DNA of 64,000 nt, taken from the NCBI RefSeq assembly GCF_900110295.1, contig NZ_FODF01000001.1:186001-250000 (forward strand), in the 5' to 3' direction. The position numbers and the translations under genes are program-made. Position 1 is the first letter of the stretch; each line of letters starts with the position of its first letter. The DNA comes from Peptostreptococcus russellii (lineage in GTDB: Bacteria > Bacillota > Clostridia > Peptostreptococcales > Peptostreptococcaceae). Positions 1 through 64,000 of this stretch are shown piece after piece. The notes beneath the pieces were generated by a model, which was given only the letters and a program-made list of their open reading frames with translations, had not been told where the DNA came from and did not search any database.

Positions 1-1101
1 AATGTGATGATCATAAACGATACCTCCGTCAGAGCAAATTGGAACATAAACTCCAGTTTCTTCAAAGTATTCATCTCTAGCCTTAGCTACATCTATTACT
101 GAAGTAGCCTGTCCACGACCAATACCCTTTTGTTCTCTTGTTATACAGATAGATCCTCCACCGATACCTACCTTAACGAAGTCAGCACCAGCTTCTGCAA
201 GGAATCTAAATCCTTCCTTATCTACAACGTTACCAGCACCTATTTTTACAGTATCACCGTATTCTTTTCTTACCCAAGCTATTGTTCTAGCCTGCCATTC
301 AGAGAAACCTTCTGAAGAGTCTATACAAAGAATATCAACACCAGCTTCTAATAGAGCAGGTATTCTTTCTTCATAATCTCTAGTATTGATACCAGCACCT
401 ACAACGTATCTCTTCTTAGCATCATGTAATTCATAAGGATTTTCCTTGTGAGAGTCATAATCCTTTCTAAATACCATATAAAGAAGTTTTCCGTCATCAT
501 CAAGCACTGGTAAAGAGTTTAATTTGTTGTCCCAGATTATATTGTTAGCTTCCTTTAGAGTAACATCCTTAGGAGCAAAAACAACTTTTTCTATTGGAGT
601 CATAAATTCACGAACCTTAGTTTCACGGTCCATTCTACTTACTCTGTAATCACGACTTGCAACTATACCTAAAAGTTTACCATGACTAGTACCGTCATCA
701 GTAATAGCTACAGTTGAGTGACCTGTTTTAGCCTTTAAGTCAAGTATATCCTGTAGGGTATTTTCAGGAGTAAGGTTTGAATCACTTACTACAAAACCTG
801 CCTTGTGAGCCTTTACTCTAGCAATCATTGCTGCTTGGTTCTCAATTGTCTGTGAACCGTATATAAAAGATATACCACCTTCCTTAGCTAGTGCAACAGC
901 CATTTTATCATCAGAAACAGCCTGCATAACGGCAGAAACCAATGGTATATTCATCTTAATTGAAGGTTCTTCACCTTTCTTAAATTTTACGACTGGAGTT
1001 TCCAAACTTACGTTAGCTGGTATACATTCAGCTGAAGAGTAGCCTGGAACTAATAAATACTCACTAAATGTTCTAGATGGAGTATCAAAATAAAAAGCCA
1101 T
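1..1101 (-). CDS. guaB: IMP dehydrogenase (3' end beyond the window)
   Basis: Oxidises IMP to XMP with NAD+, the committed step to GMP, in the cytoplasm. The first 367 residues are present, reading leftwards from ATG at 1101; an AGGAG site lies just upstream on the minus strand. The TIM-barrel start, a pair of CBS domains (roughly residues 95-215, with a VAITDDG stretch and VLDDDGKLL) and the catalytic loop [13 protein letters not shown] are visible; the active-site Cys is about residue 319. The barrel residues [10 protein letters not shown] and KIGAGNV also match. The gene is divergent from xpt, the purine-salvage transferase for xanthine, so the two probably share a purine-related control region. 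The C-terminal part lies outside the window; nothing looks broken in the part seen. Confidence 0.96.
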
Positions 1102-1383
1102 AATTTCATCTCCTTTTTTAACCAAAATATGTATAATTTACATTATATCAAATTTATTCAAAAAATTTAATATTATATAAACAGTTAAAGAAAATTTTAA
1201 CACCAAATCTGAAAAAAGTCTACAAAAATCTTAAAAAATTTAAAAATTCGGGTGATATGTCGAACAAAAATATAAATTTTAACTGTAAAATATGGAAAAA
1301 GAGAAATATATGATATATAATATATGATGAAGTATAATATAAGAATTTTTAAGGTAATATTTGAATTAATGAAAGGAAATTTT
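1102..1383. promoter_or_regulatory. guaB-xpt divergent intergenic region
   Basis: This AT-rich spacer of about 280 bp must hold both outward promoters. A TTCG at 1247-1250 faces a CGAA at 1261-1264, in the opposite order from the Bacillus PurR box pair (CGAAC...GTTCG), so I do not call it a PurR site. I see no purine-riboswitch core motifs ahead of xpt. The xpt leader is very AT-rich with a TATAAT-like stretch just before 1324. Promoter positions are not resolved. Confidence 0.4.
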
Positions 1384-1956
1384 ATGGAGTTACTAAAGAA
1401 TAAGATTTTAACTGATGGAATAGTTAATGATGAAGAGGTTTTGAAGGTGGATAACTTTCTTAATCATCAGATAGACGTTACTCTTTTAAATGAGATAGGA
1501 AAAGAGTTTAAAAGAAGATTTTCTGATGTGAAGGTAGATAAGATTCTTACAGTTGAGTCTTCAGGTATTGCTATAGCAGTTATAGCAGCACAGTATTTTG
1601 ACAATGTGCCTGTCGTATTTGCTAAAAAGCAGGAATCAAGAAATCTTGATCCAGAAATATATAAATCTAAAGTATATTCTTTTACAAAGAACAAAGAATA
1701 TGAGATTATGGTATCTAAGAGATATATATCAAAAGGTGAAAAGGTTCTTATAATGGATGATTTTCTTGCCAAAGGAGGAGCTGCACTAGGAATGATCGAT
1801 GTAATTGAACAGGCAGGTGCAGAGCTTGTGGGTGTAGGAATAGTAATAGAAAAATCATATCAAGATGGAAGTGCCATTTTAGAAGAAAAGGGTGTAAGAG
1901 TTGAATCTCTTGCACGTATTGAATCTTTAAAGGATAAAACAATAAGATTCAAATAA
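1384..1956 (+). CDS. xpt: Xanthine phosphoribosyltransferase
   Basis: Converts xanthine plus PRPP to XMP, feeding salvaged purine to GMP synthesis. The 190-residue length fits the family. The PRPP-binding loop reads [14 protein letters not shown] (residues 121-134), and the N-terminal [11 protein letters not shown] and the late VGIVIEKS and RVESLARI segments match Bacillus Xpt from memory. The ATG at 1384 is chosen because a GAAAGGAAA site precedes it and the homologous protein starts there; an in-frame ATG 60 bases upstream (1324) has no ribosome site. It is divergent from guaB, which makes the same product from IMP, so the pair forms a GMP-supply locus. Confidence 0.95.
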
Positions 1957-2007
1957 AACTATTAAGTGTTTTAGACTATAATTTAAATTTAATTTGGGGG
2001 TATATTT

Positions 2008-2661
2008 ATGAGATTTTTTATCGATACAGCTAATATTGAAGAAATAAAGGAAGCTAATGAACTCGGAGTTGTCTGTGGAGTTACAACTAATCCTTCTCTT
2101 ATAGCAAAAGAAGGAAGAGATTTTACAGAAGTAGTAAATGAAATAGTAAAAATAGTAGACGGTCCAATAAGTGCAGAAGTTTTAAGTATGGATCATGAAG
2201 GTATGATAAAGGAAGCTGAAAAGCTTGCAAAGATTCATGAAAACATAGTAATTAAGATACCTATGTGTGCAGAAGGTTTAAAGGCTGTAAAGGCTTTATC
2301 TGATAAGGGAATAAAGACAAATGTTACATTGATATTCTCTGCAAGCCAGGCTTTATTAGCAGCTAGAGCAGGAGCATCATATGTTAGTCCATTTGTTGGT
2401 AGACTAGATGATATATCATTTGACGGACTTTCTCTAATTGCAGAAATAACTGAAATATTTGCGGCAAACTATATACCAACAGAAATTATAGTTGCAAGTG
2501 TAAGAAATCCTCTACACGTTATAGAATCAGCTAAGATGGGTGCAGATATAGCAACAGTACCATTTAAGGTAATAATGCAGATGATCAAACATCCGCTAAC
2601 TGATAGAGGTATAGAAGCATTTAATAAAGATGCTGAAAAAGCTTCACTTAATATAAAGTAA
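2008..2661 (+). CDS. fsa: Transaldolase / fructose-6-phosphate aldolase family protein
   Basis: A 217-residue class I aldolase of the small transaldolase family (TalC/MipB/FSA). It handles dihydroxyacetone transfer in the non-oxidative pentose-phosphate route or cleaves fructose 6-phosphate; sequence alone does not decide which. Diagnostic stretches are [26 protein letters not shown] and [13 protein letters not shown], whose Lys83 is the Schiff-base residue, followed by SPFVGRLDD. The start has a strong GGGGG ribosome site. It lies between purine salvage and a phosphohexomutase, so a sugar-phosphate role for the neighbourhood is reasonable. A hairpin follows the stop. Confidence 0.93.
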
Positions 2662-2686
2662 AAATATAAAACTAAATGATAGGGTG

Positions 2687-2720
2687 ATATATGCGTAAAA
2701 TTTATATTTTACGCATATAT
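2687..2720. repeat. Perfect 15-bp inverted repeat between fsa and the phosphomutase gene
   Basis: The arms 2687-2701 and 2706-2720 are exact reverse complements around the loop TTAT, with core ATGCGTAAAAT. No run of T follows, so it is a poor intrinsic terminator. It could stabilise mRNA ends, act as a weak terminator, or be a protein-binding dyad ahead of the next gene, whose start is 36 bases downstream. Confidence 0.7.
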
Positions 2721-2756
2721 ATTATTATAGAAAATATTTATTGAAAAGGAAAGAAA

Positions 2757-4253
2757 ATGAAACAATTACACGAATTACAAAATGGAACAGACGTAAGAGG
2801 AGTAGCTTATAAAGATGAAAATAGTAATCTTGATATTACTCTATCAGAAGTAGAAGTAAGACTTATAGCAAAGGGTTTTGCAACATGGCTTACAGATAAG
2901 TTAAAGAAAAAGAACATAAAGATAGCAATAGGTATGGATTCAAGAGTTACAGGTCCAACTTTTAGAAAAGCATGTAGAGAAGATTTAGTAAGTGTAGGAG
3001 TAGACGTTTTAGATTGTTCATTGGCTACTACGCCAGCTATGTTTATGTCTACAATAATGGATGGATATAATTGTGATGGTGCTATTATGTTTACTGCTAG
3101 CCATATGCCATACATATACAATGGTATGAAGATGTTTACAAAGAATGGATGTCTAGAAAAAACTGATTTAAAGGAAGTTCTTGATATAAGTATGTCAGGA
3201 AACTTTATATCTTCAGAAAACAAGGGAAATGTAGTAGAAAAAAATCTTATAGAGGACTATTCTGAAGTATTGGTCGACAAAATAAGAAAAGGAGTTTCAT
3301 CGGAAGAAAACTATGACAAGCCTTTACTAGGAATGAAGATAGTAGTAGACGCTGGAAATGGTTCAGGTGGATTCTTTGCAGAGAAAGTTCTAGGTGAGTT
3401 AGGAGCAAATACAGAAGCTAGTCAATTCTTAGAACCAGACGGAATGTTCCCAAATCATATACCTAATCCAGAAAATAAGGAAGCTATGAAAAGTATTTCA
3501 GAAGCTACAGTAAAGAATAAGGCAGATCTAGGTATAATATTTGATACAGATGTAGATAGAGCAGCTATAGTATCTTCTGAAGGACAGGCAATCAATAAAA
3601 ATGCTTTAATAGCAGTAATATCAAAGATTATTCTTGAAGAAAAGCCAGGAAGTACAATAGTAACAGACTCCGTAACTTCTAATGGACTTGCAGAGTTTAT
3701 TGAAAAAAATGGCGGCATACATCATAGATTTAAGAGAGGATACAAAAATGTAATCAATGAATCTATTAGATTAAATGATGAGGGAATAGAGTCTTCTCTT
3801 GCAATAGAGACATCTGGTCATGCTGCACTAAAAGAAAATTATTTCCTAGACGATGGTGCATATCTTGTTTCAAAGATACTTGTAAAGGCAGCAAAACTAC
3901 ATTCTGAAGGAAAGAATATAGCAGATAGTATATCAGATTTAAAGGAAGCTCATGAAGGTGCTGAATACAGAATAAAAATAAATAAAGATGAATTTAAATC
4001 ATATGCTAATAATATAATAGAAGATTTGAAAGAATTTGCTAATAAGGTGGATTCTTGGACAGAGGTTGAAAAGAACTATGAAGGAGTAAGGTTTAATTGC
4101 AATGGAGAGAATGAAAAAGGCTGGTTCCTTTTAAGAGTATCTCTTCACGAACCATTATTAGTTCTTAATATTGAGTCAGATATAGAAGGCGGATGTGAGA
4201 ATATTTATTCTATATTGAAAGATTTTCTTTCTAAATATGAATTGTCGCTATAA
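2757..4253 (+). CDS. Phosphomannomutase/phosphoglucomutase family protein
   Basis: Alpha-D-phosphohexomutase of 498 residues, interconverting hexose 1- and 6-phosphates for cell-wall and capsule precursors or glycogen. Three hallmark sites are visible: the phosphoserine loop MFTASHMPYIYNG (Ser115), the Mg2+ loop DTDVDRAAI (about residues 263-271) and the sugar-binding loop ETSGHAAL (about 350-357). The last resembles the GEMSGH signature of bacterial ManB. The active-site loop has HMP where most members have HNP, a subfamily feature also known elsewhere. A GAAAAGGAAAG site precedes the ATG. A second, clearly different mutase lies at 48237, so substrate roles are probably divided between them. 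Confidence 0.92.
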   Translation: MKQLHELQNGTDVRGVAYKDENSNLDITLSEVEVRLIAKGFATWLTDKLKKKNIKIAIGMDSRVTGPTFRKACREDLVSVGVDVLDCSLATTPAMFMSTIMDGYNCDGAIMFTASHMPYIYNGMKMFTKNGCLEKTDLKEVLDISMSGNFISSENKGNVVEKNLIEDYSEVLVDKIRKGVSSEENYDKPLLGMKIVVDAGNGSGGFFAEKVLGELGANTEASQFLEPDGMFPNHIPNPENKEAMKSISEATVKNKADLGIIFDTDVDRAAIVSSEGQAINKNALIAVISKIILEEKPGSTIVTDSVTSNGLAEFIEKNGGIHHRFKRGYKNVINESIRLNDEGIESSLAIETSGHAALKENYFLDDGAYLVSKILVKAAKLHSEGKNIADSISDLKEAHEGAEYRIKINKDEFKSYANNIIEDLKEFANKVDSWTEVEKNYEGVRFNCNGENEKGWFLLRVSLHEPLLVLNIESDIEGGCENIYSILKDFLSKYELSL

Positions 4254-4267
4254 AAATTAAAAATATG

Positions 4268-4306
4268 AGAACTCTAAAAGCTAAAAGTTTTTAGGGTTCT
4301 TTTTTA
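4268..4306 (+). terminator. Intrinsic terminator after the phosphomutase gene
   Basis: A 12-bp stem (AGAACTCTAAAA with TTTTAGGGTTCT, one G-U pair) around an 8-base loop is followed directly by a run of T. Confidence 0.9.
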
Positions 4307-4624
4307 TTGCAGTTAATTTGTTGTAGTTAAAAAGTATCCTTAAAATTAAGAATAGAAGTATTTGCAAGTGTAAATGCTTGAAATAAAAGTTATCTAGAAT
4401 TATTAACATAAATAATAAGTTTAAGCATGGCTTTAAAGAAACAAAAAAATTACGAATATATTTTTTCAATAACAATTAGTAACAGTTAGACATAAGTTTT
4501 TCTAATTATTGTAACAATTCTGTAAAGATATTAACGGCCTTGTAATCACAAAGTTTCAGAATATGTGGTATGATATAAATATAGAGATAAATAATATAAA
4601 TTTTAAAGAAAAGGAAGTGATATT
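4307..4624 (+). other. Intergenic region ahead of the secreted protein gene
   Basis: Very AT-rich, with no gene. A TATGAT -10-like box at 4569-4574 lies about 50 bases ahead of the next start; no clean -35 at 17 bp is seen. A small CAAG/CTTG dyad near 4365-4380 is too weak to call. Confidence 0.35.
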
Positions 4625-5299
4625 ATGAAGAAGAATTTATTTGCTATAATGGTGGTACTTGCTGGTGCGTTATCAATAAGCCCTTTAAGTATTGCACTTG
4701 AAAATACGGAAAAAGAAGATAATCTACCAGACGTTATGTATGTTTCTAATCAAAATACGGAGGTTGATGGTTCGCTGACTGAAGATAGCAATAACAATGA
4801 GAATGTAAATACTGATTCTAATATTGCTAACGACAAGTTTGCTAAGTCTGATGAAGAAATAAGAAATTCTTCAGATAAAATTGGAAATACAAATCAAAAT
4901 ATGCAGAATGAAAAAAAGTATACTGTAAGAAACAATGAGAATATAAACACTAGTGATAGAAATTCTCAGAGACAAGTTTCTCAAGCAAGACCTTACAGTT
5001 CAAATAAGACAAATCAGTATTCAGCAACTGAAAATACAACTGTTAATCAAAATGTAAATAGTAATGCTGAAAACAAGTCTCTTAATAGAGATGAGGCACT
5101 TCAAATTTTAAAGGACAAGAATAACAAGTGTGATTACGACTATATGGGTGATGAAAATACATTCAATGTTCTAAAAGAAAAAGGTCAAGAAGGTTATGTA
5201 TTCGTACCTGATGTACAGACTGACTTAGGTCTTTTTGTAAATAAGAACACAAAGGAAGTTTATACTTTCCATCCATCAGGAAGTTTAGATATTTACTAA
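4625..5299 (+). CDS. Secreted Asn-rich protein of unknown function
   Basis: 224 residues. A typical signal peptide (MKKNLFAIMVVLAGALSISPLSIA, cleavage near residues 24-26) shows it is exported; no lipobox Cys and no LPXTG sorting signal is seen. Residues about 30-150 are low-complexity and rich in Asn, Ser, Thr and Gln, probably disordered. The last 75 residues form a compact, better-ordered domain beginning SLNRDEALQILKDK and ending HPSGSLDIY, with a conserved-looking GYVFVPDVQTDLG segment. I do not recognise this domain. The start has an AAGGAAGTG site. Terminators on both sides suggest it is transcribed alone. Confidence 0.8.
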   Translation: MKKNLFAIMVVLAGALSISPLSIALENTEKEDNLPDVMYVSNQNTEVDGSLTEDSNNNENVNTDSNIANDKFAKSDEEIRNSSDKIGNTNQNMQNEKKYTVRNNENINTSDRNSQRQVSQARPYSSNKTNQYSATENTTVNQNVNSNAENKSLNRDEALQILKDKNNKCDYDYMGDENTFNVLKEKGQEGYVFVPDVQTDLGLFVNKNTKEVYTFHPSGSLDIY

Positions 5300-5368
5300 G
5301 AGACATATAATTTAGCTATATAAAAATAAAAATACAGTAAGAGCTGTATAAATATCCATTTATGAAAT

Positions 5369-5408
5369 AAAGCACTCAGGCTTGTATTTTGGCTGTGGGT
5401 GCTTTTTC
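5369..5408 (+). terminator. Intrinsic terminator after the secreted protein gene
   Basis: AAAGCACTCAG pairs with CTGTGGGTGCTTT with one bulge and one mismatch, followed by TTTTT. Confidence 0.8.
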
Positions 5409-5419
5409 TAATAGTCTTA

Positions 5420-5448
5420 TTGAATGTAATATAATTTTATGCTATTAT
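5420..5448 (+). promoter_or_regulatory. Probable promoter of asnB
   Basis: TTGAAT at 5420-5425 and TATTAT at 5443-5448, separated by 17 bases, about 85 bases ahead of the asnB start. No T-box or riboswitch lies in this leader, unlike asnS downstream. Confidence 0.6.
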
Positions 5449-5531
5449 AAAATGTGAGTAAAAATATTTATAATTATGTAAATTAATTAAAGTATTACTA
5501 ATATAAACATAAAGTAAGGAAGGAAAAGAAT

Positions 5532-7394
5532 ATGTGCGGATTTGTTGGATTTTTTGATAATAACGAAAACAAAGATGTCATTTTAGAAAAAATGATGAAT
5601 AGAATCATTCATAGAGGCCCAGATATGGGAGGAAAGTTCTATGATGACGATGCAGCCCTTGGTTTTAGAAGACTAAGTATACTAGACTTATCTGAAGCTG
5701 GAGCTCAGCCACTATACAGTGCAGATGGAAATAAGGTAATGGTTTTTAATGGAGAAATATATAATTATCAAGATATAAAAGATGATTTGATCTCAAAAGG
5801 CTATGAATTTAGAAGTAACACAGATAGTGAAGTTTTAATACACGGCTATACAGAATATGGTGAAGACTTGGTCAACAAACTTAGAGGTATGTTTGCCTTC
5901 TGTATATGGGATAAAAAGGGAAAAAAGGCTTTTGGAGCAAGAGATCATTTTGGTATAAAACCATATTATTTCTATAATTACAAGCAAAATGGAAAAGAAA
6001 GTTTAATGATTGCCTCTGAAATAAAGAGTTTTCTTGATCATCCAGATTTTAAAAAGGAAGTTAATGAAAAGGCTTTAAAGCCATATTTAACTTTCCAGTA
6101 TTCTTCACAGAAGGATGAAACATTCTTTAAGGGAGTACAGAGATTACAACCAGGACATTATTTCACTTTCCAAGATGGAAAAATGGAAATAAAGAAATAT
6201 TGGGATGTAAACTTCAATGACCAACACAATAGCGTTGAAGAAAATATAAAGAAGATAGAAGATGTTGTAGAAGAATCTGTTAGACTTCATAACCATGCAG
6301 ATGTTCCAATAGGATCATTTTTGTCTGGAGGTATAGATTCAAGTTATATTACAGCTTGTTTGATGCCAGATAAAACTTTCTCTATAGGATTTGAGCAGGA
6401 AAAGTTTGACGAATCAAATCTTGCAGCAGAGCTTTCAAAAATATTAGGAATAGAAAATGTTAGAGAAACAATAGATGGAGACGATTGTTTAGGTATGCTT
6501 CCAGAAATACAGTATCATATGGATGAACCTCAGGCAAATCCATCAACTCTTCCTCTTTATTTCTTATCAAAACTTGCACATGATAATGGTGTAACAGTAA
6601 TATTATCAGGTGAAGGTGCAGATGAAATATTTGGTGGATATGAATGGTACGATATAGATGCTGGGCAGAAGAAACTAAAGAAACTTCCAGGATTTATAGT
6701 TAAGGGTGCAGCCGCAGTAGCAAAGCATCTTCCACAGTTCCACGGGAGAACAACTCTTTTGAGAGCAGGTAGACCCGTAGAAGAAACATTCATAGGGGAA
6801 GCTATGATATTTGAGGAAGACGAAGCTAAGGATATATTAAAACCTAAGTTCCATAAATCTAGAACAGTAAGAGAAATAACTCAGCCTGTTTACGATATGG
6901 TTAAGGGAAAAGACGATGTTACTAAGAAGCAACTTATAGATATCAAGCTTTTCATGGAAGGAGATATTCTTCAGAAGGCAGATAAGATGAGTATGGCACA
7001 TTCACTTGAACTTAGAGTTCCATTCCTTGATAAAGAAGTTATGAAGGTTGGAGAAGGCATAGGTTCAGATCAAAAGATATGTAATGGAACTACAAAATAC
7101 ATACTTAGAAAGGCAGCTGAAAAGAAGCTTCCTGAAGATTGGTCAAAGAGGAAGAAAAAGGGATTCCCAGTTCCTATAAAGCTATGGTTTAAAGAAGAAA
7201 AATTCTATAAAATGGCTAAGGAATATTTCAATGCTGACTTTGCAGGAGAATTCTTTGACATAGAAAAGATAAATAAGCTATTAGACGATCACTATAATGA
7301 CGTAACAAACAATGCAAGAAAGATATATACTATATTAGTGTTCCTTGTATGGTATAAGAGATACTTTATAGATGAAAACAGCAGTGCAAAATAG
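5532..7394 (+). CDS. asnB: Asparagine synthase (glutamine-hydrolysing)
   Basis: Makes asparagine from aspartate, ATP and glutamine. At 620 residues it has the full two-domain layout. The N-terminal glutaminase domain starts MCGFVGF (Cys2 is the nucleophile) and includes HRGPDMGG and VFNGEIYNY. The C-terminal synthetase domain carries the ATP pyrophosphatase loop SFLSGGIDSS (near residue 266) and SGEGADEIFGGYEWY, then LELRVPFLDKEV. A GGAAGGAAAAG site precedes the ATG. With asnS at 10240 this gives an asparagine locus, although asnB has no visible T-box and may be controlled differently. No defects are seen. Confidence 0.97.
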   Translation: MCGFVGFFDNNENKDVILEKMMNRIIHRGPDMGGKFYDDDAALGFRRLSILDLSEAGAQPLYSADGNKVMVFNGEIYNYQDIKDDLISKGYEFRSNTDSEVLIHGYTEYGEDLVNKLRGMFAFCIWDKKGKKAFGARDHFGIKPYYFYNYKQNGKESLMIASEIKSFLDHPDFKKEVNEKALKPYLTFQYSSQKDETFFKGVQRLQPGHYFTFQDGKMEIKKYWDVNFNDQHNSVEENIKKIEDVVEESVRLHNHADVPIGSFLSGGIDSSYITACLMPDKTFSIGFEQEKFDESNLAAELSKILGIENVRETIDGDDCLGMLPEIQYHMDEPQANPSTLPLYFLSKLAHDNGVTVILSGEGADEIFGGYEWYDIDAGQKKLKKLPGFIVKGAAAVAKHLPQFHGRTTLLRAGRPVEETFIGEAMIFEEDEAKDILKPKFHKSRTVREITQPVYDMVKGKDDVTKKQLIDIKLFMEGDILQKADKMSMAHSLELRVPFLDKEVMKVGEGIGSDQKICNGTTKYILRKAAEKKLPEDWSKRKKKGFPVPIKLWFKEEKFYKMAKEYFNADFAGEFFDIEKINKLLDDHYNDVTNNARKIYTILVFLVWYKRYFIDENSSAK

Positions 7395-7432
7395 ACTGTA
7401 AATTTAAGTTCGCCTAAAATGGAGTGAGGATT

Positions 7433-9019
7433 ATGAACAAAAAGAAAATAATTACGATAATAGCGATTCCACTACTTTTAGGAACTTTGTATTCTGGTCT
7501 TAAATGTGGATTTATAAATCCAATGGTAAAAGGATTAGATGTTCATATATTAGGTGGTACTTTTATCACTAATATTAATAAATATGTAATAAAGGTAGGA
7601 GATAAAGTCGGGCTATCAGCAGGAGATTATGTTGTTGTTCCGGCTTTCTCCAAAAAACCAAATTTAAAATTTGCAATATTAGATGACAATGGAGTATTGA
7701 GTATAAAGGGCAATGATGTAATAGCAGAAAAAGAAGGTATTTCTTCTGTAGGAATTCTAAATAAAAATAGAGTTCTTAGAAAAGTTACAATAATGGTTGT
7801 AAATCCAAAGATAAATAATATGGACATAAAACTTAGCAATCCAATAAAGTATTATGGAGATATTGCAAAGATTGAGAGTACAGTAAAGATAGATGATTTT
7901 AAAAAACTAGAAAAAGGATATAAACTCAACTATTCTACAAGTAACCCGAATATATTGAAAATTAATGGAGATACTGTTGAAGCTGTCGGATTAGGTGAAG
8001 CAAAGTTAATTAGTAAGTATGATAGAAAAGAAATTCAAACGAGTTTTAATATACTTCCTAGAGTAGATAGTATAGAAATTAAAAAAAGGTATGAGTTAGA
8101 AGAGGGGCAATCAGTTGATATAAGTCCCAAGATTAAAACAAGTCCTAAGGATTCGCGTGTAGATGTGAAGTACAGGGTTCTTGATAAAAGCAACTATAAG
8201 AAATTCAATGAAAAAATATTTGATAACAATAAAGTCAAGAAATTTGGAGACAGTGGATTAGAAGAAAGTAAGGGAATTGATATAAGCAAAGATGGAGAAA
8301 TAAAGGCTTATAGAGAAGGAAACTACCTTGTAGAGGTGTCTTCTGGAGAAATTAAGAAAAGGACTATTGTAGATGTTAGAGAGAGATCATTTAAAAATAT
8401 AGAAGTTGAAAATCTTCAATACATTTTTAATAGGGAAAAATCTCTTTTAGAAGTTGAATTGGGATGGGATTATAATGATAGAGTAGAAAGATATAGAGTT
8501 TATGTGAAGCCAAAAGATGGAGAGTTTTCTTTATTCACAACATTCTTGACTGGAAAGAACACAATAACAAATGGAAATAGAATTTCTGAGATTATTAAAC
8601 TGGATATAGATAAAAACAAAGACTATGACTATCAGATTTATGTAGCCGGATTTAATGGCGAAGAAGAAACGAAAAGAAGCAATATTATTAGAATTAGCAA
8701 CAATACTACAACTGACTTCCAAAAGAAGAAAGTTAAAAAGATGAAGTATAAGGTTGATAGAGAAAATAGCACTATAGCATTTTTATGGACTCCAATAGAA
8801 GAAAATGAAAACTGTACATATAGGATATACTCGAAAGACCTTGATTACAAAGACTCTAAGTACAAATTAGTAGCTAAAAATATAAAAAATACTTCTACTA
8901 TTATAAAAATTAGAGAAAGCGCTATCAATAATAATTATTATATAGTTGCAATAAATCCTGATGGCCAGATTTCAGGCTTTAGTGAGCCTGTAAAAATTAA
9001 AGAGAACTTCTCAGATTAA
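7433..9019 (+). CDS. Membrane-anchored protein with Ig-like and fibronectin-III-like domains
   Basis: About 528 residues. One hydrophobic segment near the N terminus (IITIIAIPLLLGTLYSGL) serves as a signal anchor; the rest should be outside the membrane. Residues about 50-125 and 130-210 look like bacterial Ig-like (BIG2) modules, with GDYVVVPAF, NGVLSIKG and GISSVGI typical of repeated beta-strands. Residues about 320-420 and 425-525 look like two FN3-like modules (YRVYVKPKDGEF; YRIYSKDLDYKDSKY). No catalytic motif or sortase signal is seen. The ATG at 7433 follows GGAGTGAGG; an in-frame GTG lies 9 bases upstream. It sits 38 bases after asnB and 19 before an RpiR gene. A surface-binding or structural role is only an inference. 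Confidence 0.75.
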   Translation: MNKKKIITIIAIPLLLGTLYSGLKCGFINPMVKGLDVHILGGTFITNINKYVIKVGDKVGLSAGDYVVVPAFSKKPNLKFAILDDNGVLSIKGNDVIAEKEGISSVGILNKNRVLRKVTIMVVNPKINNMDIKLSNPIKYYGDIAKIESTVKIDDFKKLEKGYKLNYSTSNPNILKINGDTVEAVGLGEAKLISKYDRKEIQTSFNILPRVDSIEIKKRYELEEGQSVDISPKIKTSPKDSRVDVKYRVLDKSNYKKFNEKIFDNNKVKKFGDSGLEESKGIDISKDGEIKAYREGNYLVEVSSGEIKKRTIVDVRERSFKNIEVENLQYIFNREKSLLEVELGWDYNDRVERYRVYVKPKDGEFSLFTTFLTGKNTITNGNRISEIIKLDIDKNKDYDYQIYVAGFNGEEETKRSNIIRISNNTTTDFQKKKVKKMKYKVDRENSTIAFLWTPIEENENCTYRIYSKDLDYKDSKYKLVAKNIKNTSTIIKIRESAINNNYYIVAINPDGQISGFSEPVKIKENFSD

Positions 9020-9038
9020 ATAATATGGAGATGATGAA

Positions 9039-9896
9039 ATGAGTATAATAGGTAATATAAATCGGCCTAAGTTTAGACCTACGAAATCGGATAAGCTAAT
9101 AATGAAATACATGCTGGACAATATAGATGAAATACCGTATATGCAAATATCTACAATGGCACAGAAAATAGGAACAGGAGAAGCTACAATTACAAGATGC
9201 GTAAAAAAGTTAGGTTGTAATGGCTTTCAAGAGTTTAAGTTGGGACTTGCAAAGGAAATTACAATAAGAGAACAGAACAATATCTTGGATAGTAGTATAA
9301 AACAAAATGAGCCAGCTACTGAGACTGCATCAAAACTTATGTCTGCAGACATGAAGGTTTTGGAAGAAACATTAAAAATAGTTAAAAGCAGTGATATTGA
9401 AAAAGCTGCAAAAATGATTCTTTCAGCAGGTAAGGTTTGCTTTATAGGAATTGGTTTTTCTGGTATAGTATCACTAGACTCAAGTTATAAATTTATGAGA
9501 ATTGGTATTGACTGTACAAGTTATGATAATAATCATATGATGGTAATGATGGCATCAATTATAAGAGAAGGCGATTTAGTTGTTGCGATTTCAAATTCAG
9601 GAGAAACTTCCGAAATATTAAATACAGTCAAAATTGCTAAAGAAAATGGTTCGAAAGTTATTGCTATAACAGGTAATCAGCAGTCATCTTTGTGTAAGCT
9701 AGCTGATTTATGTGTTTATCACTATTCTGATGAAAGTCTTTTGGAGACTGGTTCTATGCCTACTAAGATAGCTCAGTTATTTGCAGTTGAGTTAATATAT
9801 ACAGAAGTAGTGAAATATAATATTATAGAATCTACAAATAATAAACTAAGAACAACAGACGCTATAAAGAAGCTAGATATAGAATATCGCAAATAA
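9039..9896 (+). CDS. MurR/RpiR family transcriptional regulator
   Basis: 285 residues with the two-part RpiR architecture. An N-terminal winged helix-turn-helix spans about residues 1-80 (ISTMAQKIGTGEATITRCVKKLG). A C-terminal SIS sugar-phosphate-binding domain covers about 125-260 (GKVCFIGIGFSGIVSLD, VVAISNSGETSEI, KVIAITGNQQSSL). Family members sense phosphosugars and control sugar or amino-sugar genes. Here it follows the surface-protein gene by only 19 bases, so its target is not obvious from context. The ATG has a GGAGATG site. The asnS promoter begins 10 bases after the stop, so this gene ends the upstream unit. Confidence 0.9.
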   Translation: MSIIGNINRPKFRPTKSDKLIMKYMLDNIDEIPYMQISTMAQKIGTGEATITRCVKKLGCNGFQEFKLGLAKEITIREQNNILDSSIKQNEPATETASKLMSADMKVLEETLKIVKSSDIEKAAKMILSAGKVCFIGIGFSGIVSLDSSYKFMRIGIDCTSYDNNHMMVMMASIIREGDLVVAISNSGETSEILNTVKIAKENGSKVIAITGNQQSSLCKLADLCVYHYSDESLLETGSMPTKIAQLFAVELIYTEVVKYNIIESTNNKLRTTDAIKKLDIEYRK

Positions 9897-9906
9897 ATTT
9901 ATTATA

Positions 9907-9935
9907 TTGACAAAAAGTTATAAAATTGATATACT
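9907..9935 (+). promoter_or_regulatory. Promoter of the T-box-asnS transcript
   Basis: A near-ideal sigma-A promoter: TTGACA at 9907-9912, a 17-base spacer and TATACT at 9930-9935. It is placed about 30 bases ahead of the first T-box helix. Confidence 0.85.
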
Positions 9936-9965
9936 CATATACATATTGAATTGAATATTAAAACT

Positions 9966-10200
9966 AAGAAGAGAAGAGTAGCTATTTATCAATTATTCAG
10001 CGAGCCGAAGTTGGTGTGAGTTCGGTATAAAATAAATAATGAAGAACATCTCGGAGTTTCTGACCGAACGATTTTTATTTAGTAGGCTCAGACGGGTGGA
10101 ACCGTTAAAATCCTCTAAGAGACCGTTAATCGGTAATTAGGGTGGTACCGCGATTATTTACACACATCGTCCCTTTGTTTGGGACGATGTGTGTTTTTTT
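9966..10200 (+). promoter_or_regulatory. T-box leader specific for tRNA-Asn
   Basis: Uncharged tRNA-Asn is expected to stabilise an antiterminator and turn on asnS. The leader has the stem I start (GAGAAGAGTAGC), a specifier loop with AAC (Asn) at 10045-10047 followed by a purine, and the T-box core AGGGTGGTACCGCG at 10139-10152. A strong terminator follows, with arms 10161-10173 and 10181-10193 (CACACATCGTCCC) and seven T's to 10200. The downstream asparagine-tRNA ligase agrees with the specifier. Confidence 0.96.
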
Positions 10201-10239
10201 ATTTTATTATAAATGAATATTTATTTTTCAGGAGGAATT

Positions 10240-11640
10240 ATGCAGAAAGAATTTTTAGAAGTTAAAAAGCTATATAGAAATAGCGAAGAATTTATAGGGA
10301 AAACAGTTCATGTAGCTGGATGGATGAGAACATCAAGAATATCTAAAAAGTTTGGATTTATAGAATTGAACGATGGTTCATTCTTTAAGAATATACAGGT
10401 TGTACTTGATGAAGAGAAGTTAGACAACTTTAAGGAATTATCAAAGCTTCCTATTTCATCATCTTTACTAATAGAAGGTGAATTAGTAAAGGTTGATAAT
10501 CCTAAGAATCCAATAGAAATACAGGCTACAAAGATTGAAATAGAAGGAGTATCAGATTCTTCTTATCCATTACAAAAGAAAAGACATACTTTGGAATATC
10601 TTAGAACAATAGCTCATCTAAGACCAAGAAGTAATACATTCTCAGCAGTATTTAGAGTGAGATCAGTAGTTGCATATGCAATACACAAGTTCTTCCAAGA
10701 AAGAAACTTTGTTTATGCACATACACCATTAATAACAGGTAGTGATGCAGAAGGTGCAGGAGAAATGTTTAGAATAACAACTCTTGATATGAAGAACCCT
10801 CCACTCACTGAAGATGGCAAGATCGATTATTCACAGGATTTCTTTGGAAAGGAAACAAACCTTACTGTATCTGGTCAGTTAAATGGTGAAATAATGGCGC
10901 TTGCCTTCAGAAATATATATACATTTGGTCCAACATTTAGAGCAGAAAATTCATATACAGCAAGACATGCTTCAGAATTTTGGATGGTAGAGCCAGAAAT
11001 AGTATTTGCAGATCTTGAAGACAATATGGATTTAGCAGAGGATATGATAAAATACATAATCACTTATGTTCTTGAAAATTGTCCTGAAGAAATGGAATTC
11101 TTCAATAAGTTTATGGACAAAGGTTTACTTGAAAGATTAGATAAGCTTGTAAACTCAGAGTTTGTAAGAATTACTTATACAAAGGCAGTAGAACTTTTAC
11201 AGGAATCAGGGCACAAGTTTGACTATCCTGTAGAATGGGGATGTGATCTTCAGACTGAACACGAAAGATATATTACAGAACAGATATACAAAGCCCCAGT
11301 ATTTGTAACTGACTATCCAAAGGACATCAAGGCATTCTATATGAGAATGAACGATGATGGGAAGACTGTAAGAGCCATGGACCTTTTAGTTCCAGGAGTA
11401 GGAGAAATAATAGGTGGTTCTCAGAGAGAAGAAAGATATGATGTTCTTATGAGCAAGATAAAAGAAATGGGTCTAAAGGAAGAAGATTATTGGTGGTATC
11501 TTGAACTTAGAAAGTTCGGTACAGCTACACATTCTGGATTTGGACTAGGATTTGAAAGAATTATAATGTATTTAACAGGAGTTTCAAATATAAGAGATGT
11601 TATACCATTCCCAAGAACACCAAAGAATGCAGATTTCTAA
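10240..11640 (+). CDS. asnS: Asparagine-tRNA ligase
   Basis: Class IIb aminoacyl-tRNA synthetase of 466 residues that charges tRNA-Asn with asparagine. The N-terminal OB fold ([23 protein letters not shown]) binds the anticodon. The catalytic core shows motif 2 ([21 protein letters not shown], split around residues 230-250) and motif 3 ([15 protein letters not shown]). The Asn-type core and T-box specifier separate it from AspRS. ATG 10240 is chosen because GGAGG lies right before it; an in-frame ATG at 10213 falls close to the leader terminator and has no such site. It is controlled by the T-box leader directly upstream and followed by its own terminator. Confidence 0.97.
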
Positions 11641-11666
11641 ACAATAATTGATAATATTTTTTAAAT

Positions 11667-11707
11667 ACAGCATCTAAAAGAAATATCTTTAGATGCTGTA
11701 ATTTTTT
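11667..11707 (+). terminator. Intrinsic terminator after asnS
   Basis: A perfect 12-bp stem (ACAGCATCTAAA with TTTAGATGCTGT) and 9-base loop, followed by AATTTTTT. Confidence 0.93.
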
Positions 11708-11821
11708 CAATTTAACAATATCATTTTAAAAATAAGAAGGAAGGAAAAAGCATTTATCTAGATTTATAATGATAGATATCGTATAATGGATGTAGGAGAA
11801 TAAGTTTAGGTGGTGGTATAT

Positions 11822-12730
11822 TTGAAAGAGATAAAAGAATCTAAAATAAGAATAAAAAGAGACAAGAAAAAGAAGGACGATTACGATACATTAGGTATAA
11901 CAAGAGAACTAGAAAAATCTTTGAGAATAGATGATGAAGTAGAGAAAGAAAAGCATAGGGTAAAGGAAAAAGTTAGAAGGAAAATAACTAAAAATGTTAT
12001 TGCAGTGTTTGGAGTGTTGGTAGCAATATCCATAGTTGGATTTTTTGTTTGGCTAAATGATACTTATAAAACTAATGAATATGCTGCACACTATATGATT
12101 TCTACACCTCATGTAGAAGTTGAAAATGAAAAAAATGGAACATTAGTGTTTAAGCCAAAGTCAGGAGCAAGCAAGACAGGTGTTATAATATATCCTGGAC
12201 AGAAGATAGAGCCTAAATCATATGCTAGACTGTCTAATATGATAGCAAATAGCAAGTATACAGTATATGTTCCTAAGTTGAGATTTAATTTTTCTTCATT
12301 TTCATCAAATCTTGCAAGCAAGATAATAAAAGAAAATCCAGAAATAACAAAATGGTATTTAGTGGCACATTCTACTAGTGGTGATGTGGCTCTTAATGAG
12401 GCTGCAAATCAAAAGAAAATTTTAGGAGTTGTGTTTTTAGGAACATATCCTAGTGGAGATGATTTGAAGCTTATAAACAAACCAGTTCTTTCAATATGGG
12501 GAACGAAGGATGGAATACTTGATTTTACTAAGTTTAATGAATATAAGAATAATATGCCTTCAAATGCACATTTTTATGAAATAGTTGGTGGAAACAATAC
12601 TAATTTTGCTGACATAGAGACGATACCAAATGATAATAAGTCTATAATAAGTGCAGAAGAACAGCAGATGCAGGCTGCAAATGAAATAGTAAGCTTTATA
12701 AAGGGGTCAGAAGAACAGATTAAAAATTAG
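11822..12730 (+). CDS. Membrane-anchored alpha/beta-hydrolase-fold protein, probably catalytically altered
   Basis: 302 residues from TTG 11822, which has AGGTGG eight bases upstream; a GTG at 11810 is the alternative. A basic cytoplasmic tail of about 56 residues precedes one membrane segment (NVIAVFGVLVAISIVGFFVW, about 57-78), leaving the hydrolase domain outside. The fold matches the Hydrolase_5-like family: VIIYPGQKIEPKSYARLSN, then the elbow VAHSTSG (Ser about 184), then IWGTKDGIL (Asp about 230). The usual GGHSxGG is VAHSTSG, and the expected catalytic His of GGNHAQFGD is Asn in GGNNTNFAD (about 259). So a normal triad is missing. It is the first gene of a tight unit, 9 bases ahead of glpK. 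It may bind rather than cleave. Confidence 0.78.
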   Translation: MKEIKESKIRIKRDKKKKDDYDTLGITRELEKSLRIDDEVEKEKHRVKEKVRRKITKNVIAVFGVLVAISIVGFFVWLNDTYKTNEYAAHYMISTPHVEVENEKNGTLVFKPKSGASKTGVIIYPGQKIEPKSYARLSNMIANSKYTVYVPKLRFNFSSFSSNLASKIIKENPEITKWYLVAHSTSGDVALNEAANQKKILGVVFLGTYPSGDDLKLINKPVLSIWGTKDGILDFTKFNEYKNNMPSNAHFYEIVGGNNTNFADIETIPNDNKSIISAEEQQMQAANEIVSFIKGSEEQIKN

Positions 12731-12739
12731 GAGAGAGCT

Positions 12740-14236
12740 ATGAGTGAAAAGTATATTATGGCACTTGATGCCGGAACAACAAGCTGTAGAGCAATTCTAT
12801 TTAAAAAAGACGGTACTATACATAAAATTTCCCAAAAGGAGTTTAACCAATATTATCCAAAATCTGCTTGGGTAGAACATGATGCAATGGAAATATGGGG
12901 TACTATGATGGGAGTTATGAGAGAGGTAATAGAGATGTCTTTCATATCTCCCCAAGATATATCCTGTCTTGGAATTACAAATCAGAGAGAGACGACTGTA
13001 GTATGGAATAAACATACAGGTAAACCAGTATATAATGCTATTGTGTGGCAGTGCAGAAGAACTGCGGATTATTGTGAGGAACTAGAAAAAATGGGTTATT
13101 CCGAAATGATAAAATCAAAAACAGGTCTTAAAATAGACGCCTATTTTTCTGCAACTAAAATAAAGTGGATTTTGGACAATGTTAAGGGTGCAAGAGAAGA
13201 AGCGGAAAAAGGAAATCTTCTTTTTGGTACTATAGACACTTGGATTATATGGAATCTTACAAGAGGTAAGTCTCATGTAACTGATTATACAAATGCTTCA
13301 AGAACAATGCTATTTAATCTTAATAGTCTTCAGTGGGATGATGAACTGATAGAGCTATTTGATATACCAAAGTCAATGCTTCCAGAGGTATTGCCATCTA
13401 GTGGTATTTTGGGACATACAGACAAAAAAATGCTTGCAGGAGCCGAAATAGCTATTTCAGGATGTGCTGGAGATCAACAAGCATCTATGTTTGGACAAGC
13501 TTGTTTTGACCTTGGAGATGTGAAAAACACTTATGGAACAGGTTGCTTTGTTATGATGAATACTGGAGATAGACCTATTTATTCAAACTACGGTCTTCTT
13601 ACGACTATTGCATGGGGAATAGGAGACAGGATAGAGTATGCCCTTGAAGGGAGTATATTTATTGCTGGCTCTCTGATACAGTGGCTTAGGGATGAATTGA
13701 AAATGATAGATACATCTGAAGATAGCGAGTATTATTCAATGAAAGTAAAGGATAATAATGGAGTATATATAGTTCCTGCATTTACAGGACTTGGTGCTCC
13801 ATATTGGGATATGTACGCCAGAGGAACAATAGTAGGTCTTACTAGATCATCTAAGAAGGAACATATTATAAGAGCGTCCTTAGAAGCAATAGCATATCAA
13901 AGTAAAGATGTAATAATGGCAATGAATGATGATTCAAAAATTAATATAAATAAACTTAAGGTAGACGGTGGTGCTAGCAATAATGGTTTCTTAATGCAAT
14001 TCCAGTCTAATATACTGAATATAGATGTCTACAAGTCAAAGCTTTCAGAGAGTACAGCTCTTGGAGCAGCTTTTCTTGCAGGATTAGGTATAGGTATGTA
14101 TAAAGATAAAGATGAAATCAAGAGCATCTGTTCATATGACAAAGTATATAGAGCAGATGATGATAGAGAAAAATACGAAAATTACTATAAAAATTGGAAA
14201 AAAGCAGTAGGGAGATCATTTAGCTGGGCAAAATAA
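12740..14236 (+). CDS. glpK: Glycerol kinase
   Basis: Phosphorylates glycerol to sn-glycerol 3-phosphate. The 498 residues show the FGGY-kinase layout: [46 protein letters not shown] and [15 protein letters not shown]. The catalytic region [12 protein letters not shown] and the [13 protein letters not shown] loop are intact. In Gram-positive enzymes a histidine in an (H)FYG-type segment ahead of this loop is phosphorylated by HPr; here that region reads [17 protein letters not shown], so the site appears absent. No glpF, glpD or glpO is nearby. Instead the gene lies between an altered hydrolase and an NRPS-like gene with 9- and 20-base gaps, an unusual setting. Confidence 0.95.
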
Positions 14237-14256
14237 GCAATAAGGTGGTGATATAT

Positions 14257-16473
14257 TTGGTTAGAAATAAACATTACCATAGACACTATGCTTTAGCTGA
14301 AAAATATTGGAAAGATCTTTTAGGTGATTATATTACTCTAGCAAGAGTTCCTAATGATTTTCTAAAGGAAGATAATTGCAAATTCAATATGATTCAGAAG
14401 AGTGTAAAGAAATCGGTATATAACGATATATTAATATATTGTGATGAAAATAATCTTTCTCTTGAAGCGGTATTAGATACTATTTATGGTATAGTTCTTC
14501 AGAGATTTACATATGAAGATGATGTTGTTTTTGGAAAAGGCCATACTCTAATGCCAATTAGGATAAGGACTAAAAATCCAAAAGAAAAATTTGTCGATTT
14601 GTGTAGAAAAGTAATGATACAGTCAGAAGAATCAAAGGAATACGATTATTTCATGCTTTCTCAAGAAGGTTATAAAAATGCTCTCAATGACAAATTAGTC
14701 AATACGGGTTTTATAGTAAATATACTTGGAGAGAAGAAGACAAAATCTGAGCAATTAAAAAGAATAGATATGTATATGAAAATAACTGTTTCAAATGGTC
14801 TTAGAATAAAGTTCATGTACAAATCATGTTTCTATGATAAAAGAACTGCAAGAAGTGTAGTTTACTTATTTAAATATATTTTAAGACAAGTTATTTACGA
14901 CAAAGATATAAAACTTGATGAAATTCAGAATATGAAAAAGGAACATAAAGAAAACTTTTCTCATATGTTCGATAAAAATAGATTTGATTTCGATATTAAT
15001 ATTGATTATGTAGAACTATTAAAAAATCAAGTTAAAAAGACTCCTGACAGAATTGCGATTTCTGATCATGAAGCCAATATAACATATAGTGAAATGGACA
15101 GAATAACGGATAAAATAGCAGCTTATTTGAATCATATCGGTATAGGAGAAGGTGATACAGTAGCAGTTCTTCAGCAGAGAAACAAAAATGTAGTTCTATC
15201 TGCAATAGCTACTTTAAAGGCAGGGGCAATTTTCTTTCCTATAGATAGAACTAATCCAGATGAAAGATTAGGTTACCTTCTAGAAGATGGAGAAGCTAAA
15301 ATTATATTGGCATGTAAATCAATGATGCCGAGGATAAATAAGAGATTTCCTGATTATAAGGTATTGAGTATAGAAAATGAAGACCTTATAAATCATGATT
15401 ATGAAATAACAGGCAAGATATACCCAGAAAATGAAGCCTACAGAATATCTACTTCAGGCACTACAGGCAGACCGAAATGTATAAGCATAAGACATGATAG
15501 TCTGATGAACATGTGTTATTATTCTATAAATTATGTTAAAGCAAATAAAAATGATAGGTGTGGAGTTTATTTAAGTTTCAGTTTTGATGCAATAATGAAA
15601 CAAATTTTTCCATATCTTTTGGTGGGTGCTTGTGTAGACATACTTCCAGAATACGCAAGAATAAATGAAAAAGAAGTAGAAGGATATTGCCTGAGAAAAG
15701 GGGTTACAATTCTTGCCCTACCAGCAATAATGGGTAAACTCTTTATGATGAATTGCCCATGTCCAGGACTAAGGGTTCTTCAAGTTGGTGGAGATAAATT
15801 TAAGGGCTATGTTAAGCGTGACTATGAAATATATAATGAATACGGTCCTGCTGAATTTACAGTTTTATGCACTCAGTTTAATGTAGATAAATATTATGAC
15901 TTGGTACCTGTAGGCAAACCTATATATAATACAGAAGCATACATACTTGACAAGAACAATAATGTTTGTGCAATAGGTGTTCCCGGAGAACTATGTCTAT
16001 CTGGAATACAGATTTCTAATGGATATTTAAATAGAAAAGAGCAAAATGATATTGTATTTGTAGACAATCCTTTTGCCCATAATAAATATACTCAGAAAAT
16101 GTATAGAACAGGTGATTTAGCAAAGTGGATTGATGAAGATGGAACTATAGCTATACTCGGAAGAATGGACTCACAGATAAAAATAAATGGTATTAGAATA
16201 GAAATTTTTGAAATTGAAAATATGATAAATATGATACCTGAGATAAAAAATAGTGTAGTTGCCAAAAGAGAAGATGAAAATGGAGATAAGTACCTAGATG
16301 CCTATTTTGTTCCATATGATGATTATTATGATCCAGAGAAAGTAAGAAAATTCTTAGAAGATAATCTTCCTCCTCATATGATTCCTAAAAATATAACAAG
16401 ATTATGTGTTATGCCAGTAACTCCTATTGGGAAAGTAGACAAAAAGGCATTACCAATAGTAGACTCAAACTAA
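14257..16473 (+). CDS. NRPS-like protein: partial condensation domain plus adenylation domain
   Basis: About 738 residues from TTG 14257, preceded by AGGTGGTG. Residues about 10-235 resemble the second half of an NRPS condensation domain (ALAEKYWKDLLGDY; VLDTIYGIVLQRFTYEDDVVFG); the HHxxxDG half is missing. Residues about 250-735 form a complete-looking adenylation domain: core A3 STSGTTGRPK, A4 FSFDAIMKQ with the Asp that binds the amino group, A5 NEYGPAEF, A7 YRTGDLAKW, A8 GRMDSQIKINGIRIE and A10 TPIGKVDKKAL with the catalytic Lys. No carrier-protein domain follows. It should activate an alpha-amino acid as an adenylate, but the acceptor is unknown. It ends an operon with glpK and the anchored hydrolase. 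Confidence 0.85.
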   Translation: MVRNKHYHRHYALAEKYWKDLLGDYITLARVPNDFLKEDNCKFNMIQKSVKKSVYNDILIYCDENNLSLEAVLDTIYGIVLQRFTYEDDVVFGKGHTLMPIRIRTKNPKEKFVDLCRKVMIQSEESKEYDYFMLSQEGYKNALNDKLVNTGFIVNILGEKKTKSEQLKRIDMYMKITVSNGLRIKFMYKSCFYDKRTARSVVYLFKYILRQVIYDKDIKLDEIQNMKKEHKENFSHMFDKNRFDFDINIDYVELLKNQVKKTPDRIAISDHEANITYSEMDRITDKIAAYLNHIGIGEGDTVAVLQQRNKNVVLSAIATLKAGAIFFPIDRTNPDERLGYLLEDGEAKIILACKSMMPRINKRFPDYKVLSIENEDLINHDYEITGKIYPENEAYRISTSGTTGRPKCISIRHDSLMNMCYYSINYVKANKNDRCGVYLSFSFDAIMKQIFPYLLVGACVDILPEYARINEKEVEGYCLRKGVTILALPAIMGKLFMMNCPCPGLRVLQVGGDKFKGYVKRDYEIYNEYGPAEFTVLCTQFNVDKYYDLVPVGKPIYNTEAYILDKNNNVCAIGVPGELCLSGIQISNGYLNRKEQNDIVFVDNPFAHNKYTQKMYRTGDLAKWIDEDGTIAILGRMDSQIKINGIRIEIFEIENMINMIPEIKNSVVAKREDENGDKYLDAYFVPYDDYYDPEKVRKFLEDNLPPHMIPKNITRLCVMPVTPIGKVDKKALPIVDSN

Positions 16474-16537
16474 CCGTTTTATATTTAGAATTAATATGAG
16501 ATATATCCACTATAAATTTAAAATATATTGAAATTAA

Positions 16538-16600
16538 AAACCCTCTATAAGGATATTGAATTAATATTTCAAATCTATATCCTGTTATAGAGGGTTTATT
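16538..16600. terminator. Bidirectional terminator between the NRPS-like gene and ddl
   Basis: AAACCCTCTATAAGGATAT (16538-16556) pairs with 16577-16597 with a small bulge. It serves the two convergent genes on either side; T-rich sequence follows in the plus direction and A-rich sequence precedes it. Confidence 0.85.
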
Positions 16601-16606
16601 TTATAT

Positions 16607-17503
16607 TTATAAACTTGTTTCTATTAATTTGTCAAGAAGTTCAGAATAGCTAATTCCTCTTGCATTGGCGCTCTTAGGTATTAGACTTGTTTCAGTCATT
16701 CCTGGAAGAGTATTAAGTTCAAGAAGATATATATCATCATCTTCTGTAATGATATAATCAACTCTTACATATCCCTTACAATTAAATGCTTCCCAACACA
16801 TTTTAGAGCTTTGCTTAAGTTTCTTGTCAAGGTTTTCTGGCAATTCAACAGGAACTTCTTGTGCTCCATTAGTAGTAGAGTATTTTGCTTCATAATCAAA
16901 GAACTCATTGTCAGAAGTTATTCTAATAGTAGGGAATATCTCTCCATTTAATATAAATGAAGTGTGTTCTACACCCTTAACATATTTTTCTATCATTACT
17001 ATTTCATCATATTTTAAACCTTCTTCTACGGCGTACTTAACATCTTCTTTCTTTTTTACACAAAATGTTGCAACACTAGAACCACCAGAATTAGGCTTGA
17101 TAAATACAGGGTAGCCCATTTTGTCTATTGCATCATAATCAATTTCTTCTACGCTTTTTACTGTAAGCCAATCTGCAGTAAGTATTCCATTAGCTCTTGC
17201 AATTGTCTTTGTAAAATTCTTATCCATAAGAACAGCACTTGTAAGAGTATCACATCCACAGTATTTGATTCCCATAGCTTCAAGTATAGCTTGGATACGT
17301 CCATCTTCTCCAAACTTACCATGAAGACCTATAAGAGCAAGATCAGTATCAGCATCCAGTTTAAAAGCATCTGTCATCTCATCTATTTTAAAATCAACAA
17401 CATCGTATTTGTTTCTATCTAGATTTTTTAGTATTGCTTTTCCCGAGTTTAAAGATACTTCTCTTTCTGAAGAAATACCTCCGTATATAACTGCAACTTT
17501 CAT
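16607..17503 (-). CDS. ddl: D-alanine--D-alanine ligase
   Basis: ATP-grasp enzyme making D-Ala-D-Ala for peptidoglycan. At 298 residues it is slightly short for the family but complete. Visible landmarks are the N-terminal VIYGGISSEREVSLNSG, LIGLHGKFGEDGRIQ, YCGCDTLTSAVLMDK, FIKPNSGGSSV, the EKYVKGVEHTSFIL segment and the metal and phosphate site YLLELNTLPGMTETSLIPK. The active-site region FDYEAKYS has Tyr, typical of D-Ala-D-Ala rather than D-Ala-D-Lac ligases (inference). AGGAGGC precedes the ATG on the minus strand. It is convergent with the NRPS-like gene. Confidence 0.95.
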   Translation of the reverse strand: MKVAVIYGGISSEREVSLNSGKAILKNLDRNKYDVVDFKIDEMTDAFKLDADTDLALIGLHGKFGEDGRIQAILEAMGIKYCGCDTLTSAVLMDKNFTKTIARANGILTADWLTVKSVEEIDYDAIDKMGYPVFIKPNSGGSSVATFCVKKKEDVKYAVEEGLKYDEIVMIEKYVKGVEHTSFILNGEIFPTIRITSDNEFFDYEAKYSTTNGAQEVPVELPENLDKKLKQSSKMCWEAFNCKGYVRVDYIITEDDDIYLLELNTLPGMTETSLIPKSANARGISYSELLDKLIETSL

Positions 17504-18052
17504 AATTTATGCCTCCTAAATGTGAATAAATCTATAAATTAAAATTTTTAGACTAAAATCTACATACATAATTATATACATAATAAGTCAATTAATGCAA
17601 GAAAAATTTAAAAAAATAAGTAAAAACTTTCTTAAATATCTTTAAGGCATATGTTCGTAGGTTTAAGATGGCTTTTAAATTAAAATATTAAAAAACAGTC
17701 TTTGCATGATATAAAAGCATATAAAAATCATTATAAAAAATTTCAAATTCAGATAAAAAACAATAAAAATTTCAATTAAACAATTTGTATAAATTGGCAA
17801 GAAGAAAGTATTTTTTAATATTTATAAATTTAATATATCAGAAAATTTTTTATAGTATTTTCTCCAAGTATAGAGTGAAATATTTTTATTAGACAAAAAT
17901 AAGCTAAGTGAATTTCCATTTATGATTTTTAAAGGGTTTCTTTTCTGGGTAAGTTAGACTTAAGAAAGAAAATAAATATTTACTAACTAGTATAATCTTA
18001 AAAAAATTTTAAAAAGAAAAATGTAGATATTTCAGTGCCTTTGGCCCTATGC
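17504..18052. other. Long AT-rich intergenic region between ddl and cinA
   Basis: About 550 bp between divergent genes. I read both strands and see no open frame with a ribosome site, no riboswitch core and no strong hairpin. It presumably holds the ddl promoter. Confidence 0.4.
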
Positions 18053-18081
18053 TTGATAATGAACAGATAAAATGGTAAAAT
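18053..18081 (+). promoter_or_regulatory. Probable promoter of the cinA operon
   Basis: TTGATA at 18053-18058, a 17-base spacer and TAAAAT at 18076-18081, 36 bases ahead of the cinA start. No SOS or competence box is seen beside it. Confidence 0.6.
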
Positions 18082-18116
18082 AATAATATTGTAGTTAAAT
18101 ATTAGGAGGATTTCAG

Positions 18117-19397
18117 ATGAATGTTGAAATTATTTCTGTAGGGACAGAACTATTATTGGGAGATATCTTAAATACAAATGCACAATATCTTTCAAAAGAA
18201 CTTGCAAATTTAGGTTTAAATGTGTATAAACAAGTAACTGTTGGAGATAATATAGATAGACTAGTAAATTGTTTTAAAGATGCTTTTGAAATATCTGGAG
18301 CGGATATGGTGATTACTACTGGTGGACTTGGGCCAACAGGAGATGATATTACTAAAGAAGCAGCAGCCAAATATTTTGGACAAGAACTTATTTTAGATGA
18401 AAAGTCATGGGAAGAAATAAAGGAAAAATGTGCAAAATTTAGTGGTGGTATGGATAAAATACCAGAAAATAACATCAAACAAGCGATGTTTCCTAAGGAA
18501 GCGGATATTATAAAAAATGATCATGGAACAGCCCCAGGTGCTTTATTTAAAAAAGATTCTAAAAAAATTCTAGTAATGCCTGGACCACCTAGAGAAATGA
18601 AGGCGATGTTTGTAGAACAAGTGCTTCCAATACTACAGGGAAATTCCAATGTAATACTGAAATCAAAATACATAAGATTTTTTGGAATAGGAGAATCAGC
18701 TCTTGAAATAGAGTTAAAACAAATTCTCGAAGAACAAACAAATCCTACAGTGGCTCTTTATGCTAAAGATGCAGAAGTTATGATAAGAGTTACTGCAGGT
18801 GCAGACTCAGCTGAAGAATGTGATAAACTTCTTGATAGTAAAATAAAAGAAATATCTGATATATGCGGAAAGTATATATACCTAATAGGAGACGATACTA
18901 TTTCATCATCTCAAACTGAAATGGACAAAGTTGTTGCAAAACTTCTTGTAGAAAAAGATCTCACTATATCAGTTGCAGAATCGTGTACAGGAGGATTAGT
19001 GGCGTCTAACCTAATAAACTACCCTGGAATATCTAAAGTTCTTCTTGAAGGCTGTGTAACGTATTCAAACGAAGCTAAAATGATGAGACTTGGAGTAAAG
19101 AAAGAAACACTGGACAAGTATGGTGCAGTAAGTAGTCAGACAGCCAAGGAGATGGCCGAAGGGATAGCGAAATCTTTGAACTCAGATATAGGCGTTTCTA
19201 CTACAGGTATAGCTGGACCAGATGGTGGAAGCGATGAAAAACCAGTGGGACTAGTATATTTTGGTATATACTATAAGGGAGAAACTTTTTCAGTGAGAAG
19301 GATATTTAGCGGAGATAGAATAAAAGTAAGGGAAAGAGCTGCAAGGGAAGCTCTAAATCAAGTTCGACTTTTACTTTTAAAAAATAAAGAACGATAA
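18117..19397 (+). CDS. cinA: CinA family protein (competence/damage-inducible protein A; NMN amidase type)
   Basis: 426 residues with both expected parts. The N-terminal MoaB-like domain (about 1-170) has VEIISVGTELLLGDILNTN, TTGGLGPTGDDITKEAAA and VMPGPPREMKAMF. The C-terminal amidase domain (about 265-420) has VAESCTGGLVASNLI, CVTYSNEAKMMRLG and STTGIAGPDGGSDEKPVGL. The family recycles pyridine nucleotides through NMN deamidation and ADP-ribose hydrolysis, and is linked to competence in some Firmicutes. An AGGAGG site precedes the ATG. It leads a likely operon with the HAD gene 11 bases downstream. Confidence 0.95.
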   Translation: MNVEIISVGTELLLGDILNTNAQYLSKELANLGLNVYKQVTVGDNIDRLVNCFKDAFEISGADMVITTGGLGPTGDDITKEAAAKYFGQELILDEKSWEEIKEKCAKFSGGMDKIPENNIKQAMFPKEADIIKNDHGTAPGALFKKDSKKILVMPGPPREMKAMFVEQVLPILQGNSNVILKSKYIRFFGIGESALEIELKQILEEQTNPTVALYAKDAEVMIRVTAGADSAEECDKLLDSKIKEISDICGKYIYLIGDDTISSSQTEMDKVVAKLLVEKDLTISVAESCTGGLVASNLINYPGISKVLLEGCVTYSNEAKMMRLGVKKETLDKYGAVSSQTAKEMAEGIAKSLNSDIGVSTTGIAGPDGGSDEKPVGLVYFGIYYKGETFSVRRIFSGDRIKVRERAAREALNQVRLLLLKNKER

Positions 19398-19408
19398 TTG
19401 GAGGTAAT

Positions 19409-20215
19409 ATGATAAAGCATATTTTTTGTGACCTGGATGGAACACTTTATAGAGATGGTATAACAGAGAAAGATAAGGAATCAATTCGTCTAGCTCAAGA
19501 AAACGGAATAATGTTCCATATAGCAACAGGAAGAGTGTACAGTCATACTGTCTCAATAATTGAAGAAGCTGATGTAAAAGGCTACTCAATATGCGAAAAT
19601 GGATCATTTATTTATAATAATGATGGAGAGTGTATCTATAGAGGAACACTTGATGATATGCAGATAAATAAGATAATTAATCTGTATAACAGTCTTGATT
19701 ATATTGAAAAAAACGATGATATTATATATTTCAAGTACGATGGGAAGATTATTGTAGCCGTTGATGGTTCAGCTGTTGAATATTTTTCAAGAGGCTACAC
19801 AGTAGAAAGTGACATATTAGAGAGAGATACTTATAATTCGGCAGTAGGTAATATAGGTATTCTTTCAAATAACCATGAAAAGCTAGAAAAGCTTGTAGAA
19901 GATTTTAAGGCGCATTTTGGAAGTGATTTTGATATTTATATTTCAGGACCAACAACTATGAATATTGTTCCAAGGGGCGTATCGAAGTTAGAAGCAATTA
20001 GAATAGTTTGTAAGAGACTAGGAGCTTCTCTTGATGAAATAATGACTATAGGAGATTCACCTAATGACATATGCATGCTAAGAAATATAAAGATGAGTTT
20101 TGCTATGTCAGATTCAAAAGATAGTGTGAAATCTGAAGCTGGATTTGAAACACCATCTGTAGCAGATGCTGTTAAAATGGCAATAGATTTTAACAACGAA
20201 ATGGCGGGAGTTTAA
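19409..20215 (+). CDS. HAD-IIB (Cof-type) phosphatase
   Basis: 268-residue haloacid-dehalogenase hydrolase acting on a small phosphorylated metabolite. Motif I is HIFCDLDGTLYRDG (nucleophile Asp9, acid Asp11), motif II lies in FHIATGR, and motif IV is IMTIGDSPNDICML. The C2-type cap between about residues 85 and 190 and the late GVSKLEAIR segment mark the Cof/YidA group. Substrates of this group cannot be told from sequence. GGAGG precedes the start, 11 bases after cinA, so the two are probably co-transcribed. Confidence 0.93.
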   Translation: MIKHIFCDLDGTLYRDGITEKDKESIRLAQENGIMFHIATGRVYSHTVSIIEEADVKGYSICENGSFIYNNDGECIYRGTLDDMQINKIINLYNSLDYIEKNDDIIYFKYDGKIIVAVDGSAVEYFSRGYTVESDILERDTYNSAVGNIGILSNNHEKLEKLVEDFKAHFGSDFDIYISGPTTMNIVPRGVSKLEAIRIVCKRLGASLDEIMTIGDSPNDICMLRNIKMSFAMSDSKDSVKSEAGFETPSVADAVKMAIDFNNEMAGV

Positions 20216-20278
20216 ATAATTAAGACATTGGATACATAATCAATTGTATTTGTATTTTAAGATAGGTGGTTGAATAAA

Positions 20279-20833
20279 ATGTTTTTTAATTTTAATTTGA
20301 ATGACTTGTATAGAAAAGAAAATAGCAAAAAGCTTATAATTCTCGGAGTGATACTTCTTGCAATAGGCGCTAACTGCATTTCTAGGAAAACTATGGGACT
20401 TCGTGTTTTTTCATGGGGAATTGCCATAGCATTTTTATATGGTGCTTGGATTTGTCTTAAAGAAGTAAATCAGTTGAGAAGTTACGCATCGAAAAAAGAA
20501 ATAAATAGATTTAGAATAACGGGGATAATACTTTTAGTAGTTGCTATTTTACTAGCTGTATTTCCAGTTCAGGTAAATATATTGCTTTCTATGGCTGCAG
20601 GTATATATATACTTATATATGAATTTTTAAGCTATAGAAGAAATAGAAGATATGCTTATTATAGTGTAGGACCATGGAAGGTTACGAAGATAGTTATAGG
20701 AATATTATTGCTGGTATCTCCGCTTTTCCTTACTAGATTTTTAGTTGTAATACTTTCTATGATTTCTATTATATTTGGTATAAACTTCTTAACCGCTGGA
20801 TTGGGTATGAGAAGTAATAATGAGAGGTTTTAA
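20279..20833 (+). CDS. DUF308/HdeD-like membrane protein
   Basis: 184-residue integral membrane protein with about six hydrophobic segments in two similar halves (LIILGVILLAIGANC; GIILLVVAILLAVFPVQVNIL; GILLLVSPLFLTRFLVVILSM), the pattern of the DUF308/HdeD group. Function is unknown for this member. The ATG at 20279 is preferred, because AGGTGG is nine bases upstream; a TTG at 20270 would abut that site. The stop is immediately followed by the next start, so translation is likely coupled to the radical SAM gene. Confidence 0.78.
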   Translation: MFFNFNLNDLYRKENSKKLIILGVILLAIGANCISRKTMGLRVFSWGIAIAFLYGAWICLKEVNQLRSYASKKEINRFRITGIILLVVAILLAVFPVQVNILLSMAAGIYILIYEFLSYRRNRRYAYYSVGPWKVTKIVIGILLLVSPLFLTRFLVVILSMISIIFGINFLTAGLGMRSNNERF

Positions 20834-21769
20834 ATGGAAGAATTTAAGCATAAGATTGAAAACAAAAGATACCATACATGGAACTATTATTTGAGACAAA
20901 AGTTTGGATGTAAGGTTTTTAAAGTTTCAATCAATGCAGGGTTTACATGCCCTAATATAGACGGAAAAATTGGATATGGAGGTTGTACATATTGCAGCAA
21001 AGAAGGTTCAGGAGACTTTGCTGGAAACCCTAAAGATAACCTTGTAAAACAGTTTTATGATATTCGTGAAATGATGAGTAAAAAGTGGAAAGATGCTAAA
21101 TATATAGGTTATTTTCAGGCATTTACCAATACATATGCTCCAGTTGATGTTTTAAGAGAAAAGTTTGAAACTATACTAGAACAGGAAGATGTAGTAGGCT
21201 TATCTATTTCTACAAGACCCGATTGTATAGAAGATGATGTACTTGAGTATCTTGCGGAATTGAATACTAGAACAAATCTTTGGGTAGAACTGGGTCTTCA
21301 AAGTGTCCATGAATCCACATCTAAAATAATAAATAGAGGGCACGATTTCAAAGTTTTTGAAGATTGTGTGGAAAGACTAAGAAAACATAATATAGATGTT
21401 GTAGTTCACATTATAGATGGTTTACCTGGTGAAACTCATGACATGATGATTGAAACTGCAAAGACTGTGTCTAAGATGGATATTCAAGGTATAAAGATAC
21501 ATCTTTTACACGTAATAAAAGATACACCTATGGCAAATATGTTGGAAAAGGGCAATATGAAACTTTTAGAAAAAGATGAGTATGTAAATATTGTATGTGA
21601 CCAGCTTGAAATACTTCCACAGGAAATAGTAATTCATAGACTTACAGGTGATGGAAAGAAAGAAAACTTAGTAGGTCCTTTATGGAGTTTAAAAAAATGG
21701 GAAGTTTTAAATGCTATAGATGACGAATTAAAAAGAAGAAATAGTTGGCAAGGAAAATACTATAAATAG
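20834..21769 (+). CDS. TIGR01212-type radical SAM protein (YtqA-like)
   Basis: 311-residue radical S-adenosylmethionine enzyme with an Elp3-like core. The cluster-binding Cys residues are in FTCPNIDGKIGYGGCTYCS (CX9-11CX2C type). Later landmarks are GYFQAFTNTYAPVD, LSISTRPDCIEDDVLEYL, WVELGLQSVHE and VHIIDGLPGETHDMM. These match the YtqA/TIGR01212 group, whose reaction is not settled to my knowledge. The ATG abuts the stop of the membrane protein gene, with GAGAGG a few bases upstream, so they share a transcript. Confidence 0.9.
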   Translation: MEEFKHKIENKRYHTWNYYLRQKFGCKVFKVSINAGFTCPNIDGKIGYGGCTYCSKEGSGDFAGNPKDNLVKQFYDIREMMSKKWKDAKYIGYFQAFTNTYAPVDVLREKFETILEQEDVVGLSISTRPDCIEDDVLEYLAELNTRTNLWVELGLQSVHESTSKIINRGHDFKVFEDCVERLRKHNIDVVVHIIDGLPGETHDMMIETAKTVSKMDIQGIKIHLLHVIKDTPMANMLEKGNMKLLEKDEYVNIVCDQLEILPQEIVIHRLTGDGKKENLVGPLWSLKKWEVLNAIDDELKRRNSWQGKYYK

Positions 21770-21974
21770 CTTTTTCTTTTTGTTATTTTAAAGAAAATAA
21801 TTATTTATTGAAAATGAAATTTAAAAAAACTGTATAATTTGAGTTTCTTAAGAATTTATTAAGCTAAAATTTATAAAAATATAATGTTGAAACTATTGAA
21901 AAATCATGCTTTACATATTACAATCATATTAGAGACTGAAATCTCATTATATTTTGAAATGAAGGTGATGGACA

Positions 21975-22550
21975 ATGATGATGAAGACGCATATAATTAT
22001 CTCTAAATCATTATTAGACAATATAGACGATAATAAACAGTTTTTTTTAAATAACAAAAGTTTTATATATGGTAATATAAAACCAGATATTTTCTCTAAA
22101 TATAAATTGCAAAAGCATTATTTAGATGAATCATATGACATGGTAAGAAGCAAAATCGAGTATTTAAGCAACTTGGATCTAGATACACTCGAGAAGTACT
22201 ATACAAAAAATGAATTTTCTCAAGAAATGGGAGTTGTATGTCATTTTTTAGCAGACTTTTTTTGTGTTGCTCACAGTGAAAGATGGGAGTTTAAACACAG
22301 TTTGAAGATTCATGTAAAGTACGAGAATGGTCTTACCAAGGTCGCTAAGGACTACAATTTGAAAAATGATAGAAGACAGTATGTCGATGATGTAGATTCT
22401 TTCTTTGAAAAGCTGTATCGTGAATATAAAAATAATGGTAACTTTGAAGAGAATGATTTAAAATATGCAGCGTATATATGTAATACTGTTACAAATTATG
22501 TTCTAGAAAGGATTTTAGACAATACTATAAAATCTCACACAGTAGCATAA
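21975..22550 (+). CDS. Zinc-dependent phospholipase C-like protein
   Basis: 191 residues with scattered His and Asp residues typical of the PF00882 (Zn-dependent PLC/S1-P1-like) fold: MKTHIIISKSLL, NIKPDIFSKYKLQKH, GVVCHFLADFFCVAHSERW and a late Asp/His-containing helix. There is no signal peptide, so it would stay inside the cell, unlike secreted toxins of this fold. Similar cytoplasmic proteins in Clostridia are annotated as PLC-like; activity is unproven. Three ATGs in a row occur at 21975, 21978 and 21981 behind AAGGTGATGG. A compact terminator follows. Confidence 0.75.
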   Translation: MMMKTHIIISKSLLDNIDDNKQFFLNNKSFIYGNIKPDIFSKYKLQKHYLDESYDMVRSKIEYLSNLDLDTLEKYYTKNEFSQEMGVVCHFLADFFCVAHSERWEFKHSLKIHVKYENGLTKVAKDYNLKNDRRQYVDDVDSFFEKLYREYKNNGNFEENDLKYAAYICNTVTNYVLERILDNTIKSHTVA

Positions 22551-22561
22551 GATGAAAGTTT

Positions 22562-22590
22562 AAGGAGGATTTTTATCCTCCTTTTAAATT
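22562..22590 (+). terminator. Short intrinsic terminator after the PLC-like gene
   Basis: AAGGAGGAT pairs with ATCCTCCTT around TTTT, followed by TT and AT-rich sequence. The left arm also contains a Shine-Dalgarno-like AGGAGG. Confidence 0.8.
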
Positions 22591-22631
22591 AATATAGGTA
22601 TAAATATCTTTCTTAAAAAAGAGGTGATTAT

Positions 22632-23381
22632 ATGATGCAATATATTGAACATATACTATATCTAGCTAAGGACTACTGGTTGCTATCAATTACACTGGGT
22701 TTTTTAGCAGCCTTTATAGAGAGTTTTATTCCAGCACTTCCATTGATGGCTATAGCTGCTATTAATGCTGCTATTAATGGTTTTATAGTAGGTTTTATAA
22801 CTTCATGGTTAGGATCATGTGTTGGTACAATAGCTGTTTTTTTTGTTATAAAAAAAGTATTTGATACTGAATTTTTTCAAAAACATTGGTTGCTCAAGGC
22901 AAAAGATAAGCTAGATGGTATGATAAAAAAGGTGCAAAACTCTGAATTTAAAGCACTTTTTGTTTTTTATGCAATACCTGTTCTTCCAAGCTCACTTCTT
23001 ACCCTTGCATCTGCAATGTGTGAGATAGAGTACAAGGTTTTTATTCCACCTATGATGTTTGGTAAGTTCCTTATGATGTTCTGGGTAAGCTATGTAGGTA
23101 GCGATATTACTGGATTTTTAAAAAATCCGCTAAAGATAGCAGTTGTTTTGGCTATGACTGTAGGATCTTATATTATAGCTAACAAGATGAAAAAGGATAT
23201 GGAAACACATGAAGATGCTGCTATGATAGAATACAAAAGAATAAAATACAAAAGAAGAATTAAAAAAGAAAATGATAAAATGCTAGTAAAGCACACAAAT
23301 GAAAATAAATTAACTCCAAAATATGTTCCAGATTTTTTTATGGATTTAATAAGAAGATTATTGGAGTTTTTTAAGAGGTAG
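22632..23381 (+). CDS. VTT/DedA-like membrane protein (TVP38/TMEM64 type)
   Basis: 249 residues with about five hydrophobic segments. FLAAFIESFIPALPL and the re-entrant FYAIPVLPSSLLTLASAM resemble the two re-entrant halves of VTT proteins, which move lipids or polyprenyl phosphates across the membrane. A central amphipathic KAKDKLDGMIKKVQNS linker is also typical. The last 65 residues form a strongly basic and acidic cytoplasmic tail (YKRIKYKRRIKKENDKM), longer than usual. A GAGGTGAT site precedes the start. It lies 10 bases ahead of the RNase H gene and is probably co-transcribed with it. Confidence 0.82.
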   Translation: MMQYIEHILYLAKDYWLLSITLGFLAAFIESFIPALPLMAIAAINAAINGFIVGFITSWLGSCVGTIAVFFVIKKVFDTEFFQKHWLLKAKDKLDGMIKKVQNSEFKALFVFYAIPVLPSSLLTLASAMCEIEYKVFIPPMMFGKFLMMFWVSYVGSDITGFLKNPLKIAVVLAMTVGSYIIANKMKKDMETHEDAAMIEYKRIKYKRRIKKENDKMLVKHTNENKLTPKYVPDFFMDLIRRLLEFFKR

Positions 23382-23391
23382 AGAGGTAAAT

Positions 23392-24072
23392 ATGGCAAAA
23401 CAAAAATATTATGCAGTAAAGAATGGAAAGATAAAAGGTGTTTATTTAACATGGAAGGATTGCCAGTCTATGGTAATAGGTTATCCTAATGCTGTATATA
23501 AATCTTTTGAAGATCCACATGAAGCGATGGATTTTTTAGTAGGGGAAAAAACTTCAGTTAGAAAAGATAAAAAGCTTGATAAAGTAGAAAATATAGACGA
23601 TGAAGTTTTGGATAAAGATAGAGATGAAAATTATGAATTTACTATAGATAAAGATACGATAGAAGCATATGTAGACGGAAGTTTTGATGCAAGTCAAAAA
23701 AAATATGGTTCTGGTGGAGTTTTGATAAAAAACGGAAAAGTTATAGATAGTTTTTCTAAAGAAGGTAAAAATTTAGATAGTGTATCTATGAGAAATGTAG
23801 CTGGTGAAATAGAAGCATCTATGTATGCAATGGAATATTGTGTAGATAATGGTTATTCAAAGCTTGTTTTGTATTTTGATTACAATGGAATCGAAAAGTG
23901 GTGCACTGGAGAATGGAAAGCAAATAAAAAAGGAACAAAAGATTATAAGAAATTTTACGATGAAATAAGTGATAAACTTGAAGTAAAGTTCGTAAAAGTA
24001 AAAGCACACACTGGCGTTGAATATAATGAAATGGCAGACAAGTTGGCAAAAGAATCTATTTTTGGTAAATAA
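23392..24072 (+). CDS. rnhA: Ribonuclease HI with N-terminal hybrid-binding domain
   Basis: Cuts RNA in RNA-DNA hybrids. 226 residues: the N-terminal viroplasmin/HBD domain (KYYAVKNGKIKGVYLTWKD, about 3-48) grips hybrids, a charged linker follows, and the RNase H catalytic domain covers about 90-226. The four acidic catalytic residues can be seen in AYVDGSFD, GEIEASMYAMEY, LYFDYNGIEKW and NEMADKLAKE. This matches the eukaryotic-like RNase HI form common in Clostridia. GAGAGG precedes the ATG. It follows the VTT gene by 10 bases. Confidence 0.95.
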   Translation: MAKQKYYAVKNGKIKGVYLTWKDCQSMVIGYPNAVYKSFEDPHEAMDFLVGEKTSVRKDKKLDKVENIDDEVLDKDRDENYEFTIDKDTIEAYVDGSFDASQKKYGSGGVLIKNGKVIDSFSKEGKNLDSVSMRNVAGEIEASMYAMEYCVDNGYSKLVLYFDYNGIEKWCTGEWKANKKGTKDYKKFYDEISDKLEVKFVKVKAHTGVEYNEMADKLAKESIFGK

Positions 24073-24164
24073 GTTGAAAAATAATTAGATTTAGGGCGTA
24101 AATAACTAGCTTAAATCAAAATTTTTAAAAATTTGTTAAAAATATTAAAAAATTAATTGATAAA

Positions 24165-24211
24165 AGTGTCATAATTTGATATTATAATAGTAGTGGTGAA
24201 ATTATGACACT
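24165..24211. repeat. Perfect 13-bp inverted repeat flanking a promoter-like -10
   Basis: AGTGTCATAATTT (24165-24177) and AAATTATGACACT (24199-24211) are exact reverse complements separated by 21 bases. A TATAAT lies between them at 24183-24188. The layout suggests an operator pair or an RNA hairpin at the head of the next gene. Confidence 0.75.
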
Positions 24212-24257
24212 GTTTTGTGTTATAAAACAAATTTTGAACGAAAGGATGGTGAAAATA

Positions 24258-24578
24258 TTGAAAGATATAATTATAAAGATTACTAGTTTTTTTAGTCGTG
24301 CAATAAGATACTTCGTATTTTCAACATTGTTGTCGTTCAGCGTATGCATAGTTCTTATAATAGCCAATTTCTTTATGGGAGTAAGGGTATCAGTAGGTTT
24401 CTACTTTATGCTTACAGCTTTATTTGACTTGGCGCTGACTGCTTTACTATGTATCTACAACAGTCACAAAATGTTTATTCCAATTAATAAGCCTCTCATT
24501 AAGAAACTTGAAAGAGAAAAGGTTGAGAGAGCGAGAAGGGCAAAAAGAGAAAAGAGAAGAGGCAGAAACGCTTCTTAA
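24258..24578 (+). CDS. Small basic-tailed membrane protein of unknown function
   Basis: About 106 residues from TTG 24258, behind AGGATGGTG; ATGs at 24204 and 24246 are in frame but have poor sites, so the start is uncertain. Two hydrophobic segments are visible (YFVFSTLLSFSVCIVLIIANFF and VGFYFMLTALFDLALTALLCIY), then a strongly basic tail (LEREKVERARRAKREKRRG). I recognise no family. It is preceded by the inverted repeat at 24165-24211 and followed by its own terminator, so it seems to be a single-gene unit. Confidence 0.6.
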   Translation: MKDIIIKITSFFSRAIRYFVFSTLLSFSVCIVLIIANFFMGVRVSVGFYFMLTALFDLALTALLCIYNSHKMFIPINKPLIKKLEREKVERARRAKREKRRGRNAS

Positions 24579-24583
24579 ATATA

Positions 24584-24610
24584 AGGCACAGCTTAGGTTG
24601 TGCTTTTTTT
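24584..24610 (+). terminator. Intrinsic terminator after the small membrane protein gene
   Basis: AGGCACA pairs with TTGTGCT around a short loop, followed by a run of seven or more T's. Confidence 0.8.
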
Positions 24611-24786
24611 ATTTTTAAAATAAGAAAAAATATTATTTTGTTAGCAAATACTTATTGTGTATAAGTTATTTTTGTCTAGTTCTAATAGTTTCATATAATT
24701 ATTTCTATTATACAATTTTAAATCATTAAAAATTTAATATTTTTTGAAAACAGAAGAAATAGAATAATCAGAGTTTAAACTTAAAA

Positions 24787-24901
24787 GAACGTATGTTCTA
24801 AAATAAAACATGTTAAATATAACTAACGGATTTTGTTAAATATGTTAAATATATTGTAAACATATGTTCTTAAAATGAAAAATAAATGCGAACGTTTGTT
24901 T
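24787..24901. promoter_or_regulatory. Cluster of LexA-like (SOS) boxes in a gene-poor region
   Basis: One perfect GAACNNNNGTTC site (GAACGTATGTTC, 24787-24798) and two one-mismatch sites (AAACATATGTTC, 24858-24869; GAACGTTTGTTT, 24890-24901) lie within 115 bp. Three copies of TGTTAAATAT (24811, 24834, 24843) fall between them. The box form matches the clostridial/Bacillus LexA consensus. No gene begins within 600 bp on either strand, so the target is unknown. Confidence 0.55.
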
Positions 24902-25061
24902 TATCACGGATTATATCTTTTTTAAATACGCTATCTAAAAAGTTTTTATTATGAGAAAGCTTGATAGAATATTATATTTGATATTTCGATAAAAGATGTC
25001 AATGTATTAAAAATAAATAAAAATTAATCTTATAACAGAGAAGATAAGTAGCTTGCCCTTA

Positions 25062-25157
25062 AAAAGCTCCAAGAGTCTATATAAGACATTTAATTATCTG
25101 TACAGTGCATTTCATCGAATAGCTAAAAAAACTTGTTAAAATCCTTGTAGAGCTTTT
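25062..25157 (+). other. Foldable RNA segment, possibly a decayed T-box stem I
   Basis: AAAAGCTCCAAG (25062-25073) can pair with CTTGTAGAGCTTTT (25144-25157) with one bulge, closing about 70 bases. Just before it, GAGAAGATAAGTAGCTT resembles the stem I entry of the two real T-boxes in this window. No AGGGTGG core or terminator follows. The rest of 24902-25420 is AT-rich with nothing else I can support. Confidence 0.25.
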
Positions 25158-25420
25158 AAAAGTGTCTTTTAATTTTATATCTTTTAAAAATAATAGCTAT
25201 TTTGAAAAAATATATTTATAAGTTTTTATTTAAACTTTAATTTTTAATATTTGTAAAAAAACAGAAAAAAAGAATTTAATTAAAAGAAAAGTATTATAAA
25301 AACACAAAAAAATAAAAAAATATTCCTTATAGACTAATATATAGATATTTTTTATTTAAGAACTTTAATTTTGGGGAATAATTGTAGTAAGGAAAAAGTA
25401 TAGGTTAAAGTATGAATGTA

Positions 25421-25450
25421 TTGATTACAGCTAGTTTAATATGGTATAAT
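25421..25450 (+). promoter_or_regulatory. Promoter of the VanW-family gene
   Basis: TTGATT at 25421-25426 and TATAAT at 25445-25450 with an 18-base spacer. Transcription from here gives a leader of about 150 bases. Confidence 0.65.
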
Positions 25451-25464
25451 TATTACCGTTAAAG

Positions 25465-25531
25465 TGTTTTTAAGCGAATACTTTTTATACTTAACCATAT
25501 TGAAAATAAAAGGGTAAATTGCTTAAAAACA
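25465..25531. repeat. 11-bp inverted repeat in the VanW leader
   Basis: TGTTTTTAAGC (25465-25475) and GCTTAAAAACA (25521-25531) are exact reverse complements 45 bases apart, inside the predicted leader transcript. They would close a hairpin ending about 15 bases before the next ribosome site. Confidence 0.6.
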
Positions 25532-25557
25532 TTCCGAATTTTAAGAAAGGAGAGTCT

Positions 25558-25596
25558 ATGAATAAATATTTTGTTTTAAAATGTTTATCTACATAG
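25558..25596 (+). CDS. Possible 12-residue leader peptide ahead of the VanW gene
   Basis: ATG 25558 opens MNKYFVLKCLST and stops at TAG, ten bases before the VanW start. It has the only good ribosome site nearby (AAAGGAGAG), whereas the VanW ATG has none, which suggests translation is handed from one to the other. It may also be chance; conservation has not been tested. Confidence 0.35.
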   Translation: MNKYFVLKCLST

Positions 25597-25606
25597 AAAA
25601 AAATGG

Positions 25607-27049
25607 ATGAACTTTTTCAAAAGAAACAAGAAAATGATAATAGTTGCGTCGACGGTTTTAGCTGTTTTGATGATAGCGACAGGAGTATTAGCTTCACAAG
25701 CTTATTCAGATAAAATAGCAAAAAATGTAATTGTAGCAGGTGTTAATATAGGTGACTTGAATAAAAAAGAGGCTTTGAATACACTTAAAAAAGAAGGTAA
25801 GTTCAAAAATATCACTTTGAAATACAAGGATCAAAAATGGACTGTTCCTGAAAGTGATATTAATCTAAAGATAGATTTCAATAAGACTGTGGAAGATGCA
25901 TACAAATATAATAAGGGAAATGGATTTTTTACTGATCTTGGAAGAACTTTAAAATCAGACTTTGGGCATGAAAATAAAATAAACTTGTCTATGGAATATG
26001 ATAAAAAAGCTCTTGAAAATAAAATGAATGAAATAAAAGGAAAGTTAGACAGTCCAGTAAAGAATGCTACTGTAGATATAGTAGATGAAAAGGTTAAGAT
26101 TATTCCAGAAGAATCAGGGAGAGATATGAATGTATATTCTTCCCTTAACAAAACTGTAAATAATTTAAAGAAAAATATCTTTGAAACTGAACTTGTTGTG
26201 AAATTAAATCCAGCAAGTTTAAAAGCTGCAGAGTTAAAGGGCATAGATACTCTATTAGGTTCTTATGAAACAACTTATGGTGGGATGGAAAATAGAGATT
26301 ACAATATAAAAAAATCTACTATTGAATCAGGTGGAATGCTTTTAAAACCAGGTGAAGAGTATTCTTTTAATGGAATTACTGGAGAAAAGACTATAGAAAA
26401 CGGCTATAAAAGTGCTCCCATAATAGAAAGTGGTAAACTAGTTCCAGGAATTGGTGGAGGAGTATGTCAGACTTCTTCTACAATTTTTAATACTGCACTT
26501 CTTTCTGGTATGGAAATAACAAATAGAAGAAACCATACAATTCCTTCAGACTATGTAAGTTTAGGAAGAGATGCAATGGTAGTAGACGGAAATCCAGGGC
26601 AAGATTTTAAATTTAAGAATCCATTTAAGCATCCTGTTTACATTAAAAACTATGTATCAGGGAACAAAATTGGTTCACAGATTTTTGGATTTAAAGAAGA
26701 TAAGCAAAATATAAAAATAAGTACAGAGATGCTGGGTTCATTTGGAGGTGGAAGTAAGACTATAACAGATCCATCACTTCCAGCAGGTAAGAGAGTAGTT
26801 GAAAAGCCTGCAAGATCTGGATACAATGTAGTAACATATAGAAGCTATTTAGATGAAAATGGTAAAATTATAAAGACTGAAAAGGTAGCCAATAGCAGTT
26901 ATCCATCTCAAACAGGTATTATAAGAGTAGGTGCTGCTGTTAAAAAAACACCGACGCCAAGTGCTAAACCTTCAAAACAGGCTAAACCAGCAGTTAATCC
27001 TCAGCAACAAGCTCCACAAGGGGCTACTCAGCAAACACAAGCTAGATAG
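25607..27049 (+). CDS. VanW family protein with peptidoglycan-binding-like N-terminal domains
   Basis: 480 residues. An N-terminal signal anchor (KMIIVASTVLAVLMIATGVLA) places the rest outside the membrane. Residues about 40-210 look like the YoaR-type PG_binding_4 region (IVAGVNIGDLNKKEALNTL). The VanW domain (about 220-340) has NIKKSTIESGGMLLKPGEEYSFN, GGGVCQTSSTIFNTALLSG and RRNHTIPSDYVSLGRDA. A G5-like segment (about 365-445) follows, then a Pro/Gln/Ala-rich tail. The family is tied to cell-envelope and spore-coat functions but has no settled reaction. The ATG has no ribosome site of its own; see the leader ORF upstream. Confidence 0.9.
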   Translation: MNFFKRNKKMIIVASTVLAVLMIATGVLASQAYSDKIAKNVIVAGVNIGDLNKKEALNTLKKEGKFKNITLKYKDQKWTVPESDINLKIDFNKTVEDAYKYNKGNGFFTDLGRTLKSDFGHENKINLSMEYDKKALENKMNEIKGKLDSPVKNATVDIVDEKVKIIPEESGRDMNVYSSLNKTVNNLKKNIFETELVVKLNPASLKAAELKGIDTLLGSYETTYGGMENRDYNIKKSTIESGGMLLKPGEEYSFNGITGEKTIENGYKSAPIIESGKLVPGIGGGVCQTSSTIFNTALLSGMEITNRRNHTIPSDYVSLGRDAMVVDGNPGQDFKFKNPFKHPVYIKNYVSGNKIGSQIFGFKEDKQNIKISTEMLGSFGGGSKTITDPSLPAGKRVVEKPARSGYNVVTYRSYLDENGKIIKTEKVANSSYPSQTGIIRVGAAVKKTPTPSAKPSKQAKPAVNPQQQAPQGATQQTQAR

Positions 27050-27178
27050 TTTTTTAAATTAAATGCTTTTAGCAGAATTTGTTAAAAATCAACAACTTTG
27101 TTAAAAATAGCAGTATAAAAAATAGAAAATGAAAAATAATATTTTTATATTTAAGTAAATTAAAAAAAGATATGAGAT

Positions 27179-27208
27179 AAAAAGCCTAATTTTAGGCTTT
27201 TTATTTTT
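27179..27208 (+). terminator. Intrinsic terminator after the VanW gene
   Basis: AAAAAGCCTAA pairs with TTAGGCTTTTT around a one- to three-base loop, followed by ATTTTT. Confidence 0.88.
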
Positions 27209-27290
27209 GTAAAAATTGCATAATTTTTTGCAAAATCAAATAAGATGGTATAAAATATAAAAGAGATATTTATAGAATTTGGAGGAGAAT

Positions 27291-28157
27291 ATGAGCCAGG
27301 TTAGAGATAGGTTGCGTGAGCACCCAAGTTTAAGAGTTGGAACAATGGTATTAGGACTAGTCATTTCATCAATAGGTGTAAATGGTTTTTTAAGACAAGC
27401 ACACCTTTTAAGTGGTGGAGTTACAGGATTCGCTACTGCGATTAACTATTTGACGGGACTAAATGTAGGTCTTATGACTTTTATACTTAATATTCCAATA
27501 TTTGTTTTAGGTTTTATATACCTAAAGAAAGATTTTTGTATTTTAAGTTTGATCAACATGGTGATTTATTCACTGATTTTAGGACTTACTCAGGATATAG
27601 GTCATTTTATACCTGTAGACGATAAGTTTCTGCAAACAATATACGGAGGCTTTATGAATGGTCTTGGTATAGGTCTAGTATTTAGAGCTAGAGCATCTAC
27701 TGGAGGAACTGATATAATAGCAGCAATTCTTAAAATAAAAAAGAATTTAGAAGTTAAAAATACAAGTTTTGCTGCAAATGTAGTGGTTGTTCTTTGTGGA
27801 AGTATGATATTTGGATTGGACTTAGGACTATATACATTGATAGGATTCTATGTAAGCTCACTTGCACTTGGATTTATTAAAGATGCAATGAACTACCAAA
27901 AGGCTCTTATTATAATATCTAATAAACCAAAAGAAATAGCAGATGATATTATGAAAGAACTAATAAGAGGTGTTACTTTCCTTCATGCAGAGGGAGCATA
28001 CACAGGAGAAAGTAAGAAATTGATATATACAATCGTATCTTCTAACGAGATACCAAAAATAAAGGAAATAGCTTTTAAACATGATCCGAAGGCATTTGTT
28101 ACCATTAATGAAGTTAATGAAGTTAAGGGGCGAGGGTTTAAATCAAAAGACTTATAA
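27291..28157 (+). CDS. YitT family membrane protein with DUF2179 domain
   Basis: 288 residues from ATG 27291, which directly follows GGAGGAGA. Five to six hydrophobic segments form the YitT/DUF161 region (VLGLVISSIGVNGFLRQAHLLSGGVTG, split; FRARASTGGTDIIAAI). The last 80 residues (KPKEIADDIMKELIRGVTFLHAEGAYTG) form the cytoplasmic DUF2179 ligand-binding-like domain. The transported molecule is not established for most members. It is a single-gene unit with its own terminator. A shorter paralogue without DUF2179 lies at 57958. Confidence 0.92.
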   Translation: MSQVRDRLREHPSLRVGTMVLGLVISSIGVNGFLRQAHLLSGGVTGFATAINYLTGLNVGLMTFILNIPIFVLGFIYLKKDFCILSLINMVIYSLILGLTQDIGHFIPVDDKFLQTIYGGFMNGLGIGLVFRARASTGGTDIIAAILKIKKNLEVKNTSFAANVVVVLCGSMIFGLDLGLYTLIGFYVSSLALGFIKDAMNYQKALIIISNKPKEIADDIMKELIRGVTFLHAEGAYTGESKKLIYTIVSSNEIPKIKEIAFKHDPKAFVTINEVNEVKGRGFKSKDL

Positions 28158-28164
28158 AAAAATT

Positions 28165-28200
28165 AAGACCAGCATATAAAAGCTGGTCTTATTTTTTTTA
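28165..28200 (+). terminator. Intrinsic terminator after the YitT gene
   Basis: AAGACCAGC pairs perfectly with GCTGGTCTT around a seven-base loop, followed by ATTTTTTTT. Confidence 0.93.
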
Positions 28201-28516
28201 GTAATGGACTTGATTTAAAAAGATATAATAATAAAGAGATAATAAATATATTATATCTTATGCTATTTAAGAAAATTTTAAAAAACAAAAAAATAAAGTA
28301 GGAGTTGTAATGTTTAAAAATTTCTTTACTGTAATAAGCATATAAAAAATTGCTATATGCTTACTATATGATAAAAAAAAGTAATAAACATTAATAATAT
28401 TTATTAGAGAAGTAATATGTACAGCAAACATTTATATACCTTAGCGGCAAAATTTATGGTACAATAGATATATATGACATTTTGTTTACACAAATTTAAG
28501 AATGGAGGGAATTTAT
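28201..28516 (+). other. AT-rich region ahead of the MORN gene
   Basis: No gene or structured RNA is seen. A TACAAT box near 28460 lies about 50 bases ahead of the start and may be the -10 of the next gene; the -35 is unclear. Confidence 0.35.
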
Positions 28517-29473
28517 TTGAGCTTATCAAAGAACTATGTAGAACTTTATAGCAACTATTTTAAAGAAATAGATGATATAAAGAAAAGTTTAAAATTGTTC
28601 AAAACAAAGAAGAATAATGCTCTGAAAAAAGGTATTTTTGCTTCTGATGAAGAAGTATACAAACTAGAAACTCAATTACTGGGTGAACCTTCAGATAAGA
28701 TAGAGAAACTTATAGAAGAAAAAAAAGCAGATAACGAATACGTAGAGTTACAAAAAGAAGAAATATCAAAGAATAAAAACTTAGCTGACGTACTTAATAT
28801 ATTAGAAGACTCAGAAAATGATAGATTAGAAAAAGCAAGAGAAAATGATATGGTACAGATATACAGATTCAAAAATGGAGATATGTATATTGGTAGACTT
28901 TTAGATGGAAAGATGACAGGCATTGGTTCATATATATTCTCGCCAGATAGTGATGAAAATGATGGAACAATAAATACTGAATATATAGGTAATTTCTTAA
29001 ATGGAATAAGAGATGGTAAAGGTGTTTTTACCTTTTCAAATGGAAATGAATATATAGGTAACTTCAAAAGTAATAAGAGTAATGGTGTTGGAAGAATGAA
29101 GTACAACAACGGTGATGAGTACTTAGGAAATTGGGTTGACGGTAAGAAAGATGGACTTGGAATTTACACATGGAAAGATGGATATATCTATATGGGAGAT
29201 TTTAAGGACAGCAAAATGGACGGAGTAGGTTCGTGTTTCAACTCAAAAGGTGAACTTGTATACGATGGAGAATGGAAAAGAGGTCAGATACACGGAAATG
29301 GAAGGTATATCTGGAACAAAAACAAGTGGTATGAAGGAGAGTTTCAGCAGGGACAGAAGCATGGAACAGGAACTTTCTACTTAAATAATGAACCAGTTTA
29401 TACAGGAACATGGAAGTATGACAAACCATCTATTTTTGATAAAAGCTTTGATGAAATTTTTGCGAATTTCTAA
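28517..29473 (+). CDS. MORN-repeat protein with N-terminal coiled-coil
   Basis: About 318 residues from TTG 28517, which has GGAGGG seven bases upstream. Residues 1-110 are charged and helical, probably coiled coil (DDIKKSLKLFKTKKNNALKKG, split). Residues about 115-310 hold seven MORN repeats of about 23 residues with the YxGxxxxGxxxGxG pattern: YIGRLLDGKMTGIGSYIF, YIGNFLNGIRDGKGVF, YIGNFKSNKSNGVGRM, YLGNWVDGKKDGLGIY, YMGDFKDSKMDGVGS, YDGEWKRGQIHGNGRY and YEGEFQQGQKHGTGTF. There is no signal peptide or membrane segment. MORN proteins are elongated scaffolds that may bind lipids or protein partners; the function here is unknown. It is 22 bases ahead of folB. Confidence 0.85.
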   Translation: MSLSKNYVELYSNYFKEIDDIKKSLKLFKTKKNNALKKGIFASDEEVYKLETQLLGEPSDKIEKLIEEKKADNEYVELQKEEISKNKNLADVLNILEDSENDRLEKARENDMVQIYRFKNGDMYIGRLLDGKMTGIGSYIFSPDSDENDGTINTEYIGNFLNGIRDGKGVFTFSNGNEYIGNFKSNKSNGVGRMKYNNGDEYLGNWVDGKKDGLGIYTWKDGYIYMGDFKDSKMDGVGSCFNSKGELVYDGEWKRGQIHGNGRYIWNKNKWYEGEFQQGQKHGTGTFYLNNEPVYTGTWKYDKPSIFDKSFDEIFANF

Positions 29474-29495
29474 AATATACTTAGGAGGCAGTTAA

Positions 29496-29858
29496 ATGGA
29501 TAAATTGATTTTGAAATCATGTAAGTTTTATGGCTATCATGGTTCAGCCGACGGTGAAAGATTGTTCGGACAACCTTTTGTAGTCGACATTGAACTATAT
29601 TTGGCTAGTAACATTGCAGGAGAGACGGATTCATTTAAGGACGCTGTTGACTACGGAAGAGTTTATGATATAATTGAAGACTATGTTGAAAACAAGTCTT
29701 TTTCCTTAGTAGAATGTCTTGCAGAAGAAATTGCAAAAGCAGTTTTTAAAGAGTTTGATATTATTAGAGGACTTAAGTTAGCTATTAAAAAGCCACAAGC
29801 AAAACTTGTTGGTAAGTATGAGTATGTAGCTATAGAAATAGAAAGATTCAGAGACTAA
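29496..29858 (+). CDS. folB: Dihydroneopterin aldolase
   Basis: Converts 7,8-dihydroneopterin to 6-hydroxymethyl-dihydropterin in folate synthesis. The 120 residues match the family: LILKSCKFYGYHGSADGERLFGQPFVVDIEL with the catalytic-site Glu, DAVDYGRVYDIIED, SLVECLAEEIA and a late Lys in AIKKPQAKL. Stretches are normal in length and spacing. AGGAGGC precedes the ATG. No folP, folK or folE is nearby, which is unusual because these genes often cluster; it instead follows the MORN gene. An older role in tRNA-like or other pterin metabolism cannot be excluded. Confidence 0.9.
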   Translation: MDKLILKSCKFYGYHGSADGERLFGQPFVVDIELYLASNIAGETDSFKDAVDYGRVYDIIEDYVENKSFSLVECLAEEIAKAVFKEFDIIRGLKLAIKKPQAKLVGKYEYVAIEIERFRD

Positions 29859-29865
29859 AGTCAAG

Positions 29866-29901
29866 AGGTTTCATGTTATTCATTTAGGAAGCATGAAACC
29901 T
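29866..29901 (+). terminator. Weak hairpin terminator after folB
   Basis: AGGTTTCATG and CATGAAACCT form a perfect 10-bp stem with a 16-base loop, but only TATC follows, so termination may be partial. Confidence 0.5.
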
Positions 29902-30185
29902 TATCAATTTTATGTGATTATTTGTTAAATAGAATTGTTGAAGTAATGTTTATTTTATTTTTTAGAGCATATTATAAGGAGTTTTTAATAGAACAAAGTT
30001 TTAAAAAAATATAAAATTAATGCTTTTAAACAGTGTGATTATAATACAATTAGAAAAAAAATAAAAATAATTGGAAAATAAAAAAGGAGTTTCGAAACTT
30101 TTGTCGAAGTATATATACTATAGCCTTGACAAATATTTTGTTTAGTGTGACAATATAATGTTGTCGGTAATAAAGGATGATATTA
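29902..30185 (+). promoter_or_regulatory. Leader and promoter region of dnaG
   Basis: AT-rich. TATAAT at 30154-30159 is flanked by a GACAA/TTGTC dyad (30149-30153 and 30161-30165). TTGACA at 30126-30131 is 22 bases away, too far for a normal -35, so the promoter is either weak, uses another -35, or needs an activator. Confidence 0.4.
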
Positions 30186-32000
30186 ATGGATGATTTGAAA
30201 GATGTAATTGAAGAAATTAAGGTCAGAAATGATATTTCAGAAGTGATTTCTGATTATATTCAACTTAGACCTTCGGGGTCTAATTATAAGGGCTTATGTC
30301 CTTTTCATAATGAAAAGACACCTTCATTTCATGTAAGTACATCTAAACAGATATACAAGTGTTTTGGATGCGGTGAAGGTGGAGATGTTATTTCCTTTAT
30401 AATGAAAGTAGAAAATCTTGAGTTTATGGACGCGGTGAAATTTTTAGCCAATAGATGTGGTATAGAAATCAATACAAATATTGATGAAAATACAAAGAAG
30501 AAGTTGGAAAAGATAAAAAGGTTTCAAGAAATCCACGTAGTAGCGGCAAGATTTTTTTATATTAATCTAATGCAAAAAAATAATACGGGATACAAGTATC
30601 TTATTAAAAGAGGGCTTGATGAAAAAACTATAAAAAGTTTTGGACTAGGTTATTCTCTTGATTCTTGGGATTCATTGAAGAATTTTTTGCTAAAGAGTGG
30701 ATATTCTATTGAGGAAATAAAGGAATGTGGACTTGTAGGTCAAAGTAAAAAGAATAACAATTATTTTGATAAATTTAGGAACAGGGTCATGTTTCCTATT
30801 TTTGACTACAAGGGAAATGTAATAGGGTTTGGCGGTAGAGTTTTAGATGATTCTTTACCAAAGTATCTTAATTCAGAAGATACAATAATATTTAATAAGA
30901 GATATAATTTGTATGGTCTTAACTTTGCTAGGAAACATATAGGTAACAGTAGAACCCTTATTCTAGTAGAGGGATATATGGACTTAATATCCATGTATCA
31001 ATACGGTGTTAAAAATGTAGTTGCAACGCTAGGAACAGCACTTACAGATGCACAGGGACAACTTATTAAAAAGTTTGCAGATAATGTAGTTCTTTCTTAT
31101 GATTCTGACCAAGCTGGAATAAATGCTTCTCTTAGGGCTATAAATATATTAGAGAAGTGCAATTTAAAGGCAAAGGTATTAGATTTAGGAAAAAGTAAGG
31201 ATCCAGATGAATTTGTAAGGGCAAATGGACTTGATGAAATGTTGAAAAAAGTGGAAAATGCAAGTGATGCATTAAAGTTTAGGTTGGATACACTCTATTC
31301 TTCTCATGATCAATCTAATCCTGAGGAAACAATGGAATTTCTTCAGAAGGCTGTAAATATACTTAGTTATATAAAAAGTCCCATAGAACTTGATTTTTAT
31401 ATTAAGTATCTATCAGAGCTTACTAAGACTGCTCCAGAAGTAATAAGATCAGAACTGAATTTAACTGGAAAAAGAAAAACATCAAAAGAAAAATTTAAAA
31501 AACAAGAATTTGTTAAAATAAAAAAAGAAAAAGATGTTGAAGATGGAAACATTTTTATTGAGAGAAATCTGATAAAGGCCATGATGGTAAGTAAGAAAGC
31601 TAGAGAAATAATACCACTAAAGGTAGGTATAGATCAGATTATTGACGAAAGTGATAAAAAAGTGTATTCTAAAGTTTTAGCATCAAACAAAATGGGCATG
31701 ATAAGAATAGAAGACTTAAATGATACTTCTTTAGATGTCGATTACTTGAGAAAGCTTGATGCTGTAGATTTGTCAGAAATAAATCTTGATGACGTACACG
31801 AAATAAATAAAATAGTTAATCAACTTTTGAAACTTAATTCAAAAGAAAAAATAAATAAACTATCTAAGAGACAAAAAGTTCTCGAAGATAGGAGAAAGAC
31901 AATAGAAGATAATACAGAGGAAGCAAAAGAGGTAGATTTGGAAATTATGAAAATAGCTTTAGAGATAGTATCTGAAAACAAAAAATTGAAATCATTTTAG
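30186..32000 (+). CDS. dnaG: DNA primase
   Basis: Makes RNA primers at the replication fork. 604 residues from ATG 30186, which has AAAGG eight bases upstream; ATG 30177 overlaps that site. The N-terminal CHC2 zinc finger is clear ([13 protein letters not shown], then [10 protein letters not shown]). The TOPRIM core includes [28 protein letters not shown] and [12 protein letters not shown], and [10 protein letters not shown] supplies the late acidic site. The C-terminal helicase-binding part is divergent and lysine-rich, as usual. It is followed at 14 bases by rpoD in the conserved macromolecular-synthesis operon, though rpsU is absent. Confidence 0.97.
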
Positions 32001-32014
32001 GGGGGAGGTTAATT

Positions 32015-33178
32015 ATGTCTGAGAAGAAGAAAAAGGTGGTTATAAATAAGGTAGCCCAGAAAAAACTTTTTGAAAAAGGTAAAAAAGAAGGGACTGTTAC
32101 ACTTATGGATATCATGGAAGCATTTCAGGATAGCGAAATAGATAAGGACGTAGCAGAAAATCTTTATGAAACACTAGGGAGTCTTGGGATAGAGGTTGTC
32201 GATGGAAAAGAAGCTAAGGCAAACATAGATTTAACTGAACCCGACGATTTAGACATTAAGTCAATTGACAAAGAAGAAAAACCAGAAGAGGAAGAATCTG
32301 ATGGAAAGAAGAACAGCAAAACTGCTGAAATTGCTGTACCAAAAGGGGTTAGTATAGATGACCCTGTAAGAATGTATCTTAAGGAAATCGGTAAGATACC
32401 ATTGTTAAAGCCACATGAAGAAGTCGAATACGCAAAGAGAATGGCTGAAGGCGATGAATATGCAAAGGAAAAGCTTATAGAGGCTAACCTTAGACTTGTT
32501 GTTAGTATTGCCAAGAGATATGTAGGTAGAGGAATGCTATTCCTAGACCTTATACAGGAAGGTAACCTAGGTCTTATAAAGGCTGTTGAGAAGTTTGACT
32601 ACACAAAGGGCTATAAGTTTTCAACTTATGCAACATGGTGGATTAGACAGGCAATTACAAGAGCTATAGCAGACCAAGCTAGAACAATAAGAATACCTGT
32701 TCATATGGTTGAAACTATAAACAAGTTAATAAGAGTATCTAGACAGCTACTACAGCAGCTAGGAAGAGATCCAAAGCCTGAAGAAATTGCAAAAGAAATG
32801 AATATGACTGAAGAAAAGGTAAGAGAAATCATGAAGATTGCTCAGGATCCAGTTTCTCTTGAAACTCCAATAGGTGAGGAAGAAGATTCACATCTTGGAG
32901 ATTTTATTCCAGATGAAGATGCTCCAGCACCAGCTGAAGCAGCAGCTTATTCACTACTTAGAGAACAGATAGCAGTAGTGCTTGAAACTCTAAATGAAAG
33001 AGAACAGAAGGTACTAAGACTAAGATTTGGTCTTGATGATGGAAAGACAAGAACACTTGAAGAAGTTGGTAAGGAGTTCGATGTTACAAGAGAAAGAATC
33101 AGACAGATAGAAGCAAAGGCTCTTAGAAAGTTAAGACATCCAAGCAGATCTAAGCTAGTAAGAGACTTTTTAGATTAA
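32015..33178 (+). CDS. rpoD: RNA polymerase primary sigma factor SigA
   Basis: Housekeeping sigma factor, 387 residues. Region 1.1 and an acidic linker are followed by region 1.2-2 ([76 protein letters not shown]). Region 3 has [14 protein letters not shown] and region 4 has [15 protein letters not shown] and the -35-reading helix [29 protein letters not shown] precedes the ATG. It shares the dnaG transcript. The many TTGACA/TATAAT promoters in this window fit its expected specificity. Confidence 0.98.
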
Positions 33179-33197
33179 AAATATTAAATGTTTAGTC

Positions 33198-33236
33198 AGG
33201 TATATGCTTGTTTTGTTACAGGCATATACCTTTTTA
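33198..33236 (+). terminator. Terminator between rpoD and trmK
   Basis: AGGTATATGC pairs with GCATATACCT, followed by TTTTT. It lies between rpoD and trmK, so the last two genes are probably transcribed by read-through or their own promoter. Confidence 0.85.
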
Positions 33237-33259
33237 CAGTTAAAAACGATGGAGGAAAT

Positions 33260-33961
33260 ATGAAACTGACAAAGCGTTTGGAAAAAATAGCATCTTTAGT
33301 AAGTGAGGATATTGTCCTTGCAGATGTTGGGACTGATCATGGTTATATACCTGTTTTTCTTTTAGAAAATAAAATAGTAAAAAGAGCCATTCTTTCAGAT
33401 ATAAATAAAGGTCCCTTAAATAATGCAAGAGAAGAAATTGAAAAAAGAAAACTTGAAGAATTCACAGAACTTAGGTTAGGTGGTGGAGTAAGTATTCTGC
33501 AAGCTAATGAAGTAGATGAGATTATTATTGCAGGTATGGGTGGCATACTTATTTCTGAGATTATTAGAGATGGATTTGAAGTATGTAAAGCAGCAGGCAA
33601 ATTGATACTTCAACCTATGCAGGCTCCAGAAGAGCTTAGAAAATATCTTTATGAAAATAATTTCGAAATTATTGATGAACATATAGTCAATGAAGATTTT
33701 AGAATATATGAAATAATAGAAGCGAGATATAGTGACAAAACAATCGATGATGTAGATGAAATATATTACGAATTTCCTAAAAAATTGGTTGAAAGAAAAG
33801 ATCCTCTTATGAAGGAACTTATTATAAAAAAAATAAATCAATGTCAATCAATACTAGAAAAAATAGGAAATGTTCAAGGAGAAGCTATAGAGTCAAGGAG
33901 AAATGAAGTTCGTGAAAGAATAGATGCTTTAGAAGTTCTTATAGATAAAATGGAGGATTAG
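33260..33961 (+). CDS. trmK: tRNA (adenine(22)-N(1))-methyltransferase
   Basis: Methylates A22 of tRNA with SAM. The 233-residue Rossmann-type protein shows MKLTKRLEKIASLV, the SAM loop LADVGTDHGYIPVFLLE, ILSDINKGPLNNAREEIEK, the catalytic-region IIAGMGGILISEII and LILQPMQAPEELRKYL. These are hallmark stretches of the TrmK/YqfN family. The start at 33260 follows GGAGGAAAT; a longer frame from 33188 would run through the rpoD terminator and is rejected. Its place after rpoD and before the Nif3-like gene is conserved in Firmicutes. The stop is two bases before the next start. Confidence 0.95.
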   Translation: MKLTKRLEKIASLVSEDIVLADVGTDHGYIPVFLLENKIVKRAILSDINKGPLNNAREEIEKRKLEEFTELRLGGGVSILQANEVDEIIIAGMGGILISEIIRDGFEVCKAAGKLILQPMQAPEELRKYLYENNFEIIDEHIVNEDFRIYEIIEARYSDKTIDDVDEIYYEFPKKLVERKDPLMKELIIKKINQCQSILEKIGNVQGEAIESRRNEVRERIDALEVLIDKMED

Positions 33962-33963
33962 CA

Positions 33964-34767
33964 ATGATTTTAAATGATATTTTAAAAACTGTAGAAAGTA
34001 AGTATCCTTTATCACTTCAATACAATTGGGATAACTCTGGGTTAAATATTGGAGACGAAGATCAAGAAGTAAAAAAAATAATGCTTACTTTAGATGTAAC
34101 TGAAAAAACAGTAGACGAAGCAATTGAAAAAAATGTAGACCTTATAATTTCACATCATCCTTTCTTGTTTAGTAAGATAAATAAAGTTAACAAGAAAGAT
34201 ATAAAGGGAAAGCTTATATATAAGTTAATAAGTAATTCAATATCTGTTTATTGTATGCATACAAGCTATGACTTGGCATTCGACGGCTTAAATGATTATT
34301 TTATGAAACTTATTGATGCGAAAACAGAAGAAATTTTAGATGTAGAAGGTAGATTAGATTCTTATTTGGAAGGTAGAAACTATGGTTTAGGAAGAACAGG
34401 TAAACTAAATCAAGCGATGAAAATAGAGGATTTTATAAATCATTTAAAAGAAAAGTTGAAAATTCAACATTTAAGATATGTTGGTCAAGATAATATAGAA
34501 ATAAGTACAATTGCAGTGGTAACAGGAGCCGGAGCAGAATTTTTTCAAAAGGCTAAAGATATAGGGATAGATTTGCTTGTAACAGGTGATATGAAATATC
34601 ATCAAGCAATGGACGCAATGGAGATTAATATGCCAGTAGTTGATTGTGGTCATTATGGAAGCGAGCATATATTTGCAGACTCACTTATTGATTTCTTAGA
34701 AAGTAATTTAAGTGAAGTTGATGTTATAAAAAGTGAAAATATAGTAAATCCTTTTAAAGAAATATAA
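33964..34767 (+). CDS. Nif3-like dinuclear metal centre protein
   Basis: 267-residue NIF3/YqfO-type protein, lacking the inserted PII-like domain of longer members. Metal-binding positions are in WDNSGLNIGD, DLIISHHPFLFSK, CMHTSYDLAFDGLN and, near the end, VDCGHYGSEHIF. Related proteins bind two metal ions and may act as GTP cyclohydrolase-like or regulatory proteins; function is not settled. It follows trmK by two bases with AGGATTAGC as ribosome site, so the two are coupled. This closes the conserved dnaG-rpoD-trmK gene string. Confidence 0.93.
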   Translation: MILNDILKTVESKYPLSLQYNWDNSGLNIGDEDQEVKKIMLTLDVTEKTVDEAIEKNVDLIISHHPFLFSKINKVNKKDIKGKLIYKLISNSISVYCMHTSYDLAFDGLNDYFMKLIDAKTEEILDVEGRLDSYLEGRNYGLGRTGKLNQAMKIEDFINHLKEKLKIQHLRYVGQDNIEISTIAVVTGAGAEFFQKAKDIGIDLLVTGDMKYHQAMDAMEINMPVVDCGHYGSEHIFADSLIDFLESNLSEVDVIKSENIVNPFKEI

Positions 34768-34948
34768 TATTATAATAGAATATTTTTATATTAGCTATAA
34801 ATAATATCTCTTTACTAATTAAAATAAAAAACAAAGCTAGTTTTAAGATTTTAAATCTTTTAATAAAATGAGAGATGTTTTATTAGAAAAAAATTATTGG
34901 GAAAAATATTGAAAATAGAAAAAACTTTATGTTTTTATATGAAAAGTG

Positions 34949-34977
34949 TTGACAAGCTGATATATATATAATATTAT
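34949..34977 (+). promoter_or_regulatory. Promoter of the Trp T-box transcript
   Basis: TTGACA at 34949-34954 and TATTAT at 34972-34977 with a 17-base spacer, about 20 bases ahead of stem I. Between nif3-like and this promoter (34768-34948) there is only AT-rich sequence, with an AAGATTTTAAATCTT palindrome near 34846. Confidence 0.8.
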
Positions 34978-34999
34978 AGACACATAATAATTAATCCAT

Positions 35000-35267
35000 T
35001 GAAGAGAAAGAGTAGCTTACGAAATTCTTTTATAGAGAGTCGATGATGGTGGAATATCGGCAAAGTAGAGTGAGTGAATGGGTCTCAGAGGAGTGAATCG
35101 AAATAATAGTAGACTTCACCGTGGGCTGCACGTTATAGCGGATAGGGAATCATGTCGTTCCTGAATTAGAGATGTACAACTGTATTTTATTATAGTTTTA
35201 TAGTTGTATAAATTAGGTGGCAACGCGAATTGATACTTCGTCCTATATATAGGGCGGAGTTTTTTTA
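35000..35267 (+). promoter_or_regulatory. T-box leader specific for tRNA-Trp
   Basis: Senses uncharged tRNA-Trp. The stem I entry GAGAAAGAGTAGC, a specifier TGG (Trp) at 35079-35081 followed by a purine, and the T-box core AGGTGGCAACGCG at 35215-35227 are all visible. A terminator with arms ACTTCGTCCT (35235-35244) and AGGGCGGAGT (35251-35260) and T-run to 35267 follows. An AT-rich hairpin (about 35177-35208) precedes the T-box core. The tryptophan transporter downstream agrees with the specifier. Confidence 0.95.
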
Positions 35268-35344
35268 TACCCAATTATTTCTCGATGTTGATAATTATTA
35301 TAAGGCAGTAGTCAATAATATTTAAAAAAAACGGAGGAATTAAA

Positions 35345-35896
35345 ATGAGAAATTCAAAGACTAAGAAGATGATTTTAAACGCAATTTTATTGGGGATAGG
35401 ACTTATTTTACATCAAATATTTCCTGCAATTGGCGGAGGTATAACACCTGATATATCTTTAGTAATGCTATTCTGTATTATGGTAATAAACAAAGATGAT
35501 TACAAATCTTGTTTGCTAGCAGGTATTGTTGCAGGTTTATTTGCAGCCATGACAACAAAGTTCCCAGGAGGACAGATTCCAAACGTAATAGACAAATTTG
35601 TTACAGTAAATGTTATGTATCTTGTAATGAAGCTTCTGTTCTTAAATCCATTTATTGAAAAGTTGGAAAAAAAGGGAAATCAGATTGTAATAGTAGTTAT
35701 GACATTTATAGGAACGATAGTAAGTGGTTTAGTGTTCTTATCTACAGCATCAATAGTAGTTGGATTACCAGCAGGATTAACTCAGTTATTTGTTGCAGTA
35801 GTATTGCCAGCAACAGTAATTAATATTATAACAGCTGTGATTCTTTATAATATAATAGCTGTATCTCTAAAAAGAACAAGCTATCAAATTGGATAA
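35345..35896 (+). CDS. trpP: Tryptophan transporter TrpP
   Basis: 183-residue membrane protein with about five hydrophobic segments. The sequence NAILLGIGLILHQIFPAIGGG, ISLVMLFCIMVINKDDYK and TTKFPGGQIPNVIDKFVT are typical of the TrpP/YhaG group. These are proposed tryptophan importers, similar in size to S components of ECF systems. CGGAGGAA precedes the ATG. The upstream Trp T-box gives independent support for the substrate: the gene should be switched on when tRNA-Trp is uncharged. No trp biosynthesis gene is in the window. Confidence 0.93.
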   Translation: MRNSKTKKMILNAILLGIGLILHQIFPAIGGGITPDISLVMLFCIMVINKDDYKSCLLAGIVAGLFAAMTTKFPGGQIPNVIDKFVTVNVMYLVMKLLFLNPFIEKLEKKGNQIVIVVMTFIGTIVSGLVFLSTASIVVGLPAGLTQLFVAVVLPATVINIITAVILYNIIAVSLKRTSYQIG

Positions 35897-36271
35897 GTAA
35901 AAGATCTTCCCAATACTTTTTAGATGAAGCGGAGTTTCTTTATTAGAAGTATTAATATAGGAAATAGTTATAAAACTCCAACTTGATTTTGTAGCTAAGT
36001 TGAAGTCAAAGAAATTTTAAATAATAATATAATAATTTTAAGTAAATAATATCGCTAGTGCGATTTTATAAAATATAATATATAAAAAGCTTACCTAAAA
36101 ACAGAGCAGGATTACCTGCTTTGTTTTATTTTTAAAAATTAATTGTTTCAATAGAGTTATTATATAATTCACTTTAAAAATAAAAGTTAAGTTATAAGCT
36201 TTAGAAGAAAAATAGGATTACCAAGTTTAAAAAGTTATTGATTTGAAAAATTACATATACTAATTTTGTAA
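35897..36271 (+). terminator. Region after trpP with a terminator-like hairpin
   Basis: AAACAGAGCAGG (36099-36110) pairs with CCTGCTTTGTTT (36115-36126, with inner mismatches), followed by TATTTTT; this is the likely trpP terminator. A small ATCGC/GCGAT hairpin lies at 36051-36064. Otherwise the stretch is AT-rich with no gene. Confidence 0.6.
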
Positions 36272-36443
36272 AATAAAAAGAGAGCAGATTATGTCTGCTC
36301 TCAGGTGCTTAGTAACCGTACAAGTAATTTTTTATATTTATTTAAAAGAGAAATATAACTATGAGAAACTATTTATATGAAGAGGAAAAGTCATGAAAAC
36401 AACTTTAAAATATAAATAGTAAAAAAATCTAAGCACCTATTTA
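36272..36443 (-). ncRNA. Structured small RNA of about 170 nt, uncharacterised
   Basis: Read on the minus strand, a strong promoter (see 36450-36478) is followed by an RNA whose ends pair. AGGTGCTTAG near the 5' end (36429-36438) and CTAAGCACCT (36303-36312) form a perfect 10-bp helix. Inside are two more perfect helices: an 11-bp stem (36410-36420 with 36368-36378) holding a 31-base loop that includes CTTTTCCTCTTC, and an 8-bp stem (36351-36358 with 36332-36339) with loop CTCTTTTAAAT. The 3' end is an ideal terminator, GAGAGCAGA/TCTGCTCTC with TTTTTATTT. No frame of useful length with a ribosome site is present. CU-rich loops suggest pairing with Shine-Dalgarno sites; 6S RNA is an alternative. 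Confidence 0.78.
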
Positions 36444-36449
36444 AAGTTT

Positions 36450-36478
36450 ATTATAGTAGAAAATTATTTTTTAGTCAA
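36450..36478 (-). promoter_or_regulatory. Consensus promoter of the minus-strand small RNA
   Basis: On the minus strand TTGACT (36473-36478), a 17-base spacer and TATAAT (36450-36455). Start of transcription is predicted near 36443, about five bases ahead of the terminal helix. Confidence 0.8.
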
Positions 36479-36577
36479 TAGCTATATTAAGAAAGTTTGA
36501 AATTTACAGTTAACTTTAATTATAAATATATATTATTGATATTTCATAAAAAAGCTGCATTTATAAAATACTAGTAT

Positions 36578-36610
36578 AAAAGGCATACCCTAAGGGTATG
36601 CCTTTTTATT
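36578..36610. terminator. Terminator downstream of the YhgE/Pip gene
   Basis: AAAAGGCATACCC pairs with GGGTATGCCTTTTT around a short loop; it is nearly symmetrical and can end transcription in either direction. It lies just past the minus-strand gene's stop. Confidence 0.88.
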
Positions 36611-36646
36611 TTAATATTTAGCTAAACATATAAATATGTTTCCAAA

Positions 36647-39001
36647 TTAATGTCCTATTAGGAAACTATTATTAAACATCTTATTCATAGGATGTCCTAA
36701 TCTGTTTATAGGTCCCTTGAATAAAATACTTGCGACCAAAGGTATAATCATAAAGATTAAAAGCGCACGAATATCATGCATTAGGTTTGGAAGATAAATT
36801 CCTCCAATTGCCTCTCTACAAGCATCTATACCATAAGTAAATGGTATGACACTATTGATTGCCTTAAAGAAGTCTGGAGTCATTTGTATAGGGAAGGTAC
36901 CGCCGGATCCACCAATCTGAATTACCAGAAGGAATACGCAGAGACCTTTTCCCACCGTTCCAAATAAAGACACCAGAGAGTAAATAATAATAGTAAACAC
37001 AATACTGCAGAACACCAGTATAGCCCCAAAAAGGAAAGCATGTTTAGCTGTGATCCCTAATATAAAGAAATCACCAAGCGTAATAATTACTGATTGTATT
37101 ATTGCTAGAGTAAGGAATAATAAAAGTCTTCCGAAGTATTCGTCGACAGCTCTATTTTTTCCTCTGACTTTTGTTGAAAGAACGGCTACAAGTACAAGAC
37201 CACCAACCCATGCAGCAAGAACGCTGTAGAAAGGTGCCATCGCAGAACCGTAATTTTCTATCTTATAAATCTTATTTTCTTTAAGACTTACAGGATCTTT
37301 CAAGAAGTCGACTCTATCTAATATATTCGATTTGACTACATTATTAAAGTCTTTAAAGTCCTTATTATTTTGAATTTCATCAATATTTTCTATAGAATCT
37401 TTAACTTGTTCTTTAAGAAGTCTAATAGAATCCTGTGTAAGAGCTGTAGTTGATTTCAAGGTATTTGTAACAGATGTTGCATCTGAAAGCAGAGCATTAA
37501 TATTAGGGTATATTCTATTAGCATCGTCCATTACCTTATTTAAATCATTTGTTACATTTACAGAACTTTTGTGTATCTTATTTACAGGATCCGCAATCTT
37601 AGTATCAAAATCTGATAGCAAGTCAGCAACTCGCCTATTTACAGAATCTGATAGATTTACTATCTTGCTAAGTGAATCAGTTGACATATCATGTCCTGAT
37701 TCTAACAATCTTAAAGAATCTGAAGTTGTATTGTTTAAATCTTCTAATGTTTTTATAATATCTTTTAAAGAAGAAATTGTTACGTTTAGTAAAGCTGAAT
37801 TTCTTCTATTTATACTAGTTAAAACATCAACCATTCCTTCTAGCATATTGATTGAACTAACTGTTTTTGATTTCATTCTCAACATAAGGGCAGTTGCATC
37901 TTCATTTACAATAGTACCCTTATCTGAAACTGTATTTGCAAGGTCAGCTGTTTGACCTAAAATATCACTAGTAAGCTCTAAATCCTTTTTCAAATCTGGA
38001 ACTACATTGTTAAATGAGCTATTGGCATCATTAAGAGTAGTTTTTATATCCGAATTTAGTTTTTTAGAGTCGTTTATAGTAGTTTGTATATTAGGCATTG
38101 TTTTTTTAGATGTATCAAGAGTTTTACTTAGGTCGTTTAAAGTTTTATCTCCTGTCCTTGAAAGTTTATCTAAATTATCAAGCTGTTGATCAAGACGAGT
38201 AAGAGTTTTCTTCATCTTATCAAGTTTAGGGTCCATATCTCCCATAACATTTGCAACTCCACCAAGTGCACTCAAGGATACCTTGCTGACTGTTTCCACC
38301 AGAGCTTCATTTATTTTCTGTTGGATTGTATCAGCACCCTTGTCGGTTATCTTTGGTGCTATGGCATTAAGCTTTTCATTTACAGTATAGTCAATAGTTG
38401 CTTTTTTTACATCTTCCTTAGTAACAGAAACTAAGTCCTTACTAAAATCCTTAGGTATGAGAATTATGGCGTAATATTCACCTGATTTTAATCCTGTTTC
38501 AGCTCTTTGCTTACTTACGAATTGCCAATCGAGGGCTGCATTTTCCTTTAAATTATCGACAACCTTATCTCCAAGTTTGAGACTTTGATTTTTGAACTCA
38601 GTTCCAACGTCTTGATTTACAATGGCAACTTTAAGATATTTTGCATTTCCGTATGGATCCCAGAATGCCTTTATGTTAAACCATGCGTATAAAGAAGGAA
38701 CTATTGTCAGTCCTAAAATAATTACTAGAACAGCAGTATTTCTCAATATTTCCATTACATCTCTTTTATAGATATTAAAAACAATTCTAGGGTCTAGAAG
38801 ATATTTTTCTTTCCAACTTTTAGGATCGAATTTAAATCGTCTTCTTTTAGAATTTTTTATTCTAGACCTAAATCTATTGTTATGATGTTTTGTAGTGTTT
38901 GTGTCTTTATCTTTATCTATATTTTCTTCGTTATTTCCTTTGGTATTTAAAGTTTCGTTCTTTTCGACATTATTATTATCAATTCTGTCATCTTTTTTCA
39001 T
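36647..39001 (-). CDS. yhgE: YhgE/Pip domain membrane protein
   Basis: 784 residues from the ATG at 39001, chosen because GAAGGTG lies just upstream; an in-frame ATG at 39031 lacks a site. A charged cytoplasmic start (about 1-85) precedes one membrane helix (LRNTAVLVIILGLTIVPSLYAW) and the YhgE signature FNIKAFWDPYGNAKYLKVAIVNQDVG, split. A long extracellular helical region (about 215-590) follows, then five to six membrane helices of ABC-2-like character. The family includes phage infection protein and relatives of EsaA/YueB, which are phage receptors or type VII secretion parts. No ESX partner is nearby. A single-gene unit. Confidence 0.92.
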   Translation of the reverse strand: MKKDDRIDNNNVEKNETLNTKGNNEENIDKDKDTNTTKHHNNRFRSRIKNSKRRRFKFDPKSWKEKYLLDPRIVFNIYKRDVMEILRNTAVLVIILGLTIVPSLYAWFNIKAFWDPYGNAKYLKVAIVNQDVGTEFKNQSLKLGDKVVDNLKENAALDWQFVSKQRAETGLKSGEYYAIILIPKDFSKDLVSVTKEDVKKATIDYTVNEKLNAIAPKITDKGADTIQQKINEALVETVSKVSLSALGGVANVMGDMDPKLDKMKKTLTRLDQQLDNLDKLSRTGDKTLNDLSKTLDTSKKTMPNIQTTINDSKKLNSDIKTTLNDANSSFNNVVPDLKKDLELTSDILGQTADLANTVSDKGTIVNEDATALMLRMKSKTVSSINMLEGMVDVLTSINRRNSALLNVTISSLKDIIKTLEDLNNTTSDSLRLLESGHDMSTDSLSKIVNLSDSVNRRVADLLSDFDTKIADPVNKIHKSSVNVTNDLNKVMDDANRIYPNINALLSDATSVTNTLKSTTALTQDSIRLLKEQVKDSIENIDEIQNNKDFKDFNNVVKSNILDRVDFLKDPVSLKENKIYKIENYGSAMAPFYSVLAAWVGGLVLVAVLSTKVRGKNRAVDEYFGRLLLFLTLAIIQSVIITLGDFFILGITAKHAFLFGAILVFCSIVFTIIIYSLVSLFGTVGKGLCVFLLVIQIGGSGGTFPIQMTPDFFKAINSVIPFTYGIDACREAIGGIYLPNLMHDIRALLIFMIIPLVASILFKGPINRLGHPMNKMFNNSFLIGH

Positions 39002-39311
39002 CGCATCACCTTCAAATATATTTTTTTGCATTTAGAAAAATTAATTTTATTTTTCTAAAATAAAATAATAATTAATCTTATCACTACCTATAAGATTATA
39101 TTATAAGTTAGCATTAAAGTAAAGTAAAAGAAATTAGAATTCTTTTCTATTTAGAAATAATAGATAAATAAGAAATATAAATAAAAAATAATAATCTTCT
39201 ATACTTTAAAGAAGAAAAAATTCCTCTAGCTACTTAAATATCTACTATATTTAAAATAACTTATATACTAATATGGTAACATATCTATCTTGAAAAAAAA
39301 ATACTAAAATA

Positions 39312-39341
39312 TTGATTAAATGATAAAAGATAGACTATAAT
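39312..39341 (+). promoter_or_regulatory. Promoter of the alcohol dehydrogenase gene
   Basis: TTGATT at 39312-39317 and TATAAT at 39336-39341 with an 18-base spacer, 34 bases ahead of the start. The rest of 39002-39311 is AT-rich; it should contain the yhgE promoter and shows nothing else. Confidence 0.6.
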
Positions 39342-39375
39342 GATAAGGAAAGAAAAAATTTAGGAGGTGCAAAAT

Positions 39376-40542
39376 ATGTATAATTTTGAATTTCAAGTAG
39401 ACACAAAAGTTTTATTCGGTGAAGGTCAGATAAAACTTTTAGGTAAGGAGATAGCAAAGTATACTAAAAAGCTACTACTAGTATATGGTGGAGGGAGCAT
39501 AAAGAGAAATGGTATTTATGATTCTGTAATCGAACAGTTAGAAAGCAATAATATAGAATACTTTGAGCTTGCAAATGTAGACCCAAATCCAAGAATAGAG
39601 TCTGTGAGAGAGGGCGTTAAATTATGTAAGGAACATTCAATTGGAGGAGTATTGGCAATTGGTGGCGGTAGCTCTATAGATTGTTCTAAAGTAATATCAG
39701 CAGGAGCGCTTTATGATGGGGATCCTTGGGACTTGGTACTTGATGCATCTCTTGTGACAAAATCACTACCTGTATTTACAGTCTTAACACTTGCAGCAAC
39801 AGGTTCTGAGATGAATGGAAACGCAGTTATATCAAATATGTTAACTAATGAAAAGCTAGGAACTCGTGGCAAATGTTTAGTACCAAGAGTTTCTGTTTTA
39901 GATCCAACATATACTTATACTGTGCCTAAAAAACATACTGCAGCAGGTACAGCAGATATTTTAAGTCATACATTTGAAAACTACTTTACTAATGTAGAAG
40001 GTGGATATATGCATGCTAGAATGGCTGAAGCAATTTTGAAAACTTGTTTTCATTATGGACCAATTGCATGTGAACAAGGAGATAACTATGAAGCTAGAGC
40101 AAATCTTATGTGGGCATCTAGCTGGGCTATAAATGGTTTAATATCAGAAGGTGCTGCTAATAACTGGTCAGTTCATGCAATGGAACATGAGCTAAGTGCT
40201 TTTTATGATGTAACACATGGAGAAGGATTAGCTGTCTTAACACCGCATTGGATGAGATATGTATTAAATAAAGATACTGTAGACAAATTTGTTGAATACG
40301 GAGTAAATGTTTGGGGAATAGATTCATCAAAAGATAAGTTTGAAATAGCTAATGAAGCTATAGACAAGACAGAAGAATTCTTTGTAAAGGAACTTAATAT
40401 ACCAGCAAATCTTAGAGAACTAGGAATAGGAAGAGAAAACTTTGAAAAGATGGCTAAAAAGGCTGTAAAGGGAAGTTCTATTAAGGGATTTGTTGAGCTT
40501 AAAGCAGAAGATGTTGAAAAGATATATGAAAGTGCATTATAA
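39376..40542 (+). CDS. Iron-containing alcohol dehydrogenase (butanol-dehydrogenase-like)
   Basis: 388 residues of the group III dehydrogenases, reducing aldehydes to alcohols with NAD(P)H. The N-terminal FEFQVDTKVLFGEGQI, the nucleotide-binding GGVLAIGGGSSIDCSK and the metal site AAGTADILSHTFENYF (Asp and His), followed by HAMEHELSAFYDVTHGEGLA with further His ligands, match the BdhA/YqhD branch. The ATG 39376 follows AGGAGG at ideal distance; a GTG nine bases upstream would overlap it. Transcribed alone. A fermentative role fits an anaerobe, but the natural substrate cannot be read from sequence. Confidence 0.94.
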   Translation: MYNFEFQVDTKVLFGEGQIKLLGKEIAKYTKKLLLVYGGGSIKRNGIYDSVIEQLESNNIEYFELANVDPNPRIESVREGVKLCKEHSIGGVLAIGGGSSIDCSKVISAGALYDGDPWDLVLDASLVTKSLPVFTVLTLAATGSEMNGNAVISNMLTNEKLGTRGKCLVPRVSVLDPTYTYTVPKKHTAAGTADILSHTFENYFTNVEGGYMHARMAEAILKTCFHYGPIACEQGDNYEARANLMWASSWAINGLISEGAANNWSVHAMEHELSAFYDVTHGEGLAVLTPHWMRYVLNKDTVDKFVEYGVNVWGIDSSKDKFEIANEAIDKTEEFFVKELNIPANLRELGIGRENFEKMAKKAVKGSSIKGFVELKAEDVEKIYESAL

Positions 40543-40616
40543 TTTATAAAAAGCTTTTACAATTAATTAGAATAGATACTATATTTTTAATATAGGTATA
40601 AAATCTTTAAAAAGGC

Positions 40617-40644
40617 TTGACAATTAATAAATATCATATATACT
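40617..40644 (+). promoter_or_regulatory. Promoter of the lysine-riboswitch transcript
   Basis: TTGACA at 40617-40622 and TATACT at 40639-40644 with a 16-base spacer, about 30 bases ahead of the aptamer. Confidence 0.8.
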
Positions 40645-40675
40645 TGTATGTATAAGTTAAGTAATTAAATAAAAG

Positions 40676-40890
40676 ATAGAGGAGCGAGGATTATCAGTAA
40701 CTGTTTTCATGGATTAAAGCGTCCACAGTGAAAGGAGTTTTCGCCGAAGCGTATAATTAGCTTTATAATTATATTTGCTGGGGGTGCGTAGAATATGCGT
40801 ATCACTGTCACAAGCGTAATCTTGTGTTGGGCTATCATGAGTGTGCAAATGTATGCCTCGGAGCCCTGTTCCGAGGCATTTAATTTTGAA
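40676..40890 (+). promoter_or_regulatory. Lysine riboswitch (L box)
   Basis: Binds lysine and is expected to shut off the transporter gene when lysine is plentiful. Signature segments in order are GATAGAGGAGCG, AGTAACT, GGAGTTTTCGCCGAAGCG, TTTGCTGGGGGTGC and CACTGTCAC, with P1 closed by GATAG and CTATC (near 40831-40836). The expression platform is a terminator with TGCCTCGGA and TCCGAGGCA (near 40854-40879) and a short T-rich tail. The T run is broken (TTTAATTTT), so termination may be modest. Apparent reading frames on both strands here are by-products of the structured RNA. Confidence 0.95.
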
Positions 40891-40990
40891 TCTGCTATTT
40901 GGTTCAAAGTAGTTGGCCCCCATAGTTGGATCTATCTGACAAAGATTTTTTATTTATTACTAAATATAAAACAATGAGGAGGGTTCTATA

Positions 40991-42754
40991 ATGAACAGAA
41001 GAAGTTTTAAGGTAGCGTTAACAACGCTAATGTTATTTGCTATGACGGCTGTGCCAATATTTGCAGAAGATATTGACAAGATTGCACAGGCAAATGCTCA
41101 AAAGTTTGGTATTATTACTATTATTCCGCCACTATTGGCAATCGTACTTGCATTTATTACAAAGAATGTTGTAATATCTTTGTTTTTAGGTGTAATGTCT
41201 GGTACATTTATATTACAAATGACAACTAATCAGAATGTATTATCATCTTTGATATTATCTTTCCTTGATTTTATACAAAGAGCGCTTAATTCCTTGGCAG
41301 ATCCATGGAATGCGGGTATAATTTTACAGGTATTATGTATAGGTGGTGTTATTAACCTAGTTGGGAAAATGGGTGGTGCAAAGGCTATAGCTGAAGCACT
41401 TGCAAATAAGGCTAACTCTTCAAAGAGTGCACAGATAATTTCTTGGTTATTAGGGATACTTGTATTCTTTGATGACTATGCAAACTCATTGATAGTTGGA
41501 CCTATAATGAGACCAGTATTTGATAAGATGAATATTTCAAGAGAAAAGCTTGCATTCGTAATAGATGCAACAGCAGCTCCTATAGCAGGACTTGCAATTA
41601 TATCTACTTGGATAGGCTTGGAAGTAGGATTAATCCATGAAGCATTTAGTAGTATAGGGGTAAATGTAGATGCTTTTGGTATTTTCCTTAGAACAATACC
41701 TTTTAGATTTTACAATATATTGATATTGGTGTTTGTTTTATTAAGTGCATTAATGGTAAGAGAATTTGGACCAATGAGAAAGGCTGAATATGTATCTTTT
41801 AGAAAAGATAATATAACAACTGATGAATTAGATCAGGGTGTTGAAGAATTAGATGATATGGCACCAAAGGATGGAGTAAAGTTAAGTATATGGAATGCAA
41901 TTATTCCAATAGGTGTTTTGATAATTACTGCTTTAATGTCTTTCTATTACAGTGGACACAAGGCAATAATGGCTGGAGACGATGCAGCTTTAATAGCAGC
42001 TGTAAGTGCAAGTCCATTTTCATTTGATACAATAAGAGAGTGTTTCTCTGCATCTGATGCATCTGTGGCATTATTCCAGTCTGCATTATTTGCTTCTATA
42101 GTAGCTATTCTTATGGCAAAGTTTAAGAAGATATATACAATATCAGAATCAATAGAAGTTTGGATAGATGGTATGAAGACTTTAATGATAACAGGTGTTA
42201 TATTAATACTTGCATGGTCATTAAGTTCAGTTATAAAAGAAGTTGGAACTGCTAAGTTCTTAATTCATTATTTATCTGGATCAATTCCAGCATTCTTGTT
42301 ACCAAGCATAATATTTGTTCTTGGTGCTATAATTTCATTCTCAACAGGTACTGCTTATGGTACTATGGGAATATTGATGCCGCTTGCTATACCACTTGCG
42401 CATTCAATATCACCTGATATGGGATATGTAGTAGTTTCTACATCAGCTGTACTTACTGGAGCTATATTTGGAGACCATTGTTCACCAATATCAGATACAA
42501 CTATATTATCATCAATGGGTGCAGGTTGTAATCATATAGACCACGTAAAGACTCAGATGCCATATTCATTGTTTATTGCAGCTATTACAGTTGTATTTGG
42601 ATACATACCAGCAGGATTTGGTTTACCAGTAGTAATAGTGCTTCCAGTTGCTATAATAGCAGTTGCTCTAGGACTTAGAATTATAGGAAAGAGAACTGAT
42701 GTTAGAGATGAAGCTTTTGAAGCTAAGTTGAGCAAGGATGGAATTCACTTCTAA
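40991..42754 (+). CDS. NhaC-type Na+/H+ antiporter family transporter, lysine-regulated
   Basis: 587 residues with about 12 hydrophobic segments. The family signatures GGVINLVGKMGGAKAIAEAL, FFDDYANSLIVGPIMRP, STGTAYGTMGILMPLAIPLA and GDHCSPISDTTILSSMGAGC are intact. The first helix with AVPIFAEDID resembles a signal peptide, a feature seen in part of this family. NhaC-type proteins under a lysine riboswitch are thought to carry lysine (LysW-like prediction from comparative genomics) rather than only Na+/H+; here that is inferred from the riboswitch. GGAGG precedes the ATG, and a strong terminator follows. Confidence 0.92.
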   Translation: MNRRSFKVALTTLMLFAMTAVPIFAEDIDKIAQANAQKFGIITIIPPLLAIVLAFITKNVVISLFLGVMSGTFILQMTTNQNVLSSLILSFLDFIQRALNSLADPWNAGIILQVLCIGGVINLVGKMGGAKAIAEALANKANSSKSAQIISWLLGILVFFDDYANSLIVGPIMRPVFDKMNISREKLAFVIDATAAPIAGLAIISTWIGLEVGLIHEAFSSIGVNVDAFGIFLRTIPFRFYNILILVFVLLSALMVREFGPMRKAEYVSFRKDNITTDELDQGVEELDDMAPKDGVKLSIWNAIIPIGVLIITALMSFYYSGHKAIMAGDDAALIAAVSASPFSFDTIRECFSASDASVALFQSALFASIVAILMAKFKKIYTISESIEVWIDGMKTLMITGVILILAWSLSSVIKEVGTAKFLIHYLSGSIPAFLLPSIIFVLGAIISFSTGTAYGTMGILMPLAIPLAHSISPDMGYVVVSTSAVLTGAIFGDHCSPISDTTILSSMGAGCNHIDHVKTQMPYSLFIAAITVVFGYIPAGFGLPVVIVLPVAIIAVALGLRIIGKRTDVRDEAFEAKLSKDGIHF

Positions 42755-42820
42755 TTTTTAAGGTAGCTAGAGTATTTCTCAAATAAAGAAATACTACATA
42801 TAAATATTTTCACAATTATA

Positions 42821-42866
42821 AAGGCGAATAGTATGCTGAAAAACAGTTGCTATTCGCCTTTTTACT
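42821..42866. terminator. Bidirectional terminator after the NhaC-type gene
   Basis: AAGGCGAATAG (42821-42831) and CTATTCGCCTT (42850-42860) form a perfect 11-bp stem, followed by TTTACT. It lies between convergent genes and can serve both. Confidence 0.88.
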
Positions 42867-42898
42867 ATATAAATTTATTTTTTAATCAGATTTGAATC

Positions 42899-43507
42899 CT
42901 ATACCAAGTCTTTATGCTTAAGCAAAAATTCTTTCATGGCTTGTGTAAGCAAGTCACTTTTTTTATGACTTGTATTTTCACATAGTCTGCTAAAGTCGTC
43001 CCATGTACTTTCATCAACTACAGAGCTAATTCTTTTTTTACTTTTTATAATATCGTCCTCTACTTCAATAGAAGACTGTTTAAATTGCGTATTTGCTTCA
43101 ATTATATCCAAATCCTTCACTTGAAGATACCAATCATAAACTTCACACAATTTATCCATATCTTCTTGTGTAATATTTACTTTTGAATTTCGCCCTTTTA
43201 CTGTTCTTTTAGTAGAGCTTGTCTTTTTACTTTTAGGGTTAGAAGATTTTGTAGTTGATTTTTTAGGAGCTTTAACACTACTTTTCTTTGCTGATGTTTT
43301 GCTGCTTTTTTTAGTAGTAGTTTTACTTGCTGTTTTAGAAGTTGTTTTCTTGTTTTTACTTACGGTAGCAGATTTTTGCGACTTTTTCTTTTCTAGAGAT
43401 TCCTTACTGCTATTTTTACTTGATGTGCTTTTTCTTTTCTTAGAAGTGCTTTTCCTTTTTTCGTCTTCTGGAAGAAGTTCCTCAAAAGCAACTTGTGTGT
43501 CTGCCAT
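42899..43507 (-). CDS. Histone-H1-like Lys/Ser/Thr-rich protein with ribbon-helix-helix-like C terminus
   Basis: 202 residues. After a short acidic start, residues about 17-108 consist almost only of Lys, Ser, Thr and Ala (KSTSKKRKSTSSKNSSK; TASKTTTKKSSKTSAKKSS), the composition of histone H1 or AlgP-like DNA-binding tails. Residues 109-158 are mixed and helical. Residues about 159-198 (ISSVVDESTWDDFSRLCE, then HKKSDLLTQAMKEFLLKH) resemble a ribbon-helix-helix DNA-binding unit. So it may bind DNA both specifically and through charge. AAGGAGAAG precedes the ATG on the minus strand. I recognise no named family; partners are unknown. Confidence 0.75.
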   Translation of the reverse strand: MADTQVAFEELLPEDEKRKSTSKKRKSTSSKNSSKESLEKKKSQKSATVSKNKKTTSKTASKTTTKKSSKTSAKKSSVKAPKKSTTKSSNPKSKKTSSTKRTVKGRNSKVNITQEDMDKLCEVYDWYLQVKDLDIIEANTQFKQSSIEVEDDIIKSKKRISSVVDESTWDDFSRLCENTSHKKSDLLTQAMKEFLLKHKDLV

Positions 43508-43658
43508 ATTTCTTCTCCTTACTTTAATAATGTTATAGAAAGTATTATATCATAGTTGATAGAAAGTGTAAAAATAATGACTTCATTTAATAAAAGAAAT
43601 TTAATTTTTTTATATTGTAAAACATCTGAAATAATAATTATATTGTAACAATAAATAA

Positions 43659-43688
43659 TTGAAATAAAAACTTAATATGTGGTATTAT
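43659..43688 (+). promoter_or_regulatory. Probable promoter of the two-component operon
   Basis: TTGAAA at 43659-43664 and TATTAT at 43683-43688 with an 18-base spacer, 90 bases ahead of the regulator start. Confidence 0.5.
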
Positions 43689-43777
43689 ATTATATGTAGT
43701 AGGTTTTAATATTACTACATACCGTATTTGAAAATATATTTTAATATGCGTATTGAATTGAATAAGGAGATGATTGA

Positions 43778-44452
43778 ATGAAAGTATTGATAGTTGAAGA
43801 TAATAAGACACTTCAAGAAGATATGAAGAAAGAGCTATCTAAAAACTTTGATATAGAAACTTGTTTTGATGGTGAGGAAGGGTTATACCTAATATCTCAG
43901 GGCATATATGACCTTGTAATATTGGATTTAATGCTTCCTGGTATGGATGGCATAACTATATTAAAGGAAGTAAGAAAAGCTGGTATAGACACTCCTATAC
44001 TTATTTTAACAGCTAAGGAATCTCTTGACGATAAGATGGAGGCGTTTACATTAGGTGCCAATGATTACCTAACAAAGCCTTTTTATATGGATGAATTAGT
44101 TGCCAGAGTTTTTGCAATTCTTAGAACAAATGGAAGAATAAAAGATAATAAATATCTTGAGTTTAAAGATTTGAAAATAGATTCTGAAAAGAATACAGTA
44201 TATGTAAATGGGGAAGAATTAGAGCTTCAAAATAAGCAGTTTAAATTGCTAGAGTACTTTGTTCTAAACAAGGGATCTATTCTTTTGAAAGAACAGATTT
44301 ATGATAGAATTTGGGGAATAGATTCAGATGCGACTATTGAAATAGTAGAAGTTTATGTAAGTAATTTGAGAAAGAAACTTTCTAAGTTTGGATATGATAA
44401 ATTTATTAAGACAAAGAGAAAGGTCGGATATATATTAGATGATAAACAATAA
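43778..44452 (+). CDS. OmpR-family response regulator
   Basis: 224 residues. The receiver domain (about 1-115) has VLIVEDNK, the phosphoacceptor Asp50 in DLVILDLMLPGMDG, the Thr of ILTAKES and the Lys of YLTKPFYMDEL. The winged-helix output domain (about 125-222) has GEELELQNKQFKLLEYFV and the recognition region IEIVEVYVSNLRKKLSK. GGAGATG precedes the ATG. Its stop overlaps the kinase start by 14 bases, so the pair is coupled. The target genes are not evident from the neighbours. Confidence 0.94.
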   Translation: MKVLIVEDNKTLQEDMKKELSKNFDIETCFDGEEGLYLISQGIYDLVILDLMLPGMDGITILKEVRKAGIDTPILILTAKESLDDKMEAFTLGANDYLTKPFYMDELVARVFAILRTNGRIKDNKYLEFKDLKIDSEKNTVYVNGEELELQNKQFKLLEYFVLNKGSILLKEQIYDRIWGIDSDATIEIVEVYVSNLRKKLSKFGYDKFIKTKRKVGYILDDKQ

Positions 44453-45680
44453 TGTATTTATCAAGACTAAGAAAAGATTGATTATTAATATAATGCTTGT
44501 CGTTGAAATATTTATGATACTTATGAGTTTTTTTATTTACAACTACTTCAAGTTGAGTATCTATAACACAATTGACAGGTCTTTATTAGATGAATTTCAT
44601 TTTGTAAATAATCAGTTCAATAGAGAGTCGATAATGGAGCCTATTGTTCTTCAGGATCCTAAAGATATAGTTTATATATATGAAGGAAATAAGATAATAT
44701 ATTATACTCAAAACAGATACTTCAATGGCTCTGTTCCAGTTAACAACGAACATGGAAGCTTTTTTGAAAGATATAATGGCTACAATTTTAGAACTGTTGT
44801 TGTCAAGTATGAAAATCATACATTTAGAATAATGAGAAATATTGATTCTGAAGAAGAGAGTTTAAGTCATATGCTTGTTCTCTTGATTACCGCAGATTTC
44901 TTTTCTTTGTTGCTGGTGTATGTAATAGCCAAGTATCTTGCAACTAAGGCTCTAAAGCCTATAGAAGCCTCTTGGAGCAACCAAGTAAAATTTGTACAAG
45001 ATGCCTCACATGAACTTAGGACACCTGTATCTATTATACAGTCTAAGTTGGAGAGTCTTTTAAAAACACCTAGTTCTACTATTGAAGAAGAAGCAGAGAC
45101 GGTAGCTGTTGCAATGAGAGAAACTAGACAATTAAAGAAGATGATTTCAGAACTTTTATCTCTTACAAAGGAAGAATCAATAGTATCTATTAATAACAGC
45201 TCTTTTGATATAGAAGAGTTATTTAAGGAGATATTTGAAAGCTATCACGAAATTGCTGAGTATCAAGAGAAGAAGTTTATATGTAATGTAAATATGAAAA
45301 ATAAGGTAATATGTACAGATAGCAATAAGCTTACCCATCTTGTTAGAATATTAGTGGATAATGCATTTAAATATACTAATAAGGGAGATACTATAAAGAT
45401 AGAAGCAGTTGAAAAGGGTAGAGAGAAGATCAATGTTATTGTTTCAGATTCTGGAATAGGAATAGCTCCTGAAGATCAAAAACATATTTTTGAGAGGTTT
45501 TTTAGAAGTAGTTTAGTAAGAGCAACGGAAATAGAAGGATCGGGTATAGGTCTATCTATTGCAGCTCTAATAATTAATACTTTAGGTGGAAGCATTAAGG
45601 TAAAATCTAAGCTTGGAGAAGGTACGATGTTTATTATAGATCTACCGAGAGGAAAAGAAATAAAAAAGAAGAAAAAATAA
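44439..45680 (+). CDS. Sensor histidine kinase
   Basis: 413 residues. Two membrane helices (IINIMLVVEIFMILMSFFIY and LLITADFFSLLLVYVIAKYL) flank an extracellular sensor of about 110 residues with no recognised fold. The phosphorylated His191 lies in FVQDASHELRTPVSIIQ. The ATPase domain shows the N box LVDNAFKYTNKGD, G1 VSDSGIGIAPEDQ, F box FERFF and G2 GSGIGLSIA. It overlaps the response regulator gene by 14 bases and is its partner. The signal sensed is unknown. Confidence 0.94.
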   Translation: MINNNVFIKTKKRLIINIMLVVEIFMILMSFFIYNYFKLSIYNTIDRSLLDEFHFVNNQFNRESIMEPIVLQDPKDIVYIYEGNKIIYYTQNRYFNGSVPVNNEHGSFFERYNGYNFRTVVVKYENHTFRIMRNIDSEEESLSHMLVLLITADFFSLLLVYVIAKYLATKALKPIEASWSNQVKFVQDASHELRTPVSIIQSKLESLLKTPSSTIEEEAETVAVAMRETRQLKKMISELLSLTKEESIVSINNSSFDIEELFKEIFESYHEIAEYQEKKFICNVNMKNKVICTDSNKLTHLVRILVDNAFKYTNKGDTIKIEAVEKGREKINVIVSDSGIGIAPEDQKHIFERFFRSSLVRATEIEGSGIGLSIAALIINTLGGSIKVKSKLGEGTMFIIDLPRGKEIKKKKK

Positions 45681-45859
45681 TTTATTTGATGTAAGTTTAA
45701 AAATATATATGCTGAAAGCAAGCAATATCAATAGAAAAACAAATATGTAATATTTTTTATTACTTTTTCACTAAAATGTGTTTGAAGAGTCTATAAAGAG
45801 GTATATATATAATATGTTAATACAAAATATATTATTAAATATAAAATGGAGGTAGTAAA

Positions 45860-46177
45860 ATGGCAAAGGTAATAAATGCACAAGATTTCGCAAAGAATGT
45901 AAAGGAAAATAATGGAGTGGCAGTTGTAGACTTTTTCGCAACTTGGTGTGGACCATGTAATATGTTAGGACCAGTTTTCGCAGAATTTGCAGAAGAGAAT
46001 AAGGATACAGCTTTCTGTGGTAAGGTTGATATAGACCAGAGTATGGAATTAGCTCAGGAATATGGAGTAAATACTGTTCCTACAGTTATCTTCTTTAAGA
46101 ATGGTAAGGAAGTAGCTAGAGAAATAGGATTTATGCCAAAGGAAAAGTTAGTTTCTAACTTAAATTCTATTAAGTAA
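45860..46177 (+). CDS. trxA: Thioredoxin
   Basis: 105-residue thiol-disulphide carrier. The active site is ATWCGPCNMLGPVF (Cys30, Cys33), with Asn where Lys is usual after the second Cys, and the cis-Pro loop VNTVPTVIFFKNG. The length is the family standard and there is no signal peptide, so it is cytoplasmic. GGAGG precedes the ATG. No thioredoxin reductase is adjacent. A terminator follows, giving a single-gene unit. Confidence 0.95.
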   Translation: MAKVINAQDFAKNVKENNGVAVVDFFATWCGPCNMLGPVFAEFAEENKDTAFCGKVDIDQSMELAQEYGVNTVPTVIFFKNGKEVAREIGFMPKEKLVSNLNSIK

Positions 46178-46197
46178 AATATAATATAAAATAAATT

Positions 46198-46231
46198 AAA
46201 GGACGAGGGTCAATCTGTCGTCCTTTTTTTT
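46198..46231 (+). terminator. Intrinsic terminator after trxA
   Basis: AAAGGACGA pairs with TCGTCCTTT around an 11-base loop, followed by eight T's. Confidence 0.93.
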
Positions 46232-46487
46232 ATTCAAAAATACAGAAAAATGAATCGAAAATACAAACGAAATGTTAATTGAAAATAAAAAAGTTTGTAA
46301 AAATTTAAAAAATATTTTTTTAACGTTGTTTTAAAATATAAAAAAAGAAGCTTAGTATTAAAGTTTTTCCGAAAAAAATATAGTAAACTTAAAAGAAATA
46401 TTTAAAATTGAATTGGTGAAAGCCTTTTATTCAATTTGTCAAATATAGAGAAAAATGAATTGATAAAATAAAAAGTTTCAAAAAGTA

Positions 46488-46516
46488 TTGTTAAAACACC
46501 AATAATATTGTATAAT
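46488..46516 (+). promoter_or_regulatory. Promoter of the alanine/glycine symporter gene
   Basis: TTGTTA at 46488-46493 and TATAAT at 46511-46516 with a 17-base spacer. The rest of 46232-46600 is AT-rich; I looked for a glycine riboswitch and found none. Confidence 0.6.
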
Positions 46517-46601
46517 TAGTTGTAAATATGAATAATTTATTTTAAATGTGTTATTTTTAAATAATATATTACTTTTAAAGGATAAAATAGGGGAGGAAAT
46601 T

Positions 46602-48050
46602 ATGGCAATATTAGATGGATTTTACAATGTGGCAATGTCGATTAGTGATCTTCTTTGGTCGAAAGTGCTTATAATCTTATTGATAGGTATAGGTTTATTC
46701 TTTACAATTAAAACTGGATTTGTTCAGTTTAAATATTTTAAAGAACAATTTAAACTTCTAATTGATAAAGAAAGTATGAAAGATGCTAAATCGAAAGGTG
46801 CAATTTCATCATTTGGTGCATTCTGTATAAGTACTGCATCAAGAGTTGGAACAGGAAATATAGCAGGTATAGCAATAGCAATAGTAGGTGGAGGACCAGG
46901 AGCTATCTTATGGATGTGGTTAATAGCAATTATAGGTTCTGCTTCTGCTTTTGTTGAGGCAACTCTTGCTCAGATATTCAAGGTGCCAAATGGAACAGCA
47001 TCTAAGGGTGGGCCTGCCTACTATATGGAACAGGGATTAAATGCAAGATGGTTAGGGATTATATTTGCAATTCTTATTACAGTTACTTATGGATTTGTAT
47101 TTAATGCTGTTCAGGCAAATACAATGTCAATAGCTCTAAACAGTTCCTTTGGAATAAATAGAACAATATTCGGAATTGTTATAGCAGTTCTTACTGCTTT
47201 AGTAATATTCGGTGGTATTCAGAGAATATCTAAAGTTAGTGAAATTATAGTTCCAATATTCGCTCTATTATATATAATAGTTGCAATAGTTATTATGCTT
47301 ATTAATATACCTGAAATACCAAGTATTATAAAAGCAATATTTGTAGGAGCTTTCGATCCAAAAGAGTTTGTAGCAGGAACTGGAGCTGGATTAATGACAA
47401 CTATTCTTACTGGAGCGAAGAGAGGTCTATTCTCAAATGAAGCTGGTATGGGTTCAGCACCGAATGCTTCAGCAACAGCTGATGTTACACATCCAGTTGT
47501 TCAGGGATTAATACAGTCATTAGGAGTTTTTACAGATACAATTGTAATATGTACTTGTACAGCTTTTATGGTTTTATTATTCAGTGGATATGGCTCAAGT
47601 GCAAATGAAGGTATACTTCTTGCTCAGGAAGCACTTACTTTCCACCTTGGACCAATAGGTGGTATATTCTTATCAGTATGTATATTCTTATTTGCTTTCT
47701 CTTCAATAGTAGGTAACTATTATTACGGAGAGTCAAACATACAGTTTATGTGTGGAGAAAATAAGAAAAAAGAAAAGATTATACTTAATGTAACAAGAGC
47801 TTTAGTATGTGTATTTGTATTCTACGGTTCTCTTGTAAAGATGGAAACAGTTTGGAATTTTGCAGACTTATTTATGGCTTTAATGGCACTATTAAACTTA
47901 GTTGTAATTGTAATTTTAGGAAAGTATGCTTATGCTGCTCTTAATAATTACTCAGCTCAAAAGAAGCAGGGAATTGCAAAGCCTAAGTTCTACAAAAACA
48001 CAATTCCTGAGTTAAAGGATGTTTTAAAGATGTGGCCTGAAGAAAAATAA
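46602..48050 (+). CDS. Alanine/glycine:cation symporter (AGCS family)
   Basis: 482 residues with about 11 hydrophobic segments. Imports alanine or glycine with Na+. The family signatures are AISSFGAFCISTASRVGTGNIAGIA (split), GGPGAILWMWLIAIIGSASAF, KGGPAYYMEQGL and GAKRGLFSNEAGMGSAPNA. The ATG 46602 is chosen because GGGGAGGAAAT lies just upstream; an in-frame ATG at 46548 has no such site. Transcribed alone behind a sigma-A promoter and followed by a terminator. Which of the two amino acids is preferred cannot be told. Confidence 0.95.
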   Translation: MAILDGFYNVAMSISDLLWSKVLIILLIGIGLFFTIKTGFVQFKYFKEQFKLLIDKESMKDAKSKGAISSFGAFCISTASRVGTGNIAGIAIAIVGGGPGAILWMWLIAIIGSASAFVEATLAQIFKVPNGTASKGGPAYYMEQGLNARWLGIIFAILITVTYGFVFNAVQANTMSIALNSSFGINRTIFGIVIAVLTALVIFGGIQRISKVSEIIVPIFALLYIIVAIVIMLINIPEIPSIIKAIFVGAFDPKEFVAGTGAGLMTTILTGAKRGLFSNEAGMGSAPNASATADVTHPVVQGLIQSLGVFTDTIVICTCTAFMVLLFSGYGSSANEGILLAQEALTFHLGPIGGIFLSVCIFLFAFSSIVGNYYYGESNIQFMCGENKKKEKIILNVTRALVCVFVFYGSLVKMETVWNFADLFMALMALLNLVVIVILGKYAYAALNNYSAQKKQGIAKPKFYKNTIPELKDVLKMWPEEK

Positions 48051-48067
48051 TAATAAATTTGTATATT

Positions 48068-48099
48068 ATGGACATGGCTTTAGCCGTGTCCATTTATTA
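48068..48099 (+). terminator. Intrinsic terminator after the symporter gene
   Basis: ATGGACATGGC pairs with GCCGTGTCCAT around TTTA, followed by TTATTAT. Confidence 0.85.
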
Positions 48100-48106
48100 T
48101 ATAGTA

Positions 48107-48146
48107 AATAATCATTAAATATTTTACAAAATATTTAATGATTATT
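48107..48146. repeat. Perfect 19-bp AT-only palindrome
   Basis: Arms 48107-48125 and 48128-48146 are exact reverse complements around AC. There is no flanking T-run that would make it an ordinary terminator. It lies 90 bases ahead of the phosphoglucomutase start, right after the symporter terminator. Confidence 0.85.
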
Positions 48147-48236
48147 AAAAAGAGTTTCATAATTTGAAAAACTTGACTTTACTTAATTAGATAAAAAGTT
48201 TACAATATAAGAAAGAAACGCATAAGGGGTGATTAA

Positions 48237-49928
48237 ATGAATTACATGGAAACTTATAAAAAATGGATTAATTCAGATTACTTTGATAAGGATACTAGGG
48301 CAGAACTTTTATCAATCAAGGATGATAAAAAGAAAATTGAAGATAGATTCTATCGAGATTTGGAGTTTGGAACAGCTGGACTAAGAGGTATTGTAGAAGC
48401 TGGAACAAATAGAATGAATATTTATACTGTCAGAAGAACTTCTTATGGGCTTGCAAAATATTTTTTAAAAAATTATAGTGATGCTAAAGATAGAGGCATA
48501 GCAATAGCTCACGATAATAGAAATATGTCTAGAGAATTCTGTATGGAAGCTGCTAAGACAATAGCTGCTGCAGGTATAAAGGTTTACTATTTTGATGATC
48601 TAAGAACAACTCCAATGTTATCATATACAGTAAGAAAGCTCAATTGTATAGGTGGTATAGTAATAACTGCTAGCCATAATCCACCAGAGTATAACGGATA
48701 TAAGGTATATGGAGACAATGGCGCACAGATAATGCCAGATGTTGCAGATGATGTTTTAAAAGAAATAGAAAATATAAAAGAGTTAGATACTATACCGGAA
48801 TTTAAAGATGAATATATGGATAGACTAATACTTTTAGATGAAGAAATAGATAATGATTTTTTAAGAGCAGTTGAAGAAAATACTATTAGAAAAGAATTGA
48901 TAAAAGAATATGCAAAAGATTTTAAGATAATATATACGCCTCTTTGTGGAACAGGTAGAGTGCCAGTATTAAAAACATTAAAAGATAGTGGTTTTGAAAA
49001 TGTAATAGTAGTTCCTGAGGAAGAAATGCCAGATCCTAATTTTGCTGGAATCAAAACTCCGAATCCAGAAGAAAGCCTTGCTCTTACAAGGGGGATTGAA
49101 CTTTTAAAGGAAAATGATGCAGATATACTAATAGCTACAGATCCAGATTGTGACAGAGTGGGGGTTGCAGTTAAAAATTCAAAAGGTGAAATAGTCCTTC
49201 TTACTGGAAATCAAATAGGTGGTCTTTTAACAGATTATGTAATAAAAGGTCTAAAGGAAAAATCTAGACTTGCTGATAATGCTTGTATGATCAAAACTAT
49301 TGTAACTTCAGAATTTGGTGCAGACATTGCTAGAGACTGTAAAGTAGATGTAATTAATATACTTACAGGTTTTAAATTTATTGGTGATAAGATGACTAAG
49401 TATGAAAAAGACGGTTCACATACATTTGTTTTAGGTTATGAGGAAAGTTATGGTTATCTGATAGGTAATCAATGTAGAGATAAAGATGCAGTAGTTGCAA
49501 CTCTTATGATTTCAGAAATGGCGTTATATTATAGAAGTCAAGGGAAAACTCTTTATGAAGGATTAATAGATTTGTATGAAAAATATGGATATTATAGAGA
49601 AAAAACTAGTTCGATTTATCTTGAAGGTAAAGAAGGTAGCGAAAAAATCGAAGAGATAATGCAATATTTGAGAGAAAATAAATTTACAGAGGTACTTGGT
49701 GTCAGTGTAGTTAAATTTGAAGACTATAAAGAGGGTGTGTCTGGTTTTCCAAAGTCAAATGTAATAAAGTACTATTTAGATGATAAATCTTGGATAGCTT
49801 TTAGACCATCAGGAACAGAGCCTAAGATAAAGATATATATCGGAACATATGATGTTTCTGATAAAAAGGCTAGAGAAAGACTAGAAGAGTTAGGTAAATA
49901 TATAGTAGGTTTAATTAAATCAATATAG
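48237..49928 (+). CDS. pgcA: Phosphoglucomutase (phospho-sugar mutase)
   Basis: 563-residue alpha-D-phosphohexomutase, interconverting glucose 1- and 6-phosphate for UDP-glucose, glycolipid and wall polymers. All four family sites are present: LEFGTAGLRGIVEAGTNRMN, the phosphoserine loop TASHNPPEYNGYKVYGDNG, the Mg2+ loop ATDPDCDRVGVAV, the sugar loop LGYEESYGYLIG and the phosphate-binding RPSGTEPKIKIY. Its length and motifs match the Bacillus PgcA group, distinct from the 498-residue enzyme at 2757. AGGGGTG precedes the ATG. A terminator follows. Confidence 0.95.
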   Translation: MNYMETYKKWINSDYFDKDTRAELLSIKDDKKKIEDRFYRDLEFGTAGLRGIVEAGTNRMNIYTVRRTSYGLAKYFLKNYSDAKDRGIAIAHDNRNMSREFCMEAAKTIAAAGIKVYYFDDLRTTPMLSYTVRKLNCIGGIVITASHNPPEYNGYKVYGDNGAQIMPDVADDVLKEIENIKELDTIPEFKDEYMDRLILLDEEIDNDFLRAVEENTIRKELIKEYAKDFKIIYTPLCGTGRVPVLKTLKDSGFENVIVVPEEEMPDPNFAGIKTPNPEESLALTRGIELLKENDADILIATDPDCDRVGVAVKNSKGEIVLLTGNQIGGLLTDYVIKGLKEKSRLADNACMIKTIVTSEFGADIARDCKVDVINILTGFKFIGDKMTKYEKDGSHTFVLGYEESYGYLIGNQCRDKDAVVATLMISEMALYYRSQGKTLYEGLIDLYEKYGYYREKTSSIYLEGKEGSEKIEEIMQYLRENKFTEVLGVSVVKFEDYKEGVSGFPKSNVIKYYLDDKSWIAFRPSGTEPKIKIYIGTYDVSDKKARERLEELGKYIVGLIKSI

Positions 49929-50024
49929 TTTTTATAAATACATTTTTTCTAGAATTAAAAAAGAAGAAAGAATCTAATGTTTATTTAATAATATATTGAT
50001 ATATAAAAGAAAAGCATGATTTTT

Positions 50025-50067
50025 AAAGAACTGCCCTTATAATAGTGGGGGTAGTTCTTTATTTTTT
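50025..50067 (+). terminator. Intrinsic terminator after pgcA
   Basis: AAAGAACTGCCC pairs with GGGTAGTTCTTT (one G-T pair), followed by ATTTTTTT. Confidence 0.92.
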
Positions 50068-50144
50068 TATCTCAATTAATTTGAAAACTAATAAATGCAA
50101 AATAAGAAACTTTATGATAGAATATAGATAAAAGGAGGCTTCAT

Positions 50145-50993
50145 ATGCAAAAAATTTGGCTAGTTTTAAAACCTTTGGTAAAACAGTTTAATGTTCCTGA
50201 TTTATATTCAAGAACAGCAGAGATGGCATTTTATTTGACTATTTCCATATTTCCATCAATGATTTTTATAATCTGTGCAATGGCATATATACCTGATGTA
50301 AATCTTATACATATGCAGGCTTCACTAGCTCAGCTTATTCCAAATGAAGCCTTTATGATAGTGAAAGTGCTAATTGATTCCGCAGTTGAGAATAGAAGTG
50401 TTCACTTACTTTTATTTTCATTTATGTTAGCAACATGGACATTTTCAAAAGCTGTTAAGTCTATGATAAAAGGTCAAAATATGGCTTTTGAATTTGAAGA
50501 AAAAAGGTCGTTTTTAAGGTTGAATTTAATATGCATAGTATATGCAATAGGATTTTTTATAATAACTTTATTGTGTATAATATTTTTAGTTTATGGAGAT
50601 AAACTTAGTATATTATTTAGAGAAGTAATAGGAGATTTTTTCATACTTAATGTCCTGTACAATATAGTTAGATATTTACTTCCAGTTTTAGCTATGACAT
50701 ATATATTTATTAACTTATTTACATTAGGACCATGTGGAGATTTAACTTTTAAGCAATGTATACCTGGAGCAATTACAACTACGATTTCTTGGTTGATATT
50801 TTCTCTTATATATTCATACTATGCAAACTATTTTTTCCAGTCGAAAGAAATTTATGGAAGTATTTCTTCTATAATAATATTACTTACATGGCTGTATTTT
50901 TGCGGTATGGCAATTACAATAGGATATAAATTAAATGCAATAATATATCATCAAGAGAAGGCTCGTAAAAAGTCTGAATCTAGGGTAGTATAA
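50145..50993 (+). CDS. YihY/BrkB family membrane protein
   Basis: 282 residues with six hydrophobic segments. The family landmarks are SRTAEMAFYLTISIFPSMIFII, LLFSFMLATWTFSKAVKSMIKGQNMAFE and the late YGSISSIIILLTWLYFCGMAITIG, all close to the YihY/RbnA pattern. It was once thought to be RNase BN, which is now rejected for the family; its true role is unknown. AAAGGAGG precedes the ATG. A short terminator follows the stop, making a one-gene unit. Confidence 0.93.
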   Translation: MQKIWLVLKPLVKQFNVPDLYSRTAEMAFYLTISIFPSMIFIICAMAYIPDVNLIHMQASLAQLIPNEAFMIVKVLIDSAVENRSVHLLLFSFMLATWTFSKAVKSMIKGQNMAFEFEEKRSFLRLNLICIVYAIGFFIITLLCIIFLVYGDKLSILFREVIGDFFILNVLYNIVRYLLPVLAMTYIFINLFTLGPCGDLTFKQCIPGAITTTISWLIFSLIYSYYANYFFQSKEIYGSISSIIILLTWLYFCGMAITIGYKLNAIIYHQEKARKKSESRVV

Positions 50994-50995
50994 AT

Positions 50996-51030
50996 AAAGG
51001 GGGGTGCTTAAGCGACACCCTTTTCTTTTA
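50996..51030 (+). terminator. Intrinsic terminator after the YihY gene
   Basis: AAAGGGGGGTG pairs with CACCCTTTT with a few unpaired G's, followed by CTTTT. Confidence 0.75.
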
Positions 51031-51110
51031 TCAAGTATAAAAAATATATTTTTAACATTGATATATGGTATAATGGAAGAGTAACTTTTATAATGGAGGG
51101 GATTTACAAA

Positions 51111-52514
51111 TTGGAAAAGAAGAAAATAAAGTACGAAGTATGTACATATTTTCCTAAAGAGTATGTAGTTTTCGACTTAGAGGCTACAGGAACAGCTGAG
51201 TTTAATTATATAATAGAGCTCAGTGCATTTAAGGTATCAAACGGAAAAATAATTGATGAATTCAGTACACTTATTAAACCTCCTAAGTATAGATTATTTA
51301 GCAAGAGAAAAAGAAGAGTTCAATCTCATTGCATTGAACATGGAAAAAAGATATATTATGTAGACAAGTTTATAGAAAATTTAACTGGAATAGATAATAA
51401 TATGATACACAGCGCTGCTAAAGAGTCAGAGGTAATTGAAAATTTTTACGACTTTATAGGAGAAAATGTTTTAATTGGACATGGTACTGGGAACGATTTA
51501 AACCTTATAAACAGAGCTTTTAACAGAGTATTGAAAAAGGGTTTGGAAAATCAATATTTGGATACTTTTTTAATAGCCCTGTTTTTAGACGAAAAGGAAT
51601 ACTCTTTAGTGAATTTATGCAACAGATTTGAAATTGAAAATAATAACATACATAGAGCAAGATCTGACGCTTATAGAACTTTTTTATGCTATGAAAAGTT
51701 AGTTGAAGAGTTAAATGATAAATATAAAGATTCTTCTGCAAGTCAAGAGTTTGTAACATGGGAAAAGATTAGAAGAATTAAGCAGACTAAGATTTTGAAA
51801 AATAAAATGATGAGAAATATAAATAGAAATAACTGGTCTATAAATAAACAAGATATAAAAAGTATTGAGGACTTAAAAGAGACATTTGATAAAAAGAATA
51901 TAACCTTGTCAAAAAAAATAAAGGAATCCGATTATAAGTTTATAACAGATGATCTTATTAAATATGGTAGCAAGTTTGTAAGTAAGCTTGGTATGAAAAC
52001 AGATTACTATGTTACATCCGATGAAATAGCTCCTAACCAAATAAACTTAGAAAATAAAAAAGTAAGAAAAATAGTAAATATGAATGTTCGTGGAGATAAT
52101 GTAAGAATATTAAAAAGTGAAGGTTTAATTGACGTTTTAAAAAATGGATACTATCAAAGTAACTGTTCAGATTCTATTAAATTCAATGAAATAGAATTTG
52201 AAAACAGGGTATTTTTTATTTATAATGACTTTTCAACGAAAACTAAGGAAGAAGTAATAAAGAAAATACAGGAAAAAGGTGGTATAATAAGTAGAAAACT
52301 TAATGCAAATGTCAATTATGTACTTGTGGGAGAAGGTAGAGATAGAGAGCTATTTCAAGAGTCAAAGGAATATGAAATATTATTGGTACTACTTGCATTT
52401 GGCTGTAACATATGGATATATAATGAAAATTATTATCTTAAACTTTTATCAAAGAAAGAAAAAAATATTAAAGTAGAAATAGCATCAAATGAAGAGAAAT
52501 TGAGTGCTAAATAG
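51111..52514 (+). CDS. DEDDh exonuclease with C-terminal BRCT domain
   Basis: About 467 residues from TTG 51111, which follows GGAGGGG by nine bases; an in-frame ATG at 51093 overlaps that site. The N-terminal 3'-5' exonuclease of the DnaQ class has all catalytic groups: VVFDLEATGT (Asp, Glu), LIGHGTGNDLNLI (Asp) and HRARSDAY (His, Asp). An insert near RLFSKRKRRVQSHC is unusual. A basic linker of about 100 residues follows, then residues about 370-455 resemble a BRCT module (ENRVFFIYNDFSTKTKEEVI, LNANVNYVLVGEG). It may act in DNA repair. A reading frame continues after its TAG stop; see next entry. Confidence 0.85.
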   Translation: MEKKKIKYEVCTYFPKEYVVFDLEATGTAEFNYIIELSAFKVSNGKIIDEFSTLIKPPKYRLFSKRKRRVQSHCIEHGKKIYYVDKFIENLTGIDNNMIHSAAKESEVIENFYDFIGENVLIGHGTGNDLNLINRAFNRVLKKGLENQYLDTFLIALFLDEKEYSLVNLCNRFEIENNNIHRARSDAYRTFLCYEKLVEELNDKYKDSSASQEFVTWEKIRRIKQTKILKNKMMRNINRNNWSINKQDIKSIEDLKETFDKKNITLSKKIKESDYKFITDDLIKYGSKFVSKLGMKTDYYVTSDEIAPNQINLENKKVRKIVNMNVRGDNVRILKSEGLIDVLKNGYYQSNCSDSIKFNEIEFENRVFFIYNDFSTKTKEEVIKKIQEKGGIISRKLNANVNYVLVGEGRDRELFQESKEYEILLVLLAFGCNIWIYNENYYLKLLSKKEKNIKVEIASNEEKLSAK

Positions 52515-52874
52515 CCAGTGGTTATAATATTAAATTTGATAATAAAATATGCCAGTAAATACGAGTATATATTTGATTTTAGCTCATATTTAAAGTATAC
52601 TATAGTTAATGATACCATTGATTTTTAGATAGATTGTAAAGAAAGAAAGGTAGGCAATTTATTTGTCAATGGTAACTTTAATTATATTAAAGCACTAGAT
52701 ACAAAACTAGATATATTACCTAAGGAAGAAAGAGAAATATATTTTATTTATAGTCAGGAAGACCTTGAGAGCAAGGATTGTTGTAAATATGAATATGCAT
52801 TAACAAAAGATTCTTTCTTGAGTGATATAGTTCTATTTCAAGGTTTAGAATATATCTTACTTTGTCAAGAATAG
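52515..52874 (+). pseudogene. Decayed reading frame in phase with the exonuclease
   Basis: Directly after the exonuclease stop the same frame stays open for 37 codons to TAG (52626-52628), then for 81 codons to TAG (52872-52874). The second part (including KALDTKLDILPKEEREIYF and LFQGLEYILLCQE) has the composition of a coding sequence but no ATG, GTG or TTG start in frame. A shift by one base would continue it (IIHKEILRKVSIVFK) to about 52927. The likely reading is a gene remnant or a lost C-terminal extension. 52928-53138 is AT-rich with nothing else. Confidence 0.55.
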
Positions 52875-53138
52875 TTTTATAATTCATAAAGAAATTTTGA
52901 GAAAAGTATCTATTGTATTTAAGGCTTGAACAAAGTCTTTTCAAATGCTTAGCATTTATATTTTAAAAAGTAAATAAAATATTGCATAACTTTTTATTCT
53001 AGAATAAAAAGTTTAAAATAATGACTTATATTTTTCTTGAAAATAGTTAAAATGCAAGGCTGTAAAATTTACTTTAAACTTTAAAAATAGATAGAAAGTT
53101 GCAAGAAAACAAAACAATAATTCATTATGATTAGGTGA

Positions 53139-53167
53139 TTGACATTTAATACCTTAGGTTGTATATT
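53139..53167 (+). promoter_or_regulatory. Promoter of the hydrolase-transferase operon
   Basis: TTGACA at 53139-53144 and TATATT at 53162-53167 with a 17-base spacer, about 57 bases ahead of the first start. It is the only clear promoter before 56953. Confidence 0.75.
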
Positions 53168-53223
53168 AGTTGATATAAAAAGATATTATTAATAAAAGTA
53201 CTAATTTACTCTAGGAGGAAGAA

Positions 53224-53964
53224 ATGAAAATAGAAACTTTTGGTAATCCCGATAAACCTGTTGCCTTGTTAGTGCACAGTATTTTTTATCCGGGTGTTAC
53301 CAGCTACAAAACGATTTTACCATTACTAATGGAAAAATATTATGTGGTAATTCCTAATCTAAACGGTTTAACATATCCACACACAGATTTTGTGTCTACA
53401 AGGAAACAAGCTGATGAAATAATAAAATGGCTAAAAGACAATGAAATAACTGAAATTGCATTTCTTTTAGGATCATCATACGGTTCTTCAGTTGCCTTTG
53501 AGATACTTAAGGAACAGTGGTTGCAAATAGACAGAGCAGCATTGGATTCACCAGCTCTAAAAAGCAGTAAATTTTATGGCTTTTTATTTTACTGCGAACT
53601 GAAAAAGATGGTAAAAAAGATGAAGAAGATGGGTATGAATGCATTTAAAAATTCTGAGAAATATAGATATTTAGATAATAAAGAAGAAGAATATTGCTTA
53701 AAGGTGTATCAAGGAATGGATAAAAAGTCATTGAAGGACATTTCATACTCGTGTTATGACTATACTTTGCCATCTCAGCTTTACAGAAAAGGCACAAAGG
53801 TAAGATTCTTATTTGGAGAAAAAGATAAAGCGAAGATAAATCTTCCTGAGGTTAGAAATCTTAAATCTGGAGAAATAAGAATAGTAGAAGGTATGAGTCA
53901 TATGCAGCTTATGTTCGAAGACCCTGTAGAGTTTTTACAAGAGTGCGGTCTTGATATAGTGTAG
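53224..53964 (+). CDS. Alpha/beta hydrolase
   Basis: 246 residues, cytoplasmic, with an intact triad by eye: nucleophile Ser in LGSSYGSSVAFE (about residue 90), Asp in LFGEKDKAK (about 200) and His in EGMSHMQLM (about 225). The oxyanion strand reads VALLVHSIFYPGVTSY. A helical lid lies between about 110 and 170. The GSSYGSS elbow is a variant of GxSxG. The substrate is unknown. GGAGG precedes the ATG. It heads a run of five same-strand genes, 29 bases ahead of the Cys-rich protein. Confidence 0.85.
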   Translation: MKIETFGNPDKPVALLVHSIFYPGVTSYKTILPLLMEKYYVVIPNLNGLTYPHTDFVSTRKQADEIIKWLKDNEITEIAFLLGSSYGSSVAFEILKEQWLQIDRAALDSPALKSSKFYGFLFYCELKKMVKKMKKMGMNAFKNSEKYRYLDNKEEEYCLKVYQGMDKKSLKDISYSCYDYTLPSQLYRKGTKVRFLFGEKDKAKINLPEVRNLKSGEIRIVEGMSHMQLMFEDPVEFLQECGLDIV

Positions 53965-53993
53965 ACTCTAAATTTATTTTAGGAGGCAGGATC

Positions 53994-54365
53994 ATGAAAA
54001 AGTTATTATTAGGAGCAGCATTAGGTATTGCGGCAGGTGCAGTTGGTTATAAGCTATACAAAGAAAATGAAGAAGAAATAAAAGGCTTCATAGATGAACG
54101 TTTATCAGATTATGATGATGTAGATGTAGAAGATATTGATTTAGAGGATCTTGAAGATTTACGTGACTGTATCGACGATATGATCGATGCCAAACTTAAA
54201 GGCGGATTCCAGTACGATGATATTTCTTCTTGTGATGATGAGGACTGTTGTTGCAGTGATGATTGTTCTTGTGAAGAAGAAAAAAATTATGACGATGATT
54301 ATATTTGCATAGTACACAATTCCGAAGAAGAAAAAGAAGATAGTGAAGATAATAAAGAAAAATAA
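53994..54365 (+). CDS. Anchored acidic Cys-rich small protein
   Basis: 123 residues. A Gly/Ala-rich membrane segment starts the protein (KKLLLGAALGIAAGAVGYKLY), in the style of YtxH-like anchors. The rest is strongly acidic (DDVDVEDIDLEDLEDLRD). A cluster of cysteines sits at about residues 80-93 (CDDEDCCCSDDCSC), with two more Cys at 59 and 105. The Cys and Asp pattern suggests metal binding, but no known motif fits. AGGAGGC precedes the ATG. It lies between the hydrolase and the transferase gene (20 bases downstream), so it is probably co-transcribed. Confidence 0.75.
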   Translation: MKKLLLGAALGIAAGAVGYKLYKENEEEIKGFIDERLSDYDDVDVEDIDLEDLEDLRDCIDDMIDAKLKGGFQYDDISSCDDEDCCCSDDCSCEEEKNYDDDYICIVHNSEEEKEDSEDNKEK

Positions 54366-54385
54366 AAAAATAGAAGGGGAATGTT

Positions 54386-55045
54386 TTGAAAAAAGGCTTT
54401 ATAATATTTACGAGACTACCAATTCCTGGACAAACTAAGACTAGGTTAGAAGGATGTCTAACTAAAAAGCAGTGTTCGGAACTCCATAAAAATATGTTAA
54501 AAGACCTTAATGAAACCTCTAAAAATATAGATGCAGATATTTTCATTTCATATACACCAAATGGTGATACGAAAATATTGTCTGAAATATTCACAGTAAA
54601 AAATAAAAAGTTCTCTCAAAGAGGAGAGGATATATGGTTTAGAATGTACGACTCTATGAACCGTGTTTTTAACATGGGATACGATAGAGTCGTTCTTATA
54701 GGTGCAGATATACCTGAAATGTCCTACAAACATATAAACAAGTCCTTTAAGGTCTTAGACAATGTTGATGTGGTAATTACACCAACAGAGGACAATGGAT
54801 ACTGTCTTATAGGGAGCAAAAAGCCCATAAAAGAAATATTTGAGATGTACAATGTATCTAAAGATAAGACAGTAATTGAAAATACTATTGCTCTAGTATG
54901 TGATGCAGGACTAACTGTACATATAAATGAGAAGCTACTTGATTTAGATGAAGGTGAGGACTTAGAAGAATTAACAAACTCAACTAGATACAGGAAACTT
55001 GATTTTGGAAATACAAGAAAGTATTTGAGAGAGAGAGGATATTAA
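54386..55045 (+). CDS. TIGR04282-type GT-A glycosyltransferase (transferase 1)
   Basis: 219 residues from TTG 54386, which follows AGGGG. GT-A nucleotidyl/glycosyltransferase of the DUF2064 family: GFIIFTRLPIPGQTKTRLEG, RGEDIWFRMYDSMNRVF, VVLIGADIPEMS and TPTEDNGYCLIGSKK are landmark stretches. This family was described beside radical SAM/selenodomain proteins and in arsenosugar synthesis. No radical SAM or ars gene adjoins here. Instead it forms a set with the APH-like gene seven bases downstream and the transferase 2 gene at 56228. The product is unknown. Confidence 0.88.
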   Translation: MKKGFIIFTRLPIPGQTKTRLEGCLTKKQCSELHKNMLKDLNETSKNIDADIFISYTPNGDTKILSEIFTVKNKKFSQRGEDIWFRMYDSMNRVFNMGYDRVVLIGADIPEMSYKHINKSFKVLDNVDVVITPTEDNGYCLIGSKKPIKEIFEMYNVSKDKTVIENTIALVCDAGLTVHINEKLLDLDEGEDLEELTNSTRYRKLDFGNTRKYLRERGY

Positions 55046-55052
55046 GATAGGC

Positions 55053-56129
55053 ATGATTGATATAAAAACTGTTGAAAATGCTATTAACAATAAAATATTT
55101 ATGGAAAAGTATGCTCAGGGGAAAAACTTTCCCCTGAATTTTTGCTATTATAAAATAAATGTAGAAGAGTTGGCTAATGGTGAATATAACTATAACTATA
55201 AATTAAATATCAAAATAAAATATAATGAAAGAAATATTGAGGAAACTGCTGTTTTAAGGATAAATTACGGCAGTCAAATGCATCTTGATAATCAAATTGA
55301 ATATGAATACAATGCACTTGAGTATCTTAAAGATACAGGACTTACACCATTTCCTATTTTTCTTGATACATCAAAAGATCTAATCGAAAAAGAATATTTG
55401 CTAATGAGTTTTATAGAAGGAAGGCAATTTGACTATAAAAAGGACTTGCTGTATGGTGCTAATTGCTTAGCGCAGATACACAAGTATAAGTCTAATCATA
55501 AGTTTGATTTTGTAGAGCCTAATGATCCTTTTGCGGCGATGATAGATGAATGCAAGGAAATGTATAGCAAATATGAGAAAAGCGACTTCTTTGATAAAGA
55601 AGTTGATAACAGAATAAAAATTATCTTTGAAAACGCAAACAAAAGACTAAAGGAAAGTAATATAGGAAACAAGTCTGAAAGAACACTTATAAATACTGAA
55701 CTTAATTCTTCGAATTTTATAATGAAAGAAGAAAAGTGTTATCTTTTGGATTGGGAAAAACCGATTATAGGAGAAAAAGAACAAGATTTGGGACATTTTT
55801 TAGCTCCGACAACAACATTTTGGAAAACGGATATAATATTATCTAAAAAAGAAATTGATAATTTTATGGAGATTTATTATAAAATATATTATAATAAAAA
55901 AGATGTCAGTTCTTGTGAATTGAAATCAGATGATAAGTATATACTATTTAGGGAAAAAGTATATAAATATATTGTATTTAACTGTCTAAGAGGACTAACA
56001 TGGTGTGCTATGGCTTGGGTTGAATACAATGATTCAGAAAAAACTCTTATAAATGAGTTTACATTTAACAAGCTTAAAGAATATTTGAAGTTGGATTTTA
56101 TGGATAATATTATTGAAAGCTTTATATAA
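55053..56129 (+). CDS. Aminoglycoside phosphotransferase/choline-kinase-like protein
   Basis: 358 residues with the small-molecule kinase fold. The N-lobe has TAVLRINYGSQMHLDN and LIEKEYLLMSFIEGRQFDY, and the C-lobe has LAQIHKYKSNHKFDFVEPNDPF. The catalytic motif normally HxDxxxxN reads INTELNSSNF near residues 214-223, so His is Asn and Asp is Glu, while the final Asn is kept. The DFG-like metal site LLDWEKP is present. Activity may be changed or lost. It sits between two transferases in an apparent operon. The acceptor is unknown; a sugar or lipid head group is a guess. Confidence 0.78.
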   Translation: MIDIKTVENAINNKIFMEKYAQGKNFPLNFCYYKINVEELANGEYNYNYKLNIKIKYNERNIEETAVLRINYGSQMHLDNQIEYEYNALEYLKDTGLTPFPIFLDTSKDLIEKEYLLMSFIEGRQFDYKKDLLYGANCLAQIHKYKSNHKFDFVEPNDPFAAMIDECKEMYSKYEKSDFFDKEVDNRIKIIFENANKRLKESNIGNKSERTLINTELNSSNFIMKEEKCYLLDWEKPIIGEKEQDLGHFLAPTTTFWKTDIILSKKEIDNFMEIYYKIYYNKKDVSSCELKSDDKYILFREKVYKYIVFNCLRGLTWCAMAWVEYNDSEKTLINEFTFNKLKEYLKLDFMDNIIESFI

Positions 56130-56142
56130 AACAAGATTTTTC

Positions 56143-56202
56143 GTGTGAGTTGCAACATTTAAATCGCACATTTCTCACACAGGTGTAGTTCGCAACTCAC
56201 AC
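56143..56202. repeat. GTGTGAGTTGC inverted repeat with an extra CTCACAC copy
   Basis: GTGTGAGTTGC (56143-56153) and GCAACTCACAC (56192-56202) are exact reverse complements 38 bases apart; a further TCTCACAC (56173-56180) can pair with the left arm instead. The segment is GC-richer than its surroundings and lies inside the operon between kinase and transferase 2. Confidence 0.75.
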
Positions 56203-56227
56203 TTAAAATATATTTGGAGAGATTGTT

Positions 56228-56953
56228 ATGTCAAAAAATATATCTATAGTGATACCTATTTATAATGAATTTGAAAACGTTAAAAAGATAATTGATAACC
56301 TTATGTACCTTGAAGATGTGTATGAGGTTATTTTTGTTGACTCTTCGAATGACGATAAGTCAAAGAGCTATATAGAAAAAATGTCAGATAATATCAATTT
56401 AAAATATATTTCTTCTGAAAAAGGGCGAGCTTTACAGATGAATAGCGGATATAAAGAATCTACTGGAGATGTAGTTTTTTTTCTTCACTGCGATAGTATA
56501 GTAGAATTTGATCTAATTGAGAAAATTTCAAAGGCGGTGGAAGATGGAGTTGAATTTGGATGTCTGTCAATATATTTCGATGATAAAAGGTTACTTATGA
56601 AAATTTGCGGATATCAATCAAGGAAAAGAGCGGTAAAAAGAAAGATAGCCTTTGGTGATCAGGGAATGTTTTTTACAAGAGAACTATTTGATAAATTAGG
56701 TGGTTTCAAGGAGATTCCAATAATGGAAGATTATGATATTTCAATTAGAGCAAAAGAAGTTACAAGTCTAGTTCAAATAGATTCTAAAATAATTACATCA
56801 TCTAGGAAATATTATCTAGGCAAAGGAATATTCAATAAAGGAATTCTTAGTTGTATAGGAATTCTGCTTACTATGTATGAGATGCAAGTTTTTCAAAAAC
56901 AATTTAGAGAAGGTGTTTCACCAGAAGAAATAGTTAAAAAATATTATAAGTAA
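56228..56953 (+). CDS. TIGR04283-type family 2 glycosyltransferase (transferase 2)
   Basis: 241 residues of GT-A family 2. NISIVIPIYNEFENVKKII opens the fold, VIFVDSSNDDKS and GRALQMNSGYKESTGDVVFFLHCDS carry the nucleotide and metal (DxS-type) site, and FGDQGMFFTRELFDKLGGF and IMEDYDIS supply the acceptor-side residues. These fit the TIGR04283 group, which is the usual companion of TIGR04282 proteins. GGAGAG precedes the ATG. A 98-base spacer with an inverted repeat separates it from the kinase gene. The glycan or lipid acceptor is unknown. Confidence 0.88.
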   Translation: MSKNISIVIPIYNEFENVKKIIDNLMYLEDVYEVIFVDSSNDDKSKSYIEKMSDNINLKYISSEKGRALQMNSGYKESTGDVVFFLHCDSIVEFDLIEKISKAVEDGVEFGCLSIYFDDKRLLMKICGYQSRKRAVKRKIAFGDQGMFFTRELFDKLGGFKEIPIMEDYDISIRAKEVTSLVQIDSKIITSSRKYYLGKGIFNKGILSCIGILLTMYEMQVFQKQFREGVSPEEIVKKYYK

Positions 56954-57045
56954 TCCTTATAATATTTCATTAAAAATTATCGGAAAATTTAAAAGTATGC
57001 TAATATATAGTTAATAGATAATTATAATGGAGGGGGATAAATACA

Positions 57046-57516
57046 ATGAGTATTGAAAAGGTAAGAGATTACTTTGAAGATTTAGATACAGATAAGGAGA
57101 TATTAGAATTTGATTTAAGCAGTGCAACTGTAGAACTTGCAGCAGTTGCAGTCGGAACTGAGGAGGCTAGAATAGCTAAGACTTTAAGTTTTATAACTAA
57201 AAAAGGACCAATATTGATAGTTACTTCAGGAGATGCAAAGGTGGACAATAAAAAGTACAAGACAGAGTTTCACTGCAAGGCTAAAATGGTTCCATTTGAC
57301 GAAGCAGAAGAGATAATAGGTCATAAAGTGGGTGGTATATGCCCGTTTGCCATAAAAGAAAACGTAGAGGTATACTTAGATAATAGCTTAAGGAGATTTG
57401 ATACATCATTCCCAGCAGCAGGAAGTGATAACTCAGCAATAGAATTTACATGTGAAGAGTTAGAAAAATACTCTCAAAACTTTGTAAGTTGGGTAGATGT
57501 TTGTAAGATAGTTTAA
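57046..57516 (+). CDS. YbaK/EbsC-type aminoacyl-tRNA deacylase
   Basis: 156 residues of the YbaK/ProX family, which removes wrongly attached amino acids from tRNA. The fold shows SIEKVRDYFED, AVAVGTEEARIAKTLSFI, ILIVTSGDAKVDNKKYK with the conserved Lys, and the VGGICPFAIKENVEVYLD loop with the GxxxP signature. The order and length match stand-alone trans-editing proteins. GGAGGGG precedes the ATG. It starts 92 bases after the transferase 2 gene, and a separate promoter is likely. Confidence 0.93.
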   Translation: MSIEKVRDYFEDLDTDKEILEFDLSSATVELAAVAVGTEEARIAKTLSFITKKGPILIVTSGDAKVDNKKYKTEFHCKAKMVPFDEAEEIIGHKVGGICPFAIKENVEVYLDNSLRRFDTSFPAAGSDNSAIEFTCEELEKYSQNFVSWVDVCKIV

Positions 57517-57957
57517 AAGTATTATATATCAAAACAATAGTTTATATATAATAAAAAGCTATAGAAAGATATAATTGAGTGCTATTATCATTTAAAAGCT
57601 TTGGGTTGTGTTTAGCTATAGTAAACAAATAAAAAATTTATAAAAACTCAAGTTCATTGATACTAAATTTTTTAATCATATTATTAAATAAAATTATAAT
57701 ATGTAAACGTTCTATACGTTGAAATTAAAGGGAATAATAAGAAAATAAAAAACATACAGGAAAAACAGGAAAAATGGCGTTAAAAACTTAACGTTAAAAA
57801 TAACGAAATTAAAAACCAAGAAAGGCTATTGTAAATAGTCTTTTTTTTATGTATAATGAGTTCATAGTTAAGCTTAACAAGAGAATTAGAAAGAAAGTAG
57901 CTACTTCCGATATCAAAGTAATTAATAATTGCAGAAGAGAAAAGGAAGGTTATATTT
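57517..57957 (+). terminator. Intergenic region with terminator at 57821-57849
   Basis: AGGCTATT pairs with AATAGTCTT (one G-T pair) and is followed by eight T's at 57841-57848. Nearby TTAACGTTAA is a small palindrome (about 57786-57796). A TATAAT box follows near 57852, probably for the next gene. The stretch 57517-57780 is AT-rich with no gene. Confidence 0.7.
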
Positions 57958-58602
57958 ATGGACAAACGGTGTATATTTAAAAGGTTGTGTATGGTTACAA
58001 TAGGAACTTTTATATTATCGTTTGGTATTTACAATTTTTATTATCAAAACGGAATTACAGAAGGTGGAGTATTAGGTATACTCCTTATACTTAAAAATAT
58101 GTTTGGGGTAGAAGTATCAATATCAAATATATTAATAGATGGAATACTGATATTAATCGGTTTTAAAGTTTTAGGAAAAGAGTTTTTCGGATATACATTA
58201 TTTGCATCATTTGCATTTTCTGTTATATATGGAATACTAGAAAAAGTAGGTTTCCTTGTAACAGTAAATAATGATTTAATGGCAGCAATACTTGGTGGAG
58301 CGTCAGTGGGTATAGGTTGCGCAATAATAATGAATGCAGGTGGAGCATCTGGCGGTGATGATGCTCTTGCAATAGTGTTATCTAAATTGTTGAGATTTAG
58401 AATCGGTATAATATATCTTATAAGTGATGTTTCGGTTTTATTATTATCACTAGTGTATTTACCAATGAGATCAATGATGTACTCAATAGTTGCAGTAGTC
58501 ATAAGCGGACAGGTAATCGACTTGCTGTACAAGGAAAAGAAAAAGATTCCTACAGAAACAGCTGTTGCAGGCAAAGTTAAAGAAAATAAGCTTGCTGCAT
58601 AA
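57958..58602 (+). CDS. YitT family membrane protein lacking DUF2179
   Basis: 214 residues with five to six hydrophobic segments of the YitT type (TFILSFGIYNFYYQNGITEGGVLG, split; GGASVGIGCAIIMNAGGASGGDD, split; LSKLLRFRIGIIYLISDVSVLL). The C-terminal ligand-binding DUF2179 domain of the 27291 paralogue is absent; the protein ends in a short Lys-rich tail. AAGGAAGG precedes the ATG. The transported compound is not known. A terminator follows. Confidence 0.88.
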   Translation: MDKRCIFKRLCMVTIGTFILSFGIYNFYYQNGITEGGVLGILLILKNMFGVEVSISNILIDGILILIGFKVLGKEFFGYTLFASFAFSVIYGILEKVGFLVTVNNDLMAAILGGASVGIGCAIIMNAGGASGGDDALAIVLSKLLRFRIGIIYLISDVSVLLLSLVYLPMRSMMYSIVAVVISGQVIDLLYKEKKKIPTETAVAGKVKENKLAA

Positions 58603-58693
58603 TATATACAATTAGTGTATCACAATAGAATATAGTATATCTTTTAGTGATACAAATATTGTTTTTTAGAAAATATTATAGAAAAAATAGTAG

Positions 58694-58733
58694 CGAAGGT
58701 TGAATTTATTGCAAATAAAGCCTTCGTTTTTTT
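58694..58733 (+). terminator. Intrinsic terminator after the second YitT gene
   Basis: CGAAGG pairs with CCTTCG with flanking A/T pairs, followed by seven T's. Confidence 0.85.
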
Positions 58734-58832
58734 ATGTAAATCTATAAAAAACTTAAGTAAGTGTCATAATAATCTAATTAAAAAGTGAAAAACTTAAAAG
58801 AATATGAAATATTAAAAATAAGTGTATATATA

Positions 58833-58861
58833 TTGCATTATTTATTTAAATAGTATACAAT
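58833..58861 (+). promoter_or_regulatory. Probable promoter of gap
   Basis: TTGCAT at 58833-58838 and TACAAT at 58856-58861 with a 17-base spacer, leaving a leader of about 100 bases. A possible short frame with its own GGGGAG site (TTG 58923) overlaps the gap start. Confidence 0.5.
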
Positions 58862-58968
58862 AATTATGTAAGAAGGCAATATGTTATATACTAATAACTC
58901 ATTATCTGGGGAGATAAGATATTTGAGTGAAAATAAATTAAATATTATATACTATACGGAGGACTGTA

Positions 58969-59991
58969 ATGAAAACAAGAGTAGGATTAAATGGATTTGG
59001 TAGAATAGGTAGAGCTGTTTTAAGAATAGCAGAAAGTTCAAATGATTATGATTTTGAAGTAGTAGCTATAAATGCAAGAGCGGATGCTGAAACACTTGCT
59101 CATCTATTCCAGTACGATTCAAGTTATGGAATATTCCAGGGAGATGTTGAAGTTAAGAGTGAAGACTGTATATCAGTTAATGGAAGAGATATAGCAATTA
59201 CAAGAGAAAACCATCCATCAGAAATACCATGGAAGGACTTAGGTGTTGATATAGTTGTAGAAAACACTGGTAAATTTAAAACTAGAAAAGATGCTATAGG
59301 GCATATAGATGCAGGAGCAAAGAAAGTCGTTATAACTTGTCCAGCTAAGGAAGAAGATATAACTGTAGTATTAGGTGTTAATCATGAAGATTATGATTCT
59401 GACCTACACAATATAGTATCTAACGCTTCATGTACTACAAACTGTCTTGCACCAGTAGCTAAGGTTATAGATGAAAAGTTCGGAATTGAAAATGGTATGA
59501 TGACAACAGTTCATGCATATACAAATGATCAGAAGGTTCTTGACAAGACTCATAAAGATTTAAGAAGATCTAGAGCTTGTGGAGCTTCAATAATACCAAC
59601 AACAACAGGTGCAGCAAAGGCTGTTTCACTAGTATTACCTCAGTTAAAGGGTAAATTAAATGGATTCTCACTAAGAGTGCCAACTCAGACTGTTTCAATA
59701 GTAGATTTAGTAGTAAATGTTAAGAAAAAAGATGTTACAGCAGAAGAAGTTAATGCAGCACTTAAAGAAGCATCTGAAAATGAATTAAAGGGTATTTTAG
59801 GATTTTCTGAAAAACCATTAGTATCTGTAGACTATAAGGGAGATTCAAGATCTTCAATAGTTGATGGTTTATCAACTATGGTAATGGAAGATGGTCTTGT
59901 AAAGATTCTTTCTTGGTATGATAATGAATGGGCATATGCAGTTAGATCAGCTGACCTAGTAAATTTAATTTGTGATAAACTATCTAAGTAG
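58969..59991 (+). CDS. gap: Glyceraldehyde-3-phosphate dehydrogenase, GapB-like
   Basis: 340 residues. The catalytic Cys155 lies in SNASCTTNCLAPV and the His in TVHAYTNDQKVLDKTHKD. The Rossmann loop is GLNGFGRIGR. Where NAD-specific enzymes have a key Asp (INDLTD), this one reads INARADAETLAHLFQYD (Ala36 at the Asp position), which resembles Bacillus GapB and related NADP-preferring or erythrose-4-phosphate enzymes. So an anabolic or NADP-linked role is possible. The lone position, away from pgk, tpi or eno, also departs from the glycolytic operon. CGGAGG precedes the ATG. A strong terminator follows. Confidence 0.94.
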   Translation: MKTRVGLNGFGRIGRAVLRIAESSNDYDFEVVAINARADAETLAHLFQYDSSYGIFQGDVEVKSEDCISVNGRDIAITRENHPSEIPWKDLGVDIVVENTGKFKTRKDAIGHIDAGAKKVVITCPAKEEDITVVLGVNHEDYDSDLHNIVSNASCTTNCLAPVAKVIDEKFGIENGMMTTVHAYTNDQKVLDKTHKDLRRSRACGASIIPTTTGAAKAVSLVLPQLKGKLNGFSLRVPTQTVSIVDLVVNVKKKDVTAEEVNAALKEASENELKGILGFSEKPLVSVDYKGDSRSSIVDGLSTMVMEDGLVKILSWYDNEWAYAVRSADLVNLICDKLSK

Positions 59992-60097
59992 ATAAAAATA
60001 TAAATTGAGAATAAAATGAAATTTTTTATTCATTTTATATAGCTTCAAGAAAAAAGAAATCGTTTTTTTTGAGCTTGTTAATAAAAAAAATAAATTA

Positions 60098-60129
60098 AAA
60101 GGTACTCTATTTTATAGAGTACCTTTTTT
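60098..60129 (+). terminator. Intrinsic terminator after gap
   Basis: AAAGGTACTCTA and TAGAGTACCTTT form a perfect 12-bp stem, followed by a run of T. Confidence 0.94.
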
Positions 60130-60325
60130 GTATGAAAAGCGATATGGTAAACAACTTGTATTTCTATTGTATAAGATTAATATTATAATGGAAATAATTA
60201 AAAAAACTTTTAAAATAATAGATAAAATCTTAAACTACTAAACATTTAAAAAACATAAAAATATAGAAATGTTTTAGTTATAGTAAGTTTTATGTTCATA
60301 ATAATAAACAGTAATTTCTAAATAG

Positions 60326-60354
60326 TTGCAAAAATGAAGGAAATGTGCTATAAT
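60326..60354 (+). promoter_or_regulatory. Promoter of the amino acid permease gene
   Basis: TTGCAA at 60326-60331 and TATAAT at 60349-60354 with a 17-base spacer. It gives a leader of about 145 bases. Confidence 0.65.
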
Positions 60355-60431
60355 TTTAACTTAACAAATATATTACTCCGTTGAATTTTTTTATAGTCTT
60401 AAAAATAAACAACTTTAATTGACTTAATTAA

Positions 60432-60452
60432 TTGTGAATTTCTATTTCACAA
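60432..60452. repeat. TTGTGAA/TTCACAA dyad in the permease leader
   Basis: Perfect 7-bp arms (60432-60438 and 60446-60452) with a 7-base spacer, about 55 bases ahead of the start. It may be an operator or a small leader hairpin. Confidence 0.5.
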
Positions 60453-60507
60453 GTATTCTATATTTAACATTATTACTCAATAAACGTTAAAAAAGGGGAA
60501 GATAGCA

Positions 60508-61980
60508 ATGAAAGAAACTAATAAAAAAATCAACAATGAAGAAAGATATGAAAAAGTTTTATCGGAAAAAGATATATTTGCAATAGCATTTGGTGCAATG
60601 ATAGGATGGGGCTGGGTAATACTAGCTGGTTATTGGATAAGAGGAGCAGGCTCTATAGGAGCTATGATTGCCTTTGTAATTGCAGGTATGATGATAATCT
60701 TTGAGGGCTTAATATTTGCAGAATTAACAAGTGCAATGCCACTTAACGGTGGTGAGCAGAAATTTAGTATGAGAGCGATGGGTAAAAATGGCTCTTTTGT
60801 TTGTACTTGGGGTATTATCCTAAGTTATATAAGTGTAACTGCTTTTGAAGCATGCGCTTTACCATCGGTTTTACAATATATATTCCCGGGAATTTTAAAG
60901 GGATATATGTATACGATTGCAGGTTTTAAAGTCTATGCTTCTTGGGTAGCTATAGGTTCTATTTCTGCATTTATACTGATGCTAATAAATATTAAGGGCG
61001 CTGGATCAGCTGCCAAGCTTCAAAATTTTCTTACATATGTAATCGCAGCAATAGGAATATTATTGATTGCTTTAGCGGTTATCAAGGGAGATACAATGAA
61101 TATGCACCCATTCTTTGAGAATGGATATAAGGGCGTTTTATCAGTAGCTGTAATGACACCATTTATGTTTCTAGGATTTGATGTTATACCACAAGCTGCA
61201 GAAGAAATAGACGTTCCATTAAAGAGAATCGGGAAAATAATGATTTTATCAATTCTAATGGCAGTAATATGGTATATTGCAATAATATTTGCGGTTTCTC
61301 TTGCAATGAATGCAAATGAAATAAATTCTGCCAATCTAGTTACAGCAGATGCCATGAAAAAACTTTGGAACAACAAAGAAATCGCTGCGAATATAGTTAT
61401 TATAGGTGGAGCAGCAGGCATACTTACAAGTTGGAATTCATTTTTTATAGGAGGTAGCAGGGCAATCTGTGCACTTTCTGAAGCAAAATTAATTCCAGAA
61501 ATATTTTCTAAACATCACAAGAAATTTAAAACACCATATGTGTCTATATTATTAGTAGGAACATTATCTATGATAGCACCTTTCTTTGGAAAGGAAATGC
61601 TTACTTGGCTTACAAATGCAGGTAGTTTTGGTGCAGTTGTAGCTTATTTCTGTGTGGCAATATCATTTATTTTACTTAGAAAAAATGAGCCTGAATTAGA
61701 AAGACCATACAAGATTAAATATCCAAAGCTTGTTGGAACTATGGCAGTTCTTCTAACAGGAGGGATGTTAATACTATATATTCCAGGAATGCCTTCAGGA
61801 TTTAAAATTCAAGAATTCACAATAGTACTAGGATGGATTATTTTAGGAGCGGCTTCATATTACCTATCTTTAAGAAAGTGGAGAAAAAGAGGTTATACAG
61901 ATGAAATGCTTTTTGGAGATATTCCATATTATCAGAGAAAAAAGAAAAAAGAAAATAAAAACAGTAACGAGAAAAGATAA
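60508..61980 (+). CDS. APC-family amino acid permease
   Basis: 490 residues with about 12 hydrophobic segments. The first helix carries FAIAFGAMIGWGWVILAGYW, where the Gly-rich break is the substrate site of the amino acid-polyamine-organocation family. Helix 6 (SVAVMTPFMFLGFDVIPQAAEE) and the GILTSWNSFFIGGSRAI loop also match. The C-terminal tail is lysine-rich. Substrate is not decided by sequence, since family members carry many amino acids. GGGGAAG precedes the ATG. A terminator follows; it appears to be its own unit. Confidence 0.92.
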   Translation: MKETNKKINNEERYEKVLSEKDIFAIAFGAMIGWGWVILAGYWIRGAGSIGAMIAFVIAGMMIIFEGLIFAELTSAMPLNGGEQKFSMRAMGKNGSFVCTWGIILSYISVTAFEACALPSVLQYIFPGILKGYMYTIAGFKVYASWVAIGSISAFILMLINIKGAGSAAKLQNFLTYVIAAIGILLIALAVIKGDTMNMHPFFENGYKGVLSVAVMTPFMFLGFDVIPQAAEEIDVPLKRIGKIMILSILMAVIWYIAIIFAVSLAMNANEINSANLVTADAMKKLWNNKEIAANIVIIGGAAGILTSWNSFFIGGSRAICALSEAKLIPEIFSKHHKKFKTPYVSILLVGTLSMIAPFFGKEMLTWLTNAGSFGAVVAYFCVAISFILLRKNEPELERPYKIKYPKLVGTMAVLLTGGMLILYIPGMPSGFKIQEFTIVLGWIILGAASYYLSLRKWRKRGYTDEMLFGDIPYYQRKKKKENKNSNEKR

Positions 61981-62043
61981 TGAGAAAATAGAAAATTAAT
62001 AAGATATTAAGGTAGAGAAATATACCTAAATAGTTGTTTATAG

Positions 62044-62080
62044 AAATCCGGCTGTATCAAAATGCAGTCGGGTTTATTTT
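62044..62080 (+). terminator. Intrinsic terminator after the permease gene
   Basis: AAATCCGGCTG pairs with CAGTCGGGTTT with G-T pairs, followed by ATTTTAT. Confidence 0.78.
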
Positions 62081-62221
62081 ATATGAAAAAAATATAAAAA
62101 TATATAGAATACACAGCTATAATTAAAATAGATTAGCTCTATAGTATAAAAACTTATTTATATAACTTTACTGGTTTTTTCTTAAAAAACAAAAAAGAAA
62201 ATAATACGTTTTCATTTGCAG

Positions 62222-62257
62222 TATTATTTAATTTCAGCAAAATGAAATTAAATAATA
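62222..62257. repeat. Perfect 15-bp AT-rich inverted repeat ahead of the activator gene
   Basis: Arms 62222-62236 (TATTATTTAATTTCA) and 62243-62257 are exact reverse complements around GCAAAA. A TATAAT box lies about 70 bases downstream near 62324. The remainder of 62081-62404 is AT-rich with no gene. Confidence 0.75.
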
Positions 62258-62404
62258 ATATTGATATATCTTTATTTCATTCGTTTTTTTAATCAAAAAA
62301 TGAGTATGTATCTAGTTTATGTGTTATAATAAAAGAATACAAAAGACAATTGTATATTGTGTTTTGTAGTAAAAAATGTTAATGAAGTTTTTAGGAGGTA
62401 TGAG

Positions 62405-64000
62405 ATGGAAGGTATCTATAATTTAGGAATAGATGTCGGGTCCACAACTGTAAAAGCCGTAGTTTTATCTGAAGACGATAATATTCTTTACAAAGAATAT
62501 AGAAGACATTTTTCAGATGTAAAAAAGGCTGTTAGTGATCAATTAAAAGATATATTTAAAAAGTTAGGTAATATAAATGTTAGAACTGTAATAACAGGTT
62601 CAGGTGGAATTGGTCTATCGAAGAAGGTAGGCATAAAGTTTGAGCAGGAAGTAATTTCTAGTACAGAGTCTATAAATCACTTTCACCCTGAAACAGACGC
62701 TGTAATCGAATTAGGCGGAGAAGATGCAAAGGTAACATTTTTATCTGGCGGCATAGACCAAAGAATGAATGGGATATGTGCAGGTGGAACAGGAGCCTTT
62801 ATAGATCAGATGGCTAGCCTTCTTAAAACAGATGCAGCAGGACTGAATGAACTTGCAAAGAATTTTAAGGTTATATACCCCATAGCATCTAGATGTGGTG
62901 TATTTGCAAAGACAGATATTCAGCCTCTTATAAATGACGGTGCAAGTAAAGCAGACATTGCAATGAGTATATTTAATGCCGTTGTTGTGCAGACAGTTAG
63001 CGTTCTTTCATGTGGAAGAAAAATAGAAGGAAAGGTTGCCTTTTTAGGTGGTCCACTGTACTTCTTATCTGAACTTAGAAAACAGTTTGCAACTGTTTTG
63101 AAACTTGAAAGTGAGGATATAATTTTTCCTGAGAATGCTCAGCTATATGTAGCTATGGGTGCTGCTTTATTAGCAAGTAATGAAAACAGTCATAATCTTC
63201 AGGAACTAATAGATAGAGTAGTTTCAATAGAAACACTTGAAGATGGTAATAACGAAGAGATTATTCCATTGTTTAAGGATGAAAAAGAATATGAAGAGTT
63301 TTCTCAAAGACATGCAAAGGCAAAGGTTAAAACAAAAGATATTTATACTTACAGTGGTAATTGCTTCTTGGGAATAGATGCAGGCTCTACAACTACTAAG
63401 GCCGCCCTTATAAATGACGAGGGAGAGCTTCTGTATACTCACTATGGAAGTAATGAAGGTAGCCCTTTAAAAATGAGTATAAAGATTTTAAAGGATATAT
63501 ACTCTATACTTCCAGATAATTGCAAAATTGCAAGAGCAACAGTAACTGGATATGGAGAAGAACTAATAAAAAAGGCATTGAGAATGGATGAAGGCGAGAT
63601 TGAAACCATTGCACATTATAAAGCGGCAAAATTCTTTAATCCAGATGTCGATTTTATATTGGATATAGGCGGACAAGATATGAAGTGTCTCAAGATAAAA
63701 AATGGAGTAATAGACCAAATCATATTAAATGAAGCTTGTTCATCAGGCTGTGGTTCCTTCCTTGAATCTTTTGCAAAATCACTTCACATGGATGTTATAG
63801 ATTTTTCTAAAGAAGGAGTCTATGCAAAGAATCCAGTTGATCTTGGTTCTAGATGTACAGTTTTTATGAATTCTAGAGTGAAACAGGCACAAAAAGAAGG
63901 CGCTACAGTTTCGGATATATCTTCAGGACTCGCTTATTCGGTAGTAAAAAATGCACTATTTAAAGTAATAAAGCTAAGAGATGTAGAGGAATTAGGCGAA
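62405..64000 (+). CDS. 2-hydroxyacyl-CoA dehydratase activator-like protein (runs off the window)
   Basis: The first 532 residues of a large BadF/BadG/HgdC-type protein. Two ASKHA ATPase domains are fused: [17 protein letters not shown] (about 6-22) with [14 protein letters not shown] and [13 protein letters not shown], and [17 protein letters not shown] (from about residue 321) with the iron-sulphur Cys residues in [14 protein letters not shown] and [20 protein letters not shown]. Family enzymes use ATP to push an electron onto a dehydratase. Fused, about 1,400-residue versions in Clostridia carry further domains; their partner is often uncertain. AGGAGG precedes the ATG. The end is outside the window. 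Confidence 0.92.

Follow-up and report, generated by a model that had tools for sequence, protein, structure and literature searches.

The minus strand of the 64,000-nucleotide Peptostreptococcus russellii sequence analysed here (the window) carries a predicted small RNA gene between trpP and a gene for an ABC-2/YhgE-like membrane protein. The anatomy of the locus and the statistics attached to it support the reading as a small RNA gene well. The account that we consider probable is that of a stand-alone, lineage-restricted sRNA with a SigA-type promoter and closed ends, which would act in trans, independently of Hfq, by pairing with ribosome-binding sites. The features on which this account draws are as follows.

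36578..36606, minus strand: terminator hairpin of the ABC-2/YhgE-like gene, separating that gene from the RNA gene
36450..36478, minus strand: promoter TTGACT-17-TATAAT, sigma-70/SigA-type, 11 of 12 consensus bases
36275..36442, minus strand: predicted small RNA of about 167 nt with paired ends, MFE -40 kcal/mol, z -5.85
36429..36438, minus strand: 5' arm of the closing helix, AGGUGCUUAG, perfect 10 bp
36368..36420, minus strand: first junction arm, 11-bp outer and 8-bp inner stem
36379..36386, minus strand: bulge UCCUCUUC, unpaired in the fold and, in the pairing test, complementary to Shine-Dalgarno-like GAAGAGGA
36359..36367, minus strand: junction segment UUCUCAUAG, unpaired in the fold
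36332..36358, minus strand: second arm, an 8-bp stem of A-U pairs, loop CUCUUUUAAAU (36350-36340)
36303..36312, minus strand: 3' arm of the closing helix, CUAAGCACCU, directly next to the terminator
36275..36302, minus strand: intrinsic terminator GAGAGCAGA-CAUAA-UCUGCUCUC-UUUUU, with a 9-bp stem, 5-nt loop and U tract
36098..36127, plus strand: trpP terminator

A predicted free-standing transcription unit

The two ends of the unit can be read directly from the DNA, and both had been proposed in a preliminary description of the locus. The consensus promoter given there is borne out at 36478-36450, and its spacing predicts a transcription start at about 36443-36442 on the minus strand. While this promoter is the top-scoring of the 7 promoter-like sites in the surrounding kilobase, that number is at chance level (7.1 expected from shuffles), so that the promoter is persuasive by its position alone. 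Terminator-like sites in the kilobase number 6, against 0.3 expected in shuffles, and the terminator that had been called ideal is found at 36302-36275, abutting the terminal helix as described. No Fur, PerR or CodY box is recognisable at the RNA promoter, the best Fur-box candidate having 5 mismatches to TGATAATNATTATCA.

Upstream of the RNA, on the same strand, lies the gene for the 794-aa ABC-2/YhgE-like membrane protein, which has its own terminator; our scan listed this hairpin (36578-36606) on the plus strand, and on the minus strand, too, the palindrome has TTTTATAC at its end. The convergent neighbour on the other strand is trpP, which is under a T-box and likewise has its own terminator. 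Because no gene follows the RNA on its strand and none is overlapped by it, the RNA does not qualify as a leader or as a classical antisense RNA. Its own promoter and terminator, together with the lack of a protein frame and of an overlapping or downstream gene, are general properties of trans-acting sRNAs. The trpP gene and its T-box leader (35345-35896 and 34990-35248) adjoin a sigA-trmK-nif3 cluster, and the 64-kb window contains two T-boxes and one lysine riboswitch.

The earlier view that the RNA contains no protein frame is upheld, as the longest frame inside the RNA stretch spans 29 aa and neither a clear ribosome-binding site nor a family match was found. This 29-aa frame (36291-36380, plus strand) overlaps the RNA and has a hydrophobic N-terminal half, as might be expected if the RNA were part of a type I toxin-antitoxin system and antisense to the frame. 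We regard such a system as very unlikely, since the terminator hairpin contains the start of the frame, the scan showed no plus-strand promoter nearby, the frame matches no family, and short hydrophobic frames are to be expected in such DNA.

The RNA is predicted to fold into a closed three-way junction

The MFE and centroid structures concur in a closing helix and two arms, forming a three-way junction. The RNA of about 170 nt with ends paired over 10 bp that had been described is thereby recovered, at about 167 nt and with a perfect helix. The predicted 5' end of the RNA lies about four bases ahead of this closing helix, the loop that the helix encloses measures 116 nt, and the terminator hairpin abuts it with zero bases between. 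With the terminator included, the fold is more stable than 200 of 200 dinucleotide shuffles (z -5.85); without it, z is -3.74 and again none of 200 shuffles is equally stable. Of 20,000 dinucleotide shuffles, 39 offered a perfect 10-bp partner to the bases next to the terminator; a partner for this exact closing-helix 10-mer appeared in 0 of 20,000 shuffles of the upstream sequence.

Within the ring, the first arm consists of an outer 11-bp stem (36420-36410 with 36378-36368) and an inner 8-bp stem (36406-36399 with 36394-36387) that includes two G-U pairs, while the stem of the second arm pairs 36358-36351 with 36339-36332. The preliminary description had named an 11-bp and an 8-bp internal stem, both of which are present where it placed them. 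The inner stem of the first arm was absent from it and pairs part of what it had taken as a CU-rich loop, CTTTTCCTCTTC, so that only UCCUCUUC (36386-36379) is single-stranded there. Of the 62 residues left unpaired within the ring, 34 are U, 11 C and 4 G, a composition rich in C/U and poor in G.

Comparison with known RNAs

No Rfam family matches the RNA stretch, even at E<=10 in a search of 35900-36646, and this includes the 6S, raiA and RsaE families that had been singled out as comparisons. A 6S-like RNA had been raised as the alternative identity, and a second 6S RNA would suit the length, the paired ends and the free-standing gene. However, the 6S model (RF00013) has no match here at E<=10, the canonical 6S RNA of this genome lies elsewhere (G000:C30:231576-231767, 49.1 bits), and 6S RNAs form a single extended hairpin opened by a large central bubble, whereas the window RNA is predicted to form a two-armed three-way junction. 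As far as models and folds can tell, these differences rule out 6S identity, and we hold a second 6S RNA to be highly improbable.

The raiA RNA (RF03072) is likewise a free-standing structured RNA, of about 200 nt, and is ruled out because its model has no match here and the raiA of this genome is found elsewhere (G000:C33:115786-115994). The Firmicutes sRNA RsaE/RoxS resembles the window RNA in its pyrimidine-rich loops, which are proposed to bind Shine-Dalgarno sites, but the two differ in length and fold, and the UCCC motif characteristic of RsaE is absent from the unpaired segments of the window RNA. With no covariance model match at E<=10, this identity is ruled out as well.

The nearest functional counterpart that we found in the literature is IsrR, the iron-sparing sRNA of Staphylococcus aureus (PMC9410917). 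In IsrR, single-stranded C-rich regions are complementary to ribosome-binding sites; the window RNA has three pyrimidine-rich unpaired segments, whose pairing scores are given below. While the segments of IsrR are runs of C4-7, those of the window RNA are U-rich with short C runs; its ends, unlike those of IsrR, are closed by a 10-bp helix, and an IsrR-like Fur box is missing from its promoter (5 mismatches at best). The window RNA, compared with IsrR through Rfam, lacks the Fur box and is not assigned as a member.

Possible pairing with ribosome-binding sites

An Hfq gene was not detected in this genome (Pfam PF17209), which is rated 100% complete and in which the positive controls were found; an RNA that works independently of Hfq is therefore to be expected. 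We compared the pairing of RNA segments with the 45 ribosome-binding sites of the window, using gene interiors and shuffled segments as controls. The three pyrimidine segments pair with these 45 sites better than with gene interiors, while a fourth, non-pyrimidine segment has no such preference. When the strictly unpaired segments are scored, they beat 92-94% of their own shuffles (0.06-0.08 as good), which is marginal; with flanking paired bases they beat 99.7% (0.003 as good). Any C/U-rich RNA pairs to some degree with Shine-Dalgarno sites, and the scores point weakly to the blocking of ribosome-binding sites by the window RNA. Searched across the genome, the 12-nt complement of the main loop proved hardly enriched (64 sites; the reversed control gave 55), with no exact match at any ribosome-binding site; the sole site that does not fall in a long sense frame lies antisense to the gene for an AraC-like regulator.

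Joined to a flanking U, the junction segment reads UUUCUCAU, which is complementary to the start of trpP, AUGAGAAA, in an 8-nt match. The duplex of the junction segment with the trpP ribosome-binding site (-9.9 kcal/mol) ranks first of the 45 in the window, and this post hoc match makes the neighbouring trpP one candidate target. Regulation in trans through loops that bind Shine-Dalgarno sites, as originally suggested, is thus plausible, with the strict pairing scores and the want of a 12-nt target at a ribosome-binding site counting against it.

Rather than mRNAs, the partners of the pyrimidine-rich loops might be an RNA-binding protein or some other RNA, making the window RNA a decoy, scaffold or sponge. 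Titrating RNAs include those of the CsrB type and sRNA sponges, and closed ends with several CU-rich loops would suit such a function. As no motif is repeated identically and no partner has been identified, we consider this use of the loops quite unlikely.

The RNA appears restricted to one species

The RNA appears to be a species-restricted orphan, in the sense that no relative was found at the sensitivity of our searches, single-sequence models being insensitive to diverged relatives. DNA searches returned short chance matches only, A+T-rich in 100 related genomes and likewise short in plasmid and phage collections, and viral contigs held no relative of the RNA. Across 71 same-family genomes, a single-sequence covariance model that included the terminator found the RNA itself only (193.9 bits), its weak foreign matches (<=31 bits) aligning mainly to the terminator. 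A model without the terminator also found only the RNA itself in 9 genomes of the genus; the best foreign match (21 bits, E about 1) falls within a long open frame. Among the weak matches of the model with the terminator, those in a genome from a related genus (G046; L050, L053, L054 and L055) represent a repeated element, the terminator palindrome GAGCGTAGACaaaGTCTACGCTCTTTT, present there in at least 4 copies.

The order yhgE-trpP is conserved in 6 of the 7 same-genus genomes that have a yhgE homologue, and the trpP genes of same-genus genomes are 59-71% identical. In these six genomes 95-272 nt separate the two gene ends, compared with 756 nt in P. russellii, and the gap does not contain the RNA. 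We therefore place the RNA in a lineage-specific stretch of about 400 nt.

A stretch of this kind, together with paired ends that recall the a1/a2 arms of retrons, could suggest a retron-like or other mobile-element RNA. Yet the RNA stops at a terminator of its own and is not followed by a reverse transcriptase, its neighbours are trpP and the ABC-2/YhgE-like gene, it is single-copy in its own genome and it has no Rfam match, all of which make such an origin extremely unlikely.

Of more weight is the possibility that these roughly 400 nt of lineage-specific, A+T-rich DNA hold a young, neutral transcription unit without function, assembled by chance or from the debris of an older element. That six same-genus genomes lack the RNA at the corresponding site, and that no other genome searched has it, would fit this reading, as would promoter-like sites no commoner than in shuffles and the weak evidence for targets. 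However, a perfect, G+C-containing 10-bp helix that abuts the terminator and begins about 4 nt past the expected start is very unlikely to arise by chance, and such a closing helix would erode under A+T-rich drift. On balance we judge a neutral unit to be unlikely.

The closing helix, with 101-131 nt of unconstrained loop, also served as a search pattern for about 85,000 genomes; 5 stretches were found, compared with an estimated 7 or so expected for uniform bases. The locus L057, from an Acholeplasmatales MAG, has the same ten pairs, an abutting terminator and a fold z of -6.65, and no Rfam match. It was rejected as a relative because its orthologues retain the 5' arm and alter the 3' arm without compensation; a further reason is that its 3' part shares sequence with a cysK-like gene's end and terminator. 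We take its resemblance to the window RNA to be a coincidence.

Two other elements were seen in the course of these comparisons. L057:160-345, together with L066, L067, L068, L070 and L077, represents an intergenic element that is conserved among Acholeplasmatales MAGs, folds strongly and has no Rfam match, in which a GAGGTGCACCAG stretch is nearly invariant and whose 3' part recurs at the end of the cysK-like gene with a terminator. Trueperaceae MAGs (L056, L058 and L059) contain imperfect repeats rich in CTAAGAAGACGC-type units, which in two different genomes are flanked by the same CTAAGCACCT inverted repeat and are possibly a repeated mobile element.

A model for the RNA

In the account that we favour, that of a stand-alone sRNA, the SigA-type promoter would drive a transcript of about 167 nt, whose 5' and 3' ends would be locked by the 10-bp helix stacked on the terminator hairpin. 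Locked ends should confer resistance to exonucleases and independence from Hfq. The closed ring would display three pyrimidine-rich single-stranded segments, UCCUCUUC, UUCUCAUAG and CUCUUUUAAAU, and these would most likely block the translation of mRNAs by base-pairing with their start codons or purine-rich ribosome-binding sites, with trpP, through AUGAGAAA at its start codon, as one candidate. A bolder version, which we think improbable, would make the RNA a new class, a closed ring free of Hfq that carries several anti-Shine-Dalgarno loops, regulates many mRNAs including trpP and arose within one species.

Judged from its sequence, the gene looks real but ordinary: a new and apparently species-restricted orphan, and by itself one among many lineage-restricted sRNAs, a very common kind. 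A clean orphan sRNA candidate, it belongs to a genome without a detected Hfq and occupies a position left empty in related species; from it one could learn how structured sRNA genes originate and gain stability in the absence of a chaperone.
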